64,000 bases of DNA from an uncultured Prevotellaceae bacterium (lineage in GTDB: Bacteria; Bacteroidota; Bacteroidia; Bacteroidales; Bacteroidaceae). The stretch is taken from positions 1 through 64,000 of the forward strand of contig CAMHEL010000004.1 in NCBI GenBank assembly GCA_946184125.1, in the 5' to 3' direction. Positions 1-64,000 of this stretch are shown piece by piece (positions within the stretch are counted from its first letter, which is position 1; each line of letters starts with the position of its first letter). The position numbers and the translations under genes were made by a program. The notes below the pieces were generated by a model. That model ran no database searches. It was not told the origin of the DNA and worked only from the letters and a program-made list of their open reading frames with translations.

Positions 1-975
1 CAGGAGGATGACTTCGAGCGCCTGGAGCAACTCGGCTTCGACTTCGTGCGCATCCCCATCGACGAGGTGCAGTTCTGGGATGAGGAAGGCAACAAACTGC
101 CCGAGGCGTGGGATTTGCTCACCAATGCCCTCCAGCTGGCCGCCAAGCATCACCTGCGTGCCATTGTCGACCTGCACATCATCCGCTCACATTACTTCAA
201 TGCCGTCAATGAAGGTGGAGACGATGGCAATACACTCTTCACGTCGGACAAAGCCCAGCAAGACCTCATCGACATGTGGTATCAACTGTCGGATGTGCTC
301 AAGGGATTCAGCACCGACTCCGTGGCTTATGAGTTCATGAACGAGCCAGTGGCTGACGACCACGAGCAGTGGAACCAATTGGTGGCCAAGGTGCATAAGG
401 CCCTTAGGGAGCGTGAACCACAGCGCACACTTGTTGTCGGTTCGAACCGCTGGCAAGGATATGAGACCATGAAATACCTCAAGGTGCCCGAAGGCGACAA
501 GAACATCGTGCTCTCATTCCACTACTACAACCCCATGATACTCACCCACTATGGCGCTTGGTGGACACCCATCGGCAAGTACAAGGGCAAGGTGAACTAC
601 CCTGGCATTCTCGTGTCGAAAGAAGATTACGAGGCTGCACCCGATTCACTGAAGTCATTGCTTGAGCCCTACACCACCCAGGAGTGGAACGTCGACAAGA
701 TACGTGAGGATTTCAAAGACGCCATTGAGGTGGCCAAACGTTACAACCTGCAGCTCTTCTGCGGCGAATGGGGTGTCTATGAGCCCGTCGACAGGGAACT
801 GGCTTACAAGTGGACCAAAGACATGCTGAGCGTGTTCGACGAGTTCGATATTGCCTGGACCACATGGTGCTACGATGCCGACTTCGGCTTCTGGAACCAG
901 GAGAAACACGACTACAAAGACAAGCCTCTTGTGGACATACTTATGTCGGGCGAGGCACTCGAGAAGGACAAATAA
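1..975 (+). CDS. Glycoside hydrolase family 5 (endoglucanase-like), 3' portion; start lies before the window
   Basis: Frame is open from base 1 (QEDDFERLEQLGFDFVRIPI...). GH5-like blocks: 'YEFMNEPVADDHEQWN' (acid/base NEP) and 'FCGEWGVYEP' (nucleophile E). TAA stop at 973-975. Confidence 0.85.
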   Translation, partial: QEDDFERLEQLGFDFVRIPIDEVQFWDEEGNKLPEAWDLLTNALQLAAKHHLRAIVDLHIIRSHYFNAVNEGGDDGNTLFTSDKAQQDLIDMWYQLSDVLKGFSTDSVAYEFMNEPVADDHEQWNQLVAKVHKALREREPQRTLVVGSNRWQGYETMKYLKVPEGDKNIVLSFHYYNPMILTHYGAWWTPIGKYKGKVNYPGILVSKEDYEAAPDSLKSLLEPYTTQEWNVDKIREDFKDAIEVAKRYNLQLFCGEWGVYEPVDRELAYKWTKDMLSVFDEFDIAWTTWCYDADFGFWNQEKHDYKDKPLVDILMSGEALEKDK

Positions 976-999
976 ACGGGTCTTCTCAAAGTAAGTCTT

Positions 1000-1035
1000 A
1001 CAGTCCCCTGCAAAAGTTTGTTTGCAGGGGACTGT
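1000..1035 (+). terminator. Rho-independent-type hairpin after the GH5 gene
   Basis: Perfect 15-bp inverted repeat ACAGTCCCCTGCAAA / TTTGCAGGGGACTGT with a 6-nt loop, 25 bp after the stop codon. Confidence 0.75.
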
Positions 1036-1116
1036 TTATAAGCGAAAAAGCAAAGCCGTTGCCTACGGCGGCTGGGAATTTGAAAAGATTTCTTTTTCAA
1101 TACCCTTTCAAATTTG

Positions 1117-1147
1117 TTTGCTGTTTCAATCGTTTTTGCTATTTTTG
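1117..1147 (+). promoter_or_regulatory. Bacteroidota sigma-ABfr-type promoter for the GNAT gene
   Basis: TTTG (1117-1120), 19-bp spacer, TATTTTTG (1140-1147), matching TTTG/TAnnTTTG; the ATG follows at 1182. Confidence 0.7.
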
Positions 1148-1181
1148 CAAAGCAATCTATTTTTTGAGAAAAGAACTAATC

Positions 1182-1685
1182 ATGGACCATAGCAGGACGA
1201 TCAGAAAGGCAAAGCCCACAGACATGACAGAGATCATGAAGGTCATGGACGCCGCAAAGAATGTCATGCGGCAGTCGGGCAACAAGAACCAATGGGTGGA
1301 TGGCTACCCATCCGAGGAAGTCATCCAGAAGGATATGGAGAGGGAAGGCGGTTTTATCGTGGAGGACAGTGGCCGTATCGTTGGCTATTTCGCTTTCTTG
1401 GCGTCTCCCGAACCGACCTATGCCCGGATTGTGGATGGGGAGTGGCTTGATGACGAACTGCCCTATCACGTCATCCACCGAATAGCCAGTTATCCTGAGG
1501 TCCATGGCGTCTTTCGCGACATGTTGGACTTCTGCCTGTCACATGACCCGAATATCCGCATCGACACCCACCGCGACAACCACATCATGCAGCATAATAT
1601 CGCAAAACACGGTTTTTCTTATTGCGGCATCATTTTCCTCGCTTCAGGTGATGAGCGGCTGGCCTATCAAAAGCTGCAAAGATGA
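1182..1685 (+). CDS. GNAT family N-acetyltransferase
   Basis: MDHSRTIRKAKPTDMTEIMKVMDAAKNVMRQSGNKNQW...RIDTHRDNHIMQHNIAKHGFSYCGII is GNAT-like. Start set at 1182 (inside ORF 810..1685), downstream of the promoter. Confidence 0.8.
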   Translation: MDHSRTIRKAKPTDMTEIMKVMDAAKNVMRQSGNKNQWVDGYPSEEVIQKDMEREGGFIVEDSGRIVGYFAFLASPEPTYARIVDGEWLDDELPYHVIHRIASYPEVHGVFRDMLDFCLSHDPNIRIDTHRDNHIMQHNIAKHGFSYCGIIFLASGDERLAYQKLQR

Positions 1686-1770
1686 CATGTTGTTCACGCT
1701 TGAGAACAACAACGTCTGCAATGCCACTTCTGTGTGAAACAGATAACCGGCCGTTTCGTGTTGCCCGATC

Positions 1771-5871
<4,101 letters not shown>

Positions 5872-5919
5872 CTATATTCGCAACGATTCTCCATTTAAAG
5901 AAAAAAAGTATGTTCAAAA

Positions 5920-5951
5920 TTTGTGGCAGTTTGGAAAAATCAGTAATTTTG
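5920..5951 (+). promoter_or_regulatory. Bacteroidota-type promoter for the giant surface-protein operon
   Basis: TTTG (5920-5923), 20-bp spacer, TAATTTTG (5944-5951); implies a ~130-nt leader before the ATG at 6091. Confidence 0.7.
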
Positions 5952-6090
5952 CAAAATTATAGTGTTCAATGGCTTCGCCTTCCAACATCCTACGCCTAAA
6001 AGAAGGAACGGCAACACGGTTTATCATCCAAGAAAAAAACGGTTATCAGCACAAAAATTACAAAAACAAATCACATAAAAACAGACAATT

Positions 6091-9000
6091 ATGAGCAGAA
6101 TGAAGAGGACATTCAAGAGCAGATGGGTGGTGGCGATGCTACTGTCTTTCTGGGCGATGTTCATCCCTTTGACAGCCATGGCCGATTGTTATGAGGAACA
6201 GGCTTCCAATTACCAGGTCTTTCTGTCGGGGACAGATCAGGTTACCATCAAGGTACCCATCTTCGACAAGGGTGGATACGATTCGTGGGTACGTAATGGC
6301 CGGCTTTTCTACTCCGTAGCAGGCGAAAGTGGAGAAACCATGCTTCTTTTTTGGGGTGTGAACGATGGCGAGGATGACAAAGACATCGACCCATCGGAGT
6401 ATACCAGCAACAGGGATGACTGGAAAAACTATGGCAGCGATTATGTCTATGGCCATTTGAAGACCAGTGCCGGAGGCACCGTATACTGTAAGATTGAAGT
6501 AGATAACAGCGAGGTGGCTTTGGAAAAAAACAAAGTGAGAAGAGAAAAAATCTACACCCACAGTGGCGACAATTATTGGGTCAGCGCTCGCTGGGTGGTG
6601 CCAGAGAACGTCAGGGGCAAGAAAGTGACATTTTCGTGGAAGGTTCGCCGTTCTGGTCATCTACGCTACAAAGACAACGTGAAAGGTCTTGAAGACTTCC
6701 CCATCACCATGCCCGACAGTCCTCCGTCACTCGACATCTCGGTGTCGCGCCCCATCATCACAAGAGAAAATGTCGGTAAGATAATGGTTCCCTGGATTAT
6801 CGGCACAAATAAGGTGCAGAAGGTGGAGACCGTCTACTATGACATCGACAACAAGGAGGTTACCGAAACACTACCTGATACCACCAAGATGGGCATGATA
6901 CCCATTGATGCAGTCAAGCCCCACCGCTCCTTCTATATCAAGGTCGACTATTATAACTCAGAGGGCAACCTTGTGAAAGGCAAGATGAGCACTCCGCAGT
7001 CGATGCCAATGATTCATGCCCCCAAGAATTTCATAGCAACCCCGCAAAATGATGGCACCGGTTCGGTGTTGCTATCGTGGGAAATGGACTGTCTGAATGA
7101 TGAAGACCTCATCGACGGGGATGTCTTCGAAATTCAGCGCTCCGTCACCGGAAATGAAGAGGACTATACCAGTTTGGGGCAGGAAGTGTTCGATATCAAC
7201 AATTCGGAATACAGTTTTGTTGATTCCACCTTGCTCGAGTCATTCACTCCCTCCTCTATCACTGAGTTCGGCAAATTCCCGACAGTTCGTTATCGCATTC
7301 GCCGTGGTGCAACAGCCTATTGGGGATGGAAAAACAACCCCACAATGGCGACGACATCCGCCTCGTTGGGTACCATGAACCTTCTCTATCCCATCGATGC
7401 CAAGTCGGAATTAACGAATAAGGATGAGCGCACCGTGAAGGTGACATGGAACTATCGGTCAAATGACCCAGAGCACTGGTATGTGTGGGACAATAGAGCC
7501 AAGATGCTGCTCACAGTCTATATGCGCAATCAAGACGATCAGTTGGTGGACAGCACCGTATATACCCTCACCGAAAAAGAGATAAGGGAGAAGACGAAGA
7601 CCCTGAATTTGCTGCGGCCCTGCATCAAATACGATGTGAAACTGAGCATCCTCGATGAAGACACCCCTGTGGGAAAAGGCGGGTACTTCTCCATCAAATC
7701 GATAAAAGACTGGAACACCCTCTGTCGTTACACCTTGGAAGGTGGAAACACGGGTGGCATGGTGGTATCTCTCGAATGTGACTTGAACCTTGTAAATGAT
7801 GATCCAGGGTCCCTATTAGGTTCTGAAGAACATCCATTCATGGGTATTTTCGAAGGAAACGGGCACGCCTTCAACCCTAATGACATACCGAGAAGCCGTC
7901 CAAGTTTATTCTTCTTTGCCTCCACTGAAAATGCCACCATCAGGAATTTGATTGTCAATGCCAATTTCACCAACAGAGTTATTTTAAGTGGAATGGTGGC
8001 ATCGGCCACAAATACCATTATTGAAAAATGTGTCGTCAATGTTTCTTTCGAGAAGTTTAAGCTGGCTTCCGGCATGGTTGTGCAAGGTAACAATGTGACC
8101 ATCAAGAACTGTTTGGTGAATGTGTTGGCTTTGAAAACCGACGATTTCTTCAATTTTGGTGGCTATTTCATAACTGGTGAGAATTGCCATGTCATCAATT
8201 CTGTCCTCGCATTCCAGATGAATGTCATTAATGCTTCGAACAATAGCCAGTTTTATGCCATCAATATAGGAGGTTCATGCTCACCAGATAACTGCTATAC
8301 TTATTCGGCCGACAAATCGATAAACAGCACCCAGTCCACTACTATGTATAGGGGACGCCCAATCAGTTCCAGCCTTCTTGGTGAATACTGGACGACTTCC
8401 AGCACGGCTCCCAATGTCTACCCAAAGATAAGCAATTCCATAGAATACGTATTCGAACGCTTCTCGTCACTTGTGGTCGAGGGTCCGACATATTATTATG
8501 AGATTTCCGGCAAGGTGCTCAAAGGACTTGAGGCACGTCAGCTTCAGAGCAGCGTTGTGCTGACTTGGGATTTGGATGGCGGCGCAGTGGACTACTGCCA
8601 AGTACTGCGAAAAACAGTGGGGGGAACGAAATTTGATATCATTGCCCCCGAAGTGATTGGCACATCCTATGAGGACAAAGATGTCTCACCTCTTGAAAAA
8701 TATGAGTATTTCGTCCGCTCAGCAGTGAACTGCGAGGGTACCCATTTCGAATACACCGACACCATCACCGGCTCATGTAAGGATACAGGACTACTGGAGG
8801 GCTATGTACGCTTTGTCGACGGAACGGGCATCCCAGGACTCACCATCACGGTGACCGACTCTGAAGACAATTTGGCAGGCACTACCGAAACCGACGACAA
8901 AGGCTATTATAAGGTGGACAATCTCTCCTATAAGGGACAGAGGAAAATCTACTACACTGTCGCTGTCGTATCCACTTCGAGTCTGGCTTTCGAAAAAGAC

Positions 9001-12000
9001 AAGAAAGCAAATACCATATCGTTCGACGATTCATCCAACCACTGCATACTTGAAGACTTCACCGTCGTCTCGGGATACCGTTTCTCGGGCTATGTGATGT
9101 ATGATGGCACGTCAATACCCGTCCCTGGAGTCAACTTCTCGGTCAATGGGCATGATGTCTATGCGTCAACAGGCGACTTGCTTGAGACCGACCATAGCGG
9201 TAAGTTCTCTTTCTATGTGATAGGCAACCAGCAGACGACCATCGTCTCCAAGAAAGATGGCCATATATTCGTCAACAACGGAAAATACGAGCATTATTTC
9301 ACCGACAAGCTTTCGGAGGTCCACTTCTATGATGCCACGAAGGTGAAGTTGGTGGGACGTATGGCAGGTGGCGACATCCAGGGCGATCTTCCTTTGGATA
9401 ACAGCCTCTCGCGCAACAACCTTGGCACCGACCTGGAAATGGTCCTCACGCTGGAGGGCGACAACACATCAAGTTTGGTGTACGACAACCTCAATCCTCT
9501 GCTTACGGAGCGCGATACGGTGTTTGTCAATGGGCACAAGAGCAGTAAAGCCGAGCACGTGACGAAAGTGCATTTCTACCGCAAGCGCATGGTGGTCAAC
9601 CCCGATGAGACTACTGGTGAGTTCACCCTCATGCTTCCGCCCGTGAAATGGAAAGTGCTGCAGGCATACTGCAATGGTTACGGTACACTCTTCCAGGATG
9701 GTAAGGCGAGTGAAGTGGTCGACCTGACCGACTCGCTCACCCTGCATACCGACAATTACAACGGTTCATGGCAAGACATCGACGGCATCAACGTCACCAA
9801 TCCCAATGTGAGATACAATGGCATCTACAAGTGCATCTACCACGCACCTATAGAACTGCGTTACACACAGCTCAACTACGATAATTTCGACTACCTTGGC
9901 GACAAGAACTACACCGCATACAACCAGGGCGGCGACAAGGAAATCGTCCCGCTCGCCTATAATGACACGGTAAAAGTGAAGGTCAACAACGTTGTCAAAG
10001 AGCAAGTGCTGACAAAATACACATTTGGCCATCCTGTGTTCAACATCAACCGCCCCTATGCCTTCCAGCTGTCGGCCCAGGAGCGCTATTACTGGAACAA
10101 CAACCAGCGCAGCGACACCATCGATGTGGTGAAACTCAATGGTGGCACTGTTACCATCCACAATAGCATGGAAAGTTCCACACACAGTGAGAAGGTGGAG
10201 CTTGATAGCGAAGGAATAGGCTACGTCAACTTGAAGGCATCGCAGATTTCATACAACCTTACGAGTAATGATGCCTTGCGCAACGTCACGATGACATTGG
10301 AGATTAATGGACTCACCTGCGAGGCAGAACCCATAGAGGCCTATATCCTCAACCTATACGCCATACCAGGTGCGAAAGACATACTCAACTCAGAGAAGCC
10401 CACCTTGGTCGACATCCTTCGCGACCCGCCAGGCGGCGGCAGTTATGCCACCCTGTCAAAGGGCTCCACACTGAAGTATTCCTACACCATGGACATGAAA
10501 TGGTCGGCAGGCATCACTCTTGACCTCAGCTCCGGCACTGGAATGAACAATTACTATGGAGTGACGACCACCTCCCCCCCTGGTGGCTTTGGTCCCTCCT
10601 ATGGCGTCATCCAGGATGCAAAGAACGAAACGGCGTATTCGAATGACTTCACTTTCAATGGCAGCGGCAGCCGAGCCTACAATTACACCATGACAGCCAC
10701 CGAGGACATCAAGACCAGTACGGGTGGCACAATGGTAGGCGCTCCAGCCGACCTTTACATCGGCGTGGTACAGAACAATATCGTCACGCCTGCAGTCGCC
10801 ATCCGTGCCGTGTCCGACAGCGTGTTCCAGCAGATGGTTGGCTTGCTTGCAGGAGGTGTGTTGCCCACAGGCGACAAAGCCAAATCCGGACGTATGGCGG
10901 AAATCGCCAGGGGAACCGACAAGAAAGGCAATGTGTACCACCTGGTGCGTAATGAGACTTTGTCGATGGGCGCCAACATCACCTCATCGTTCATCCACAG
11001 CCAGAAAAACATCCTCGGCCAAATCATACCCGAACTCTTCGAACAGTGTCGCTCGCTGATGTTCATCGGCACCGAGGCGGAAGCCCAAAAGCTTGCCAAC
11101 TCTACGAAGAAGAATGTGTATCTCTCGTTGGTGGCGCCTACCGACAGCGCTTTCGCCGTCATGAATATGTGGAAGGGCAACCCCATCATCTACACCCTGA
11201 AGGACCACCACGACTCCAAGAATCACAAAGATGGCATGAGCTATGTCATCGTGAAGCCCGAAAACTATAAGGACACAAGTCTGGAAATAGATGAGGTGCA
11301 GAAATACTGCGGCATCATGTACGAATGGATAAAGATGATTCAGCGCAACGAGGAGGAAAAGCTGGCAGCCAATGAATTGGTTCGGAACTTCGATGTGGAT
11401 GGTGGTTCTTCCACTACTTACGCTGAGAATTTCGAGAGCCAGTATGCCAATACTTTCTCCACGACAGCACCATTGGGCATCAGCGTCGACAACTATTTCA
11501 GTTCCAGTGGGGATTCCTACAGTGGAGGCGATATCGTGCTTAATGCCGCCAATTCCTTTGGCAAGGTGTTCGGTCCCTTCATCGTCAAGCTTCTTGGCAA
11601 AATCATGTCGTCGAACACCGTCGAAGCCAACGGCTCAAAGGATATTAACAAAGGAAGGTACACCACAGAGGTCAACTTCACCGGAAGCCGTGTCAAATTC
11701 CTCATCTATCCCACGTTGTCGTATTCGGTGACACCCAAGAACACCAAGACCGAGACCTACAACCGCAAAGAGTCGTTCTCCATCAGCATGAACAGTGCCA
11801 GCCACCTCAACTTCGATGTCTATCGCACCAAGGTCATGAAGAACGACAAGATCAAGCCTCAGGATGAGCTCGATGTGTTCACCAATCAGAACATGCTCGA
11901 CCAGGAGAGTTATGAGAAGGCCTTCCTCAACCGCCATTTCAATTTGGACAACATGGAAGAGGACTTCTACCGCAGTCCCAGAGGCTTTGTTTACCGCACT

Positions 12001-15000
12001 CGTGGCGGTGCCACAGCCCAGCCATGGGAGAACCAGCGCTCCACTATTTTCTACAATCCCGGTACAGAGATCGATGCCAAGACCTTGAAGATAGAGAACC
12101 CGAAAATCACGCTCGACAAGCAGAGCGTGAGCGGTGTTCCCTTCGGCGAGCCGGCAGTATTCAAAATCTATCTGACCAATGAAAGCGAAGCTCCCAATGC
12201 CGTCACCTATGGATTGTCGTATTACACACTCTTCCTCGACGACTCTTCCAATCCCCATGGAGCGAAACTGATGATTGACGGCGTTCCACTCTCTAATGAT
12301 GGACGCTCCATCTATGCGCCATTTGGAGCGGTGACTGAAAAGACTCTTGAGGTCTATGCCGGAAAAGAATTCGACTACGAGAACCTGCAGATAGGCGTTA
12401 TGTCGAAAGGTGACGCCAACATCAGGGAATTGGTGAAGTTCGATGTCCATTTCCTCCATACTGCTGGTCCGGTCAACATCTCCGTTCCTGGCGATAGGTG
12501 GGTGATGAATACCGATGCGCCCAGCAATGTCAAGGGTTACTACCTGCCAGTGAAAATCGACGGTTTCGACCGGAAGCAGCCGAATTTCGACCACATCGAG
12601 TTCCAGTACAAGGAGACAGCCCGGGGCGATGACCACTGGACCAACCAGTGCTCGTTCTACGCCAGCGACACCCTGATGGCGAAAGCCAGTGGGGCAAAGG
12701 CGATGATACCCGAGAATGGGTATATCGACACTGAGTTCTATGGCGAGCAAATCATCATGGAGAAAGCCTACGACCTGCGTGCCGTGCTCTTCATTCGCAA
12801 CGGCACAGGTTTCATCACCTCCACTTCAAAGGTTATCAGTGGCATCAAGGACACACGCCGGCCTCAAATCTTTGGCACTCCCACCCCATCGGATGGTGTG
12901 CTCGACATTGGTGAGAACATCGTGTTCGATTTTACCGAGGCGATAGAGTACAATTACATCGACCATAATACCGACTTCGAGGTGAAGGGCGAGGTGAACA
13001 ATGACAACATAGCCGAAACCGTGGCCATCGACTTCCAAGGCAAGGGAAGCGTGGAGTCGGAGGCTGAGCGCAACTTCACCGGCAAGGACCTGACCGTCTC
13101 GATGATGGTGTATCCCAAGGCCACTGGCGAAGGAATGCCGCTCTTCTCGCACGGCAAGGACAACAAGCGCCTGCAGCTCTGGCTCACTGATGATATGAAG
13201 CTCAAAGCCGTGGTGAATGAAGTCGACAACAAATACATCTCCTCCTCTCCCATCGGCTCTGGCGGCTTCCAACAAGTGGCCATGGTTATACAGCAACCCG
13301 AGTCCAACAAAGAACCGTGGAAGCTGACCCTCTACAATGGCGGAAAGCCCATTGGCACATTCAAGATGGACGAGCCATATACGGGCTCCGGACGCCTCAT
13401 CTTCGGACGCACCAACGAGGAGAACCGACATGATCAAGACTGCAGATACTACACCGGACGTATGATGGAAGCCCGCGTGTGGTACCGAGCACTCACACCA
13501 AGCCAAATCAATAGCTATGGCGAGAAACGGCTTACCGGCTATGAGATGGGGCTGGTAGACTACTACCCCATGAATGAAGGTCAAGGCAACTATGCCACCG
13601 ACCATGCTCAAGGAGCCCATGCACAAATCATCGACGCCTCATGGGCCATCCCGAGAACCATGTCGCTACATCTCGACTTTTCCGACCGTGGTATGGCACT
13701 TAAGAAGAATGCCCTCAAGCGAAACAAGGACGAGGACTACACCCTCATGTTCTGGTTCAGAACCACCGAAGAAGGACGCGGAGCACTCATCTCGAACGGT
13801 GCCGGATATGCCGATGACGTGGAAGCCGAGAACCAGTTCTTCATCGGTTTCGAGGGTAGCCAGCTCGTCTACCGCTCCAACGGAATGCAAATCGATATCC
13901 CCGGCGACTACAGCGACGACGCTTGGCACCACTATGCCATGACCGTCAACCGCGCACGCAATGTGGCAAATATCTACATGGACCGCACGCTGCGCGCCAC
14001 CTTCGCTGCCGACACCCTCGGAGGTATCATTGATGGTTATCCGCTCTTGGGTGGCACACTCCACATGAGCAAGAAAGACTCACTGGTGGCCGACACTCAC
14101 AACTGGCTCAGGGGAAATCTCGATGAGATATGCCTCTTCGGTCAGGCGCTCCCGCTCACACTCATTAGCAACTTCAGCATGAAGTGCCCCCATGGCGATG
14201 AGGCAGGCCTGCTCGCCTACTTGGGATTCAACCGGCAGGAGCTGCAGAGCGACAACACTTTCAAGACTGTGCCCTACGAATACAGCCAGGTGATTTATAC
14301 GGACCGTGAAGGCAACGTCAGATACGTGGAAGACCCCGTGACAAAAAAGCCCACGAACATTCCCGTGCGCGACTACCTCTTCGCCGACACCGTCTCGCAC
14401 GCCAAGGTGCTTGCACATATCGACCAGGAAATGGGTGCTCCTGTGAGGCCCTACGAGGAGCTCAAGAACCTCAACTTCAGCTTTGTGGCTCGCGACAACC
14501 AACTCCTTGTCAGCATCGATGAACCGACGGAATACATTAATAAACGAAACGTCTATGTCACGGTGCGCAACATTGCCGACCTCAACGGCAACAGCATGGC
14601 TTCGCCTTCAACGATGAGCTGCTTCGTCGACTGCAACCCGCTTAGATGGAGCGAGAAAACCATCAGCACCTACATGCTCTACGGATATAGTAACACGTAT
14701 AGGACGTCCATCAAGAACGTCAGCGGCACCACGCATACCTACAAAATCACCAACTGTCCGAAATGGCTGACTGTCAGTTCGCCGACAAACACCATCGGAC
14801 CGAGGGGCGAAGAGTCGATCGTGTTCACCATCAACGAAAACCTCAATGCGGGTACCTACGACGAAATCATCTACCTGACGGATGAGAACGGACTTGCCGA
14901 ACCACTTGCCTTCAACATTGAAGTCTACGATAATGAGCCGGAATGGACGGTGAGCAACCACCTGCGCCAGTTCTCGATGAACATTATCGGACGTGTGGTG

Positions 15001-16347
15001 ATGGGATCGCTCAACGATTATGAAATCATCACCGACTCGCGCGATATCGTCGGCGTGTTCGACCGCAAGGGCATCTGCCACGGCATGGCACACATCAGTT
15101 ACGACAGCGACACCCAGAGCTCATTGCTCTACCTCACTGTCTATAACGACACGACGAATATCGGACAGCTCTACTTCAAGCTATGGCACTACGCCACCGG
15201 CAAGGAAATGCTGCTGACCAACTACGACAACATCACCTTTGCCACATCCAAGCTCTATGGCAGCAAGAACCAGCCATGCATGTTCTATGCCGACAACCAA
15301 TATGTGCAGACGCTCAATCTCAAGCAAGGATGGAACTGGGTGTCGTTCAATGTCTACAACAAGAACACCTTCGACAACCTCGACGGCCTTCTCAACGGAT
15401 TCCCATGGAAGAATGGCGACATCGTGACGCTGTTATCAGATGGGGGAGGTAATGATCCCACTGGCAAGAACAATGACCTCACCCTCATCTATGTGGACGA
15501 CCATTGGAAGATTTCCGGCAATATCACCGACAATAAGTTGCCCGTCCTACCCATGAACTCCTATGCAGTGAGGGTTCAGGAAGACATCACGGTGCAACTC
15601 TCGGGCTACATCCTTAAGAGCACCGACGACCGCACCATCTTCGTCGACAATGGCTGGAACAGTATTGGCTATACGCCGATGATGAACCTTCCTGTGGAGA
15701 CCGCGCTGACAGACTACCACAGTTATGCGAAGGATGGCGACATCATCAAGAGCCATGACGAGTTTGCCGTATTCAACGCCGATTCCACAGGTAATGGGCG
15801 CTGGGAGGGCAACCTCAAGTACATGCGCCCAGGCGAAGGCTATATGCTCTTCCATCAGGACGACACCGAGGTGGAGTTCGTCTATCCATTCTTCGAACCG
15901 GGCAGCATATTCATCGACGAGAACTATAAGGCACCGGCCGTCCGCGTCAGCGGATTACCCTCTACGATGTCGCTGACAGCTATCGCCGACGGCATCACCC
16001 TTGAGCCCGGCGACCGTCTGCTGGCATACGCCGACGGTGAGCTGAGAGGAGCCTCGCCGATGTCGGCAGACAGCCTGTTCTTTGTCAGTATCAGCGGCGA
16101 CCGCCAGCAAGGCCTCACCTTCGCCATCGAACGCGAGGGAGAAATCATCGCCACCACACCCGAACTGATGACGTTCAAGACGAATGCCGTGGTAGGTAAG
16201 CCCGCCTTGCCCACTCGCATCGCATTCAATAGAACGGTCGACAGCACCGAGCGCGGATGGTACACCCTCGAGGGTATCAAGCTGCCCAGCCGTCCTACAA
16301 AGAAAGGCATCTATATCTACAACGGAAAGAAAAGAGTCGTGGAATAA
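6091..16347 (+). CDS. Giant (3418 aa) secreted multidomain surface protein: FnIII-like, carboxypeptidase-regulatory-like, two LamG-like, BACON-like and 'GWNWVS' segments, C-terminal GIYIYNGKK tail
   Basis: Signal peptide MKRTFKSRWVVAMLLSFWAMFIPLTAMA; 'LLEGYVRFVDGTGIPGLTITVTD' (CarboxypepD_reg-like); 'KNKDEDYTLMFWFRTTEEGRGALISNG...DDAWHHYAMTVNRARNVANIYMDRTL...GNLDEICLFGQAL' (LamG); 'LNLKQGWNWVSFNVYN'; ends 'GWYTLEGIKLPSRPTKKGIYIYNGKKRVVE'. Confidence 0.85.
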   Translation: MSRMKRTFKSRWVVAMLLSFWAMFIPLTAMADCYEEQASNYQVFLSGTDQVTIKVPIFDKGGYDSWVRNGRLFYSVAGESGETMLLFWGVNDGEDDKDIDPSEYTSNRDDWKNYGSDYVYGHLKTSAGGTVYCKIEVDNSEVALEKNKVRREKIYTHSGDNYWVSARWVVPENVRGKKVTFSWKVRRSGHLRYKDNVKGLEDFPITMPDSPPSLDISVSRPIITRENVGKIMVPWIIGTNKVQKVETVYYDIDNKEVTETLPDTTKMGMIPIDAVKPHRSFYIKVDYYNSEGNLVKGKMSTPQSMPMIHAPKNFIATPQNDGTGSVLLSWEMDCLNDEDLIDGDVFEIQRSVTGNEEDYTSLGQEVFDINNSEYSFVDSTLLESFTPSSITEFGKFPTVRYRIRRGATAYWGWKNNPTMATTSASLGTMNLLYPIDAKSELTNKDERTVKVTWNYRSNDPEHWYVWDNRAKMLLTVYMRNQDDQLVDSTVYTLTEKEIREKTKTLNLLRPCIKYDVKLSILDEDTPVGKGGYFSIKSIKDWNTLCRYTLEGGNTGGMVVSLECDLNLVNDDPGSLLGSEEHPFMGIFEGNGHAFNPNDIPRSRPSLFFFASTENATIRNLIVNANFTNRVILSGMVASATNTIIEKCVVNVSFEKFKLASGMVVQGNNVTIKNCLVNVLALKTDDFFNFGGYFITGENCHVINSVLAFQMNVINASNNSQFYAINIGGSCSPDNCYTYSADKSINSTQSTTMYRGRPISSSLLGEYWTTSSTAPNVYPKISNSIEYVFERFSSLVVEGPTYYYEISGKVLKGLEARQLQSSVVLTWDLDGGAVDYCQVLRKTVGGTKFDIIAPEVIGTSYEDKDVSPLEKYEYFVRSAVNCEGTHFEYTDTITGSCKDTGLLEGYVRFVDGTGIPGLTITVTDSEDNLAGTTETDDKGYYKVDNLSYKGQRKIYYTVAVVSTSSLAFEKDKKANTISFDDSSNHCILEDFTVVSGYRFSGYVMYDGTSIPVPGVNFSVNGHDVYASTGDLLETDHSGKFSFYVIGNQQTTIVSKKDGHIFVNNGKYEHYFTDKLSEVHFYDATKVKLVGRMAGGDIQGDLPLDNSLSRNNLGTDLEMVLTLEGDNTSSLVYDNLNPLLTERDTVFVNGHKSSKAEHVTKVHFYRKRMVVNPDETTGEFTLMLPPVKWKVLQAYCNGYGTLFQDGKASEVVDLTDSLTLHTDNYNGSWQDIDGINVTNPNVRYNGIYKCIYHAPIELRYTQLNYDNFDYLGDKNYTAYNQGGDKEIVPLAYNDTVKVKVNNVVKEQVLTKYTFGHPVFNINRPYAFQLSAQERYYWNNNQRSDTIDVVKLNGGTVTIHNSMESSTHSEKVELDSEGIGYVNLKASQISYNLTSNDALRNVTMTLEINGLTCEAEPIEAYILNLYAIPGAKDILNSEKPTLVDILRDPPGGGSYATLSKGSTLKYSYTMDMKWSAGITLDLSSGTGMNNYYGVTTTSPPGGFGPSYGVIQDAKNETAYSNDFTFNGSGSRAYNYTMTATEDIKTSTGGTMVGAPADLYIGVVQNNIVTPAVAIRAVSDSVFQQMVGLLAGGVLPTGDKAKSGRMAEIARGTDKKGNVYHLVRNETLSMGANITSSFIHSQKNILGQIIPELFEQCRSLMFIGTEAEAQKLANSTKKNVYLSLVAPTDSAFAVMNMWKGNPIIYTLKDHHDSKNHKDGMSYVIVKPENYKDTSLEIDEVQKYCGIMYEWIKMIQRNEEEKLAANELVRNFDVDGGSSTTYAENFESQYANTFSTTAPLGISVDNYFSSSGDSYSGGDIVLNAANSFGKVFGPFIVKLLGKIMSSNTVEANGSKDINKGRYTTEVNFTGSRVKFLIYPTLSYSVTPKNTKTETYNRKESFSISMNSASHLNFDVYRTKVMKNDKIKPQDELDVFTNQNMLDQESYEKAFLNRHFNLDNMEEDFYRSPRGFVYRTRGGATAQPWENQRSTIFYNPGTEIDAKTLKIENPKITLDKQSVSGVPFGEPAVFKIYLTNESEAPNAVTYGLSYYTLFLDDSSNPHGAKLMIDGVPLSNDGRSIYAPFGAVTEKTLEVYAGKEFDYENLQIGVMSKGDANIRELVKFDVHFLHTAGPVNISVPGDRWVMNTDAPSNVKGYYLPVKIDGFDRKQPNFDHIEFQYKETARGDDHWTNQCSFYASDTLMAKASGAKAMIPENGYIDTEFYGEQIIMEKAYDLRAVLFIRNGTGFITSTSKVISGIKDTRRPQIFGTPTPSDGVLDIGENIVFDFTEAIEYNYIDHNTDFEVKGEVNNDNIAETVAIDFQGKGSVESEAERNFTGKDLTVSMMVYPKATGEGMPLFSHGKDNKRLQLWLTDDMKLKAVVNEVDNKYISSSPIGSGGFQQVAMVIQQPESNKEPWKLTLYNGGKPIGTFKMDEPYTGSGRLIFGRTNEENRHDQDCRYYTGRMMEARVWYRALTPSQINSYGEKRLTGYEMGLVDYYPMNEGQGNYATDHAQGAHAQIIDASWAIPRTMSLHLDFSDRGMALKKNALKRNKDEDYTLMFWFRTTEEGRGALISNGAGYADDVEAENQFFIGFEGSQLVYRSNGMQIDIPGDYSDDAWHHYAMTVNRARNVANIYMDRTLRATFAADTLGGIIDGYPLLGGTLHMSKKDSLVADTHNWLRGNLDEICLFGQALPLTLISNFSMKCPHGDEAGLLAYLGFNRQELQSDNTFKTVPYEYSQVIYTDREGNVRYVEDPVTKKPTNIPVRDYLFADTVSHAKVLAHIDQEMGAPVRPYEELKNLNFSFVARDNQLLVSIDEPTEYINKRNVYVTVRNIADLNGNSMASPSTMSCFVDCNPLRWSEKTISTYMLYGYSNTYRTSIKNVSGTTHTYKITNCPKWLTVSSPTNTIGPRGEESIVFTINENLNAGTYDEIIYLTDENGLAEPLAFNIEVYDNEPEWTVSNHLRQFSMNIIGRVVMGSLNDYEIITDSRDIVGVFDRKGICHGMAHISYDSDTQSSLLYLTVYNDTTNIGQLYFKLWHYATGKEMLLTNYDNITFATSKLYGSKNQPCMFYADNQYVQTLNLKQGWNWVSFNVYNKNTFDNLDGLLNGFPWKNGDIVTLLSDGGGNDPTGKNNDLTLIYVDDHWKISGNITDNKLPVLPMNSYAVRVQEDITVQLSGYILKSTDDRTIFVDNGWNSIGYTPMMNLPVETALTDYHSYAKDGDIIKSHDEFAVFNADSTGNGRWEGNLKYMRPGEGYMLFHQDDTEVEFVYPFFEPGSIFIDENYKAPAVRVSGLPSTMSLTAIADGITLEPGDRLLAYADGELRGASPMSADSLFFVSISGDRQQGLTFAIEREGEIIATTPELMTFKTNAVVGKPALPTRIAFNRTVDSTERGWYTLEGIKLPSRPTKKGIYIYNGKKRVVE

Positions 16348-16371
16348 TCAAAACAAAACGTTTTAGAATAA

Positions 16372-17199
16372 ATGAAGAACTATCGTATTTTCAATATCAT
16401 CCTGCTTGCAGCCCTCACTTTTATGTGGGGCTGCGGCTCGGATGATGACAATTTTGAAACACCAGAGCCAGAGCCCGGAAAGGGACTGACATGGACCAAG
16501 ACCGAAGGAACTCCCGACTGGAATATCGACTGGTCGGGCGATGATGCTCCTCCCAACTGGACAGACCCCAACCCAGGCAAGTATGAGACATGGATGATTC
16601 TCATGGTGAGGTTGGAGCCTGAGTTGGCAAAGTACTCCACCGAAGACGACATGATGGCTGTGTTCATCAATGGCGAGTTGCGTGCTTTGTCGCATCCTTC
16701 TGTTGCGAAGGGCGACGAGAAGGGCGAGGTGGCCTTCATCCTGAAAGTCTATGGTAACGAGGCTTCCGACAAGCGCTATACCATGAGCCTGTCGTATTAC
16801 AACTACAAGTTGCACCAGACTTTCACCCTCACCGGAGAGCAGATGTTTGTAGCAGAATTCGTATATGGTGTCAACGAGACCTACATGCCCCCACTGCTGT
16901 CAAGCTGCAAAAGATATTCTACGCAAATGTACCTCACCTTCCAGATACCAGAGAGGGTGCAGGAGGTAGTGCATCCAGCACAAGGCGACCTCATCGCCGT
17001 GATGGTGGGCAACGAGTGCCGTGGCCTCGTCAGCCTCAACGAAAAACTGTTCGCCACACCCTATTCGCTTTATGTCTATGGGCATGAGGGCGAAACGGCC
17101 AACCTCTTCTATTACAATGCCAAGGAGAAAGTGATTTGGAAGATGAACGAGAACATCAAGATTATATCGGGGTCGATGGTCCTCAATGTCGACCCTTGA
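16372..17199 (+). CDS. Lipoprotein built from two copies of a module that also appears in the giant protein
   Basis: Lipobox MKNYRIFNIILLAALTFMWGCGSDDD; two segments of the form 'MMAVFINGELRAL...' and 'LIAVMVGNECRGL...'. Starts 24 bp after the giant gene stop. Confidence 0.75.
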   Translation: MKNYRIFNIILLAALTFMWGCGSDDDNFETPEPEPGKGLTWTKTEGTPDWNIDWSGDDAPPNWTDPNPGKYETWMILMVRLEPELAKYSTEDDMMAVFINGELRALSHPSVAKGDEKGEVAFILKVYGNEASDKRYTMSLSYYNYKLHQTFTLTGEQMFVAEFVYGVNETYMPPLLSSCKRYSTQMYLTFQIPERVQEVVHPAQGDLIAVMVGNECRGLVSLNEKLFATPYSLYVYGHEGETANLFYYNAKEKVIWKMNENIKIISGSMVLNVDP

Positions 17200-17243
17200 T
17201 ACGGCTTGTGTAAAATAAAGAACAACGATAGAACACATTTTAA

Positions 17244-18323
17244 ATGAAGAAATTATCTTTGGTTGTGGCCATGACGTTTGCAGTCATCTGTGCTGATGCC
17301 CAGCCCAACTACCATTTCGATGTGAACAACGACGGCGAGGTGAACGTGACCGATGTGATGCTCGTCGTGGAGAGTGTGCTGGGTAAGCAACCCAGCTACC
17401 GCCCCATCACCGTGAGGGTGTCGGAACGCCCGCTCACCCACCCCACTTCAGCCAAAGTGGGAGCACGGCGAGCACCAACCATCACCACCAGCTCACTCGA
17501 GACGTTCTACCTCAACATGATGTACCAATTCCGGAACCGCTGGAGAAGTTCTGACCGCAGTGAGACGAAGAAGACTGCCGACGGCACTTTTGAGAACAAT
17601 GGCAGCTGGCCATCAAATGCACCGGATGAAAGTACCGTTCATGTTTTCGCCTATAAAACATCCTACAAGGCCAACGAACAACCCTTCGTGCTGGATGGCG
17701 GTAACCCTTATCTGCAAATCAGCACCGAGGAGAGTTCCAGCGACCAGTGCGATGTGCTCGTGGCGAAGACGGATGCCATTTACGACGAATGCCATGGGGT
17801 CATCGACCTCACGTTCGACCATATCTGTGCAGCCCTGCAATTCTCCGTCATCAAGTCTTCAAGCCTCGAAAACCAGCAAGTCGAGGTCAACGAGATTGTG
17901 CTCCATCAGGTCAAGAAAAACGGCAAGTATATGTTGATGGATGGCACATGGAGCGACATCGGAACATACCGCGATTTCACCCTTCAGGCTTATCAGGCTG
18001 GAACAGCAAATGCCATCACCGTGAGCAGCACCGAGGAGACCCTTCTCGCCAAGAATGCCGACGACTTGTTGTTTCTCATTCCACAGCCTCTCAATCCCAT
18101 GACGAAGGGAACACCCATCGCTGATGCAGATGCCGAAAACAAGTCGTATATCGAGATCAGATGCAAGATATACGACAGCAGCCAATACTATGTGGGTTCG
18201 GCCACCAACTATGGCTCCGTCTATCTCCCATTCGGTGTTAATCTGTCTGCCGGGCACGTTCACCCCTTTGTCATCAACATCGGCACAGCCATTCGTGACG
18301 CCAACGGCAACAAGGTGATTTAA
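17244..18323 (+). CDS. Secreted protein with one N-terminal dockerin-like calcium-binding repeat and a fimbrillin-like body
   Basis: 'YHFDVNNDGEVNVTDVMLVVESVLGKQ' (dockerin type I-like); fimbrillin-like 'GVIDLTFDHICAALQFSVIKS' and 'GSVYLPFGVNLSAGHVHPFVINIGT'. Confidence 0.65.
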   Translation: MKKLSLVVAMTFAVICADAQPNYHFDVNNDGEVNVTDVMLVVESVLGKQPSYRPITVRVSERPLTHPTSAKVGARRAPTITTSSLETFYLNMMYQFRNRWRSSDRSETKKTADGTFENNGSWPSNAPDESTVHVFAYKTSYKANEQPFVLDGGNPYLQISTEESSSDQCDVLVAKTDAIYDECHGVIDLTFDHICAALQFSVIKSSSLENQQVEVNEIVLHQVKKNGKYMLMDGTWSDIGTYRDFTLQAYQAGTANAITVSSTEETLLAKNADDLLFLIPQPLNPMTKGTPIADADAENKSYIEIRCKIYDSSQYYVGSATNYGSVYLPFGVNLSAGHVHPFVINIGTAIRDANGNKVI

Positions 18324-18334
18324 ACTGTCATATA

Positions 18335-18559
18335 ATGAGAAACAAGAATTATTCCAACCTGAAAAATATGAGATATTACGTCCCCCCTCAGTCAGAGCCA
18401 TTATTGCTGAATACGAACGCACCCATCTTGCAGGACAATGTAGGCACCCCCAACGGCAGTTACTTCGTCAACGACCTGCAAAGAGACATCACCTCGACGA
18501 CCATCGGTGGCGATGATGCCAATTCCACTGGTTTCGACACGTCGCTTTGGGATGAGTGA
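18335..18559 (+). CDS. Small 74-aa protein ending '...GGDDANSTGFDTSLWDE', last gene of the giant-protein operon
   Basis: Same strand, 11 bp after the fimbrillin-like gene and followed by a hairpin terminator; 'YYVPPQSEPLLLNTNAPILQDN' head and acidic W-D-E tail. An alternative start is Met12 at 18368. Confidence 0.6.
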   Translation: MRNKNYSNLKNMRYYVPPQSEPLLLNTNAPILQDNVGTPNGSYFVNDLQRDITSTTIGGDDANSTGFDTSLWDE

Positions 18560-18580
18560 CCATACTGCGGGCGATATAAT

Positions 18581-18606
18581 AAGGTGCGACAGAAATGCCG
18601 CACCTT
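18581..18606 (+). terminator. Hairpin terminator of the giant-protein operon
   Basis: AAGGTGCG / CGCACCTT, 10-nt loop, short T run. A second inverted repeat TCATCCTTGA/TCAAGGATGA follows at 18619-18650. Confidence 0.6.
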
Positions 18607-18662
18607 TTTGATGGAGATTCATCCTTGAGAAACACCTTTTTCAAGGATGATGCAGAATCCAT

Positions 18663-19595
18663 TTATAGGAAAAACAGCGATACGCCGATGCATGATATGA
18701 CGGCACCGATGACATTGCGGAGTGTGATGGGCTGATGGAAGAGCCATTTTGAGGGCAGGAGAATCAGGATGGGGGTGAGTGCCATGAGTGTGGATGCGAT
18801 GCCAGCTGCTGTGTATTGCACAGCCATGAGCGAGAAACCCACACCGATGAAAGGACCAGTGAAGACGGCCACCATCGTGGCAGCAAGTCCACGCTTGTCG
18901 TGAATGCTCGTAGCCATCGCTTTTGACTCGCCACGGGCAACGAGCCAGAGGGCGAAACAAGCCAAGCCTGCCACACAGCGAATCATGTTCGCGCCGAAAG
19001 GCAGGAAATCCTCCACATTAGGCAATACGGCAACATCTATATCGGCAGTGTAGTGGTCGACACCTATCTTGCTGAGCACCAATCCTACGCCCTGCCCCAT
19101 GCCTGCTCCGATGCCATAAAGCACCCCCTTGTGAGGAAGAGTGAGCGTCAGTTTCTTTTTCTCAGAACGCCCGAGCACCGAGATGGCAATACCTGTGAGT
19201 GTCACCACCATGGCGAGGACCGATTGTGCTGCGAGTGTCTGCCCCAGCATTCCCCATGCAGCAAAGGCAGCGAACATCGGCGCCAGCGTCATGAACAATT
19301 GTCCATAGCGCGAGCCGATGCTCAGGTAACAGTTGAAGAGGCACCAGTCGCCGAAGAAATAGCCCACCACGCCCGACAGTAACATCCATCCCCATGTGGC
19401 AGTGCCTGCATAGACAGGATAAGGGCTTCCCATCACCACCCACATCAGAATGGCGGAACAGAAGAGGGCCAATCCCATGCGCCAAACATTCATCACGAAG
19501 ACCCCCAGCCGGCGGCTCCCTATCTCACTCGCCAAAGCGGCCATCGTCCAGGAACATGCCACGCCAATGGAAATGATTTCTCCGAGGTATTTCAT
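18663..19595 (-). CDS. EamA/DMT superfamily transporter
   Basis: Ten-helix EamA-like hydrophobic profile, 'GWMLLSGVVGYFFGDWCLFNCYLSIGSRYGQL'; start assigned to MKYLGEII (19595). Confidence 0.75.
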   Translation of the reverse strand: MKYLGEIISIGVACSWTMAALASEIGSRRLGVFVMNVWRMGLALFCSAILMWVVMGSPYPVYAGTATWGWMLLSGVVGYFFGDWCLFNCYLSIGSRYGQLFMTLAPMFAAFAAWGMLGQTLAAQSVLAMVVTLTGIAISVLGRSEKKKLTLTLPHKGVLYGIGAGMGQGVGLVLSKIGVDHYTADIDVAVLPNVEDFLPFGANMIRCVAGLACFALWLVARGESKAMATSIHDKRGLAATMVAVFTGPFIGVGFSLMAVQYTAAGIASTLMALTPILILLPSKWLFHQPITLRNVIGAVISCIGVSLFFL

Positions 19596-19787
19596 ACAGG
19601 CTTTTCTAAGAGTTGGATTCTTGCTGCAAAAGTACAAAAATAGTTTGACAAAGCACCTTTTCCGCAAAGTTTGAGCATTTTTTCAAGAGAAAATCAGTAC
19701 TTTTGCAGAAGTGGTCATAACATCATTAAGATCCAGCTTACTCAACACCCCATCATTATAATATCAACAAAAAACTCTGAAATACAA

Positions 19788-20198
19788 ATGATTTGGCAGA
19801 CAGAAATCACGCTGAAACCTCTTCGCCGGGGCTTTCATTTGGTGACAGGCGACATCGTCAGCCAGTTGCCACCCCTCCCCAAGACAGGACTTCTCCATAT
19901 TTTCACGAAGCATACGAGTTGCGGATTGTGCCTCAATGAGAACTGCGACCCCGACGTGAGAGTCGACATGAAGACCATTTTCGACCGTCTTGTGCCTTCG
20001 CGAGCCGATTATGAGCATACATTGGAGGGAGAAGATGACATGCCCGCCCATGCCAAATCAGTGGTGAGCGGTGTCAGCCTGACCATCCCCATCACCGACC
20101 GCCGCCTGAATTTGGGCGTATGGCAAGGCATCTACCTATGTGAGTACCGCAACCACGGCGGCGCCAGGCGGATTGTGCTCACCGTCATGGGAGAATAA
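19788..20198 (+). CDS. YjbQ / UPF0047 family protein
   Basis: MIWQTEITLKPLRRGFHLVTGDI...GLLHIFTKHTSCGLCLNENCDPDVRVDM...LNLGVWQGIYLCEYRNHGGARRIVLTVMGE is characteristic of the family. Confidence 0.88.
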   Translation: MIWQTEITLKPLRRGFHLVTGDIVSQLPPLPKTGLLHIFTKHTSCGLCLNENCDPDVRVDMKTIFDRLVPSRADYEHTLEGEDDMPAHAKSVVSGVSLTIPITDRRLNLGVWQGIYLCEYRNHGGARRIVLTVMGE

Positions 20199-20255
20199 GA
20201 CGGGTCAGGGAAAATGATGGTGGTTTGCACCCACCAATTTTGATTACCTACTTAA

Positions 20256-20291
20256 AAATATAGGGAGGCGCAAAGGCGTCTCCCTATATTT
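20256..20291. terminator. Bidirectional terminator between convergent yjbQ and nqrF
   Basis: AAATATAGGGAG-gcgc / gcgt-CTCCCTATATTT, 16-bp stem with one G-U pair and AAAG loop, flanked by A and T runs. Confidence 0.8.
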
Positions 20292-20359
20292 ATAATGTCT
20301 CAAGGACGAACGGTGCTTATCTGAGCACCTGCTTTTCCGAGAATGTACTTACAGGATTT

Positions 20360-21628
20360 TTACCCGAAGTTGTCGAACATGATGGATTCGGGCTCTACTC
20401 CGAGCGAGTCGAGCATGCCCTGGACGGCTTTCGACATGGGGCCGGGACCGCACATGTAGTATTCGATGTCCTCGGGTGCCTCGTGGTCTTTGAGGTATGT
20501 CTCATACATCACCTGATGCACGAAGCCAGCAGTGTATTTCACGCCTGCCTCATCTGCAGCAGGGTCGGGACGGTCGAGAGCGAGGTGGAAGTGGAAGTTG
20601 GGGAACTCCTTCTCGAGCTCGAGGAAGTCATCGATGAAGAAGGCCTCGACGAGAGCACGTGCGCCATAGAAGAAGTGCATCTCACGGTCGCGTGTCTGCA
20701 GTGTCTTCGTCATGTGCATGATTTGTGCGCGCAGAGGCGCCATACCGGCACCACCACCGACCCATATCATCTCCTTCTTGGAGTCGAAGATGGGATGGAA
20801 GTCACCGTAAGGTCCGCTCATAATCACCTTGTCGCCCGGTTTGCGCGAGAAGATGTAGGAAGAAGCGATACCCGTGGGCACGTCCATGAATCCGACTTCA
20901 GGTTTGGGCTTGAACGGTGTGGTGGCGATACGCACGGTAAGCGTGATGCGGTCGCCCTCGGCGGGATAGTTAGCCATGGAGTAAGCCCTGATGGTGGCCT
21001 CCGGGTTGTGTGCCTTGAGAGAGAAGATGTTGAATCTCTCCCACGAGCCGATATATTCGGGTCCGATGTCGTCCTTGTCGAAGTCCTTGTCGTAGTCGAT
21101 GCAGTCGTAGGCAGGGATTTTAATCTGTGCGTAGGAGCCGGGTATGAAGTCCATGTGCTCTCCGGGAGGCAGTGCGACGATGAACTCCTTGATGAACGAC
21201 GACACGTTCTTGTTGGAGATGACGGTGCACTCCCACTCCTTGACGCCCAGCACACTTTCGGGCACTCTGATTTTGAGGTCGCCCTTCACCTTGCATTGGC
21301 ATCCCAGTCTCCAGTGGTCCTTGATTTCCTTGCGGGTGAAGTGTGGGCGCTCCGAGTCGAGGATTTCTCCCCCCCCCTCGAGCACCTGCACCTTGCACTG
21401 TCCGCATGAAGCCTTTCCGCCACAAGCCGAGGGAAGGAAGATGCCGTTCTCGTTGAGCGTCGTCATGAGGCTTGCCCCTTGTCCGACGGAGATGGTCTTG
21501 TCGCCATTGATGAGGATGTTGACATTGCCACTTGGCGAGAGGTAACGTTTCGCCACGAGCAGCAGGATGACCAACAGCAATATAATAACGAGGAAAACCC
21601 CGATGCTTGCTAAAATAAACTGAAACAT
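20360..21628 (-). CDS. nqrF: Na+-translocating NADH:quinone reductase subunit F
   Basis: 2Fe-2S motif 'CGGKASCGQCKV', FAD/NAD domain 'RAYSMANYP', 'GGGAGMAPLRAQIMHM', 'YYMCGPGPMSKAV'; last gene of nqrA-F. Confidence 0.95.
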   Translation of the reverse strand: MFQFILASIGVFLVIILLLVILLLVAKRYLSPSGNVNILINGDKTISVGQGASLMTTLNENGIFLPSACGGKASCGQCKVQVLEGGGEILDSERPHFTRKEIKDHWRLGCQCKVKGDLKIRVPESVLGVKEWECTVISNKNVSSFIKEFIVALPPGEHMDFIPGSYAQIKIPAYDCIDYDKDFDKDDIGPEYIGSWERFNIFSLKAHNPEATIRAYSMANYPAEGDRITLTVRIATTPFKPKPEVGFMDVPTGIASSYIFSRKPGDKVIMSGPYGDFHPIFDSKKEMIWVGGGAGMAPLRAQIMHMTKTLQTRDREMHFFYGARALVEAFFIDDFLELEKEFPNFHFHLALDRPDPAADEAGVKYTAGFVHQVMYETYLKDHEAPEDIEYYMCGPGPMSKAVQGMLDSLGVEPESIMFDNFG

Positions 21629-21646
21629 AATCTATCGTCCTCCTTT

Positions 21647-22279
21647 TTATATGTTTAATCCCGAGAAGCACATCATAGCCATGGCCATAAGGCCCACGGT
21701 GATGAAGGTGATGCCCAGACCCTTGAGAGGTTCCGGCACATCGCTGTATTCCATTTTCTCCCTGATGGCACCCATGGCCACGATGGCGAGCGTCCATCCA
21801 ATACCACTACCGAGAGCATACACGATGGCATCGACGATGCTTCCGATGTATTGCGAGCTTGCCGGGTCGAGGTTGATGCGCTGCTGCATGAAGAGCGACG
21901 CACCCATGATGGCGCAGTTGACGGCGATGAGCGGGAGGAAGATACCCAGAGCGGCGTAGAGCGACGGAGAGTATTTCTCGACGGTCATCTCGACGAGCTG
22001 CACCATGCCGGCGATGACAGCGATGAAGAGGATGAAGCTGAGATAAGAGAGGTCGACGCCCTGTATGATGCAGTCGGGTCCGAGGACTTTGGTCTGCAGG
22101 AGATAATCGACGGGCACGGTGACGAGCAGCACGAAGGTGACAGCCAGTCCGAGTCCGAGCGAGGTCTTGACATTCTTCGATACGGCAAGGAACGAGCACA
22201 TGCCGAGGAAGAAAGCGAAAATCATGTTGTCGACGAAAATCGACCTGAAAAACAAACTGACAAGATGTTCCATAATCAT
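21647..22279 (-). CDS. nqrE: Na+-translocating NADH:quinone reductase subunit E
   Basis: [45 protein letters not shown] is typical NqrE; operon position. Confidence 0.95.
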
Positions 22280-22905
22280 TTCTCCTCCTTATAGAAATAA
22301 GCTCTGTGAACCCAGATGACGCAGCCGAGCAGGATGAGTGCCATGGCCGGCATGGTCATCATGCCATTGTTGATATATCCAGCATCGTAAGCCGCCTGCG
22401 GGATGAGCTGGAATCCGAGGAGCGAGCCTCGGCCGAGCAATTCGCGCACGCCACCGACGATGATGAGGATAAGTGCGTAGCCCAGACCGTTGGCCACACC
22501 GTCGAGGAAGCTGGGCCAGGGTTTGTTCATCATGGCGAACGCCTCGAGGCGCCCCATGAGGATACAGTTGGTGATAATCAGTCCCACGTAGACCGAGAGT
22601 TGCACGCTGACGTCATAGGCGAAAGCCTTGAGCACCTGGCTGACGATGGTGACGAGCGTCGCCACGACCACCAGCTGCACGATGATACGTATGCGGTTCG
22701 GTATGGTGTTGCGTATAATCGAGATGATGACATTGGCGAATGCCGTGATGATGGTCACCGCCAGTCCCATGACGATAGCCGGCTTGAGCTGTGAGGTGAC
22801 AGCGAGTGCCGAGCAGATGCCGAGCACCTGCACCAGAATAGGATGATCGAGATTGAGAGGTCTTCCGAACGCCTCCTTATTCTCTTTAGAAAAGAGTTTA
22901 CTCAT
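22276..22905 (-). CDS. nqrD: Na+-translocating NADH:quinone reductase subunit D
   Basis: '[20 protein letters not shown]'-type N-terminus and NqrD/RnfE-like membrane segments; overlaps nqrE by 4 bp. Confidence 0.95.
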
Positions 22906-22910
22906 ATCGT

Positions 22911-23654
22911 TTATTCCTCCTTACTATTATCTAATAACTTGAAGTAACCGGCATATTTGGCAAATCCCTCCTGGAGCATGTCGCGCACACCGTTAGAGGT
23001 GAGTGTGGCTCCTGTGACGGCATCGACCTCTGAGGCCGGGTTGGTCACGTTTTTCTCCACAGAGAGTGCCACGCTGCCGTCTTCGTTATAGATTTGCTTT
23101 CCTTTGAATAGTTCCTGCCAGGCCTGGCTGTCTTTGATTTCAGCACCGAGTCCGGCCGTCTCGCTCTCATGGTTGAAATATGCCCCGTAAATGGTCTTGC
23201 CGTCGGCATTGACAGCGATGTAGCCATTGATGGGTCCCCACAGTCCCATGCCATATACAGGCACGACGTATTTCTCCTCTTCCCCTATTCTGCAGAAGTA
23301 GACGACGAGGTTACCGTCCTTGTAGTCAGCACTGTTGAGCAAGAATCCGTTGCTCTCGGCGCCTTCGTGGTCGTTGGGGGTGGGTTGGCAGTCATCGTTG
23401 AGGATGACATCGCTGAGCACCACCTCGTTGTATTTCTTCGCTGCCTCCTCATCGCTCAGTCCACGTATGTTGAGCGAGTAGAGGATTTGCTTTTTCTTGT
23501 CGAGCGCCACGTTAGCCTCCTGCTTTTCCTTGAGCGACTGATAGACGAAGGCGAGCAGGAAAGCGACGATGATGACCAAGCATGCGGAGTAGATGATGGT
23601 GTAGGCGTTTGAATTGGTGTTCAAGCCCTTGTTTTTCTCGTTTGCCATAGCCAT
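22911..23654 (-). CDS. nqrC: Na+-translocating NADH:quinone reductase subunit C
   Basis: N-terminal TM helix; C-terminal flavinylation motif 'EVDAVTGATLTSNGV'. Confidence 0.95.
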   Translation of the reverse strand: MAMANEKNKGLNTNSNAYTIIYSACLVIIVAFLLAFVYQSLKEKQEANVALDKKKQILYSLNIRGLSDEEAAKKYNEVVLSDVILNDDCQPTPNDHEGAESNGFLLNSADYKDGNLVVYFCRIGEEEKYVVPVYGMGLWGPINGYIAVNADGKTIYGAYFNHESETAGLGAEIKDSQAWQELFKGKQIYNEDGSVALSVEKNVTNPASEVDAVTGATLTSNGVRDMLQEGFAKYAGYFKLLDNSKEE

Positions 23655-23655
23655 G

Positions 23656-24816
23656 TTATTTGTTGGGGGTTAGACGTTTCATACGCTTCGAGATGTTGCG
23701 CTGTACCACGCAGTAGTCGATGAGCGGTGCGAACATGTTCATGAACAGGATGGCGAGCATCATGCCCTCGGGATAGCCGGGGTTCATCACGCGGATGATG
23801 ACCGCCATGATGCCGATGAGCAGTCCATAGATCCATTTGCCGCACTCTGTCCGTGCACTGGTGACGGGGTCGGTGGCCATGAAGACGGCACCGAAGGCAA
23901 ATCCGCCGAGCACGAGGTGCTCATAGAATGGGATGGTGGTCATGCCGATGGCGCTGAAGATGGCTGCCATGACGCCACCGCCGACGAAGACGCTCAGCAT
24001 GATCTTCCATGAAGCGATGCCCGTCCAGAGCAGCAAGATGGCGCCAAGAGCGATGGCGATGATGCTGGTCTCGCCGATGGAACCTGGGATGAAGCCCGTA
24101 ATCATGTCGCTCAGGCTGGATGTGACCTCAGCACCCTGCCCCACTTGTGCCAGAGGTGTGGCAGCGGTGAACCCGTCGGGCAGCGTGTTGCCCAGACCGA
24201 AAATCTTATCGGTGGCCACCCAAACCGTGTCGCCGCTCATCTTCTGCGGATAGGAGAAGAACAGGAAGGCACGCGTGACGAGCGCCACATTGAAGATGTT
24301 CATGCCCGTGCCGCCGAAAATCTCCTTGGCGAAGATGACGGCGAAGGCGCAGGAGATGGCGAGTATCCATAGCGGGCATCCCACCGGCACGATGAGCGGG
24401 ATAATCATACCCGACACGAGGTATCCTTCCTGGATTTCCTCACCCTTCCACTGTGCCCAGATGAACTCGATGCCAAGGCCGACGATGTAGCTGACAAGGA
24501 TTTTGGGCAATACGGCGAGGAAGCCGTAGAAGAAGATGCTCCAGAAGCTTGCCTCGGCAAGGGTGCCGGCAGCAGCGTAGTTCTGGTAGCCCACGTTGTA
24601 CATGCCGAAGAGCAATGCCGGCATGAGCGCTATGACCACCATACTCATGATACGCTTTGAGTCGATGGCGTCGTGTATATGTGCGCCGCTGCGCGACGTG
24701 GTGTTCGGGACGAAGAGGAAGGTCTCAAAGCCTTCGAACACACTTCGCAGGGCGTGCAGTCGTCCACCCTCCTCGAAAGAGGGCTTCAGTTGGTTAAGAT
24801 AACTTCTCAATGACAT
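23656..24816 (-). CDS. nqrB: Na+-translocating NADH:quinone reductase subunit B
   Basis: NqrB-like sequence 'GAHIHDAIDSKRIMSMVVIALMPALLFGMYNVGYQN', 'TDPVTSARTECGKWIYGLLIG'; operon position. Confidence 0.95.
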   Translation of the reverse strand: MSLRSYLNQLKPSFEEGGRLHALRSVFEGFETFLFVPNTTSRSGAHIHDAIDSKRIMSMVVIALMPALLFGMYNVGYQNYAAAGTLAEASFWSIFFYGFLAVLPKILVSYIVGLGIEFIWAQWKGEEIQEGYLVSGMIIPLIVPVGCPLWILAISCAFAVIFAKEIFGGTGMNIFNVALVTRAFLFFSYPQKMSGDTVWVATDKIFGLGNTLPDGFTAATPLAQVGQGAEVTSSLSDMITGFIPGSIGETSIIAIALGAILLLWTGIASWKIMLSVFVGGGVMAAIFSAIGMTTIPFYEHLVLGGFAFGAVFMATDPVTSARTECGKWIYGLLIGIMAVIIRVMNPGYPEGMMLAILFMNMFAPLIDYCVVQRNISKRMKRLTPNK

Positions 24817-24837
24817 AGCCTAATAATTTTCAGGTGA

Positions 24838-26190
24838 TTAAGCGTTCTCTTTTCTCAGCATGTCAAGTCCTTCACGCACAATGCGTTGCAGCTCCAACTT
24901 AGAGGAATCGATGAACTCTGCGACAGCGAAATCCTCGGGAGCCACCTCATAGATGCCCAACTGCTCCATTCGGTCGATGTTGCCAGTGATGATGGCCTTG
25001 ATGAGGTATTCTGCGTAAATGTCCATGGGCAATACGCTGTCGTATTCTCCACTCATGATAATATGCCTCTCGCCTCCTTTGATGCGTGCGTCGGCCACAT
25101 ATTCCTTCTTCTTTCCGAAGAGCCATGAGAAGTAACTGCGGTTGGCAGAGAACTGCTTGAATCGCGGCATAATCCATCCGAGCATCTCATCGACGTTGTC
25201 ACCCTCGGGGATGGCTGTGACTTCCGATGCATTTGCGGCAGCATAGCCCTCGAGCGAGGTGACCTTTCCGGTGAGAGGATTTCCGCTGATTAGCCTGACA
25301 TGCTTCTTGTCGGAATAATGCCCTTCGAGGATGTCGGCCAATGGCTGCCCCACGATGGTCTCCACATAACATGGATTGGCCATCTCGCTGCCACACAGTG
25401 CGATGGTTCGCCTCAAATCGACTTTCCCCTGTGCGAAATACCTTCCGATGAAGATGACAACAGTAGGTGGCACCGTCCAGACCACCTCACCTTTGTTGAC
25501 CGGGTCGAGATGGTTGACCTGCACGCCCACATTGCCAGCCGGACAGGGTCCGTCGAACACATTCACCTCGGCATCAGCCATGCTTGCGAGCGGTCCAGAT
25601 GCCTGTGCCGGAGAGATGCCGAGATAGGTCTTGGCGATGCGCGACAGAGCGGTGAGGCCGGTCTGGAAAGCCTTCTCGTCGCCCTCCAGCTCAAAGGAGA
25701 AGTCGGCGGCGAGCGGCATGTCGCGGAAGGCGCTCACGAAAATCGCCTTGGGTCGTGCATCGGGTGTTGCCGATACGGCATAGGGCAACTGAAGGATGTA
25801 GCCGAAGAGTCCCCCTTCGAGGAGAGCACTGACCACCGCCTCGCCATCCATCTGTTTGGGGTCTCTCACCTCAAACTTCTTGAATCGCTGCACCTTGTCG
25901 GCTGCCACCTTGACACAGAGCAGTTTGCGCCGGTCGCCGCGGACAACAGCCGTCACCTTGCCGCTGACAGGCGATGCAAATCCCACGTTGGGGAAGGCCT
26001 TGCTGACAAACAAGAAATCCCCTGCTTCGACCTGGTCACCCTCTCGCACGACCACCTTAGGCGCAACGCCGACAAAGTCCTCGGGAACGAGTGCATACTC
26101 CTCCGAAGGCTTTACGGGCATCCGCGTCATGGCGGCCTTTCCTTTGAGGTTGATATCCAGGCCTTTTCGTAATTTGATTACATTTGCCAT
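24838..26190 (-). CDS. nqrA: Na+-translocating NADH:quinone reductase subunit A
   Basis: 'IKLRKGLDINLKGKA', 'CPAGNVGVQVNHLDPV', 'GEYDSVLPMDIYAEYLIKAIITGNID'. Confidence 0.95.
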   Translation of the reverse strand: MANVIKLRKGLDINLKGKAAMTRMPVKPSEEYALVPEDFVGVAPKVVVREGDQVEAGDFLFVSKAFPNVGFASPVSGKVTAVVRGDRRKLLCVKVAADKVQRFKKFEVRDPKQMDGEAVVSALLEGGLFGYILQLPYAVSATPDARPKAIFVSAFRDMPLAADFSFELEGDEKAFQTGLTALSRIAKTYLGISPAQASGPLASMADAEVNVFDGPCPAGNVGVQVNHLDPVNKGEVVWTVPPTVVIFIGRYFAQGKVDLRRTIALCGSEMANPCYVETIVGQPLADILEGHYSDKKHVRLISGNPLTGKVTSLEGYAAANASEVTAIPEGDNVDEMLGWIMPRFKQFSANRSYFSWLFGKKKEYVADARIKGGERHIIMSGEYDSVLPMDIYAEYLIKAIITGNIDRMEQLGIYEVAPEDFAVAEFIDSSKLELQRIVREGLDMLRKENA

Positions 26191-26237
26191 AGATTTATAA
26201 TAACTGTTGGAATTGAGTATCGAATGCTAATAATTTG

Positions 26238-26245
26238 CAAAGATA
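26238..26245 (-). promoter_or_regulatory. -7 element of the nqr operon promoter
   Basis: Minus strand TATCTTTG (TAnnTTTG), ~48 bp upstream of the nqrA ATG; no well-spaced -33 element found. Confidence 0.5.
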
Positions 26246-26350
26246 GCATTTATTTTTTATTTTTTAAGGATTGCAATGATTTTTTGTGGAAAAAATGATG
26301 TAATTTTGCGTGCAAAACAAGTAGGGTCCTGTCCACATATAGTTAGTATT

Positions 26351-29300
26351 GTGGCGTGCCTATCCGAAGACCAACACCATTTCAACCTACCAAACATCAA
26401 AATAATCCGTCGCCTCATCACCTGGCTGGTATGGCTGCTTGTCGGCACCCTTGCCACGCTGCTCTTGCTGCTGCATCTGCCAGCAGTACAGGGGTATCTT
26501 GGCACTCGTGCTTCAGAGATCATCGGCGACCGCCTCGGCACCACAGTGAAAGTGGGTAGCATCGACCTGGGCTTTCTCAACCGCATCATCATCGACGACT
26601 TCGCCGTTGCCGACCAGCAAGGGCAACCGATGCTCAGCGCCACCCGCCTCTCGGCAAAAGTAGAGCTTACCCCCCTCCTTCAGGGCCGCATCTCTGTGTC
26701 GTCGGCACAGGTGTTCGGTCTGAAAGCCATCCTCAGCAAGGCGACCGCCGACAGTCCCCTCAACATCCAGTTCGTGCTCGACTCCCTCGCCAGCGACAGC
26801 AGCAGCGAGCACACACCCCTTGACCTGAACATCAACTCGCTCGTGGTGCGCAACGGCGCCGTGAGCTACGACCAACTCGACATCCCGGCCACCCCAGGAC
26901 TGTTCTGCCCCCAGCACATCGCCGTCAGTGGTCTCAGCGGCCATCTCACGCTGCAGCAACTCACCGACGACCTCATCGACCTGAAAGTGAAGCGTTTAGC
27001 CCTTCACGAGGCCTCCGGCATCGACCTTCGCCGCCTCACCCTTCACCTTCAGGCCGACCGCCGCCGGGCCCTTGTCACCCAACTGGCCCTCGGAATGGGC
27101 AACAGCAGTCTCGAGGCCGACACCCTTGAAGCCAACTACCAGTGGATAGGCGATAGCATCGTGCTGCCTTCCCTCACCTACCGTGGACAGGTCGACCGTG
27201 CCGAGATCCATCCCTCCGACTTCAGTGCCTTCCTGCCCCGTGCCCGTGGCATGAACACCGTTGTCAATCTCGCGACACGTTTTTCAGGCACTACCGATGC
27301 CGTAAGCATCCCCCAGCTCAACATCCGTTCCACGGAAGGTTTCACACTGAGCGCCGACGGTTCCGTCAGCCGCCTGCGCAGTGTTCCCCGCTGGCTGTTG
27401 CGCATAGGCCGGCTCGATGTCACACCCTCAGCCATCGACCGCATCACGCTGCTTGCCGGCACCAACATCCCCGAACCGGTGAGAAGGTTGGGGAGAATCA
27501 ACTACGTCGGCGAGGTGGGCGGCGACGGCGACTCATACGCCATGCGTGGCCATCTCGCCACCGATGCCGGACAAGTGTCGCTCACCTTCGGCTTGCGCGA
27601 CAAGCACCTCACCGGCCATGCCGAGACCGACGGCTTCCAGCTCGGCAGCATCCTCGATGAAAACCAGTTAGGTACGGTGGCGACAACCATCGACATCGAC
27701 GGTCAGCTGCCCCTCGGCCGGGAGATGACCATGCTGGCCAAAGGTGTGGTGCGGCGTCTCGACTTCAACGGTCACACCTACAACAACATCACCATCGACG
27801 GTTTTTACGACCATGAGAGCTTCGACGGCACGCTCGGCATCGACGACCCCAACGGGCTCATCGGCATCGAAGGAAAGTTCAACCTCTCCGCCCAGTCGCC
27901 CTCGGCAACCATCAGCGCCAGTGCCCGCCATTTCACCCCCGAGGCCCTGGGCATAGCAGGAGCCTTCCTTCGCGACCACACCTTCGATGCCGACATCACC
28001 ACCAACATCACCGGCAACCTGGACAACCTCGAGGGCACCATCGACATCGACCACCTCACGCTCACCGCACCCGGCAAGAACTACCATCTCGAGCACCTGC
28101 ACATCGATGCCGACAACAGCGGCACCGACAAGCATTTCATGATGAACAGCGACTTTGGCGAAGTGAATCTCAACGGTCAGTACGACCTTGCCCACGCCGC
28201 CAACAGCATCCTCCGCATTGTGAAGAACCACCTGCCATCGCTGCCACTGCTCACGACCGCCAAGAGTCCCTACGACCAGCGTTTCACACTCACTGCCGAC
28301 ATCGACCGCAGCGACTGGCTCAAGACCTTCACCGACCTCGACCTCACCATCAACTCCCCCCTGCATGTCGACGCACAAGTTGATGAGACCGAGCAATCAC
28401 TCAGCCTCACCTGTCTCGCCCCGAGCATTGAATATAACGATGGCGACTACCGCGACATCAACCTGACCCTCGTCTCTTCAGGCGACACCCTCAAGGCCGA
28501 CGGCAGTCTGGTGAAGATGCAGGAGAGCGGCAAGGGCATCGACCTTGTGCTGCAAGCCAACGCAGCCCACGACATGCTCTCCACCGATGTGGCCTTCGAC
28601 AACCACGGCGGCAGCCAGCGCCTTCGCGGTTCACTCGCCAGCGACACACAATTCCTCACCCTCGACGGCAGGCCGACAGCCAACGTGCACATCAACTCAT
28701 CGCAAATCTTCCTCAACGGCATGCCTTGGAACGTGGAGCCATCGACGCTGCAGCTTGCCAAAGGGCGCATCAACATCGATGACTTCACCGTGAAAAACGG
28801 CGACCAGCACATCATCATCGCCGGCTCACTCACCGACAACCCCACCGACACCATCCATGCCGACCTCAACCGCATCGACATGGCCTTCTTCTCAAACATC
28901 GTGCATATCAACGGCATCGACTTCGGAGGCCATATCACGGGCGGCGCCTATGTCACCTCGGTCTATGACACACCAGAGGCACAAGCCGACCTCTATATCG
29001 ACAACTTCCAGTTCGTCGATGGCCGCATCGGCGACATGAATCTCAAAGTGGCATGGGACGGCAAAGACAAATGCATCACCCTCAACGGCTTGGCCACCGA
29101 CGGCACAGAAGGCACCACCGACATCGATGGCTACGTGCAGCTCGAAGAAGAAAAGCTCAATCTCAACATTAACGCTCACGGCACCCCCCTTCACTTCCTG
29201 ATGAAATTCTGCGACAGTTTCATGAGCGACATCTCCGCCCGCGTCGATGGCAATGTGTGCATCTCGGGGCCCCTTGACGCTATCAACATGGAGGGCAAGG

Positions 29301-30820
29301 TGGTGGCCAACGGCCCTGTCACCCTCTCCAGCCTCAACACCACCTATATGCTGCGCAACGACACCGTACGCCTCGTCCCCGACCATATCCTCTTCAGTGG
29401 CGACAGCATCTTCGACCGTGACGGCCACGTCGCCACGGTGAGCGGCAGCATCGACCATGAAAACATGAGCGACTTCACCTTCGGCCTCGACATCAATGCC
29501 AGGAATCTGCTTGCCTACGACTTTCCCGACTTCGGCGACGACACCTTCTGCGGCACCGTCTATGCCACCGGCGACTGCCACATCAGAGGTGTGAGCGGCG
29601 AAGTGACCATCGATGTGAACGCCACCCCCGAGCGGGGCACCGTCTTCTACTACAATGCCGCCGGTCCCGACCTGCTCAGCCGTCAGGACTTCATCCAATG
29701 GAACGACGTCACCCCCGAGGCCATCGACTACTCCGACCTCCCCTCAGCCAGCAAAGACGCATCGACCATCATCCATCACGACGACGAAGACGAGGAGGCG
29801 AAAGCAGAAGAAGACATCCCCTCCAACTTGCGCATGAATTTCCAAATCAATGCGACACCCGATGCCGCCCTCCGGCTGCTCATGGATACCGAGAGCGGCG
29901 ACTACATCGCTCTCTACGGCAACGGCACCTTGCGCGCATCGTACTTCAACAAAGGCGCCTTCAACCTCTACGGAAACTATGTGGTGGACCATGGAATATA
30001 CAAGCTGACCATACAGAACGTCATCAAGAAGGAGTTCCAATTCCAGCAAGGCGGAACCCTCGCCTTCGCTGGCGACCCCTACGATGCCGCACTCGACCTT
30101 AAAGCCATATACACCGTCAACAGCGTGCCCCTCTCCGACCTCAACATCGGACAAAGCTTCGCCGTCAACAATATCCGTGTCAACTGCATCATGAACATTC
30201 TCGGCACGCCCGCCCAGCCCACCGTAGACTTCGACATGGAGATGCCCACCGTCAACTCCGATGCCCAGCAGATGGTGCGAAGCATCATCAACAGCGAAGA
30301 TGAACTCAACCAGCAAGTCGTCTACCTGCTCGCCATAGGACGGTTCTACAACCAGAGTGCCGATGCCTTGACCCCAGAGGGACAGAGCCAGACCAGCCTC
30401 GCCATGCAGAGTCTGCTCAGCGGCACCATCAGCCAGCAGATCAACAACGTCATCAACAGCTTTGTGAAGACCAGCAACTGGAACTTCGGTGCCAATATAT
30501 CGACGGGCAACGAAGGATTCAACAACGCCGAGTATGAAGGATTGCTCAGCGGGCGGCTGCTCAACAACCGGCTGCTCATCAACGGGCAGTTCGGCTACCG
30601 CGACAACCCCAACGCCACCACCAGTTTCATAGGCGACTTCGACATCCGCTACCTGCTCTACCCCAACGGCAACCTCGCCGTGAAAGTCTACAACCAGACC
30701 AATGACCGCTATTTCGTGAAAAACAGCCTCAACACACAGGGCATTGGCCTCATCATGAAAAAAGACTTCAACGGATGGAGAGAGTTGCTCAACAGGCGAA
30801 AGAAGAAGAAAAACGACTGA
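26351..30820 (+). CDS. TamB-like translocation/assembly module protein; start uncertain (ORF opens at 26276)
   Basis: N-terminal anchor 'RLITWLVWLLVGTLATLLLLLHLPAVQGYLGTRASEIIGDRLGTTVKVGSIDLGFLNRIIIDDFAV', long beta-rich body, C-terminal DUF490/TamB-like block. A TAATTTTG -7 element at 26301-26308 lies inside the ORF-track N-terminus, so an in-frame GTG at 26351 is proposed. Confidence 0.8.
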   Translation: MACLSEDQHHFNLPNIKIIRRLITWLVWLLVGTLATLLLLLHLPAVQGYLGTRASEIIGDRLGTTVKVGSIDLGFLNRIIIDDFAVADQQGQPMLSATRLSAKVELTPLLQGRISVSSAQVFGLKAILSKATADSPLNIQFVLDSLASDSSSEHTPLDLNINSLVVRNGAVSYDQLDIPATPGLFCPQHIAVSGLSGHLTLQQLTDDLIDLKVKRLALHEASGIDLRRLTLHLQADRRRALVTQLALGMGNSSLEADTLEANYQWIGDSIVLPSLTYRGQVDRAEIHPSDFSAFLPRARGMNTVVNLATRFSGTTDAVSIPQLNIRSTEGFTLSADGSVSRLRSVPRWLLRIGRLDVTPSAIDRITLLAGTNIPEPVRRLGRINYVGEVGGDGDSYAMRGHLATDAGQVSLTFGLRDKHLTGHAETDGFQLGSILDENQLGTVATTIDIDGQLPLGREMTMLAKGVVRRLDFNGHTYNNITIDGFYDHESFDGTLGIDDPNGLIGIEGKFNLSAQSPSATISASARHFTPEALGIAGAFLRDHTFDADITTNITGNLDNLEGTIDIDHLTLTAPGKNYHLEHLHIDADNSGTDKHFMMNSDFGEVNLNGQYDLAHAANSILRIVKNHLPSLPLLTTAKSPYDQRFTLTADIDRSDWLKTFTDLDLTINSPLHVDAQVDETEQSLSLTCLAPSIEYNDGDYRDINLTLVSSGDTLKADGSLVKMQESGKGIDLVLQANAAHDMLSTDVAFDNHGGSQRLRGSLASDTQFLTLDGRPTANVHINSSQIFLNGMPWNVEPSTLQLAKGRINIDDFTVKNGDQHIIIAGSLTDNPTDTIHADLNRIDMAFFSNIVHINGIDFGGHITGGAYVTSVYDTPEAQADLYIDNFQFVDGRIGDMNLKVAWDGKDKCITLNGLATDGTEGTTDIDGYVQLEEEKLNLNINAHGTPLHFLMKFCDSFMSDISARVDGNVCISGPLDAINMEGKVVANGPVTLSSLNTTYMLRNDTVRLVPDHILFSGDSIFDRDGHVATVSGSIDHENMSDFTFGLDINARNLLAYDFPDFGDDTFCGTVYATGDCHIRGVSGEVTIDVNATPERGTVFYYNAAGPDLLSRQDFIQWNDVTPEAIDYSDLPSASKDASTIIHHDDEDEEAKAEEDIPSNLRMNFQINATPDAALRLLMDTESGDYIALYGNGTLRASYFNKGAFNLYGNYVVDHGIYKLTIQNVIKKEFQFQQGGTLAFAGDPYDAALDLKAIYTVNSVPLSDLNIGQSFAVNNIRVNCIMNILGTPAQPTVDFDMEMPTVNSDAQQMVRSIINSEDELNQQVVYLLAIGRFYNQSADALTPEGQSQTSLAMQSLLSGTISQQINNVINSFVKTSNWNFGANISTGNEGFNNAEYEGLLSGRLLNNRLLINGQFGYRDNPNATTSFIGDFDIRYLLYPNGNLAVKVYNQTNDRYFVKNSLNTQGIGLIMKKDFNGWRELLNRRKKKKND

Positions 30821-30934
30821 AAGATACCCCCCTTCGCCGCTGTCACCTGGCGCCCCACAGTGCAGCACCAAGGCTCAGACAGACAGCGCGGCAGGGTAAA
30901 ACAATCAACAAAAGGTGCTGCAACAAGAAAAGCC

Positions 30935-31390
30935 ATGAAAATAGGAGACAAAGCCCCAGAGATTCTCGGACATGACGAAAATGGAAACGAAGTGCGGCTG
31001 AGCGACTACCAGGGACGCAAAATCGTACTCTATTTCTATCCGAAAGACATGACATCGGGATGCACGGCAGAGGCCTGCAACCTGCGCGACAACATCGGTG
31101 ACCTCGAAGAAGGCGGATATGCTATCATCGGTGCCAGCATCGATGATGCCAAATCGCACCAGAAATTCATCGCCAAGCACGAACTGCCCTTCCATCTCAT
31201 CGCCGACACCGACAAAACGCTCGTCGAGCAGTTTGGCGTCTGGGGAGAGAAAAGCATGTATGGCAGGAAATACTTCGGTACTTTCCGCACCACCTTCATC
31301 ATCAACGAGGAAGGCATCGTGGAGCGCATCATCGGTCCAAAGCAAATCAAGACCAAAGACCATGCAAAGCAAATACTCGAAGGCGCCTGA
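30935..31390 (+). CDS. bcp: Thioredoxin-dependent thiol peroxidase (peroxiredoxin Q/Bcp)
   Basis: MKIGDKAPEILGHDENGNEVRLSDYQGRKIVLYFYPKDMTSGCTAEACNLRDN, with Bcp-type 'YPKDMTSGCTAEA'. Confidence 0.93.
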   Translation: MKIGDKAPEILGHDENGNEVRLSDYQGRKIVLYFYPKDMTSGCTAEACNLRDNIGDLEEGGYAIIGASIDDAKSHQKFIAKHELPFHLIADTDKTLVEQFGVWGEKSMYGRKYFGTFRTTFIINEEGIVERIIGPKQIKTKDHAKQILEGA

Positions 31391-31435
31391 CCCACACCAT
31401 CACCATTCCCTTTAACCTAAACAGCACATCAGACT

Positions 31436-33496
31436 ATGATCAACAGACAATTACTGGCTCCCGAGAGCATCGTGGTGATAGGCGGTTCCAACAACATCCA
31501 CAAGCCTGGTGGCGCCGTGGTGCGCAACCTCATCACCGGCGGCTATCAAGGCACCCTGCGCGTGGTCAACCCCAAGGAAGACGAGGTGCAAGGCATCAAG
31601 GTGTTCCACGACGTCAAAGAACTGCCGCCCACCGAACTTGCCGTCATCGTCATCCCAGCCCGCATGTGTCCCGCCACGGTGCGTGTGCTCGCAGCAGAGA
31701 AAGAAGTCCGCGCCTTTATCATCATCTCCGCCGGATTTGGCGAGGAGACACCAGCCGGCGCCGCCCTCGAGAAAGAAATCCTCGACATCTGCGAGCAGTA
31801 TGGCGCCGCCCTCATCGGCCCCAACTGCATCGGCCTGCTCAACGCATGGCACCACAGCGTGTTCACCAAGCCCATTCCCCACCTCAATCCCCGTGGTGTC
31901 GATTTCATCTCGGGCTCGGGTGCCACCGCTGTCTTCATCCTCGAGTCGGCCGTCATCAAAGGCCTTCAGTTCAACTCCGTCTGGAGTATCGGCAATGGCA
32001 AGCAGATAGGCATCGAGGATGTGCTGCAATACATGGACGAGCATTTCGACCCAGAGAACGACTCCAAAGTGAAGTTGCTCTATATCGAGAACATCAGCAA
32101 CCCCGACAAGCTGCTCTTCCACGCTTCCTCGCTCATCCGCAAAGGCTGCCGCATCGCAGCCATCAAGGCGGGCAGTTCGGAGAGTGGCAGTCGTGCCGCT
32201 TCGTCGCACACCGGAGCCATCGCCAGCAGCGATTCCGCCGTGGAGGCCCTCTTCCTCAAGGCAGGCATTGTGAGGTGCTACTCGCGCGAGGAACTGACCA
32301 CCGTGGGCTGCATCTTCACCCTGCCCCCCATCCAGGGCAAGCGCTTCGCCATTGTCACCCATGCCGGTGGTCCTGGCGTGATGCTCACCGACGCCCTGTC
32401 GAAAGGAGGTCTTGAAGTGCCACCACTCGACCCCACCATCGGCGAGGAACTCAAGGCGCTCCTCTCGCCCGGTGCCTCGGTGTCGAACCCCATCGACATC
32501 CTCGCCACCGGCAACCCCACCCATCTCGCCACCGCCATTGACTTCTGCGAGAACCGCTTCGACAACATCGATGCCATCATGGTGATTTTCGGCACACCGG
32601 GACTTGTGCAGCTCTATGAGACCTACGACGTACTGCATGAGAAGATCCTCTCGTGCAAAAAACCAGTGTTCCCCATCCTCCCCAGCCTCCACACCGCAGG
32701 CCCCGAGGTGGATGAGTTCCTCAAGAAAGGCCATGTCAACTTCAGCGACGAGGTGACACTCGCCACCGCCCTCACACAGGTGATGCGCACCCCATCCCCT
32801 GCCCCACCCGAGATAGAGCTCTTCGGTGTCGATGTCCCCCGCATCCGCGACATCATCTCCGGCATCCACGAGAGCGGCTACATCTCGCCTGAATTGGTTC
32901 ACGAACTGTTGGGCTGCGCCCAGATCCCCATGGTGCCCGAAATGGTGAGCGCCGATGTGGAACAACTCGTGGCCTTCGCCGACCGCATCGGCTATCCCGT
33001 CGTGGCCAAGGTGGTGGGTCCCATCCACAAGAGCGACGTGGGCGGCGTGACGCTCGACATCAAGAGTGCCAAGCACCTGAGGCTGGAGTTCGAGCGCATG
33101 ATGGCCATTGAGGGAGCCACGGGGGTCATGGTGCAGCGCATGCTCCACGGCACCGAACTATTCGTAGGCGCGAAATATGAGCCTCGCTTCGGACATATCG
33201 TGCTCTGTGGCCTTGGCGGCATTTTCGTCGAAGTGCTGCGCGACGTGCGCAGTGGTCTCGCGCCACTGTCCTACGGCGAGGCCTACTCCATGATACGCTC
33301 ACTACGTGCCTACAAAATCATACAAGGAACACGTGGGCAGGCAGGTATCAACCAGGCCAAATTCGCAGAGGTCATCGTCAGGCTCTCCACCCTGCTCCGC
33401 TTCGCCACCGAAATCAAGGAGATGGACATCAATCCACTCCTGGCCGACGAAAACGGAGTGACAGCTGTTGATGCAAGGATTTATATCGAGAAATAG
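31436..33496 (+). CDS. ADP-forming acetate/acyl-CoA ligase, fused alpha-beta
   Basis: CoA-binding 'LLAPESIVVIGGSNNIHKPGGAVVRNLI', 'GPNCIGLLN', 'SHTGAIASSDSAVEALFLKAGIVR', ATP-grasp-like C-terminus 'YPVVAKVVGPIHKSDVGGV'. Confidence 0.88.
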   Translation: MINRQLLAPESIVVIGGSNNIHKPGGAVVRNLITGGYQGTLRVVNPKEDEVQGIKVFHDVKELPPTELAVIVIPARMCPATVRVLAAEKEVRAFIIISAGFGEETPAGAALEKEILDICEQYGAALIGPNCIGLLNAWHHSVFTKPIPHLNPRGVDFISGSGATAVFILESAVIKGLQFNSVWSIGNGKQIGIEDVLQYMDEHFDPENDSKVKLLYIENISNPDKLLFHASSLIRKGCRIAAIKAGSSESGSRAASSHTGAIASSDSAVEALFLKAGIVRCYSREELTTVGCIFTLPPIQGKRFAIVTHAGGPGVMLTDALSKGGLEVPPLDPTIGEELKALLSPGASVSNPIDILATGNPTHLATAIDFCENRFDNIDAIMVIFGTPGLVQLYETYDVLHEKILSCKKPVFPILPSLHTAGPEVDEFLKKGHVNFSDEVTLATALTQVMRTPSPAPPEIELFGVDVPRIRDIISGIHESGYISPELVHELLGCAQIPMVPEMVSADVEQLVAFADRIGYPVVAKVVGPIHKSDVGGVTLDIKSAKHLRLEFERMMAIEGATGVMVQRMLHGTELFVGAKYEPRFGHIVLCGLGGIFVEVLRDVRSGLAPLSYGEAYSMIRSLRAYKIIQGTRGQAGINQAKFAEVIVRLSTLLRFATEIKEMDINPLLADENGVTAVDARIYIEK

Positions 33497-33521
33497 AGCG
33501 AAGCGTTGGGTTTCAATGAAA

Positions 33522-33561
33522 AAAGTGTTCAAGATGATTTCAATTTCATCTTGAACACTTT
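33522..33561. terminator. Bidirectional terminator between the acyl-CoA ligase and GH97 genes
   Basis: Perfect 16-bp inverted repeat AAAGTGTTCAAGATGA / TCATCTTGAACACTTT, 8-nt loop, A/T-rich flanks. Confidence 0.75.
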
Positions 33562-33563
33562 CG

Positions 33564-35609
33564 TTATTTCGCAGTCCTAAGAATGGCCGTCCAACCTCCT
33601 CCACTGCTCAGGTGGACTTGCAGGATGTCGCCTTGGCCTACCGTCTTCTGCAAGTGCTTGTAATCGGTGGCATCTTTCATGGCATTCACGCCATCGGCGA
33701 AGATGTCTGCTTGGTATTGCCCTTCATTGAGAAAACCCAAGTCAATGGTAAGGTCGCGTGGGGTCCAGTCGGTCATGGCAGCCAGATACCAGGTGGTACC
33801 TTTGCGGCGGGCGACGACCGCATATTCGCCCAGTTGACCATCGAGGGCTATCGACTCATCGAAGGTGGTGGGTATCTGGGCGATGAAATCGGTGCATTCC
33901 TGATTGCGCATATACATCGTGGGACTATCGGCCATCATCTGCAGTGGGGCTTCGAAGGTGGTGTACATGGCCATCTGATGGACACGAGTACCCTGACTCA
34001 TGGGGTGGTCGTTGTTGCCGAAGAAGTTGTCCTTCATGGCGTTCATCATGGCACCGGGGGTGTAGTCCATCGGTCCAGCTAACATACGCAGATAGGGAGC
34101 CGACACATCGTAGCGCGGCTGGTCGTGCATGGGACCATTTCCCACTCGTGGCTCCCATTTCGAATTCTCCAGTCCCTTGACCCCTTCGAAGTTCAGGATA
34201 TTGGGATAGGCACGCTGAATGCCGAAAGGTTTCAGACCATGATAGTCAAGAAGGAGATGATGCCCAGCGGCACAGGCAGCAATCTTGTAGGCCGATGCTA
34301 TGGCTTGCTGGTCGTCACGGTCGAAGAAATCCACTTTGAATCCCTTGACGCCCATATCGGCATAGTGCTTCATCACAGCATTGGTGATGGATGTGTCGCC
34401 GACAGGATTGTTGCCAATCAAGTTGCGCCAACTGCTCCATAGGATGATTCCGACACCCTTCTCTTGGCCATGGGCAATCAGTCTCTTCAGGTCTATCTCC
34501 GGGCTCAAGTCTTCCATCAGCGACTCTTTGCCGCTCCATCCCTCGTCGATGATGATATATTCGATGTTGTTCTTAGCGGCAAAGTCGATATAATAAAGAT
34601 AGGTGTCGGTGTTCATGCCCGACTTAAAGTCCACGCCAGTGACATTCGTGTTGTTCCACCAATCCCATGCCACTTTTCCGGGATGAATCCACGAAGTGTC
34701 CTTGATGCGGCACTCAGGGGCCAGCCGCTGAGCCATGTCGCAGTTCAGGATGTCGGCATCTTTCTCGGTGATGACCACCGCACGCCAGGGCAAGGCACGG
34801 CTTCCGTCCAACTTGGCGATATAGTCTGCCCGTTTCGAGGGAACAAGGTTCAGGCGGTCGAAGCCTCCCACCTCCTGCTCCAACGGATAAGGTGCGAATT
34901 CCGCCTTCAGACCGTTTTTTCCATGGCTCTTGAGGAACATCCCCGGATAGTCCTCCACCCCGGCATCCATGACGATGGCTTTCATCCCTCCTGGCAGGCA
35001 GACGGCAAAAGGTGTGATGGCAAGCGAATCCTTGAACATCTTCGACAAAGGCTGCTCGTCATAATAGGACTCAAAGCTGTAGCAATAGCGCTCGCCGCCC
35101 CGGTTGTCGTTGACGTAGGGTATGAAAGCCGGATAGTCGTCGGAGAAATAGAATTCCGCAGTCTCACTTGTCACGACTGACTTGCCTTTCCTATCGATGA
35201 GGAAGCGATAGGCAGCCCCATCATTATAGACACGGAACTCAACGCCAATGCCATTCTTGAAGGATATGGTCAGCGCGTTGTATTCGTCCTTGACCACTGC
35301 CTTTTTATAAAAAGGTGTAGCAAACTGTGTCCTGACCTGCCTGTTATTGGTGGCCTTGCCCAATCCGCCTTTTTTGAACACATCAATGTCGCCATCTATC
35401 AGGATATTGATACAAGAACGCTCCAGCACAGGCACATCGTTGTGCTCTATACGCCAATACAAAAAAGTGTAATTTGATGTCCCCACAAAAACCGTTGTCT
35501 TCTTGTCGGGGGATACTATTTTCCATGATTTCCCTAAACTGAGGGCATACGCAGTAGTGCTAAGCATCATCAGAAGCACAGGCACAATACAGATTTTGAT
35601 TGTTTTCAT
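33564..35609 (-). CDS. Glycoside hydrolase family 97 (SusB-like alpha-glucosidase/galactosidase)
   Basis: 'KVAWDWWNNTNVTGVDFKSGMNTDTYLYYIDFAAKNNIEYIIIDEGWSG', 'GVKGFKVDFFDRDDQ', 'LLLDYHGLKPFGIQRAYPNILNFEGVKGLENSKW'. Start assigned to MKTIKICIVPVLLMMLSTTAYA; 35633 is an alternative. Confidence 0.9.
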   Translation of the reverse strand: MKTIKICIVPVLLMMLSTTAYALSLGKSWKIVSPDKKTTVFVGTSNYTFLYWRIEHNDVPVLERSCINILIDGDIDVFKKGGLGKATNNRQVRTQFATPFYKKAVVKDEYNALTISFKNGIGVEFRVYNDGAAYRFLIDRKGKSVVTSETAEFYFSDDYPAFIPYVNDNRGGERYCYSFESYYDEQPLSKMFKDSLAITPFAVCLPGGMKAIVMDAGVEDYPGMFLKSHGKNGLKAEFAPYPLEQEVGGFDRLNLVPSKRADYIAKLDGSRALPWRAVVITEKDADILNCDMAQRLAPECRIKDTSWIHPGKVAWDWWNNTNVTGVDFKSGMNTDTYLYYIDFAAKNNIEYIIIDEGWSGKESLMEDLSPEIDLKRLIAHGQEKGVGIILWSSWRNLIGNNPVGDTSITNAVMKHYADMGVKGFKVDFFDRDDQQAIASAYKIAACAAGHHLLLDYHGLKPFGIQRAYPNILNFEGVKGLENSKWEPRVGNGPMHDQPRYDVSAPYLRMLAGPMDYTPGAMMNAMKDNFFGNNDHPMSQGTRVHQMAMYTTFEAPLQMMADSPTMYMRNQECTDFIAQIPTTFDESIALDGQLGEYAVVARRKGTTWYLAAMTDWTPRDLTIDLGFLNEGQYQADIFADGVNAMKDATDYKHLQKTVGQGDILQVHLSSGGGWTAILRTAK

Positions 35610-35727
35610 CGTAGTCGGATGGTTATTGTTCATAGGTTTGTTAAGCTTTTCTGTTGCAAAGGAAATGAAAAAAATCTTAAACGCCAATGTTTCTATGGTT
35701 AATAATTTCCTGATGATGACATTTTAG

Positions 35728-35919
35728 GTGGGTTCTATTAATTATGTCGAGGCGATTTTCGACTTTTAGTCGAGGGCAAAGTGTAAGCTGAAGAGGGAGT
35801 GTAGCGGGCTACACGACCGATGAGGCTTGACACTTTGCACCGAATAAAAGCGAAAAAGCGACCGAAATGTAATGTATAGAAACGCCACCTCATAAAAATC
35901 AGAATTAATAGAACACACC
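35728..35919. repeat. 192-bp MITE-like or structured element with terminal inverted repeats
   Basis: TIRs GGTGgGTTCTATTAATT (35728-35744) and AATTAATAGAACaCACC (35903-35919), 16/17 complementary; nested GCAAAGTGTAAGC (35776-35788) / GCTTGACACTTTGC (35825-35838) and apex GTGTAGC-GG-GCTACAC (35799-35814); flanked by TTTA on both sides; no supported ORF. Confidence 0.7.
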
Positions 35920-35977
35920 TTTATATATTCCATTACAAATAAGTTGACAAAAGAGTAGGTTATTCGTCTTTTCTCGT

Positions 35978-35985
35978 TATTTTTG
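35978..35985 (+). promoter_or_regulatory. -7 element (TATTTTTG) upstream of the carboxylesterase gene
   Basis: TAnnTTTG match 47 bp before the ATG at 36032; -33 element not convincingly spaced. Confidence 0.45.
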
Positions 35986-36031
35986 CACTGAATTTAGCAA
36001 AAGTGTAAACTAACTAACGAACAATAACGAT

Positions 36032-37375
36032 ATGAACAAAAAAGCATTGACATTGTGCGCGATGTGCCTGACGGCGGCTTTCGCATGGGGGCAAACTCCC
36101 CCAGTCAAGGTGGAAGGTGGATTGATTCAAGGCATCGCTTCCGCATCAAGTGAAGTAACTGTATACCGAGGCATACCATATGCTGCACCTCCGGTTGGCC
36201 AACTCCGCTGGAAACGTCCTCAGCCGGTGGTGAAGTGGCAAGGCATTAGAAAAGCCGATACATTCAGCAACATCTGCTGGCAGCCCGGCAATGCCGTAGG
36301 CACTTTCTATGGCAATGAGTTCTATTGGAAAGAGAACACCGTGCAAAGCGAGGACTGCCTCTATCTGAACATCTGGACACCGACAGATGCGGTGGCCCAC
36401 CCTGAGAAGAAACTGCCTGTGGCATTCTGGGTGCACGGAGGCGCCTACTTCAACGGTTATGGGCATGAAATCACGATGGACGGCGATGCATGGGCTACCC
36501 GTGGTGTGATACTCGTCACCATCAATTATCGGTTGGGCATTTTCGGTTTCCTCGCTCATCCAGAATTGTCGGCGGAGACCGAGGACGGCACGTCGGGCAA
36601 TTACGGCACCTACGACCAGGTGGCCGCATTGAAATGGGTGCATGAGCATATCGCGCAATTCGGAGGCGACCCCGGCAACATCACCGTCTTCGGACAGAGT
36701 GCCGGAGCTGCCAGCATCAAAAATCTGGTGTCGTCGCCGTTGTCAAAAGGACTTATCAGGAATGCTATTATACAAAGTGGCGGTGGCATAGCTACAGCCA
36801 ATGGTTCAGCAGAAGACCAGAAGCAGGCTGAGAAAAAAGGAAAAACGTTTATGGACAAGCATGGCTATCAATCACTGAGCAAGATGCGTGCCGTGCCCGC
36901 CGAGGAATTGCTCAAAATATTCAAGGAAGAAGGCATGGGGCTCTTCAGGCCTCATATCGATGGCATCCTGCTGAAGGAAAGTTTCGACGATGCAGCAAGA
37001 AACCAGCATCTGGCCGACGCGTCCTACATGATTGGCTGCACGCTCGACGACATCAGTCCAATGGAGAAGCAGATAGATGCGTTCTGCTTCTTGCGCGACT
37101 CGCTCTACCGTCAGCCAGCCTACCGTTATCTTTTCGCCCGCAAACTGCCCGGCACTCACGACGGAGCATTCCATTCTGCAGAACTGTGGTTTATGTTCCA
37201 CACCCTCAATCGCAGTTGGCGCCCCATGACGAAGGCCGACTACCAACTTGCTGATGAGATGATGGACCGCTGGACGAACTTTGCGAAATACGGAAACCCC
37301 AACAAGCCTGGACGTGTGGACTGGTATCCGTTCACACTCGGAAATCCCTATGTCATGACCTTTAACATCAAATAG
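36032..37375 (+). CDS. Secreted type-B carboxylesterase
   Basis: Signal peptide, 'VYRGIPYAAPPVGQLRWKRPQP', 'SEDCLYLNIWTP', 'VHGGAYFNGYG', 'VFGQSAGAAS' (GxSxG). Confidence 0.92.
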   Translation: MNKKALTLCAMCLTAAFAWGQTPPVKVEGGLIQGIASASSEVTVYRGIPYAAPPVGQLRWKRPQPVVKWQGIRKADTFSNICWQPGNAVGTFYGNEFYWKENTVQSEDCLYLNIWTPTDAVAHPEKKLPVAFWVHGGAYFNGYGHEITMDGDAWATRGVILVTINYRLGIFGFLAHPELSAETEDGTSGNYGTYDQVAALKWVHEHIAQFGGDPGNITVFGQSAGAASIKNLVSSPLSKGLIRNAIIQSGGGIATANGSAEDQKQAEKKGKTFMDKHGYQSLSKMRAVPAEELLKIFKEEGMGLFRPHIDGILLKESFDDAARNQHLADASYMIGCTLDDISPMEKQIDAFCFLRDSLYRQPAYRYLFARKLPGTHDGAFHSAELWFMFHTLNRSWRPMTKADYQLADEMMDRWTNFAKYGNPNKPGRVDWYPFTLGNPYVMTFNIK

Positions 37376-37465
37376 AAAAGCGTCATCATTCACGTGCAAA
37401 GGCTTCAAATGCATTTTTTTTGCAATTGATGGCCTTGATATGCTTTCGTTCCGAATTTTTTTGTG

Positions 37466-37473
37466 TAATTTTG
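37466..37473 (+). promoter_or_regulatory. -7 element (TAATTTTG) of the carB promoter
   Basis: TAnnTTTG match, ~54 bp before the carB ATG. Confidence 0.5.
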
Positions 37474-37526
37474 CAACGGATTTGGAAAAGAACCACAATT
37501 TTCGTATAAAAATACAAAATCAAGTC

Positions 37527-40500
37527 ATGAAGAAAGTATCCAAGGTTCTCGTTCTCGGCAGTGGCGCACTGAAAATAGGTCAGGCCGGCGAGTTCGATTA
37601 TTCAGGTTCCCAAGCCCTGAAAGCACTTCGTGAAGAAGGCATCTCAAGCGTCCTTGTCAATCCCAACATCGCTACCATTCAGACGAGCGAAGGTATCGCC
37701 GACAAGGTTTATTTCCAGCCCGTCACCCCCCACTTTGTCACCGAAATCATCAAGAAGGAGCGCCCCGACGGTATTCTCCTTGCCTTTGGAGGGCAGACGG
37801 CCCTCAACTGCGGCACGGAGCTCTATCTCAAGGGCGTTTTGGATGAGTATGGTGTCACCGTGCTGGGCACCAGCGTGGAAGCAATCATGAATACCGAGGA
37901 CCGCGACCGTTTCGTCAGAAAGCTCGACGAGGTGTCGCTGAAGACCCCGGTGAGCCATGCTGTGGAGAATATGGAAGATGCCTTGTCCGCCGCACGCGAG
38001 ATTGGCTTCCCCATCATGATTCGCTCCGCTTACGCTCTTGGTGGTCTCGGTTCCGGTCTCTGCAACGATGAGGCCGGTTTTGTTGAACTGGCAGAGAGCG
38101 CCTTCACCTTCGCACCGCAAATCCTGGTGGAGGAGAGTCTCAAGGGATGGAAGGAAATTGAGTTTGAGGTGATTCGCGATGCCAACGACCGTTGTTTCAC
38201 CGTCGCCTCGATGGAGAACTTCGACCCCCTCGGCATTCATACCGGAGAGTCTATCGTGGTGGCTCCCACCTGCTCGCTGACCCAAGAACAGGTGACAATG
38301 CTGCAGGAACTGTCCATCAAGTGTGTGAAGCACCTTGACATCGTGGGCGAATGCAACATCCAGTTTGCCTTCAATGCAGAGACCAATGACTACCGTATCA
38401 TTGAAATCAACGCACGTCTGTCGCGCTCATCGGCTCTTGCCTCGAAAGCCACCGGCTATCCCCTGGCATTCGTCGCCGCCAAGATTGCATTAGGATACAC
38501 GCTCGACCAGATTGGCGAGATGGGCACCCCCAACTCCGCCTATGTGGCCCCGAACCTCGACTTCATGATTTGCAAGATTCCTCGCTGGGACCTCACCAAG
38601 TTTGCTGGCGTGAGCCGCAAGATAGGTTCCTCGATGAAGTCTGTGGGCGAGATTATGAGCATCGGCCGCACCTTTGAGGAGATGATTCAGAAAGGCCTGA
38701 GGATGATTGGTCAGGGCATGCATGGTTTCGTGGGCAACGACCACACCCGTTTCGACAACCTCGACGACGCCCTTGCCAACCCCACCGACCTTCGCATCTT
38801 CGCCATCGCCCAGGCTTTGGAGGAAGGCTACACCATCGAGCGCATCGAGGAACTCACCAAAATCGACAAATGGTTCATCGCACGCCTCAAGCGCATCGTC
38901 GACCTCAAGCAGAAGCTGATGAGTTACAACAAACTCGAGGACCTGAGCGATGACTTCCTGCAAGAGGTGAAGGCCGCTGGTTTCAGCGACTTCCAGATAG
39001 CACGCTTCGTGCTCAAGCCCCAGGGCGGCAACATGGAGCGCGAGAACCTTCTCGTGAGGAAGTACCGCCAGCAGCGCGGCATCCTGCCCGCCGTGAAGCG
39101 CATCAACACCGTGGCCAGCGAGCACCCCGAGCTCACCAACTACCTCTATTTCACCTACAACACCCCTCCAGAGCACGACATCCCCTACTACAAGAACGAG
39201 AAGTCGGTCATCGTGCTGGGCAGCGGCGCCTACCGCATCGGCTCCAGCGTGGAGTTCGACTGGTGCTCTGTGAACGCCATCAACACCGCTCGGAAACTGG
39301 GCTATAAGTCGATAATGATCAACTACAACCCCGAGACCGTGTCGACCGACTACGACATGTGTGACCGCCTCTATTTCGACGAGCTGTCGCTCGAGCGCGT
39401 CCTTGATGTCATCGAGCTGGAGCAGCCACGCGGCGTCATCGTCAGCATGGGTGGCCAAATCCCCAACAACCTCGCCATGAAGCTGCACCGCCGTGGCGTG
39501 CCCATCCTCGGTACGAGTCCTGTGAACATCGACCGTGCCGAGAACCGCGACAAATTCTCCGCCATGCTCGACAAGCTGGGAGTTGACCAACCCGCTTGGC
39601 GTGCCCTCACCTCCTTCGAGGACATCAAGGAGTTTGTCGGCGAGGTGGGCTATCCTGTGCTCGTGCGCCCGTCGTATGTGCTCAGCGGCGCAGCCATGAA
39701 CGTCTGCTACGACGACGAGGAACTGGAGCGCTTCCTTGAGAAGGCCACCGAGGTGTCGAAGGAATACCCTGTGGTGGTCAGCCAGTTCATGCAGGACACC
39801 AAAGAGATAGAGTTTGATGCCGTGGCCGACAAGGGCGAGATTGTGGAGTATGCCATCAGCGAGCACATCGAGTTCGCAGGAGTCCACTCTGGCGACGCCA
39901 CCATGGTGTTCCCCGCTCAGTACATCTATTTCTCCACCATCCGCCAAATCAAGAAAATCTCGCGCAAGATAGCCAAGGAACTGAACATCAGCGGTCCGTT
40001 CAACATCCAGTACCTGGCCAAGAACCGCGACGTGAAGGTTATCGAGTGCAACCTCCGTGCCTCCCGCTCCTTCCCCTTCGTCTCGAAGATTCTCAAGCGC
40101 AACTTCATCGAGACAGCGACGAAAATCATGCTCGACGTGCCCTATAACCGTCCCGACAACTCAGAGTTCGACATCGACCGCATCGGTGTGAAAGCGAGCC
40201 AGTTCTCCTTTGCCCGTCTGCAGAATGCCGACCCAGTACTGGGCGTCGATATGTCATCTACCGGTGAGGTTGGCTGCTTAGGCGACTCCATGGAGGAGGC
40301 GCTGCTCAACGCCCTCATCGCCACCGGTTACCGCTTGCCCGATGCCTCAAAGCATCCAGCCATCCTCATGAGCAGTGGTGGCGCACGAGGAAAAGTCGAC
40401 TTGCTGGAGCCAGCTCTGGAACTCGACCGCGACGGCTATCAGATCTACGCCACAGCAGGAACCGCCAAGTTCTTGACAGAAAACGGCGTGCATGCCAAGA

Positions 40501-40760
40501 CAGTGCTCTGGCCTGATGAAGAAGGCGACAACAACGTGATGGACATGATTGCCGCACACAAGTTCGCACTCATCATCAATGTGCCGAAAAACCACACCAA
40601 GCGTGAGCTCACCAATGGCTACCGCATCCGCCGTGCCGCCATCGACCACAACATCCCGCTCATGACCAATGTGAGGCTTGCCAAGGCCTTCATCATGGCT
40701 TTCACCACCATGAGCGAAGACGACATCCAGATTAAGAGCTGGCAGGAATACAACTCATAG
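37527..40760 (+). CDS. carB: Carbamoyl-phosphate synthase large subunit
   Basis: Duplicated ATP-grasp architecture: 'VLGSGALKIGQAGEFDYSGSQALKALREEG', 'INARLSRSSALASKATGYPLA', second half 'VLGSGAYRIGSSVEFDWCSVNA', C-terminal MGS-like domain. Confidence 0.95.
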   Translation: MKKVSKVLVLGSGALKIGQAGEFDYSGSQALKALREEGISSVLVNPNIATIQTSEGIADKVYFQPVTPHFVTEIIKKERPDGILLAFGGQTALNCGTELYLKGVLDEYGVTVLGTSVEAIMNTEDRDRFVRKLDEVSLKTPVSHAVENMEDALSAAREIGFPIMIRSAYALGGLGSGLCNDEAGFVELAESAFTFAPQILVEESLKGWKEIEFEVIRDANDRCFTVASMENFDPLGIHTGESIVVAPTCSLTQEQVTMLQELSIKCVKHLDIVGECNIQFAFNAETNDYRIIEINARLSRSSALASKATGYPLAFVAAKIALGYTLDQIGEMGTPNSAYVAPNLDFMICKIPRWDLTKFAGVSRKIGSSMKSVGEIMSIGRTFEEMIQKGLRMIGQGMHGFVGNDHTRFDNLDDALANPTDLRIFAIAQALEEGYTIERIEELTKIDKWFIARLKRIVDLKQKLMSYNKLEDLSDDFLQEVKAAGFSDFQIARFVLKPQGGNMERENLLVRKYRQQRGILPAVKRINTVASEHPELTNYLYFTYNTPPEHDIPYYKNEKSVIVLGSGAYRIGSSVEFDWCSVNAINTARKLGYKSIMINYNPETVSTDYDMCDRLYFDELSLERVLDVIELEQPRGVIVSMGGQIPNNLAMKLHRRGVPILGTSPVNIDRAENRDKFSAMLDKLGVDQPAWRALTSFEDIKEFVGEVGYPVLVRPSYVLSGAAMNVCYDDEELERFLEKATEVSKEYPVVVSQFMQDTKEIEFDAVADKGEIVEYAISEHIEFAGVHSGDATMVFPAQYIYFSTIRQIKKISRKIAKELNISGPFNIQYLAKNRDVKVIECNLRASRSFPFVSKILKRNFIETATKIMLDVPYNRPDNSEFDIDRIGVKASQFSFARLQNADPVLGVDMSSTGEVGCLGDSMEEALLNALIATGYRLPDASKHPAILMSSGGARGKVDLLEPALELDRDGYQIYATAGTAKFLTENGVHAKTVLWPDEEGDNNVMDMIAAHKFALIINVPKNHTKRELTNGYRIRRAAIDHNIPLMTNVRLAKAFIMAFTTMSEDDIQIKSWQEYNS

Positions 40761-40814
40761 AAGAGTTCTGTAATCCACCGCTTGACATGTTTTGACTTAG
40801 TCAACAGAATCATA

Positions 40815-40844
40815 GGAAGAGGTGTTTCGCCTCTTCCTTTTTTT
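40815..40844 (+). terminator. Rho-independent terminator of carB
   Basis: GGAAGAGGTG-TTT-CGCCTCTTCC followed by TTTTTTT. Confidence 0.85.
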
Positions 40845-41100
40845 ATTTGATTTGCTATTTCTATAAAAGCAATAGTGTTGCTTCATAGAAAATGTATGCT
40901 TTCTTTATTTTTTTGTGTTAATTTTTTGATAAAAATGGAATAATGTGATATTTTTATGTTAACTTTGTAGGGAAAAATAGCGTATAAAACATAAACAATG
41001 TGAGTTCGCTATGTTCTCCATGCATTCAGCATGTGCTCTTGAAGTGGCCATAAGACCATCTTATCTCTATTTTTATTTCAGTTATTAATTCTCATCAAAT

Positions 41101-42393
41101 ATGCAAAAAACAAACTTCAAAAAATTAATGATGACAATGGCACTTTTCGCCATTTGCTCAACTGCGTCGGCACAGACTGCATCAGACCATTATCTCGACA
41201 TCAACAACTTTGAGACTATCGGTGCGCCAGACCTGACCAAAATCGATAATATCTTCCAATACAATAAATCATCTGCATCAGTAGCATGGTTGACTTTGTC
41301 TGTCTATGGTGCTGCTTATGGAGGTGGTACAAAGAATTGGTTGGAAGTATCAAACGGTAGTTCTGTGAAATTATCTTCTATTAAAAGAACTTGGAATAGT
41401 GATTCACCATTTTTAGGTAGCAGCGGATATTTCACATCTACCCCTCCTAGAGCTTTCGGCTATTCTACTTCGCAAAATACAAATGAAAGAATTATCACTT
41501 TCTACGTAACCAATATTACAGGTGTCGAATTATTAGGCACTAATTATAACAATGACCATAATACGGTTACAAAGATGACCATTTACGAATGTACTAAAAA
41601 TGCGAATGGAACCCTGACTGCAAGTACAACATCAGTATTCAACACGTCGAATACTTCTAAAAAAGATAATTTTACATTCAAAGCATTGTCTTTAAGTAGT
41701 GATAAATTTTATAAGGTAGTTTGCAGCACAATCTGCGGTTACTTTTACGAAATTGCTTTCCGCACTCCCCTTCAGTACATCGATGCGAAGATTACCAGCG
41801 CAGGTATTTCGACATTCTATTGCGATTTCCCCGTTACCATCCCCTATACTGATGATGGTCTGATGGATGTAAAGTACATCAAGGGTGTCACAAATAATTC
41901 CGCTCTTTTGGTCCGTCTTTCTACAGACGTTCCCGCAAACACTGGCGTGATATTAGAAGGTAATCCTGGTACCTACCGTTTCTATCGTAACACAGGTGCT
42001 GTAACGCCTCTGAATTTTGAGAATCTACTTTCCGGTTCCACAGAGTCCATTTCTTGCGACGAAGCGATAGCGAGAGCTGGAAAGACGGGAACCAAGGCCT
42101 TCATAATGACCCTTGGTGCTGGAGGCCCCAATGGTTACATCGGCTTCTATGGATACAAAGGTTCGACTCTGGCAGCTAATAAGGCCTATATCGTCTATGA
42201 CCCTGACGAATACAGCAACGTGTCGTTCCTTTCTCTCGGAGGTTATGGCGAAGATGACACCAACGGCATCCGTGACATCAAGTCGAACAAAACCGATGAC
42301 GCATGGTATACCCTGCAAGGCGTCCGCCTCAGCGGTGAGCCAGCACAGAGTGGCATCTATATCCACGGCGGGAAGAAAGTGGCCGTGAAATAG
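41101..42393 (+). CDS. Secreted protein of unknown function with conserved C-terminal 'WYTLQGVRL...GIYIHGGKKVAVK' tail
   Basis: Signal peptide MQKTNFKKLMMTMALFAICSTASAQ; tail similar to those of the giant protein and GH2; -7-like TAACTTTG at 40960-40967. Confidence 0.7.
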   Translation: MQKTNFKKLMMTMALFAICSTASAQTASDHYLDINNFETIGAPDLTKIDNIFQYNKSSASVAWLTLSVYGAAYGGGTKNWLEVSNGSSVKLSSIKRTWNSDSPFLGSSGYFTSTPPRAFGYSTSQNTNERIITFYVTNITGVELLGTNYNNDHNTVTKMTIYECTKNANGTLTASTTSVFNTSNTSKKDNFTFKALSLSSDKFYKVVCSTICGYFYEIAFRTPLQYIDAKITSAGISTFYCDFPVTIPYTDDGLMDVKYIKGVTNNSALLVRLSTDVPANTGVILEGNPGTYRFYRNTGAVTPLNFENLLSGSTESISCDEAIARAGKTGTKAFIMTLGAGGPNGYIGFYGYKGSTLAANKAYIVYDPDEYSNVSFLSLGGYGEDDTNGIRDIKSNKTDDAWYTLQGVRLSGEPAQSGIYIHGGKKVAVK

Positions 42394-42407
42394 ACGATAA
42401 AACAAAT

Positions 42408-42454
42408 AAAAAATGCGGATGGAGAGCCAAAAGGCTGAACCATCCGCATTTTTT
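42408..42454. terminator. Bidirectional terminator
   Basis: AAAAAATGCGGATGG / CCATCCGCATTTTTT with internal AGCC-AAAA-GGCT stem, between convergent genes. Confidence 0.85.
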
Positions 42455-42469
42455 AACCTCAGTGTTGTA

Positions 42470-43069
42470 TCAACCTTCGATTTCCACTATTTCCTTGAAT
42501 TCACACCAATAGTCAGCTTTCTCGTATGCAACTTTGCTGCCTTTAGGCACATATAGCGTCTGGCGTGTACGGTCAGGAAAACTGTTGGGGAAAATCTTCA
42601 CGGGCGACTTTTTCAGCACCGTCACCTGAATCAGTACCACACAGTCCTTGAACGCATTTTTGCCAATGTTCATCATACTTTCGGGCAAAACGATGGCTGT
42701 GAGTTTCTTGCAACCAGAAAAAGCCTCTTTCCCGATGGCATTCACATTGCTGGGTATGTCGAGGTAGGAAATCCCCGAACATTCAAAAGCATAGTCACTG
42801 ATGTACTTCAAACTGGTGGGAAGGATGGCAGTCTCAAGGTTGAAACAGTCTTTAAAAGCACCATTTCCTATTCCTGCCACACGGTAGTTCGTACCAACGG
42901 ATGTCGGGATGAAAACGGTTCCCGAGTACTTGTTCAGTGATGGTGCCACTTTCACTTCCTCGGAGACTCCGAAGCCTACTTTTTGATAATTGACCCCATC
43001 AAACACACGAGCTACCATTTGTGTTGTTACTGCGAAAATAAAGACGAAAAGAATAATTACTTTTTTCAT
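42470..43069 (-). CDS. BspA-like leucine-rich repeat (LRR_5) secreted protein
   Basis: Signal peptide MKKVIILFVFIFAVTTQMVA; 'IGNGAFKDCFNLETAILPTSLKYISDYAFECSGISYLDIPSNVNAIGKEAFSGCKKLTAIVLPESM'. A TATTTTTG -7 lies at 43106-43113 on the minus strand. Confidence 0.85.
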   Translation of the reverse strand: MKKVIILFVFIFAVTTQMVARVFDGVNYQKVGFGVSEEVKVAPSLNKYSGTVFIPTSVGTNYRVAGIGNGAFKDCFNLETAILPTSLKYISDYAFECSGISYLDIPSNVNAIGKEAFSGCKKLTAIVLPESMMNIGKNAFKDCVVLIQVTVLKKSPVKIFPNSFPDRTRQTLYVPKGSKVAYEKADYWCEFKEIVEIEG

Positions 43070-43343
43070 AAGCGCTGAATTTAGGAATGAGATACTTTTA
43101 TTTTGCAAAAATAAAAAAGAAAACACCTTTTATATAAGGGGAATTCCCTATTTTTCTTGGGGAAAATCTCTATTTCGACGAGCCAACAATCAGTTTACGG
43201 CGTTTTTGGGAACGAATCTGCGTCGTAATACAGAATGAGCATGTGATAGGAAAAAGGCGATTATGCAGTCTATATAGATAGAGAAGCCATTCTTACGGAA
43301 GGATTTTTCTTAACAATACTTATCAACATCAAACAACAACATT

Positions 43344-44822
43344 ATGAGTTTACCAATCATTATCGCAGTAGCAGTGGGAATCTTCTTGGTTCTCTTCATT
43401 GCAATGTCTTACGTGAAGGCTCCGCCTTCGTATGCATTCATCATCTCGGGTCTGAGCCGGGAGCCAAGGGTTCTCATCGGCTCCGGTGGTTTCCGCATCC
43501 CCTTCCTTGAGCGCCTCGACAAGGTGTATCTCGGTCAGATTACCGTTGACATCAAGACCGAGGAGAGTGTGCCCACCAACGACTTCATCAACGTCGATGT
43601 GGATGCCGTGGCGAAAATCCGCGTCACCCCAACGTCGGAGGGTACACGTTTGGCAGCAAAGAACTTCCTCAACATGTCTCCCACCGAAATTGCGGAACAG
43701 CTTCAGGACTCCCTCCAGGGTAACATGCGTGAGATTATCGGCACGCTCGACCTACGCTCGCTCAACACCGACCGCGACGGCTTCTCCGACCAGGTGATGA
43801 TGAAAGCCTCGCCCGACATGAGCAAACTGGGTATCGAAATCATCAGCTGCAACATCCAGAATGTGACCGACCGCGAAGGACTCATCCATGACCTTGGAGC
43901 CGACAACACAGCGAAAATCAAGAAAGAGGCCTCCATCAACCGTGCCAATGCTGAGCGCGACGTGAAGATAGAGGTGGCTCATGCCGACCGTGAGGCCAAC
44001 GCTGCCCGTGTGGACGCCGACACCGCCATCGCCATCAAGAACAATGAACTGGCACTGAAACGCGCCGCCCTGAAACTACAGGCCGACACCGCTCAGGCCG
44101 ATGCCGATGCCGCCTATTCCATCCAGCAACAGGAGCAGCAGAAGACCATCAACATCAAGACGGTGGAGGCGGAGATTGAGAAAACCCGCCGTGAACAAAT
44201 CCTCTCACGTGAGCAGATTGAAATCCGCATCAACACCCTTGCCGCCGAGGTGGAGAAGAAAGCCGATGCCGACAAATACCAAATCCAGAAGCAGGCCGAG
44301 GCCGACCTGGAGCAGCGCAAGCGTATCGCTGAGGCCCAGCGCTATGAGGCAGAGCAACAGGCACTTGCCCGCAATGCCGCCTCCGATGCCTCCCGTTATC
44401 AACTGGAGCAAGAGGCCGAGGGTATCAAAGCCAAAGGAGAAGCCGAGGCCTACGCCATCCTGAAGAAGGGAGAGGCCGAAGCACAGGCCATGGACCGCAA
44501 GGCCGAGGCCTACAAGAAATACAACAGCGCAGCTGTGGTGCAGATGATTATCGAGGTGCTTCCCCAGGTGGTGGAGAACGTGGCCAAGCCCATCAGCGCC
44601 ATCAAGGACGTGAATATCTACAGCAGCGACGGTGGTGGCATCTCATCGATGTCGGGCAACGTGCCCGTAGCCATCAAACAGGCATTCGACGTCATCCAGT
44701 CGGCCACTGGTGTAGATATGGCCGACATCATGCGCGCCGGCACCATCGAGGCTAAGACCACCCGGAACATCAACCTCAATGAGGCCGCCCAGGATGTGGT
44801 GGACGGCATCACCAAGGAATAA
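43344..44822 (+). CDS. SPFH/flotillin family protein
   Basis: N-terminal TM, 'PPSYAFIISGLSREPRVLIGSGGFRIPFLERLDKVYLGQITVDIKTEE', long A/E-rich coiled coil, C-terminal 'PISAIKDVNIYSSDGG'. Confidence 0.9.
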   Translation: MSLPIIIAVAVGIFLVLFIAMSYVKAPPSYAFIISGLSREPRVLIGSGGFRIPFLERLDKVYLGQITVDIKTEESVPTNDFINVDVDAVAKIRVTPTSEGTRLAAKNFLNMSPTEIAEQLQDSLQGNMREIIGTLDLRSLNTDRDGFSDQVMMKASPDMSKLGIEIISCNIQNVTDREGLIHDLGADNTAKIKKEASINRANAERDVKIEVAHADREANAARVDADTAIAIKNNELALKRAALKLQADTAQADADAAYSIQQQEQQKTINIKTVEAEIEKTRREQILSREQIEIRINTLAAEVEKKADADKYQIQKQAEADLEQRKRIAEAQRYEAEQQALARNAASDASRYQLEQEAEGIKAKGEAEAYAILKKGEAEAQAMDRKAEAYKKYNSAAVVQMIIEVLPQVVENVAKPISAIKDVNIYSSDGGGISSMSGNVPVAIKQAFDVIQSATGVDMADIMRAGTIEAKTTRNINLNEAAQDVVDGITKE

Positions 44823-44842
44823 ACGATATACGGAAAAACAAG

Positions 44843-44885
44843 AAAACGGAATAACAGGATTTTGGGTATCCTGTTATTCCGTTTT
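44843..44885. terminator. Bidirectional terminator between SPFH and GH28 genes
   Basis: AAAACGGAATAACAGGAT / ATCCTGTTATTCCGTTTT, 18-bp perfect stem, 7-nt loop. Confidence 0.85.
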
Positions 44886-44905
44886 TCCGTCATTCCGTAA
44901 AAGTT

Positions 44906-46369
44906 TTATTTGTCCTGAACGTTTTCTCTGCTGATGTTACGGCAGTTATTGAATTCAGAGGGCTTGGTGGCCGTGATGTGAATGTTCTTCAGATAGATGT
45001 TCTCGATGGGTTTTTCGGGAAGGCCATTGAAATACAAGGCGCGGTTAGCATTGCGGCACACCACATCCTCGATATGTATGTCGCGGAACTCAGGTGTGGT
45101 TTCGTCGACGGGTTTTAGGTCGCTATTATTGACCTTCTCACCACTCTCCATCACTTCAACCACCGACTTCCCTCCGTAATAAAGGTCGAAGGTGATGGCA
45201 TCGGCCTGGATGTCGAACATCGATATTCTCCGTATGAAGATGTTGCTCACGACACCGCCACGGCCCCTGCAACTCTTGAAGCGCAAGCCTACATCAGTGC
45301 CAAGGAACTGGCAGTTGTCGACAAGGATATTGTACACGCCACCACTCATCTCGCTTCCCACGACGAAGCCGCCATGCCCCTGAAAGACAGTGCATCCATC
45401 GACAACGACATTCTCACAGGGACGTCCGCGACGACGTCCGTCGGCATCCTTGCCGCTCTTGATGCAGATGCCATCGTCGCCGGCATCGAAGGTGCAGTTG
45501 ACGATTAGCGCATTGCGGCACGACTCCAAATCGAGGGCATCGCCATTCTGCGCATAAGCCGGATTGCGGGCGAGGACATTGTCGAGGATGATGTTCTCAC
45601 ACATCAAGGGATGGATGTTCCATGCGGGGGAATTCTGAAAGATGACATCCTTTAGCAGGACATTCTTGCATTCCACCAGACTGACCATTACAGGGCGCAG
45701 GAAGCGGCGGATGCTCTCCCACTCCGCATCGGTCTTCAGTCCCTGGGGCACGTTCATCAGTGCCAGCGAGTCGCCCTTGCGATAGCCTTCCGAGGGGAAC
45801 CAGAGGTCGTTGCGCTTGAATACGCCACCCTGCGAGGTGATTTTCTTCCACTGTCCTTCTGTCACTTTGCTTTTTTTGAGCGGCCGCCAGTAGACGCCAT
45901 TACCATCGATGGCGCCCTGTCCGGTGATGGCAATATTGGTAGCCTTATAAGCATAGATGGGCGATTGGCAGCGGCGTGTCTCCAGTCCCTCAAACGATGT
46001 CTTAATGATGGGATACAACGTCTCATCGCCGGAGAAGAGGATGACAGCCCCCTTTTCCAAATGGAGGTTGATGTTGCTTTGCAGTTGTATCGGTCCGGTA
46101 AACCACACTCCTTGTGGCACGACAAGCTTTCCCCCACCCCGTGAGCTCAAATCCTTGATAGCCTTTGCGAATGCATCGGTGCATAGTTTCGAACCATCGC
46201 CATTCGCACCATAGTCGGACAGGCTCACGGTGAGACTTGGAAACAGAGGGGCACGCACCTCGGGCATGGAGAACGGCAGGTTTTCGGTGTATTTCTTGTA
46301 GGGGTTGTCCTGGGCAACACATAAGGTGCATGCCAGGGCCAGACAGCATGTGATGAAGATTTTTTTCAT
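44906..46369 (-). CDS. Glycoside hydrolase family 28 (polygalacturonase-like)
   Basis: 'SLSDYGANGDGSKLCTDAFAKAI', 'NSPAWNIHPLMCENIILDNVLARNP...NGDALDLESCRNALIVNCTFDAGDDGICIKSGKD', 'GHGGFVVGSEMSGGVYNILVDNC'. Confidence 0.92.
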   Translation of the reverse strand: MKKIFITCCLALACTLCVAQDNPYKKYTENLPFSMPEVRAPLFPSLTVSLSDYGANGDGSKLCTDAFAKAIKDLSSRGGGKLVVPQGVWFTGPIQLQSNINLHLEKGAVILFSGDETLYPIIKTSFEGLETRRCQSPIYAYKATNIAITGQGAIDGNGVYWRPLKKSKVTEGQWKKITSQGGVFKRNDLWFPSEGYRKGDSLALMNVPQGLKTDAEWESIRRFLRPVMVSLVECKNVLLKDVIFQNSPAWNIHPLMCENIILDNVLARNPAYAQNGDALDLESCRNALIVNCTFDAGDDGICIKSGKDADGRRRGRPCENVVVDGCTVFQGHGGFVVGSEMSGGVYNILVDNCQFLGTDVGLRFKSCRGRGGVVSNIFIRRISMFDIQADAITFDLYYGGKSVVEVMESGEKVNNSDLKPVDETTPEFRDIHIEDVVCRNANRALYFNGLPEKPIENIYLKNIHITATKPSEFNNCRNISRENVQDK

Positions 46370-46432
46370 TTGTAGAAGGTTTTTGGGGTTATAAGTAGTT
46401 ATTTCTGCTCTTGCTATTCGTCAAGCTCTCTG

Positions 46433-47266
46433 TCATTCCTCGATTTCCGACAGTTCGCGGACAAATCCGTGGTAGATGGTGGCACATACCTCGCGGGGTG
46501 CATACCTTTGGAAACCGAGTGTATAGCGTATGGAATGCACGGCCTTGATGGGGCTGCTGACCACAAATCCTCCCTTGCTCTCATGGAAATCCCATGGGCG
46601 GAGACGTTTCTGGTCGTCAAGACTCACGGCATTCAGCACGGCTTGGTGGGCATTGCCCGTCATGCGTGTCATGAAAGGCAACTCATCGATGGTGAAACCG
46701 AAAGCCTCGACCAGCAGACTCCCCTGGTAGTTGGCCATGCGCGTAAATCCGGTCTTTGACAGCCAGCTCTCCATTTTCACGAAGTCGACTTTCCCTCCCT
46801 CGCTCCTGAGATAGCGCCCCAGGTCGATGATGCCTTTCAGATAGCTCTTCCCGGTGAGAATAAGACCTACGTTGACGACGATGATGGCCAGTAGCTGCAG
46901 GGTCTCATAAGATTTCTCTGGGTCGGCATACTCCCGGCTGATGATTTGCTGGAGGATTTTATTGTTCTTCCTGCTTTGCAGGTGGATATGGGCCACGTCG
47001 TAGAGTTCGGTGAAACTTGGCGACGGCGATGTCTTCAGCAGTTCCCTGATGTGCTCTATCTGCTCGGGTGGGATATTGAGGTTGTCGTCGTAATAGTAAT
47101 TCTGCAGTCCTTTGGCAAAGACGGGGGTCAGCCCATGCTTATGGGCGAGAGTCACCAGTTTCGCCCACTTGAAGCCCGACATGAGAAAGACGGGCTTGGT
47201 CTCGTCGAAAGCTCCACGGCGGAGGATGTGGAGGAAATTATTGAGGGAAACGCTGTATTTTTGCAT
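46433..47266 (-). CDS. Uncharacterized protein, possibly related to nucleotidyltransferase-like Bacteroidales proteins but lacking an evident catalytic motif
   Basis: 277-aa intact ORF, 21 bp downstream of nhaC; no signal peptide or recognised catalytic motif. Confidence 0.6.
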   Translation of the reverse strand: MQKYSVSLNNFLHILRRGAFDETKPVFLMSGFKWAKLVTLAHKHGLTPVFAKGLQNYYYDDNLNIPPEQIEHIRELLKTSPSPSFTELYDVAHIHLQSRKNNKILQQIISREYADPEKSYETLQLLAIIVVNVGLILTGKSYLKGIIDLGRYLRSEGGKVDFVKMESWLSKTGFTRMANYQGSLLVEAFGFTIDELPFMTRMTGNAHQAVLNAVSLDDQKRLRPWDFHESKGGFVVSSPIKAVHSIRYTLGFQRYAPREVCATIYHGFVRELSEIEE

Positions 47267-47287
47267 GAATGTCGTATTGGTAAGGAA

Positions 47288-48562
47288 TCAGGAGTACCGC
47301 TTGGGATAGCGCAGCAGGATGGCGAGTATGGCCACCACTCCAAGGACGAAGGGATAGTAAAGGTAGGGTATGATTTGTATGGGATTGATTTGTGCAAGTC
47401 CGGCAGCCATGAGCACCTGCGCACCATAGGGCAGCATGCCCTGTGTGACGCACGAGAAGGTGTCGAGAATGCTTGCGCACTTGCGGCTGTCGAGGCCGAA
47501 ACGGTCGCCGATGGTCTTCGAGATGTCGCCCACGGTGAGTATGGCCACAGTATTGTTGGCGGTGCAGATATTGACGACGCTCACCAGAGCCGCTATCGAC
47601 AGTTCGGCCCCTCTCTTGCTGCTCACCTTGGCGGTGAGTAGGCGGATGAGGAAGTCGATGCCGCCGTTGATGCGTATCACCTCGAGCAATCCGCCAGCCA
47701 TCATGGTGATGATAATCAGTTCTCCCATGCCAGTGATGCCTGCCCCCATGGCGTTCATCCACCCGAAGATGTCGTAGGAATGTGTGCAGATGCCGATGAT
47801 GCCAGTGAGCAAGAGACCGAGCGTGAGCACCGCCATGACATTCATGCCCAGGGCAGCAGCCACAAGCACCACGATATAGGGGACTACCTTGACATACTCT
47901 ACGGCGGGAATGTCGGTGGGCGACTGAGTGCCAGTGCCCATGAATACATAAATGACGAGGATGATGGCAGCTGCCGGGAGAGTGATGAACAGATTGACCC
48001 TGAACTTGTCGCTGAGCCGGCAATGCTGTGTCGTGGTGGCGACGATCGTGGTGTCGGAGATGAACGAGAGGTTGTCGCCGAAGAACGCCCCTCCCACCAC
48101 GACGGCAGTGAGGAGCGCCACGCTGCCACCAGTGGAGACTGCCAGTCCCGATGCGATGGGGGCCAGTGCGACGATGGTGCCCACACTGGTTCCCACGGAG
48201 AGCGAGATGAAGCAAGCCGCGATGAAGAGTCCGGCGAGTATCATGCTGCTCGGCAGGAGCGACAGCGTGAGGTTGACGGTGGCATCGATACACCCCATGT
48301 CCTTCGCCGAACCGGCAAATGCCCCCGCCATGACGAATATCCACAGCATGAGGATGAGGTTGCTGGTGCTTGCCCCTCGGCTGTAGTGTTCGATGCGCTT
48401 GTTGAGCGACTTCTCGCCGGTGATGGCCACAGCATAGATGCTGGCAACCATGAAAGCCACCGTCAAAGGAATTTTGTAGAAGTCGCCGGCCAGCAAGGAG
48501 CCCACCAGATAGACCGCTACGAACACCATCAGTGGGCTGAGTGCCAGCAGACCTTTTCTCAT
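47288..48562 (-). CDS. NhaC-family Na+/H+ antiporter-like transporter
   Basis: 'MRKGLLALSPLMVFVAVYLVGSLLAGDFYKIPLTVAFMVASIYAVA', 'GGAFFGDNLSFISDTTIVATTTQ', 'ASILDTFSCVTQGMLPYGAQVLMAAGL'. Confidence 0.85.
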   Translation of the reverse strand: MRKGLLALSPLMVFVAVYLVGSLLAGDFYKIPLTVAFMVASIYAVAITGEKSLNKRIEHYSRGASTSNLILMLWIFVMAGAFAGSAKDMGCIDATVNLTLSLLPSSMILAGLFIAACFISLSVGTSVGTIVALAPIASGLAVSTGGSVALLTAVVVGGAFFGDNLSFISDTTIVATTTQHCRLSDKFRVNLFITLPAAAIILVIYVFMGTGTQSPTDIPAVEYVKVVPYIVVLVAAALGMNVMAVLTLGLLLTGIIGICTHSYDIFGWMNAMGAGITGMGELIIITMMAGGLLEVIRINGGIDFLIRLLTAKVSSKRGAELSIAALVSVVNICTANNTVAILTVGDISKTIGDRFGLDSRKCASILDTFSCVTQGMLPYGAQVLMAAGLAQINPIQIIPYLYYPFVLGVVAILAILLRYPKRYS

Positions 48563-48596
48563 CGCTGTGGAGTCAGAAACAGTTAGTTCTTATCGT

Positions 48597-50093
48597 TTAG
48601 AGCGTCACACCATTTTTGAAGATGGAAATCTCGCGGTAGCCATTCTCCTCATTGCGTGTCCGCTCGCCATTGGCCACTGCAATGATTTTGTCGGTGAACG
48701 CGCGCACAAGTTCATCCATGGAGGTGCCTTCCACCAGCAGTCCGGCATTGAAGTCTATCCAGTTGGGCTTGCGTGCGAAGAGCGTGCTGTTGGTGGAGAT
48801 TTTCATCGTTGGGATGAAGGTGCCGAAGGGCGTTCCACGTCCTGTGGTGAAGAGGACAATCTGGCATCCAGCAGAGGCCAGTGCGGTGGCAGCCACGAGG
48901 TCGTTGCCGGGTGCGGAGAGCAGGTTAAGGCCTTTTGTGGTCAACCTGTCGCCGTAGCCGAGCACTCCGCTGACGGGTGCACGTCCACATTTCTGGGTGC
49001 ATCCGAGGGCCTTGTCCTCGAGAGTGGAGATGCCTCCTGCCTTGTTGCCCGGTGAGGGGTTCTCCCCCACAGGCTCACCGTGGCTGAGGAAATATTCCTT
49101 GAAGTCGTTCACCAGTTTTACGGTCTGCTCAAAAAGTTCGGGTGTCGTGCATCGGTTCATGAGGATGGTCTCTGCACCGAACATCTCAGGCACCTCGGTG
49201 AGGATGGAGGTACCCCCCTGGGCCACGAGATAGTCGGAGAAGGCTCCAACAAGCGGATTGGCAGTGATGCCGCTCAGGCCGTCGCTACCCCCACATTTCA
49301 GTCCCACGCGCAAGTCGCTCAACGGACAAACCTGGCGTTTGTCGGCAGCAGCGAGGGCATAAAGTTCGCGTAGGATGTCCATGCCTGCCTCTACCTCGTC
49401 GCCGTCGACGCGCTGTGTGACGAGGAGGCGTATGCGCTGCTTGTCGTAATCGCCCAGCATGTTCATGAAGTCGTCGGGCTGGTTGTTCTCGCATCCGAGT
49501 CCCACGACGAGCACAGCCCCGGCATTGGGGTGCAGCACGATGTCGCGCAGCACTTTGCGGGTGTTCTCATGGTCGTCGCTCAACTGCGAGCAGCCATAGT
49601 TGTGATGCCATGCATGAATGGCGTCGATGTCCTTCCCTCCCGTCTCAGCCATCAGCTGTGCGGCGAGTTTCTCTGCGATGCCGTTGACGCATCCCACGGT
49701 GGGGACAATCCACACTTCGTTGCGGATGCCCACCTCTCCGTTGCTGCGCTTGTATCCGTTAAAAGTGCGTCCTTCGTTGGGGATGTTAAGGCTGCTGTCC
49801 ACGGGATGATACTCATAGGTGAGGGTTCCGGCAAGATTGGTCTTCAGGTTGTTCTCATTGACCCATTCTCCGGCCTTCAGGTCGGTGATGGCGTGCCCTA
49901 TGGGATAGCCATATTTGATGATGTCGGCTCCCTTCTGGGTGTCGGCGATGAGGATTTTGTGCCCCATGGGGGTGTCCTGTGCAATCTCGATGTTATTCCC
50001 ATCGACCACAATTACCTCACCGGCTTGGAAAGCCCTGAGTGCGACCACCACAGAGTCGGCGGGATTGATTTTGAGGAATGATGCTTGTTTCAT
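48597..50093 (-). CDS. uxaA: Altronate dehydratase
   Basis: 'LKINPADSVVVALRAFQAGEVI', 'GYKRSNGEVGIRNEVWIVPTVGCVNG', 'GLKCGGSDGLSGITANPLVGAFSD', 'CTTPELFEQT' are UxaA/GarD family blocks; start at the second Met. Confidence 0.9.
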   Translation of the reverse strand: MKQASFLKINPADSVVVALRAFQAGEVIVVDGNNIEIAQDTPMGHKILIADTQKGADIIKYGYPIGHAITDLKAGEWVNENNLKTNLAGTLTYEYHPVDSSLNIPNEGRTFNGYKRSNGEVGIRNEVWIVPTVGCVNGIAEKLAAQLMAETGGKDIDAIHAWHHNYGCSQLSDDHENTRKVLRDIVLHPNAGAVLVVGLGCENNQPDDFMNMLGDYDKQRIRLLVTQRVDGDEVEAGMDILRELYALAAADKRQVCPLSDLRVGLKCGGSDGLSGITANPLVGAFSDYLVAQGGTSILTEVPEMFGAETILMNRCTTPELFEQTVKLVNDFKEYFLSHGEPVGENPSPGNKAGGISTLEDKALGCTQKCGRAPVSGVLGYGDRLTTKGLNLLSAPGNDLVAATALASAGCQIVLFTTGRGTPFGTFIPTMKISTNSTLFARKPNWIDFNAGLLVEGTSMDELVRAFTDKIIAVANGERTRNEENGYREISIFKNGVTL

Positions 50094-50202
50094 AATTACA
50101 TTCAAGTTTTTGTTGAACGTTTTATTCTAAAAGTTTGTTTTATAGATTAGTAAATACGTCGAATAAAAATGAAACGAGGCGGGTCCATGCACCGCCCCGT
50201 CA

Positions 50203-51267
50203 TCATATCATAGTCCGTTGATAGAAGTCCACATTCTCCTTGTTAAGGATTTCGATGGGCATATAGTTGATAGGCTTGACTTTCTGTTTGAGAACGATGG
50301 CGCTGAAGAGTGCCTCCACGCAGTAGTAGCCCTGCATGAAGGCGTGCTGTGCGATGAGGAAGGAGATGCTTCCCTCTCTGAGACATTTGGCGTTTTTCTG
50401 CACCATGTCATAGCCCATGATTTGCACGTTTCGGCGATTGGTCCTGAGGAGGAATTCCCCCACGATATGAGCTTTGGAGCAGAAGGTGATGCAGTGGTGG
50501 GTCTTTGGGTGGCTGCTGAAATATTCCTCGAGAATATCATCGTATGTGGCCTTCTCCTCCTCAAGAGGCAGGTTCACCTCGAGTATGCTGATGTTGGGGA
50601 AATGGTCGTGCATATAGTGCCTGAATCCCACCTCCCGGTTGTCCTGCTGTTTGCTGGCGACCCTTCCGTTCTTCATCTGCTTCATAATCATGATTTCGGT
50701 GCTTCCTCCTGCGATGAGCATGAGCATCTTGGCTGCGAAATAGCCACTGCAGAAAGAGTCCTGACCATAGAAAGACAGAGGCTTGAGGTCGGGCATGTAG
50801 GAGTCGAGCATGACGAAGGGTATCGAGCGCTCGTGCAGCTGGTCGGTGAAGGCTCTTGTCAGGTCGAGGCTTGAGGGCACGATAATCACCCCGTCGGGGT
50901 TGGCATCGAGGCATTCTTGGCAAACTTGAGTGAAGGTGTCGTCCTCAAAGCGCTTATAGTACAGCATCTTGACATCGATATTGAAGTCACGCCGTGCCAG
51001 GCAGGCTTTGTTTGCCCCTTCCTCTATCTCTTCCCAATAAGCCTCAGAAGCATGTTTCGGCATAATCAGGTAAAAGGTGTAAGAACGGTTGTATGCCAGG
51101 GCGCTGGCATACACATTGGGCTGATAGTTCATCTCCTCGAGTGCTTTCTCCACCTTCTCTCTTGCAGGTGGCGACACATTGGGGCGTCCGTGAAGCACCC
51201 TGTCGACAGTTCCCACCGACACCCCCGCCCTTGCAGCAATGTCTTTTATTCTGATTTTATCTGCCAT
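50203..51267 (-). CDS. LacI-family transcriptional regulator
   Basis: N-terminal HTH '[52 protein letters not shown]' and periplasmic-binding-like effector domain. Confidence 0.93.
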
Positions 51268-51320
51268 TATACATTTATGCCAGTTCTTGATGTCATGTGT
51301 TCAAGAACTGGCTGTTTTTC

Positions 51321-51731
51321 TTATTTTTTATGTTTCTGATAATACTGCACCCCTCTTTTCACATTCTCCATGACGGCTTTCGACGACATGGTGGCACCTG
51401 TGACGGCATCGACCTTGGCACTGGCGGCCTTTTTTGCGGTCATACCATTCCACTTGTCGAGCAACTGCTTCTTGATCATGGCGAAGTATTTAGGCGTCTC
51501 GTTGTTGCGGAGTGCTTCCACTTTTTCTATTTTCCCGTTTGTGATGTAAATTTTCAAGGGTGTGGGGCTCTGATAGCCTTCCACGTCGGCAGCCAGTGTG
51601 GTGGTATTGACCACATAGGTCTTTCCTTCACGTGTCATCACCTCATCGCCGGGCAATGCACTTGTCAGCAGAATGGCCATACCAAGGGCCATGAGACTGC
51701 TGCTTATTTTTTTTATTGTCGATTTTCTCAT
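51321..51731 (-). CDS. Small exported FMN-binding domain protein (covalently flavinylated type)
   Basis: Signal peptide MRKSTIKKISSSLMALGMAILLTSA; 'KVDAVTGATMSSKAVMENVKRGVQYY'. Start trimmed because a TATCTTTG -7 element (51777-51784, minus) overlaps the upstream ORF codons. Confidence 0.85.
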   Translation of the reverse strand: MRKSTIKKISSSLMALGMAILLTSALPGDEVMTREGKTYVVNTTTLAADVEGYQSPTPLKIYITNGKIEKVEALRNNETPKYFAMIKKQLLDKWNGMTAKKAASAKVDAVTGATMSSKAVMENVKRGVQYYQKHKK

Positions 51732-51882
51732 CATGTGTACAAATTGTTCTATTAATACGACTATTCGGATTGGTTGCAAAGATAATCAATTATTGCGAGA
51801 ATCATTCTTAAAAAAAGTGAATTTTTATCTTATTGTCTTGAATAATCAGACAATCACAATCCCTTTATGGCTCCACTTCGTT

Positions 51883-53523
51883 TCAATTGCCAACAGGCTG
51901 AGCGAATTTGTCGCCTGTCTGCTTGATGAGTGCTCGCTTATAACTGTCGGGGTATCCCGGACGTTTGGGTCTTGAACCGAGTCCGTTGGCATCGCGTGTG
52001 AATTTGCCATTCTCCTCGGGGTGGACAATCATGTCGTTGAACTTGACGATGATGTATTTTGCGAGCACATGCCATCTTGCGAGCATCTGCTGCGCTTTAT
52101 CCACACTGTATCCATTGAGGTATTTCGCCGCCTCGGCAGGGTTGTTTTCACACAGTTTGAGTGCTTGTTGTTCGATGCTCTTCTGCTGAGCGAAATAACT
52201 GTCCTCGAGGGAGTCGCGTACGGCTTTCAGCGCAGGGAAGAGTTGTGAGTAGCGTGGATAGACCATGTTTGCGACCCAGTTGCACACCCAGAAGGCGTTT
52301 TTGTCGGAGAAGTTGATTTCGTCAGCACCGGGAGTGTTGTAGCACTCCGGCCTCACGGTCATGCTGCAATAGACAGGGGTATATGCCACCATGTTGCCGT
52401 CGTCGTTTCCCCACCACATCAGTCCTCCTACCTCGCGAGGCATCCACGAGCGCATCTGGCTGACATACGAGAATCCCGTCTGCTGAGTGGAAGTAGGCCT
52501 TTCGTTGAAATATTTTTTCCCGTCCACCTCAAAGCTGAGCGGTGTGGGTCGGTACGGCATCTGCCAGATGCCCCCTCCGATATCCCCGTCGAGGGCGAAG
52601 GGTGTCCCCTCATAGTGGTCACGCATACATTCCATCACCTCGCGGACGCTCACCTTATGGTTGGGCACAATCCACAGTGGCATAGGCTCGCTGTATTCCT
52701 CCTTTCCCATGGCATAAGGCAAATAGCGGTTCATCTCGTCGGAGAAATGGTTGAAGAAGCTCCACACGCGTGCCTCGCAGAAGCGCCGCCCTGAGAAGTC
52801 GGGGTTGGCGTAAGCCTCGTTCCAGTTGAAGTCGGCATCCTTCCCGGTGAACCACCCCATTTTGCGTGCATATTTCACCACATTCTTCGAGTAGAGGACA
52901 TTTTTCTTGTCCTTCATGTCGAAGCGCGTGATACGGCTTTGGTTGGCATGAGCGCAGATGGCATTGTCGGGTATACGGATGGCCACCCACACGGCGCTCT
53001 TGCTGCCTGGTCCCATGCCCATCATCTCCATTATCCACGCCTCGTTGGGGTCGCAGATGGTGAAAGTCTCTCCCTCGGAATTGTATCCGTAGGTCTCGAC
53101 GAGCGATGTCATGACCTGTATGGCCTCCCGTGCGGTGCGTGAGCGCTGGAGTGCCACATAGATGAGCGAGCCGTAGTCGAGGATGCCGGTGCTGTCGACC
53201 ATCTCCTCGCGTCCTCCGTATGTGGTCTCGCCTATGGTGACCTGATATTCGTTGATGTTTCCTATCACGTTGTAAGTGACCGGTGCCTCTGGAATGTCGC
53301 CATGATAGACATTTGTGTCCCAGTCCACTATCCGCCTCATTTCGCCTGGCTGGTGCTTTGCGGCGGGATAATGACATAGGTTCTGGAACATGCCATAGTC
53401 ATCGGCATTGTAGGTGCAGATGACCGACCCGTCGGTACTGGCCTCTTTTCCAACGATGAAATTGGTGCAAGCCATGGCAGCAGAACTGCTAAGCAAAAGG
53501 AAAAGGAAGAGTTGCTTTCTCAT
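51883..53523 (-). CDS. C69-family dipeptidase (Ntn hydrolase)
   Basis: 'CTNFIVGKEASTDGSVICTYNADDYG' after the signal peptide; 'ANQSRITRFDM', 'FSDKNAFWVCNWVANMVYPRYSQLFPA'. Confidence 0.9.
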   Translation of the reverse strand: MRKQLFLFLLLSSSAAMACTNFIVGKEASTDGSVICTYNADDYGMFQNLCHYPAAKHQPGEMRRIVDWDTNVYHGDIPEAPVTYNVIGNINEYQVTIGETTYGGREEMVDSTGILDYGSLIYVALQRSRTAREAIQVMTSLVETYGYNSEGETFTICDPNEAWIMEMMGMGPGSKSAVWVAIRIPDNAICAHANQSRITRFDMKDKKNVLYSKNVVKYARKMGWFTGKDADFNWNEAYANPDFSGRRFCEARVWSFFNHFSDEMNRYLPYAMGKEEYSEPMPLWIVPNHKVSVREVMECMRDHYEGTPFALDGDIGGGIWQMPYRPTPLSFEVDGKKYFNERPTSTQQTGFSYVSQMRSWMPREVGGLMWWGNDDGNMVAYTPVYCSMTVRPECYNTPGADEINFSDKNAFWVCNWVANMVYPRYSQLFPALKAVRDSLEDSYFAQQKSIEQQALKLCENNPAEAAKYLNGYSVDKAQQMLARWHVLAKYIIVKFNDMIVHPEENGKFTRDANGLGSRPKRPGYPDSYKRALIKQTGDKFAQPVGN

Positions 53524-53526
53524 ATT

Positions 53527-55200
53527 TCAATAGTTGATGGTGGTTTCATAGATGGATTCGTTGCCCATTCTGTCGCGTGCGAGCAGGTGCAACTGCCTTG
53601 CCCTTCCTTGCGGAACGACGGGGGTGTCGCGCAAGTCGCAGATGATGCGTGTGGACTTCTTCACATGGTCGAAGAGTACGAACTGTCCGTCGAGATATCC
53701 CTCGAAGCCGCTGACGCCCGACTGTTCATCCTTCAGGTCGAAGAGCAATAACGGCTCTTCGTTCCATCCCCTCTGGTTGATGGGCACGATATGCGGCGGA
53801 GTGTCGTCGAGTGCCACCGAAAAGGCGTCGCCCAGGTCGTAGACATCGCCCTCAAGCCATCCGTTGCTCAGCTTTGCGCCGATAAACGCTTTTATTTCCT
53901 TGTCGGGGTCGAGTTCATTGCGCTGGTCGCGCCTCCGTGCCGAGATGTAAAGTTTAGTGCTGTCGGCCACCTCGCCCTCGACTCGCAGGCGTAGCGTGGC
54001 CTTGTTGTAGAGGGGGATGGACTTCTGTGCCAGGAGATACTCCTTGGGGCGCCTTGCGCGGTGTTGTATGGCCGATGGCACCACTTTCACCTCATCGAGC
54101 AATGCCCCTGACGGCACGCTGAGGGTCATGCCCTCCATCTCGCACTCATTGTTGTCGTCCATGCGGAAGATGAGCGAGTCGTCGGGCTCCACGGGCGGGA
54201 TGGTGTCGGGGTGCGCAGCGACGACGAAGGAATAGCGCGACTGGTTGCCGAAGAAGTCGCTGAGCACGTAGGTGAGCATATAGTCGCGCTCCTCCTTGAA
54301 ATTGACAATCCCCCTGTCGGCTCCGGCATGGAGGAACGACAGTTTGTTGCCAGGAAGGATGAAGGAGCGCATGTACCACTGCTGATGTTTGACAAAATAG
54401 TCGTAGTCGCCCCACACGTTGACCATCTTGTTCTCCGCCACGGGGATGTTGTCGACCTCGCTTCTGAACACCTCAGTGCCGTCGACGAGGAGTGTGGTGC
54501 GCCTGATGCCGTAGCGGTTGTACGAGCCTTGCATGAAGTCCTCGGCATAGAGTCCGAAGCCTACCTTGCCCCATGCGGTGAGCGAATCAGCCAGAAGGCT
54601 GTCGGTGAACTCGAAGTGCTGCGGGATGTTCTGACCGCAGAACGTCCCCTCTCCGGCGATGGGATAGGCCATGACGCTGTGTGCGCGTGGACTGATGCTG
54701 TCCTCCACCAAGTCGGGGAGGAAATCGAGGGGGTCCATCATGTTCCACGTGTCAGTCTGGTGTATCTCAAGGTGCAGGTGCGGCCCGAGGCTTGCGCCGG
54801 TATCGCCGCTCAGCGCGATGAGTTGCCCTTGCGTCACGGGGCAGTCGGTGGCAGCCAACTCGATGTCGGCATCGGTGGTGTGGTTGCGATACTGCCAGCG
54901 GCGCACGAGAGCCTCCACCTGCGGTGCGAAACGCTGGAGATGGCCATAGACGCTGGTGTATCCTTCGGGGTGTCTGACATAGAGGCAATTGCCCATACCG
55001 CCCACGTTCACTGTGACACGCGAGACATAACCGTCGCCAATGGAATAGACGGCCTTTCCCTCTTCCTGCTGTGTTTTGATGTCGAGTCCCCCATGGAAAT
55101 GATTGGGCCTTGGCTCACCGAAGTTGCCGGCGAGCACCACATCGAAATGCACAGGTGAGAGGTAGGTGACAGCAGCGAGAATAAGAGAGGATAAAAACAT
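53527..55200 (-). CDS. M23-family metallopeptidase
   Basis: Zinc motifs 'HFHGGLD' and 'LGPHLHLEIHQ'; 'AVYSIGDGYVSRVTVNVGGMGNCLYVRHPEGYTSVYGHLQRF'. Confidence 0.92.
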   Translation of the reverse strand: MFLSSLILAAVTYLSPVHFDVVLAGNFGEPRPNHFHGGLDIKTQQEEGKAVYSIGDGYVSRVTVNVGGMGNCLYVRHPEGYTSVYGHLQRFAPQVEALVRRWQYRNHTTDADIELAATDCPVTQGQLIALSGDTGASLGPHLHLEIHQTDTWNMMDPLDFLPDLVEDSISPRAHSVMAYPIAGEGTFCGQNIPQHFEFTDSLLADSLTAWGKVGFGLYAEDFMQGSYNRYGIRRTTLLVDGTEVFRSEVDNIPVAENKMVNVWGDYDYFVKHQQWYMRSFILPGNKLSFLHAGADRGIVNFKEERDYMLTYVLSDFFGNQSRYSFVVAAHPDTIPPVEPDDSLIFRMDDNNECEMEGMTLSVPSGALLDEVKVVPSAIQHRARRPKEYLLAQKSIPLYNKATLRLRVEGEVADSTKLYISARRRDQRNELDPDKEIKAFIGAKLSNGWLEGDVYDLGDAFSVALDDTPPHIVPINQRGWNEEPLLLFDLKDEQSGVSGFEGYLDGQFVLFDHVKKSTRIICDLRDTPVVPQGRARQLHLLARDRMGNESIYETTINY

Positions 55201-55212
55201 GAGCAGAATGTT

Positions 55213-56166
55213 TTAAGGGTTGAGCACAGCAGGGCTTTCCGAAGAGCCGGGGCGGCTGTCGGGCACGTCGCCACTTACTACCGGCTTCATGGGAACCGTC
55301 CCCCCATCATTGGCCCTTGGCCCCCGTGGCTGGGGTGTGGGTGGCATTATGGAAGGCGTCTCTTCATCGTCTTTCTTGGGCGGCGTATGCATTCTAAGCA
55401 GACGCATATTGCTGACGCACATCAACTTGAGCGACTGTGAGGCCGAAGAAATGCTCTGATTGCCACGGCCAAGATGCACGAAGCCCCTTATACGGCTGAT
55501 GCCCACCTCGGCATTGTCGGCTATCTGGAGGTCGTAATGGTTGTCGGCCGAGACATGGGTGAGCTGTGAGGCGATGCTGTCGTTGTTGAAAGTAACGGCA
55601 AGAAGTACGAGGCCGTCGCGCAAGCCCTCCTGGAAGATGAACTGGTTGTCGAAACTGAGTATGATTTTGTCGCCCTTGTGGTAGGCAGTGTCAGCCTTGA
55701 CGTCAAACGACATGGTGTTGTAGGGTGGCTGAGGAATGAGTACGACAGCCTGCTCGCTGCGCCAGACCGTGGCGGTGTCGCCTTGTGATGTCACGCCCCC
55801 AAACTGGCTTAGTTCGTTGGCTGTAGCACCGAGGTCCACGGCATCATTGTTGAGGCGTTTGGCCAGTCGGGAATAGATGTCGTGGAGCAGTTCGGTATGG
55901 CGGTAGTAGTACACGAGCGACGAGTCAAGTTCCTCTTGTGTGATGCCATACTTCCTTAGCGCAGCCTCACGGTAGAGGGCGCGCCGGTATGCCAGTTCGG
56001 TGTAGTTGCCATCGGAATAGGCCATTCCGTCGGCCACATGATAGTCGTAGAGGATGTCCTCGAGGTCGCCGGGCTGTATGTATTTGCCTGGCACCCCCGG
56101 CTTGCATCCCATGATGGTGAAGAGCACCACCAAGACGGCTGCGAAGGTTCGGACATCTGCTCTCAT
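55213..56166 (-). CDS. DUF4296-like lipoprotein
   Basis: Lipobox 'LVVLFTIMGCKPG', 'IQPGDLEDILYDYHVADGMAY...REAALRKYGITQEELDSSLVYYYRHTELL'. Start placed at 56166, just after the lspA stop. Confidence 0.75.
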   Translation of the reverse strand: MRADVRTFAAVLVVLFTIMGCKPGVPGKYIQPGDLEDILYDYHVADGMAYSDGNYTELAYRRALYREAALRKYGITQEELDSSLVYYYRHTELLHDIYSRLAKRLNNDAVDLGATANELSQFGGVTSQGDTATVWRSEQAVVLIPQPPYNTMSFDVKADTAYHKGDKIILSFDNQFIFQEGLRDGLVLLAVTFNNDSIASQLTHVSADNHYDLQIADNAEVGISRIRGFVHLGRGNQSISSASQSLKLMCVSNMRLLRMHTPPKKDDEETPSIMPPTPQPRGPRANDGGTVPMKPVVSGDVPDSRPGSSESPAVLNP

Positions 56167-56170
56167 GGCA

Positions 56171-56857
56171 TCATGCGTTGGGTGTCGTCTCATTACTGTC
56201 GCCGCTTCCCTCGCTATCGGGTTGCGTCTCACCTTTGGAAGACTCGAAAGCCTCGCTGACCTCCTTCCTGAAGAAGAGCAGCATGCACACCACTCCGACG
56301 CTGATGCATGAATCGGCGAAATTGAAGATGGGACTGAAGAAGATGAAATGCTCTCCTCCCCAGAGGGGTATCCAGTCGGGCAGGTAGGTGTCGATAATGG
56401 GGAAATAGAACATATCGACCACTTTCCCATAGAAGACCGGCGCATATCCCTCGCCCCACGGCACCACTTGCGCCAGTGCGCCATTGGTGGAAGCGGAGAA
56501 TACCTGACCGTAGCACACACAGTCAATGATATTACCTGCCGCACCTGCCAGCACCATGGACAGGAAGACGATATAGCCCCATCTGGCGCCCTTGCGCACT
56601 TGCCTGAGAAGATACCAACCGATGAGGAATACCATCACGATTCGGAAGAGCGTGAGCACCAGCTTGTTGATAAAGGTCATGCCGTATGCCATCCCTTCAT
56701 TCTCGATGAAGTAGATATAGAACCAGTCGGTGACTCTTATTGACTCGTGCAGATACATGCCGAGCTTCACCTCGACCTTGATGACCTGGTCGATGATGAG
56801 TATCGTGAGGACGATGAGGCATGCCACCACGCCTTTGATGTGATGACGTTCCGGCAT
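56171..56857 (-). CDS. lspA: Lipoprotein signal peptidase (signal peptidase II)
   Basis: 'IDQVIKVEVKLGM', 'FIENEGMAYGM', 'GAAGNIIDCVCYGQV', 'FNFADSCISVGVV' cover the conserved aspartates. Confidence 0.9.
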   Translation of the reverse strand: MPERHHIKGVVACLIVLTILIIDQVIKVEVKLGMYLHESIRVTDWFYIYFIENEGMAYGMTFINKLVLTLFRIVMVFLIGWYLLRQVRKGARWGYIVFLSMVLAGAAGNIIDCVCYGQVFSASTNGALAQVVPWGEGYAPVFYGKVVDMFYFPIIDTYLPDWIPLWGGEHFIFFSPIFNFADSCISVGVVCMLLFFRKEVSEAFESSKGETQPDSEGSGDSNETTPNA

Positions 56858-57240
56858 CAGTTTTTCTTTCTGGCGTTCTTCGAGGCTACGCTGAGCGTGG
56901 CATGCGGCACAGCGCGGAGTCTCTCTTTGGGAATGAGCTCTCCGGTGATGCGGTCGATGCCGTAGGTCTTGTTCTCGATGCGAATGAGGGCAGCCTCCAA
57001 TCCCTGTATGAATTTCTGCTGCCTGCTGGCCAGCTGCACCAGCTCTTCTTTGCTTTGTGTGGCGCTGCCCTCCTCCAGCACTTTGTAAGTGGGCGAGGTG
57101 TCGTCAACGTCATTCCCGTCAGCGTTCATGAGCTGACGCATCATCTGGTTGTAGTCGCGGCGTGCAAGCGTCAGTTTCTCCATGATGATGGTTTTGAACT
57201 CCTCGAGTTCCTCATCACTGTAACGTGTTTTTTCGGCCAT
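56857..57240 (-). CDS. DksA/TraR-like protein lacking zinc-finger cysteines
   Basis: 'SDEELEEFKTIIMEKLTLARRDYNQM...LIRIENKTYGIDRITGELIPKERLRAVPHATLSV'; no Cys in the translation. Confidence 0.85.
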   Translation of the reverse strand: MAEKTRYSDEELEEFKTIIMEKLTLARRDYNQMMRQLMNADGNDVDDTSPTYKVLEEGSATQSKEELVQLASRQQKFIQGLEAALIRIENKTYGIDRITGELIPKERLRAVPHATLSVASKNARKKN

Positions 57241-57280
57241 AATGATTAAGTGTTTTTTGATAAAGACTGATTAGGGTTGA

Positions 57281-60200
57281 TTATATTTTCTCGACTTTGA
57301 TATTGACTTTCAAATCGAAGAATTTCTTGATTTCCGGTCCATCGTTTTCGGCGAGGATGATGTCGTCGGCGAGCACCTGTGTCCTCACATATCCGTCGAA
57401 GGCCTCGAGTGCTTTGACCACCATGGGCTCCGGCGTGATGGCGAAGCGAATGCGGTCGGTGATTTCAAGCCCGGTCTCCTTTCGCAGGTTCTGCACACGG
57501 TTGATGATTTCGCGTGCCACACCCTCGTTGATGAGCTCATCGGTCAGTTCCACCTCGAGAGCGACGGTGAGGTTGCCCTCGTTGGCCACCAGCCATCCGG
57601 GGATGTCCTCGCTGAAGATTTCCACATCGGCTGCCTCGACGACGACTTCCTGTCCGTCGATGTTGAGCGGCAGTGTCCCCTCAGCCTCGAGACGGTTGAT
57701 GTCGGCCTGAGGCAGGGCGGCCATGGCGGCAGCCACGCCCTTCATCAGCTTGCCATACTTCTTTCCCATGGTACGGAAATTGCACTTCACCTTCTTGACG
57801 AGGAAGCTCTCGCTCTCGGTGAAACGCAGTTCCTTGACATTCACCTCATTGAGGATGATGTCAGCCACCGCTTGTATTCTCTCTTTTTGGAGGCTGTCGG
57901 TGACGGGGATGAGGATGCACTGCAGCGGTTGACGCACCTTGATGTCGGCCTTGCGGCGTAGTGCGAGCACCATGGATGTGATTTTCTGAGCCATCTTGCC
58001 CATGCGTGCCTCCAACTCCTTGTCGATGAGCTGTTCATCGGCGACGGGGAATCGGGTGAGGTGTACGCTGTCGGCCTCTGCCCGCCCAGTGGGGACGGCG
58101 AGGTCAAGATAGAGTCTGTCGGCATAGAATGGTGAGAAGGGTGCGAGCAACTTGGCCACGGTTTCGAGACAGGTGTAAAGTGTCTGATAAGCGCTTAATT
58201 TGTCGCCGTCCATCTCCTTGCCCCAGAAGCGCTTGCGGTTGAGGCGCACATACCAGTTGGAAAGGCTTTCGACGAACTCGTCGATCAGACGTCCGGCCTT
58301 GGTGGGCTCGTAGTCGGCGAGGAAGGTGTCAACGCCCTGGATGAGGGTGTTCAGTTCGGAAATAATCCAGCGGTCGACCTCCGGTCTCTCAGCCACGGGA
58401 ATTTCGGGCTGCGAAAAGTCGAAGCCGTCGACATTGGCATAGAGAGCGAAGAAGGAATAGGTGTTGTAAAGTGTGCCGAAGAGTTTGCGGCGCAGTTCCT
58501 CCACTCCGTTGACATCGAACTTGAGGTTGTCCCACGGTTGCGAGTTGGTCATCATATAGAACCTCAGAGCATCGGCTCCATAGGTGGCGATGGTGTCGAA
58601 GGGGTCGACAGCATTGCCCAGGCGCTTGCTCATCTTGTTGCCTTTGGCATCGAGCACCAGACCGGTGGAGATGACATTGCGGAAAGCGACGCTGTCGAAA
58701 ATCATCGTTCCGATAGCGTGCAGGGTGAAGAACCAACCTCTTGTCTGGTCCACGCCCTCACTGATGAAGTGTGCGGGGAATGCTTTTCCCTTGTCCACGA
58801 GGTCGGCATTCTCGAAGGGATAGTGGATTTGTGCGTAAGGCATCGAACCGGAATCGAACCACACGTCGATGAGGTCGGTCTCCCTCTTCATGGGATGTCC
58901 TTTCGAGGATACGAGCACAATCTGGTCGACATAAGGTCTGTGGAGGTCGATGCGGTCATAATTCTCTTTGGAATAGTCGCCTGGCACAAAGCCTTTGTCA
59001 CGAAGAGGATTGGATGTCATGACACCAGCCTCCACGGCTTTGTCGATTTCCTTGAAGAGTTGTTCCACCGAACCGATGCAAAGAGTCTCGCCATCCTCCT
59101 CACTGACCCAGATGGGCAGCGGGGTGCCCCAGAAGCGGCTCCGGCTGAGGTTCCAGTCATTGAGGTTCTCCAACCAGTTGCCGAAGCGGCCTGTACCGGT
59201 GGATTCGGGCTTCCAGTTGATTTTGAGGTTGAGTTCCGACATGCGCTCCTTGCAGGCCGTGCTGCGGATGAACCAGCTGTCGAGCGGATAATAAAGCACG
59301 GGCTTGTCGGTGCGCCAGCAATGTGGATAGTTGTGCTCATGCTTCTCAATCTTGAAGGCCTTGTTCTCTTCCTTGAGGTCGAGACAGATGAGGACATCGA
59401 GCGACATGTCTTTCTCGGTGAGCTTCTCGTCGTAGGCGTTCTTCACGAAATGTCCGGCATACCTGCTCCACAGTGGAACGTCGATATATTGTGCCACGAA
59501 GTCAGGGTCGAGGTCCTCGGTGAGGAAATATTTACCCTGGAAATCGACGACGGGCCTCTGATGTCCCTGCTTGTCGACCATGACGATGGGTGGTACCCCA
59601 GCCTTCTTGGCGACCATGGCGTCGTCGGCACCAAAGTTAGGTGCGATATGTACGATACCCGTACCGTCGTCAGTGGTGACGTAGCTTCCGGGAATCACTC
59701 GGAATGCTCCCTCCCCAATGGGTTTGACCATGGGCATGAGTTGTTGGTAGCCCATTCCCTCGAGGTCGGTGCCTTTGTAGTGTGCCACCACCTTCCAGGG
59801 GATGACCTTGTCGCCTTTGGAGTAAGCCATGAGGTCGGCATCGCGCCCCTTCTCGTTGAAATAGGCAGAGAGGCGTGCCTCGGCGAGAACCACGGTGATG
59901 GGTTCGCCGGTATAGGGGTTGTAGGTGGCAACTGCCACATAGTCGATTTTCGGTCCGACGCAGAGTGCCGAGTTGGCGGCAAGGGTCCAAGGTGTAGTGG
60001 TCCATGCGAGGAAATAGGGTTTTCCCCATTCAGCCATCTCGGGCTTCGGGTTGGTCATGGCAAACTGCGCGGTGCAGGTGGTGTCCTTCACAATGCGGTA
60101 GCAGCCCGGCTGGTTGAGCTCATGGCTCGACAAGCCTGTTCCGGCGGCGGGAGAATAGGGCTGGATGGTGTAGCCCTTGTAGAGCAGTCCTTTGTTATAG

Positions 60201-60718
60201 AATTGCTGGAGGAGCCACCAGAGGGTCTCTATGTATTTATTGTCGTAGGTGATGTATGGGTTGTCGAGGTCCACCCAGTAGCCAATCTTCTCGGTGAGCT
60301 CGTCCCATTCGGCGGTGAACATCATCACATCCTCGCGGCAGCGGCGGTTGTAGTCCTCGACGGTGATGTAACGAGGGCTCTCGGGGTTGTCGATGTCAGC
60401 CTTGGTGATGCCGAGACTCTTCTCCACGCCGAGTTCCACAGGCAGTCCGTGGGTGTCCCATCCTGCCTTGCGGCGCACCTGGAAGCCCTTCATCGTCTTG
60501 TAGCGGTTGAAGGTGTCTTTGATGGTGCGTGCCAGCACATGATGTATTCCTGGATGGCCATTGGCCGATGGCGGGCCTTCGTAAAACACAAACTCTGGGC
60601 ATCCCTCACGCTCCTCGACGGAACGCCTGAAGATGTCGCCTCTTTTCCACTGTTCCAGCACCTGATTATTGATTTCAGTCAGGTTGAGTTGCTCGTACTG
60701 GGCAAATTTCTTGGCCAT
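57281..60718 (-). CDS. ileS: Isoleucyl-tRNA synthetase
   Basis: 'YEGPPSANGHPGIHHVLARTIKDTFNRYKTMKGFQVRRKAGWDTHGLPVE', 'DAKGNKMSKRLGNAVDP' (KMSKR). Confidence 0.96.
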   Translation of the reverse strand: MAKKFAQYEQLNLTEINNQVLEQWKRGDIFRRSVEEREGCPEFVFYEGPPSANGHPGIHHVLARTIKDTFNRYKTMKGFQVRRKAGWDTHGLPVELGVEKSLGITKADIDNPESPRYITVEDYNRRCREDVMMFTAEWDELTEKIGYWVDLDNPYITYDNKYIETLWWLLQQFYNKGLLYKGYTIQPYSPAAGTGLSSHELNQPGCYRIVKDTTCTAQFAMTNPKPEMAEWGKPYFLAWTTTPWTLAANSALCVGPKIDYVAVATYNPYTGEPITVVLAEARLSAYFNEKGRDADLMAYSKGDKVIPWKVVAHYKGTDLEGMGYQQLMPMVKPIGEGAFRVIPGSYVTTDDGTGIVHIAPNFGADDAMVAKKAGVPPIVMVDKQGHQRPVVDFQGKYFLTEDLDPDFVAQYIDVPLWSRYAGHFVKNAYDEKLTEKDMSLDVLICLDLKEENKAFKIEKHEHNYPHCWRTDKPVLYYPLDSWFIRSTACKERMSELNLKINWKPESTGTGRFGNWLENLNDWNLSRSRFWGTPLPIWVSEEDGETLCIGSVEQLFKEIDKAVEAGVMTSNPLRDKGFVPGDYSKENYDRIDLHRPYVDQIVLVSSKGHPMKRETDLIDVWFDSGSMPYAQIHYPFENADLVDKGKAFPAHFISEGVDQTRGWFFTLHAIGTMIFDSVAFRNVISTGLVLDAKGNKMSKRLGNAVDPFDTIATYGADALRFYMMTNSQPWDNLKFDVNGVEELRRKLFGTLYNTYSFFALYANVDGFDFSQPEIPVAERPEVDRWIISELNTLIQGVDTFLADYEPTKAGRLIDEFVESLSNWYVRLNRKRFWGKEMDGDKLSAYQTLYTCLETVAKLLAPFSPFYADRLYLDLAVPTGRAEADSVHLTRFPVADEQLIDKELEARMGKMAQKITSMVLALRRKADIKVRQPLQCILIPVTDSLQKERIQAVADIILNEVNVKELRFTESESFLVKKVKCNFRTMGKKYGKLMKGVAAAMAALPQADINRLEAEGTLPLNIDGQEVVVEAADVEIFSEDIPGWLVANEGNLTVALEVELTDELINEGVAREIINRVQNLRKETGLEITDRIRFAITPEPMVVKALEAFDGYVRTQVLADDIILAENDGPEIKKFFDLKVNIKVEKI

Positions 60719-60789
60719 TTTCTCTATCCTTAATTGGTTTTATACAATATGAAAGCACCCCAAAACGGAGAGTTTTCCAATTTAGGGTG

Positions 60790-60797
60790 CAAAATTA
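60790..60797 (-). promoter_or_regulatory. -7 element (TAATTTTG) of the ileS promoter
   Basis: Minus-strand TAnnTTTG match ~72 bp before the ileS start. Confidence 0.45.
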
Positions 60798-60880
60798 CAA
60801 AAAAAACACCATTTACCCCTTTGCAGCCGAAAAAACTTTATCGTTTTAATATTTTTTGCGAATCGGGAAACTCAACCTTT

Positions 60881-61552
60881 CTATTTCACCATGATTTTAT
60901 TCCCAACTCTGACCAAGGGCAAAGCGTCTTTGAAATGCTCTTTCAGTTCCTCGTCGGTGATGGGATAGAATTTGATGGTCAGGGCACGGGGGAACCGATT
61001 GAAGAAGGGGTCAAGAGACCCATACCATTTCCATTCCGCAACATCGGGGGCACGGGATACCTGGTCCCACAACTGGAATAGACGGGTTTTGGCAGAGATG
61101 AGAATGACATTTCGATTGTCGCGCAGCCTCATCACGCAGATATAGTGCTCGCGTATCTCTGTATCCCTGTCAAAGTCCTCTTCGGTTGACTTATATTTGA
61201 CATTGATGTTTCGATTGAAACGGGCATTGATGTCATTCATCATTTTGGTGAATATTACCCCGTGAGGAGAAGTGTCCTGCATCTGATTTGATAAAATATA
61301 ATAATGTATCATCTCATGCAGGATAGTATCTTCCACCTCGCTTTCTGGCATATCAATCAACGTACTTATTTTGAATACAAAATCAAAATATTGCGACGTG
61401 CCATCGGGATTCCTTTTTCTTCGATAAGTTACCGCACCAAGAAACCTGCGTGCACGACTAAGTTTGAAGGGAAGTGGTTTCAACTTCCCTTCAAAACATA
61501 GTTTGTTATATTCGTCAAACTTCTGTTTGACATAATTGATTGTTGGGCGCAT
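60881..61552 (-). CDS. SprT-like metallopeptidase-domain protein
   Basis: 'YNKLCFEGKLKPLPFKLSRARRFLGAVTYRR', zinc motif 'ILHEMIHYY', 'HGVIFTKMMNDINARF'. Confidence 0.85.
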   Translation of the reverse strand: MRPTINYVKQKFDEYNKLCFEGKLKPLPFKLSRARRFLGAVTYRRKRNPDGTSQYFDFVFKISTLIDMPESEVEDTILHEMIHYYILSNQMQDTSPHGVIFTKMMNDINARFNRNINVKYKSTEEDFDRDTEIREHYICVMRLRDNRNVILISAKTRLFQLWDQVSRAPDVAEWKWYGSLDPFFNRFPRALTIKFYPITDEELKEHFKDALPLVRVGNKIMVK

Positions 61553-61581
61553 ATCGGTTGTAGTATGTCAACATTCAATGT

Positions 61582-63978
61582 TTACTTTTCCACACGGAGT
61601 GAAATCTGCTTGGCCATTTTGTTGTTTTTTGTATCTTTGACCTTCAAAATGATGTCGCCTGGGGTTTTACCTGCCTGGACGACGACGACAAGCTGTCCGT
61701 GGAAAAGGCGCATGGTGGGCTGGGTGAATGGCTCGAGCGAGGTGGCGTCGCCATTGCACACCGCCTTGAAGGCCCCTACTCCATCCACCTCGAAAGACAG
61801 TTGCTGGTCGGCATCAGGGACAAGCGTTCCGTCCTTGTCGACCATGCTCACAGTGACGAAAGCCAGGTCGTCGGCTCCGGCACGGAGGGTGTTCCTGTCG
61901 GCCTCCAGTTTCAGTTCGGCAGGTTTTCCTGCTGTGCGCAGGGTCTTCTCACCTGCCACACGTCCGGCACTGTCGTATGCTACCACACGTATCTCACCAG
62001 GCTGGTAAGTCACATCGTTCCACCTCAGCCTATAACGGTCGAGACGCGAAGAGGCATTTTTCGAGATGCGCCCCATGCTCTTACCGTTGACGAAGAGTTC
62101 TGCCGAAGGACAGTCGGTGTAGCAATACACTGGCGTTGTCTTTCCCTCACGTCCTGGCCACGTCCAGTGTGGCAGCACATGCAAGGTGTGCTCTTTGGTG
62201 TTCCACCTGCTGCGATAGAGGTAGTAGCGGTCTTTGGGCAATCCCGCCAAGTCGCAGATGCCAAAATAACTCGACCGCGAGGGCCAGTAACCATCATAGG
62301 GCGTTGGCTCGCCCAGATAGTCGTAGCCCGTCCACACAAACTCGCCGATGACCCATGGGTAGTCGTCCTGGGCGCGCCAGTCATCATCGGGCAAGTTGCT
62401 CCACGAGCAATACTCAGTGTCGTAGCTCGAGCACTGTCCGTCGGGATAGACGGCATGGTCGGACACCTCGACAGGAAATTTGTAGACCCCGCGTGAGCTC
62501 ACTGTTGAGGCTGTTTCCGAACCGAGCAGGAAACCCTGAGGCAACTGCTTGATGTTGTTTTCATACTTGTGGACGCGATAGTTGAACCCAGGCACGTCCA
62601 TCACCTGAGCGAAGCCCGACTTCAGGGCAGCCTCGGCTCTGTCCATACCTTGTGTGACGGGGCGCGTGGGGTCGAGGTCGTGGCACAATTGCTGCAGGTG
62701 ACGTGAAATCTCACGACCCTCTTCGCTCCACTGTTCAGGGATTTCGTTGCCGATGCTCCACATCACCACCGAGGGATGGTTGCGGTGGTTGAGGACCAGA
62801 TTGGTGATGTCACGGTCGGCCCACTCCTTGAAGAACCGGGCATAGCCATTCTTGCACTTGGGATAAATCCACATGTCGAAACTCTCGGCCATGACCATCA
62901 TGCCCATCGAGTCGCAAACCTCCATCTGCATGGTTGAGGGCATGTTGTGTGCCGTGCGTATGGCATCGCATCCCATTTCCTTCATCGTGCGCACCTGCCT
63001 GATGAGAGCAGCCTTGTTGACGGCGGCTCCGAGAGATCCCAAGTCATGATGGAGGCAGACGCCTTTGATTTTCCGCGACTGTCCGTTGAGTTGGAATCCA
63101 TGTTCCTTGTCCGCCGCGACGGTGCGTATGCCCACCTTGGTGATTTTCTCGTCAATCAGGGAAAGATTTCTGAAGACGCGTACCTCCAAATCATATAAAT
63201 AAGGAGACTCAGGTGACCACAGCTGCGGTTTCTTCACCACGAGTCGGTCTTGGAAAGCCCCATCGCCGCCTAAAGGGGCATGCGACTGAGCCACGATATA
63301 CCCCTTACGGTCGCGGAGCGTCACATCGATGGCCATGACACCCGTCATACAACCTTTGACACCGGCAGCCACCTGTATTTCTGCCTCCCCGTTTCCGATG
63401 CTGAGCGTTCGGAAATAAGTCGCCCAGTCGTCAAGCATCGCATCCTCGCCGAGAATGAGTTTCACGGGCCGGTAGATGCCACCTCCCGGGTACCACCTGC
63501 TGCTTTCCTCCATGTTGTTGAGACTCACCTCGATGGTGTTGGCCCCAGCGTGCAGGAACGAAGCGGCATCAATGCGGAAAGCATTGTAGCCGTATGCCCA
63601 TGAGCCCGCCACACGTCCGTTGATGCGTACCACAGGTTCGCTCATCGCCCCATCGAACACCAGCTGTGCCATCTGTGGCACTTTGGCAAGGGTCACCGTG
63701 GTACGATAGAAGCCACGTCCTATCCATGGCAATGCCCCAGAGCGTCCCGACTTCTCTGATTTCTCTTTTTCACCATTCTGTTCGATGGCTACGACTTGGA
63801 GGTCCCATTTCTTGTCGAAAGGTCCGCCGATGGCCCAGTCGTGAGGCACAGTGACGCTTTGCCATTCCACGCTGTCGCGTGAGAACAGCCATCCGTCGGA
63901 GAGTGTGATTTCCTGTCGGCCCTGGGCCATGCTCAGCATGGGAGCAGCAAGCAACAGAGCGATGAACTTTCTTCTCAT
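61582..63978 (-). CDS. GH2-family glycosidase (beta-galactosidase-like, DUF4982-type)
   Basis: 'VTVPHDWAIGGPFDKKWD', 'GVCLHHDLGSLGAAVNKAALIRQVRTMKEMGCDAIRTAHN', 'VMWSIGNEIPEQW', 'VIGEFVWTGYDYLGEPTPYDGYWPSRSSYFG'. Confidence 0.92.
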   Translation of the reverse strand: MRRKFIALLLAAPMLSMAQGRQEITLSDGWLFSRDSVEWQSVTVPHDWAIGGPFDKKWDLQVVAIEQNGEKEKSEKSGRSGALPWIGRGFYRTTVTLAKVPQMAQLVFDGAMSEPVVRINGRVAGSWAYGYNAFRIDAASFLHAGANTIEVSLNNMEESSRWYPGGGIYRPVKLILGEDAMLDDWATYFRTLSIGNGEAEIQVAAGVKGCMTGVMAIDVTLRDRKGYIVAQSHAPLGGDGAFQDRLVVKKPQLWSPESPYLYDLEVRVFRNLSLIDEKITKVGIRTVAADKEHGFQLNGQSRKIKGVCLHHDLGSLGAAVNKAALIRQVRTMKEMGCDAIRTAHNMPSTMQMEVCDSMGMMVMAESFDMWIYPKCKNGYARFFKEWADRDITNLVLNHRNHPSVVMWSIGNEIPEQWSEEGREISRHLQQLCHDLDPTRPVTQGMDRAEAALKSGFAQVMDVPGFNYRVHKYENNIKQLPQGFLLGSETASTVSSRGVYKFPVEVSDHAVYPDGQCSSYDTEYCSWSNLPDDDWRAQDDYPWVIGEFVWTGYDYLGEPTPYDGYWPSRSSYFGICDLAGLPKDRYYLYRSRWNTKEHTLHVLPHWTWPGREGKTTPVYCYTDCPSAELFVNGKSMGRISKNASSRLDRYRLRWNDVTYQPGEIRVVAYDSAGRVAGEKTLRTAGKPAELKLEADRNTLRAGADDLAFVTVSMVDKDGTLVPDADQQLSFEVDGVGAFKAVCNGDATSLEPFTQPTMRLFHGQLVVVVQAGKTPGDIILKVKDTKNNKMAKQISLRVEK

Positions 63979-64000
63979 AATTGTTTGATTTGAGTTTTTG

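Follow-up and report, generated by a model that had tools for sequence, protein, structure and literature searches.

A putative giant surface protein with a T9SS-type tail and a module-sharing lipoprotein partner in a conserved operon of Prevotella-type gut bacteria

Here we describe a four-gene operon of Prevotella-type gut bacteria that is real and widely conserved and that, with a probability of roughly 0.6, encodes a surface adhesion or binding apparatus composed of a T9SS-exported giant protein and its surface partners. The operon was read from a 64-kb stretch of DNA (the window) and compared with related loci in other genomes.

Results

Anatomy of the operon

Four ORFs lie on the plus strand of the window with intergenic gaps of 24, 44 and 11 nt, and their sequence context predicts that they are co-transcribed. 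The operon and its flanking signals are as follows.

5920..5951, + strand: promoter-like site TTTG-N20-TANNTTTG, a consensus Bacteroidales promoter at the operon start
6091..16347, + strand: gene 1, giant surface protein of 3418 aa, with signal peptide, FnIII/Ig-like modules, conserved centre, LamG pair, module repeats and T9SS-type tail
16372..17199, + strand: gene 2, lipoprotein of 275 aa, with lipobox WGC-GSDDD and two tandem beta-sandwich modules
17244..18323, + strand: gene 3, fimbrillin-like (Mfa_like_1) protein of 359 aa, carrying a signal peptide and, where the lipobox would be, one dockerin-like repeat
18368..18559, + strand: gene 4, member of the M[KR]KxYxxP family of small acidic peptides, with 63 aa when read from the start that the family shares and 74 aa when read from 18335
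18581..18606, + strand: intrinsic terminator hairpin with an 8-bp stem and a downstream T run

This layout bears out the original prediction, which had described a strong promoter at 5920-5951, four same-strand genes with these gaps and a hairpin terminator at 18581. Sites of the consensus type TTTG-N18-21-TANNTTTG occur three times in the 64-kb window, where 0.32 would be expected. Another of them (5790-5820, minus strand) stands ahead of a divergent gene (1771-5802, minus strand) for a LacZ-type beta-galactosidase that has an F5/8 type C domain and a T9SS-type tail like that of the giant. The terminator region folds with an MFE of -15.4 kcal/mol over 61 nt (z -1.8), and the hairpin was missing from the output of a simple terminator scan.

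The giant and gene 2 are kept together

A profile of the middle of the giant found matches in 80 of 301 genomes of the family, distributed over 13 of 30 genera, and in 9 of 396 genomes of a phylum-wide draw (the source genome counted), where most matches were weak. Relatives of the gene 2 lipoprotein were present in 37 of 150 genomes of the same genus. The 80 named loci come largely from ruminant stomach metagenomes, a habitat to which the collection may be biased; two further operons belong to a cultured strain, Xylanibacter brevis ATCC 19188.

Sixty-two full-length giants were found through their own middle region and hence were not selected for gene 2, which nevertheless directly follows the giant in 59 of them. 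The gap between the two genes has a median of 6 nt in the wider set, and their start and stop codons often overlap. Gene 3 follows gene 2 in 32 of the 52 loci with enough downstream sequence and is absent from the other 20, and its presence changes 14 times on a tree of the giant's C-terminus. Where gene 3 is present, the peptide lies behind it in 44 of 44 loci. The gene-neighbourhood check that the original prediction had proposed thus returned associations that exceed chance for both pairs.

The pairing of giant and gene 2 extends across considerable divergence. Full-length orthologs of the giant within the same genus share 40-50% identity, and a second giant subfamily (33-35% identity) retains a lipoprotein that is shorter and has one module. 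In a third subfamily (21-25%), the downstream place is taken in two of six cases by a module protein bearing either a dockerin or a T9SS tail. That the four genes are mere neighbours with unrelated surface functions, as the coming and going of gene 3 and the peptide might imply, is highly improbable given that gene 2 is kept beside such diverged giants and at such short or overlapping distances. Comparison of these sequences indicates that giant and lipoprotein form the invariant unit and that fimbrillin and peptide are a second unit, which comes and goes. The surface set of four genes that had been predicted therefore stands as a one-operon arrangement conserved in many Prevotella-type genomes, but only its first two members are invariant. 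At one locus (L048) cassettes are arranged in tandem, with gene 2, gene 3 and the peptide of one operon abutting the giant of the next.

Our search of open-access PMC papers found no description of this giant-protein system, in line with the earlier statement that no named system of such a composition was known. A defence system was rejected for lack of a PADLOC match, and a phage or plasmid origin was rejected as well (genes 2-4 had no PHROG match, gene 2 no plasmid match).

Architecture of the giant protein

The following segments were distinguished in the giant.

6091..6186 (end approximate), + strand: hydrophobic N-terminal signal sequence
8518..8940 (boundaries approximate), + strand: FnIII and CarboxypepD_reg-like modules
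10441..11790, + strand: conserved central region, residues ~1451-1900, with a structure model of mixed confidence
13039-13512 and 13726-14151, + strand: LamG (Laminin_G_3) pair, PF13385, E 2.5e-24
14917..16242 (boundaries approximate), + strand: C-terminal stalk-base region with modules homologous to gene 2, the first at ~14917-15264 and the second near the end of the region
16246..16341, + strand: T9SS-type C-terminal tail (GWYTLEGIKL...KKGIYIYNGKKRVVE), lineage tail model, E 3.6e-16

A hydrophobic N-terminus is found in 77 of 78 full-length relatives. The LamG, CarboxypepD_reg-like and FnIII folds named in the original prediction were all recovered, FnIII by a profile against PDB sequences and CarboxypepD_reg as a weak Pfam match under its cut-off. 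It is these domain folds that suggest adhesion.

The predicted structure of the centre, at mixed confidence, combines several helices with beta strands of unusual length, the longest spanning 41 residues, and a strongly conserved LRDPPG motif lies immediately ahead of this region. Foldseek returned low-TM generic multi-domain adhesin or Ig chains for the centre and no convincing match to a solved fold. Because the modelled centre differs from ordinary stalk modules, we considered whether the giant might be a contact-dependent or pore-forming effector instead of an adhesin. We judge this very unlikely: there was no match to a toxin, pore-former or defence family, the structural matches are to generic adhesins and Ig-like proteins, the confidence of the model is mixed, and no gene resembles an immunity gene, since gene 2 has the giant's own modules.

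Two kinds of irregular giant genes were encountered among the relatives. At locus L161 (3422-12301) the giant is cut off after LamG and runs on, without a change of frame, into the second gene-2 module; we rejected this as a natural fusion, as it looks like a deletion or an assembly join. In the metagenome genomes of loci L046, L051, L060 and L062 the giant gene is split into at least two frames, a state in which decay, assembly error and switching look alike.

A divergent T9SS-type tail links the giant to the secretion core

The C-terminus of the giant gave no match to PF18962, TIGR04183 or any other Pfam or NCBIfam T9SS model, and we describe its tail by a lineage model of 34 positions, built from 20 tails of the lineage with the giant's own included. 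All 85 giants with an intact C-terminus carry this tail, as compared to one of 93 gene-2 proteins and none of 50 gene-3 proteins.

Tail and SprA were searched separately in 81 near-complete genomes of the family. All 57 genomes with SprA have at least three tails; among the 24 without it, 22 have no tail, one has a single tail and one (G159) has many, perhaps because of an assembly gap. This co-occurrence has a Fisher p of 2.5e-19, which is not a strict probability as the genomes share descent. SprA-positive and SprA-negative states are both found inside one genus (g8), and the source genome itself encodes SprA/Sov (SprA_N, E 1.1e-230). The distribution of CTDs has been reported to track the T9SS core strictly, with few exceptions (PMC10202324), and by its co-occurrence with SprA the tail of the giant follows the T9SS core in the manner described there.

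One other tail in the source genome, L085, matches both the new tail model and, weakly and below the cut-off, PF18962. This single bridging sequence connects the giant's tail to type A CTDs, a kinship that we otherwise infer. The co-occurrence, the position of the tail and the bridging sequence together argue for T9SS export, and a multidomain surface adhesin exported by the T9SS is the most likely identity of the giant. In the source genome the Pfam T9SS tail model finds 5 proteins (2 above cut-off), as opposed to at least 96 by the lineage model, and T9SS cargo in Prevotella-type genomes thus seems heavily under-annotated.

Gene 2 shares modules with the base of the giant

Gene 2 matched no family in any domain library used. 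Its AlphaFold model (mean pLDDT 84, mostly >90 outside residues 1-40) contains two tandem beta-sandwich modules, for which Foldseek gave weak Ig- or pilin-like matches alone (TM <=0.28) and no structural relative. The same modules align with C-terminal modules of the giant (hhalign, E 2.9e-12 and 3.8e-8). Gene 2 thus appears to be built from the modules of the giant's own stalk base, and this sharing may reflect common ancestry instead of contact.

Acidic residues at positions +3 to +7 (a C-S-S-D-D-D stretch) follow the lipobox in 79 of 89 lipobox-bearing gene-2 proteins; the window copy reads WGC-GSDDD, and C-S-S-D-D-D-type sequences are found on gene-2 and gene-3 lipoproteins alike. This stretch is close to SDDDD, the surface-export signal of B. 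fragilis lipoproteins (PMC5080379), which suggests a surface location for both proteins. The lipoprotein had been predicted to anchor the giant in the outer membrane. It need not do so, since the giant has its own T9SS-type tail, and gene 2 is better described as a surface partner made of the same modules.

Lipobox and dockerin-like repeat alternate on gene 2 and gene 3

Gene 3 contains an Mfa_like_1 domain (PF13149, E 1.7e-12). The usual dockerin domain comprises two tandem 22-residue calcium-binding repeats; the window copy of gene 3 has a plain signal peptide, no lipobox and a single half-repeat.

17316..17381, + strand: dockerin-like repeat of gene 3, residues 25-46, Dockerin_1 E 2e-4, just under the curated cut-off

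The dockerin-like and fimbrillin-like character originally ascribed to gene 3 is thus upheld for its Mfa_like_1 domain, but the dockerin consists of one repeat and most relatives have a lipobox in its place. Among 50 gene-3 proteins, 43 have a lipobox (L167 being counted after a start correction) and seven have an N-terminal dockerin-like repeat without one (those of L107 and L164 were read by eye, as the strict pattern missed them). Gene 2 shows the same alternation: 89 of 93 distinct proteins carry a lipobox and no dockerin, and four carry dockerin repeats, two each, placed C-terminally in L059, L060 and L061 and N-terminally in L165. A simple rule flagged a Cys of the L061 protein as a lipobox, in what we judged to be an ordinary signal peptide. 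For both genes together (n=143, by-eye readings included), 132 proteins have a lipobox, 11 a dockerin and none both. The swap has recurred, as anchors switch about five times on the tree of the giant's C-terminus, three times for gene 2 and twice for gene 3. The simplest reading of these sequences is that the dockerin-like repeat would take over the holding role of the lipid.

A partner for such repeats may be at hand, as the source genome encodes a cohesin (PF00963, E 7.4e-11). Cohesin was present in all seven tested genomes with dockerin-type copies and in 8 of 14 lipobox-only genomes, a suggestive difference in the expected direction that is not significant (one-sided p 0.055). At locus L184 (G000:C180), neighbouring genes encode dockerin repeats and cohesin-like domains, and one of them may have a T9SS-like end, an arrangement which suggests that cohesin and dockerin occur on the same surface proteins.

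These findings bear on two further explanations. The operon could encode a cellulosome-like scaffold in which surface proteins are joined by dockerin and cohesin, an idea favoured by the repeats on some gene-2 and gene-3 proteins and by the cohesin of the source genome and its distribution. We consider it distinctly unlikely given that 132 of the 143 proteins have a lipobox and no dockerin, that the gene 3 dockerin is a half-repeat, that neither the giant nor gene 2 has a Pfam cohesin and that the operon is without an enzyme. Alternatively, it could be a type V (FimA/Mfa-like) fimbrial operon with the pilus as main product and the giant as tip adhesin. This fits the Mfa_like_1 domain of gene 3 and its lipoprotein nature in 43 of 50 relatives, which is shared with fimbrillin precursors, but is unlikely because there is a single fimbrillin-like gene with no stalk, anchor and tip series, because 20 of 52 relatives with room for gene 3 lack it and retain giant and gene 2, because the window gene 3 has no lipoprotein signal and because the giant carries a T9SS tail of its own. 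An apparatus centred on the exported giant and its partners remains the reading that we prefer.

The small peptide belongs to a family associated with T9SS cargo genes

The original prediction gave the peptide 74 residues. It is a conserved ORF behind gene 3 and probably starts at 18368 and not at 18335 (63 aa, gap 44), as relatives begin M[KR]..Y..P there. Gene 4 is acidic and has neither a signal sequence nor a membrane segment, and members of its family share an M-K-K-x-Y-x-x-P start and an acidic C-terminus that often ends near a Trp. Values of dN/dS range from 0.06 to 0.59, all below 1, among the pairs listed with measurable dS. In 38 loci without gene 3 the peptide pattern has five matches, of which one (L150) was judged a true family member; with this judgement, the association between peptide and gene 3 has a p of 1e-22, which overstates it as the loci are related.

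The family extends well beyond the giant operon. In the DNA of the source genome the M[KR]KxYxxP pattern has 18 matches, versus none in the reversed control. Across 58 genomes with T9SS tails there are 236 matches (control 32), and across 23 genomes without such tails 33 (control 36). About 10 of the roughly 14 short-ORF matches in the source genome lie 11-60 nt downstream of T9SS-tail genes, as do 13-14 of 17 real peptide ORFs in four other genomes behind genes of this kind, a count that leaves out previously visible cases and includes two tails recognised by eye and not by pattern. These counts and positions indicate that the peptide is specific to T9SS-bearing genomes and not to the giant operon: as far as the pattern can tell, the family is found almost only in such genomes, with most members behind cargo genes.

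The family is unnamed, the peptides tried having no convincing Pfam or NCBIfam match, and on this basis a known peptide family and a natural-product precursor were both rejected. A text search of open-access PMC papers with peptide N-termini found no paper, and no comparable small-protein family of T9SS accessories was found in this literature. The peptide had been proposed as part of the surface system. It is a member of the operon, but it is an unlikely structural component, since it lacks a signal sequence and its family is a general one whose members accompany T9SS cargo genes. We tentatively advance a combined proposal, at clearly less than even odds, in which the family is an unrecognised cytoplasmic T9SS accessory that helps to make, hold or target cargo and in which dockerin-like repeats provide a surface retention interchangeable with the lipid anchor. 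Of all parts of the operon, this family is perhaps the most novel.

Discussion

Our working model reads surface location, contacts between modules, ligand binding and a role for the peptide from sequence. The giant would first use the Sec pathway and then T9SS through its C-terminal tail. Once exported, it would be retained at the outer membrane and form a long chain of FnIII, Ig-like and carboxypeptidase-regulatory-like beta modules, with its LamG pair probably contacting a glycan or protein ligand. The lipoprotein would be its neighbour on the outer face, where it would probably pack on the giant's base or lengthen it. Where present, the fimbrillin-like protein would join the two, lipid-held in most species and presumably held by its dockerin-like repeat here, and the small peptide would remain in the cytoplasm and probably assist or regulate the production of T9SS cargo.

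A comparison with known systems reveals partial parallels. Like T9SS type A cargo (PF18962/TIGR04183 tail), the giant is a very large multidomain protein, predicted to be exported, with a signal peptide, a sorting tail at the extreme C-terminus and an occurrence bound to the T9SS core; unlike it, the giant has a short, divergent tail that Pfam and NCBIfam models miss and a fixed partner lipoprotein of shared modules. The SprB operon of Flavobacterium johnsoniae (sprC, sprD, sprB, sprF) likewise combines a giant T9SS-exported adhesin with accessory genes, but SprB ends in a type B tail and is partnered by a PorP/SprF barrel (PMC10202324), whereas the giant has a type A-like tail and is accompanied by a lipoprotein and a fimbrillin-like protein. 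A Pfam scan of the operon proteins and two flanking proteins gave no match to a PorP/SprF-type barrel. FimA/Mfa1-type (type V) fimbriae share with the operon a member of the PF13149 superfamily, usually a lipoprotein in the relatives of gene 3; the operon differs in having a single, optional fimbrillin and no dedicated anchor and tip series. Cohesin-dockerin assemblies resemble it in the dockerin-type repeats of some copies and in cohesin domains elsewhere in the genome, and differ in that gene 3 has a single repeat alternating with a lipobox and that the operon contains neither enzymes nor a scaffoldin.

Judging from the tail model, most T9SS cargo in Prevotella-type genomes seems to escape standard annotation, and the anchor swap points to a possible role for dockerin-like repeats that stand as orphans in Bacteroidales. 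If the proposal holds, a small-protein family restricted to T9SS genomes and encoded behind cargo genes would add a new type of accessory to the T9SS. A large class of giant proteins of gut Prevotella, which now bear fold labels alone, gains a testable unit and a link to T9SS.
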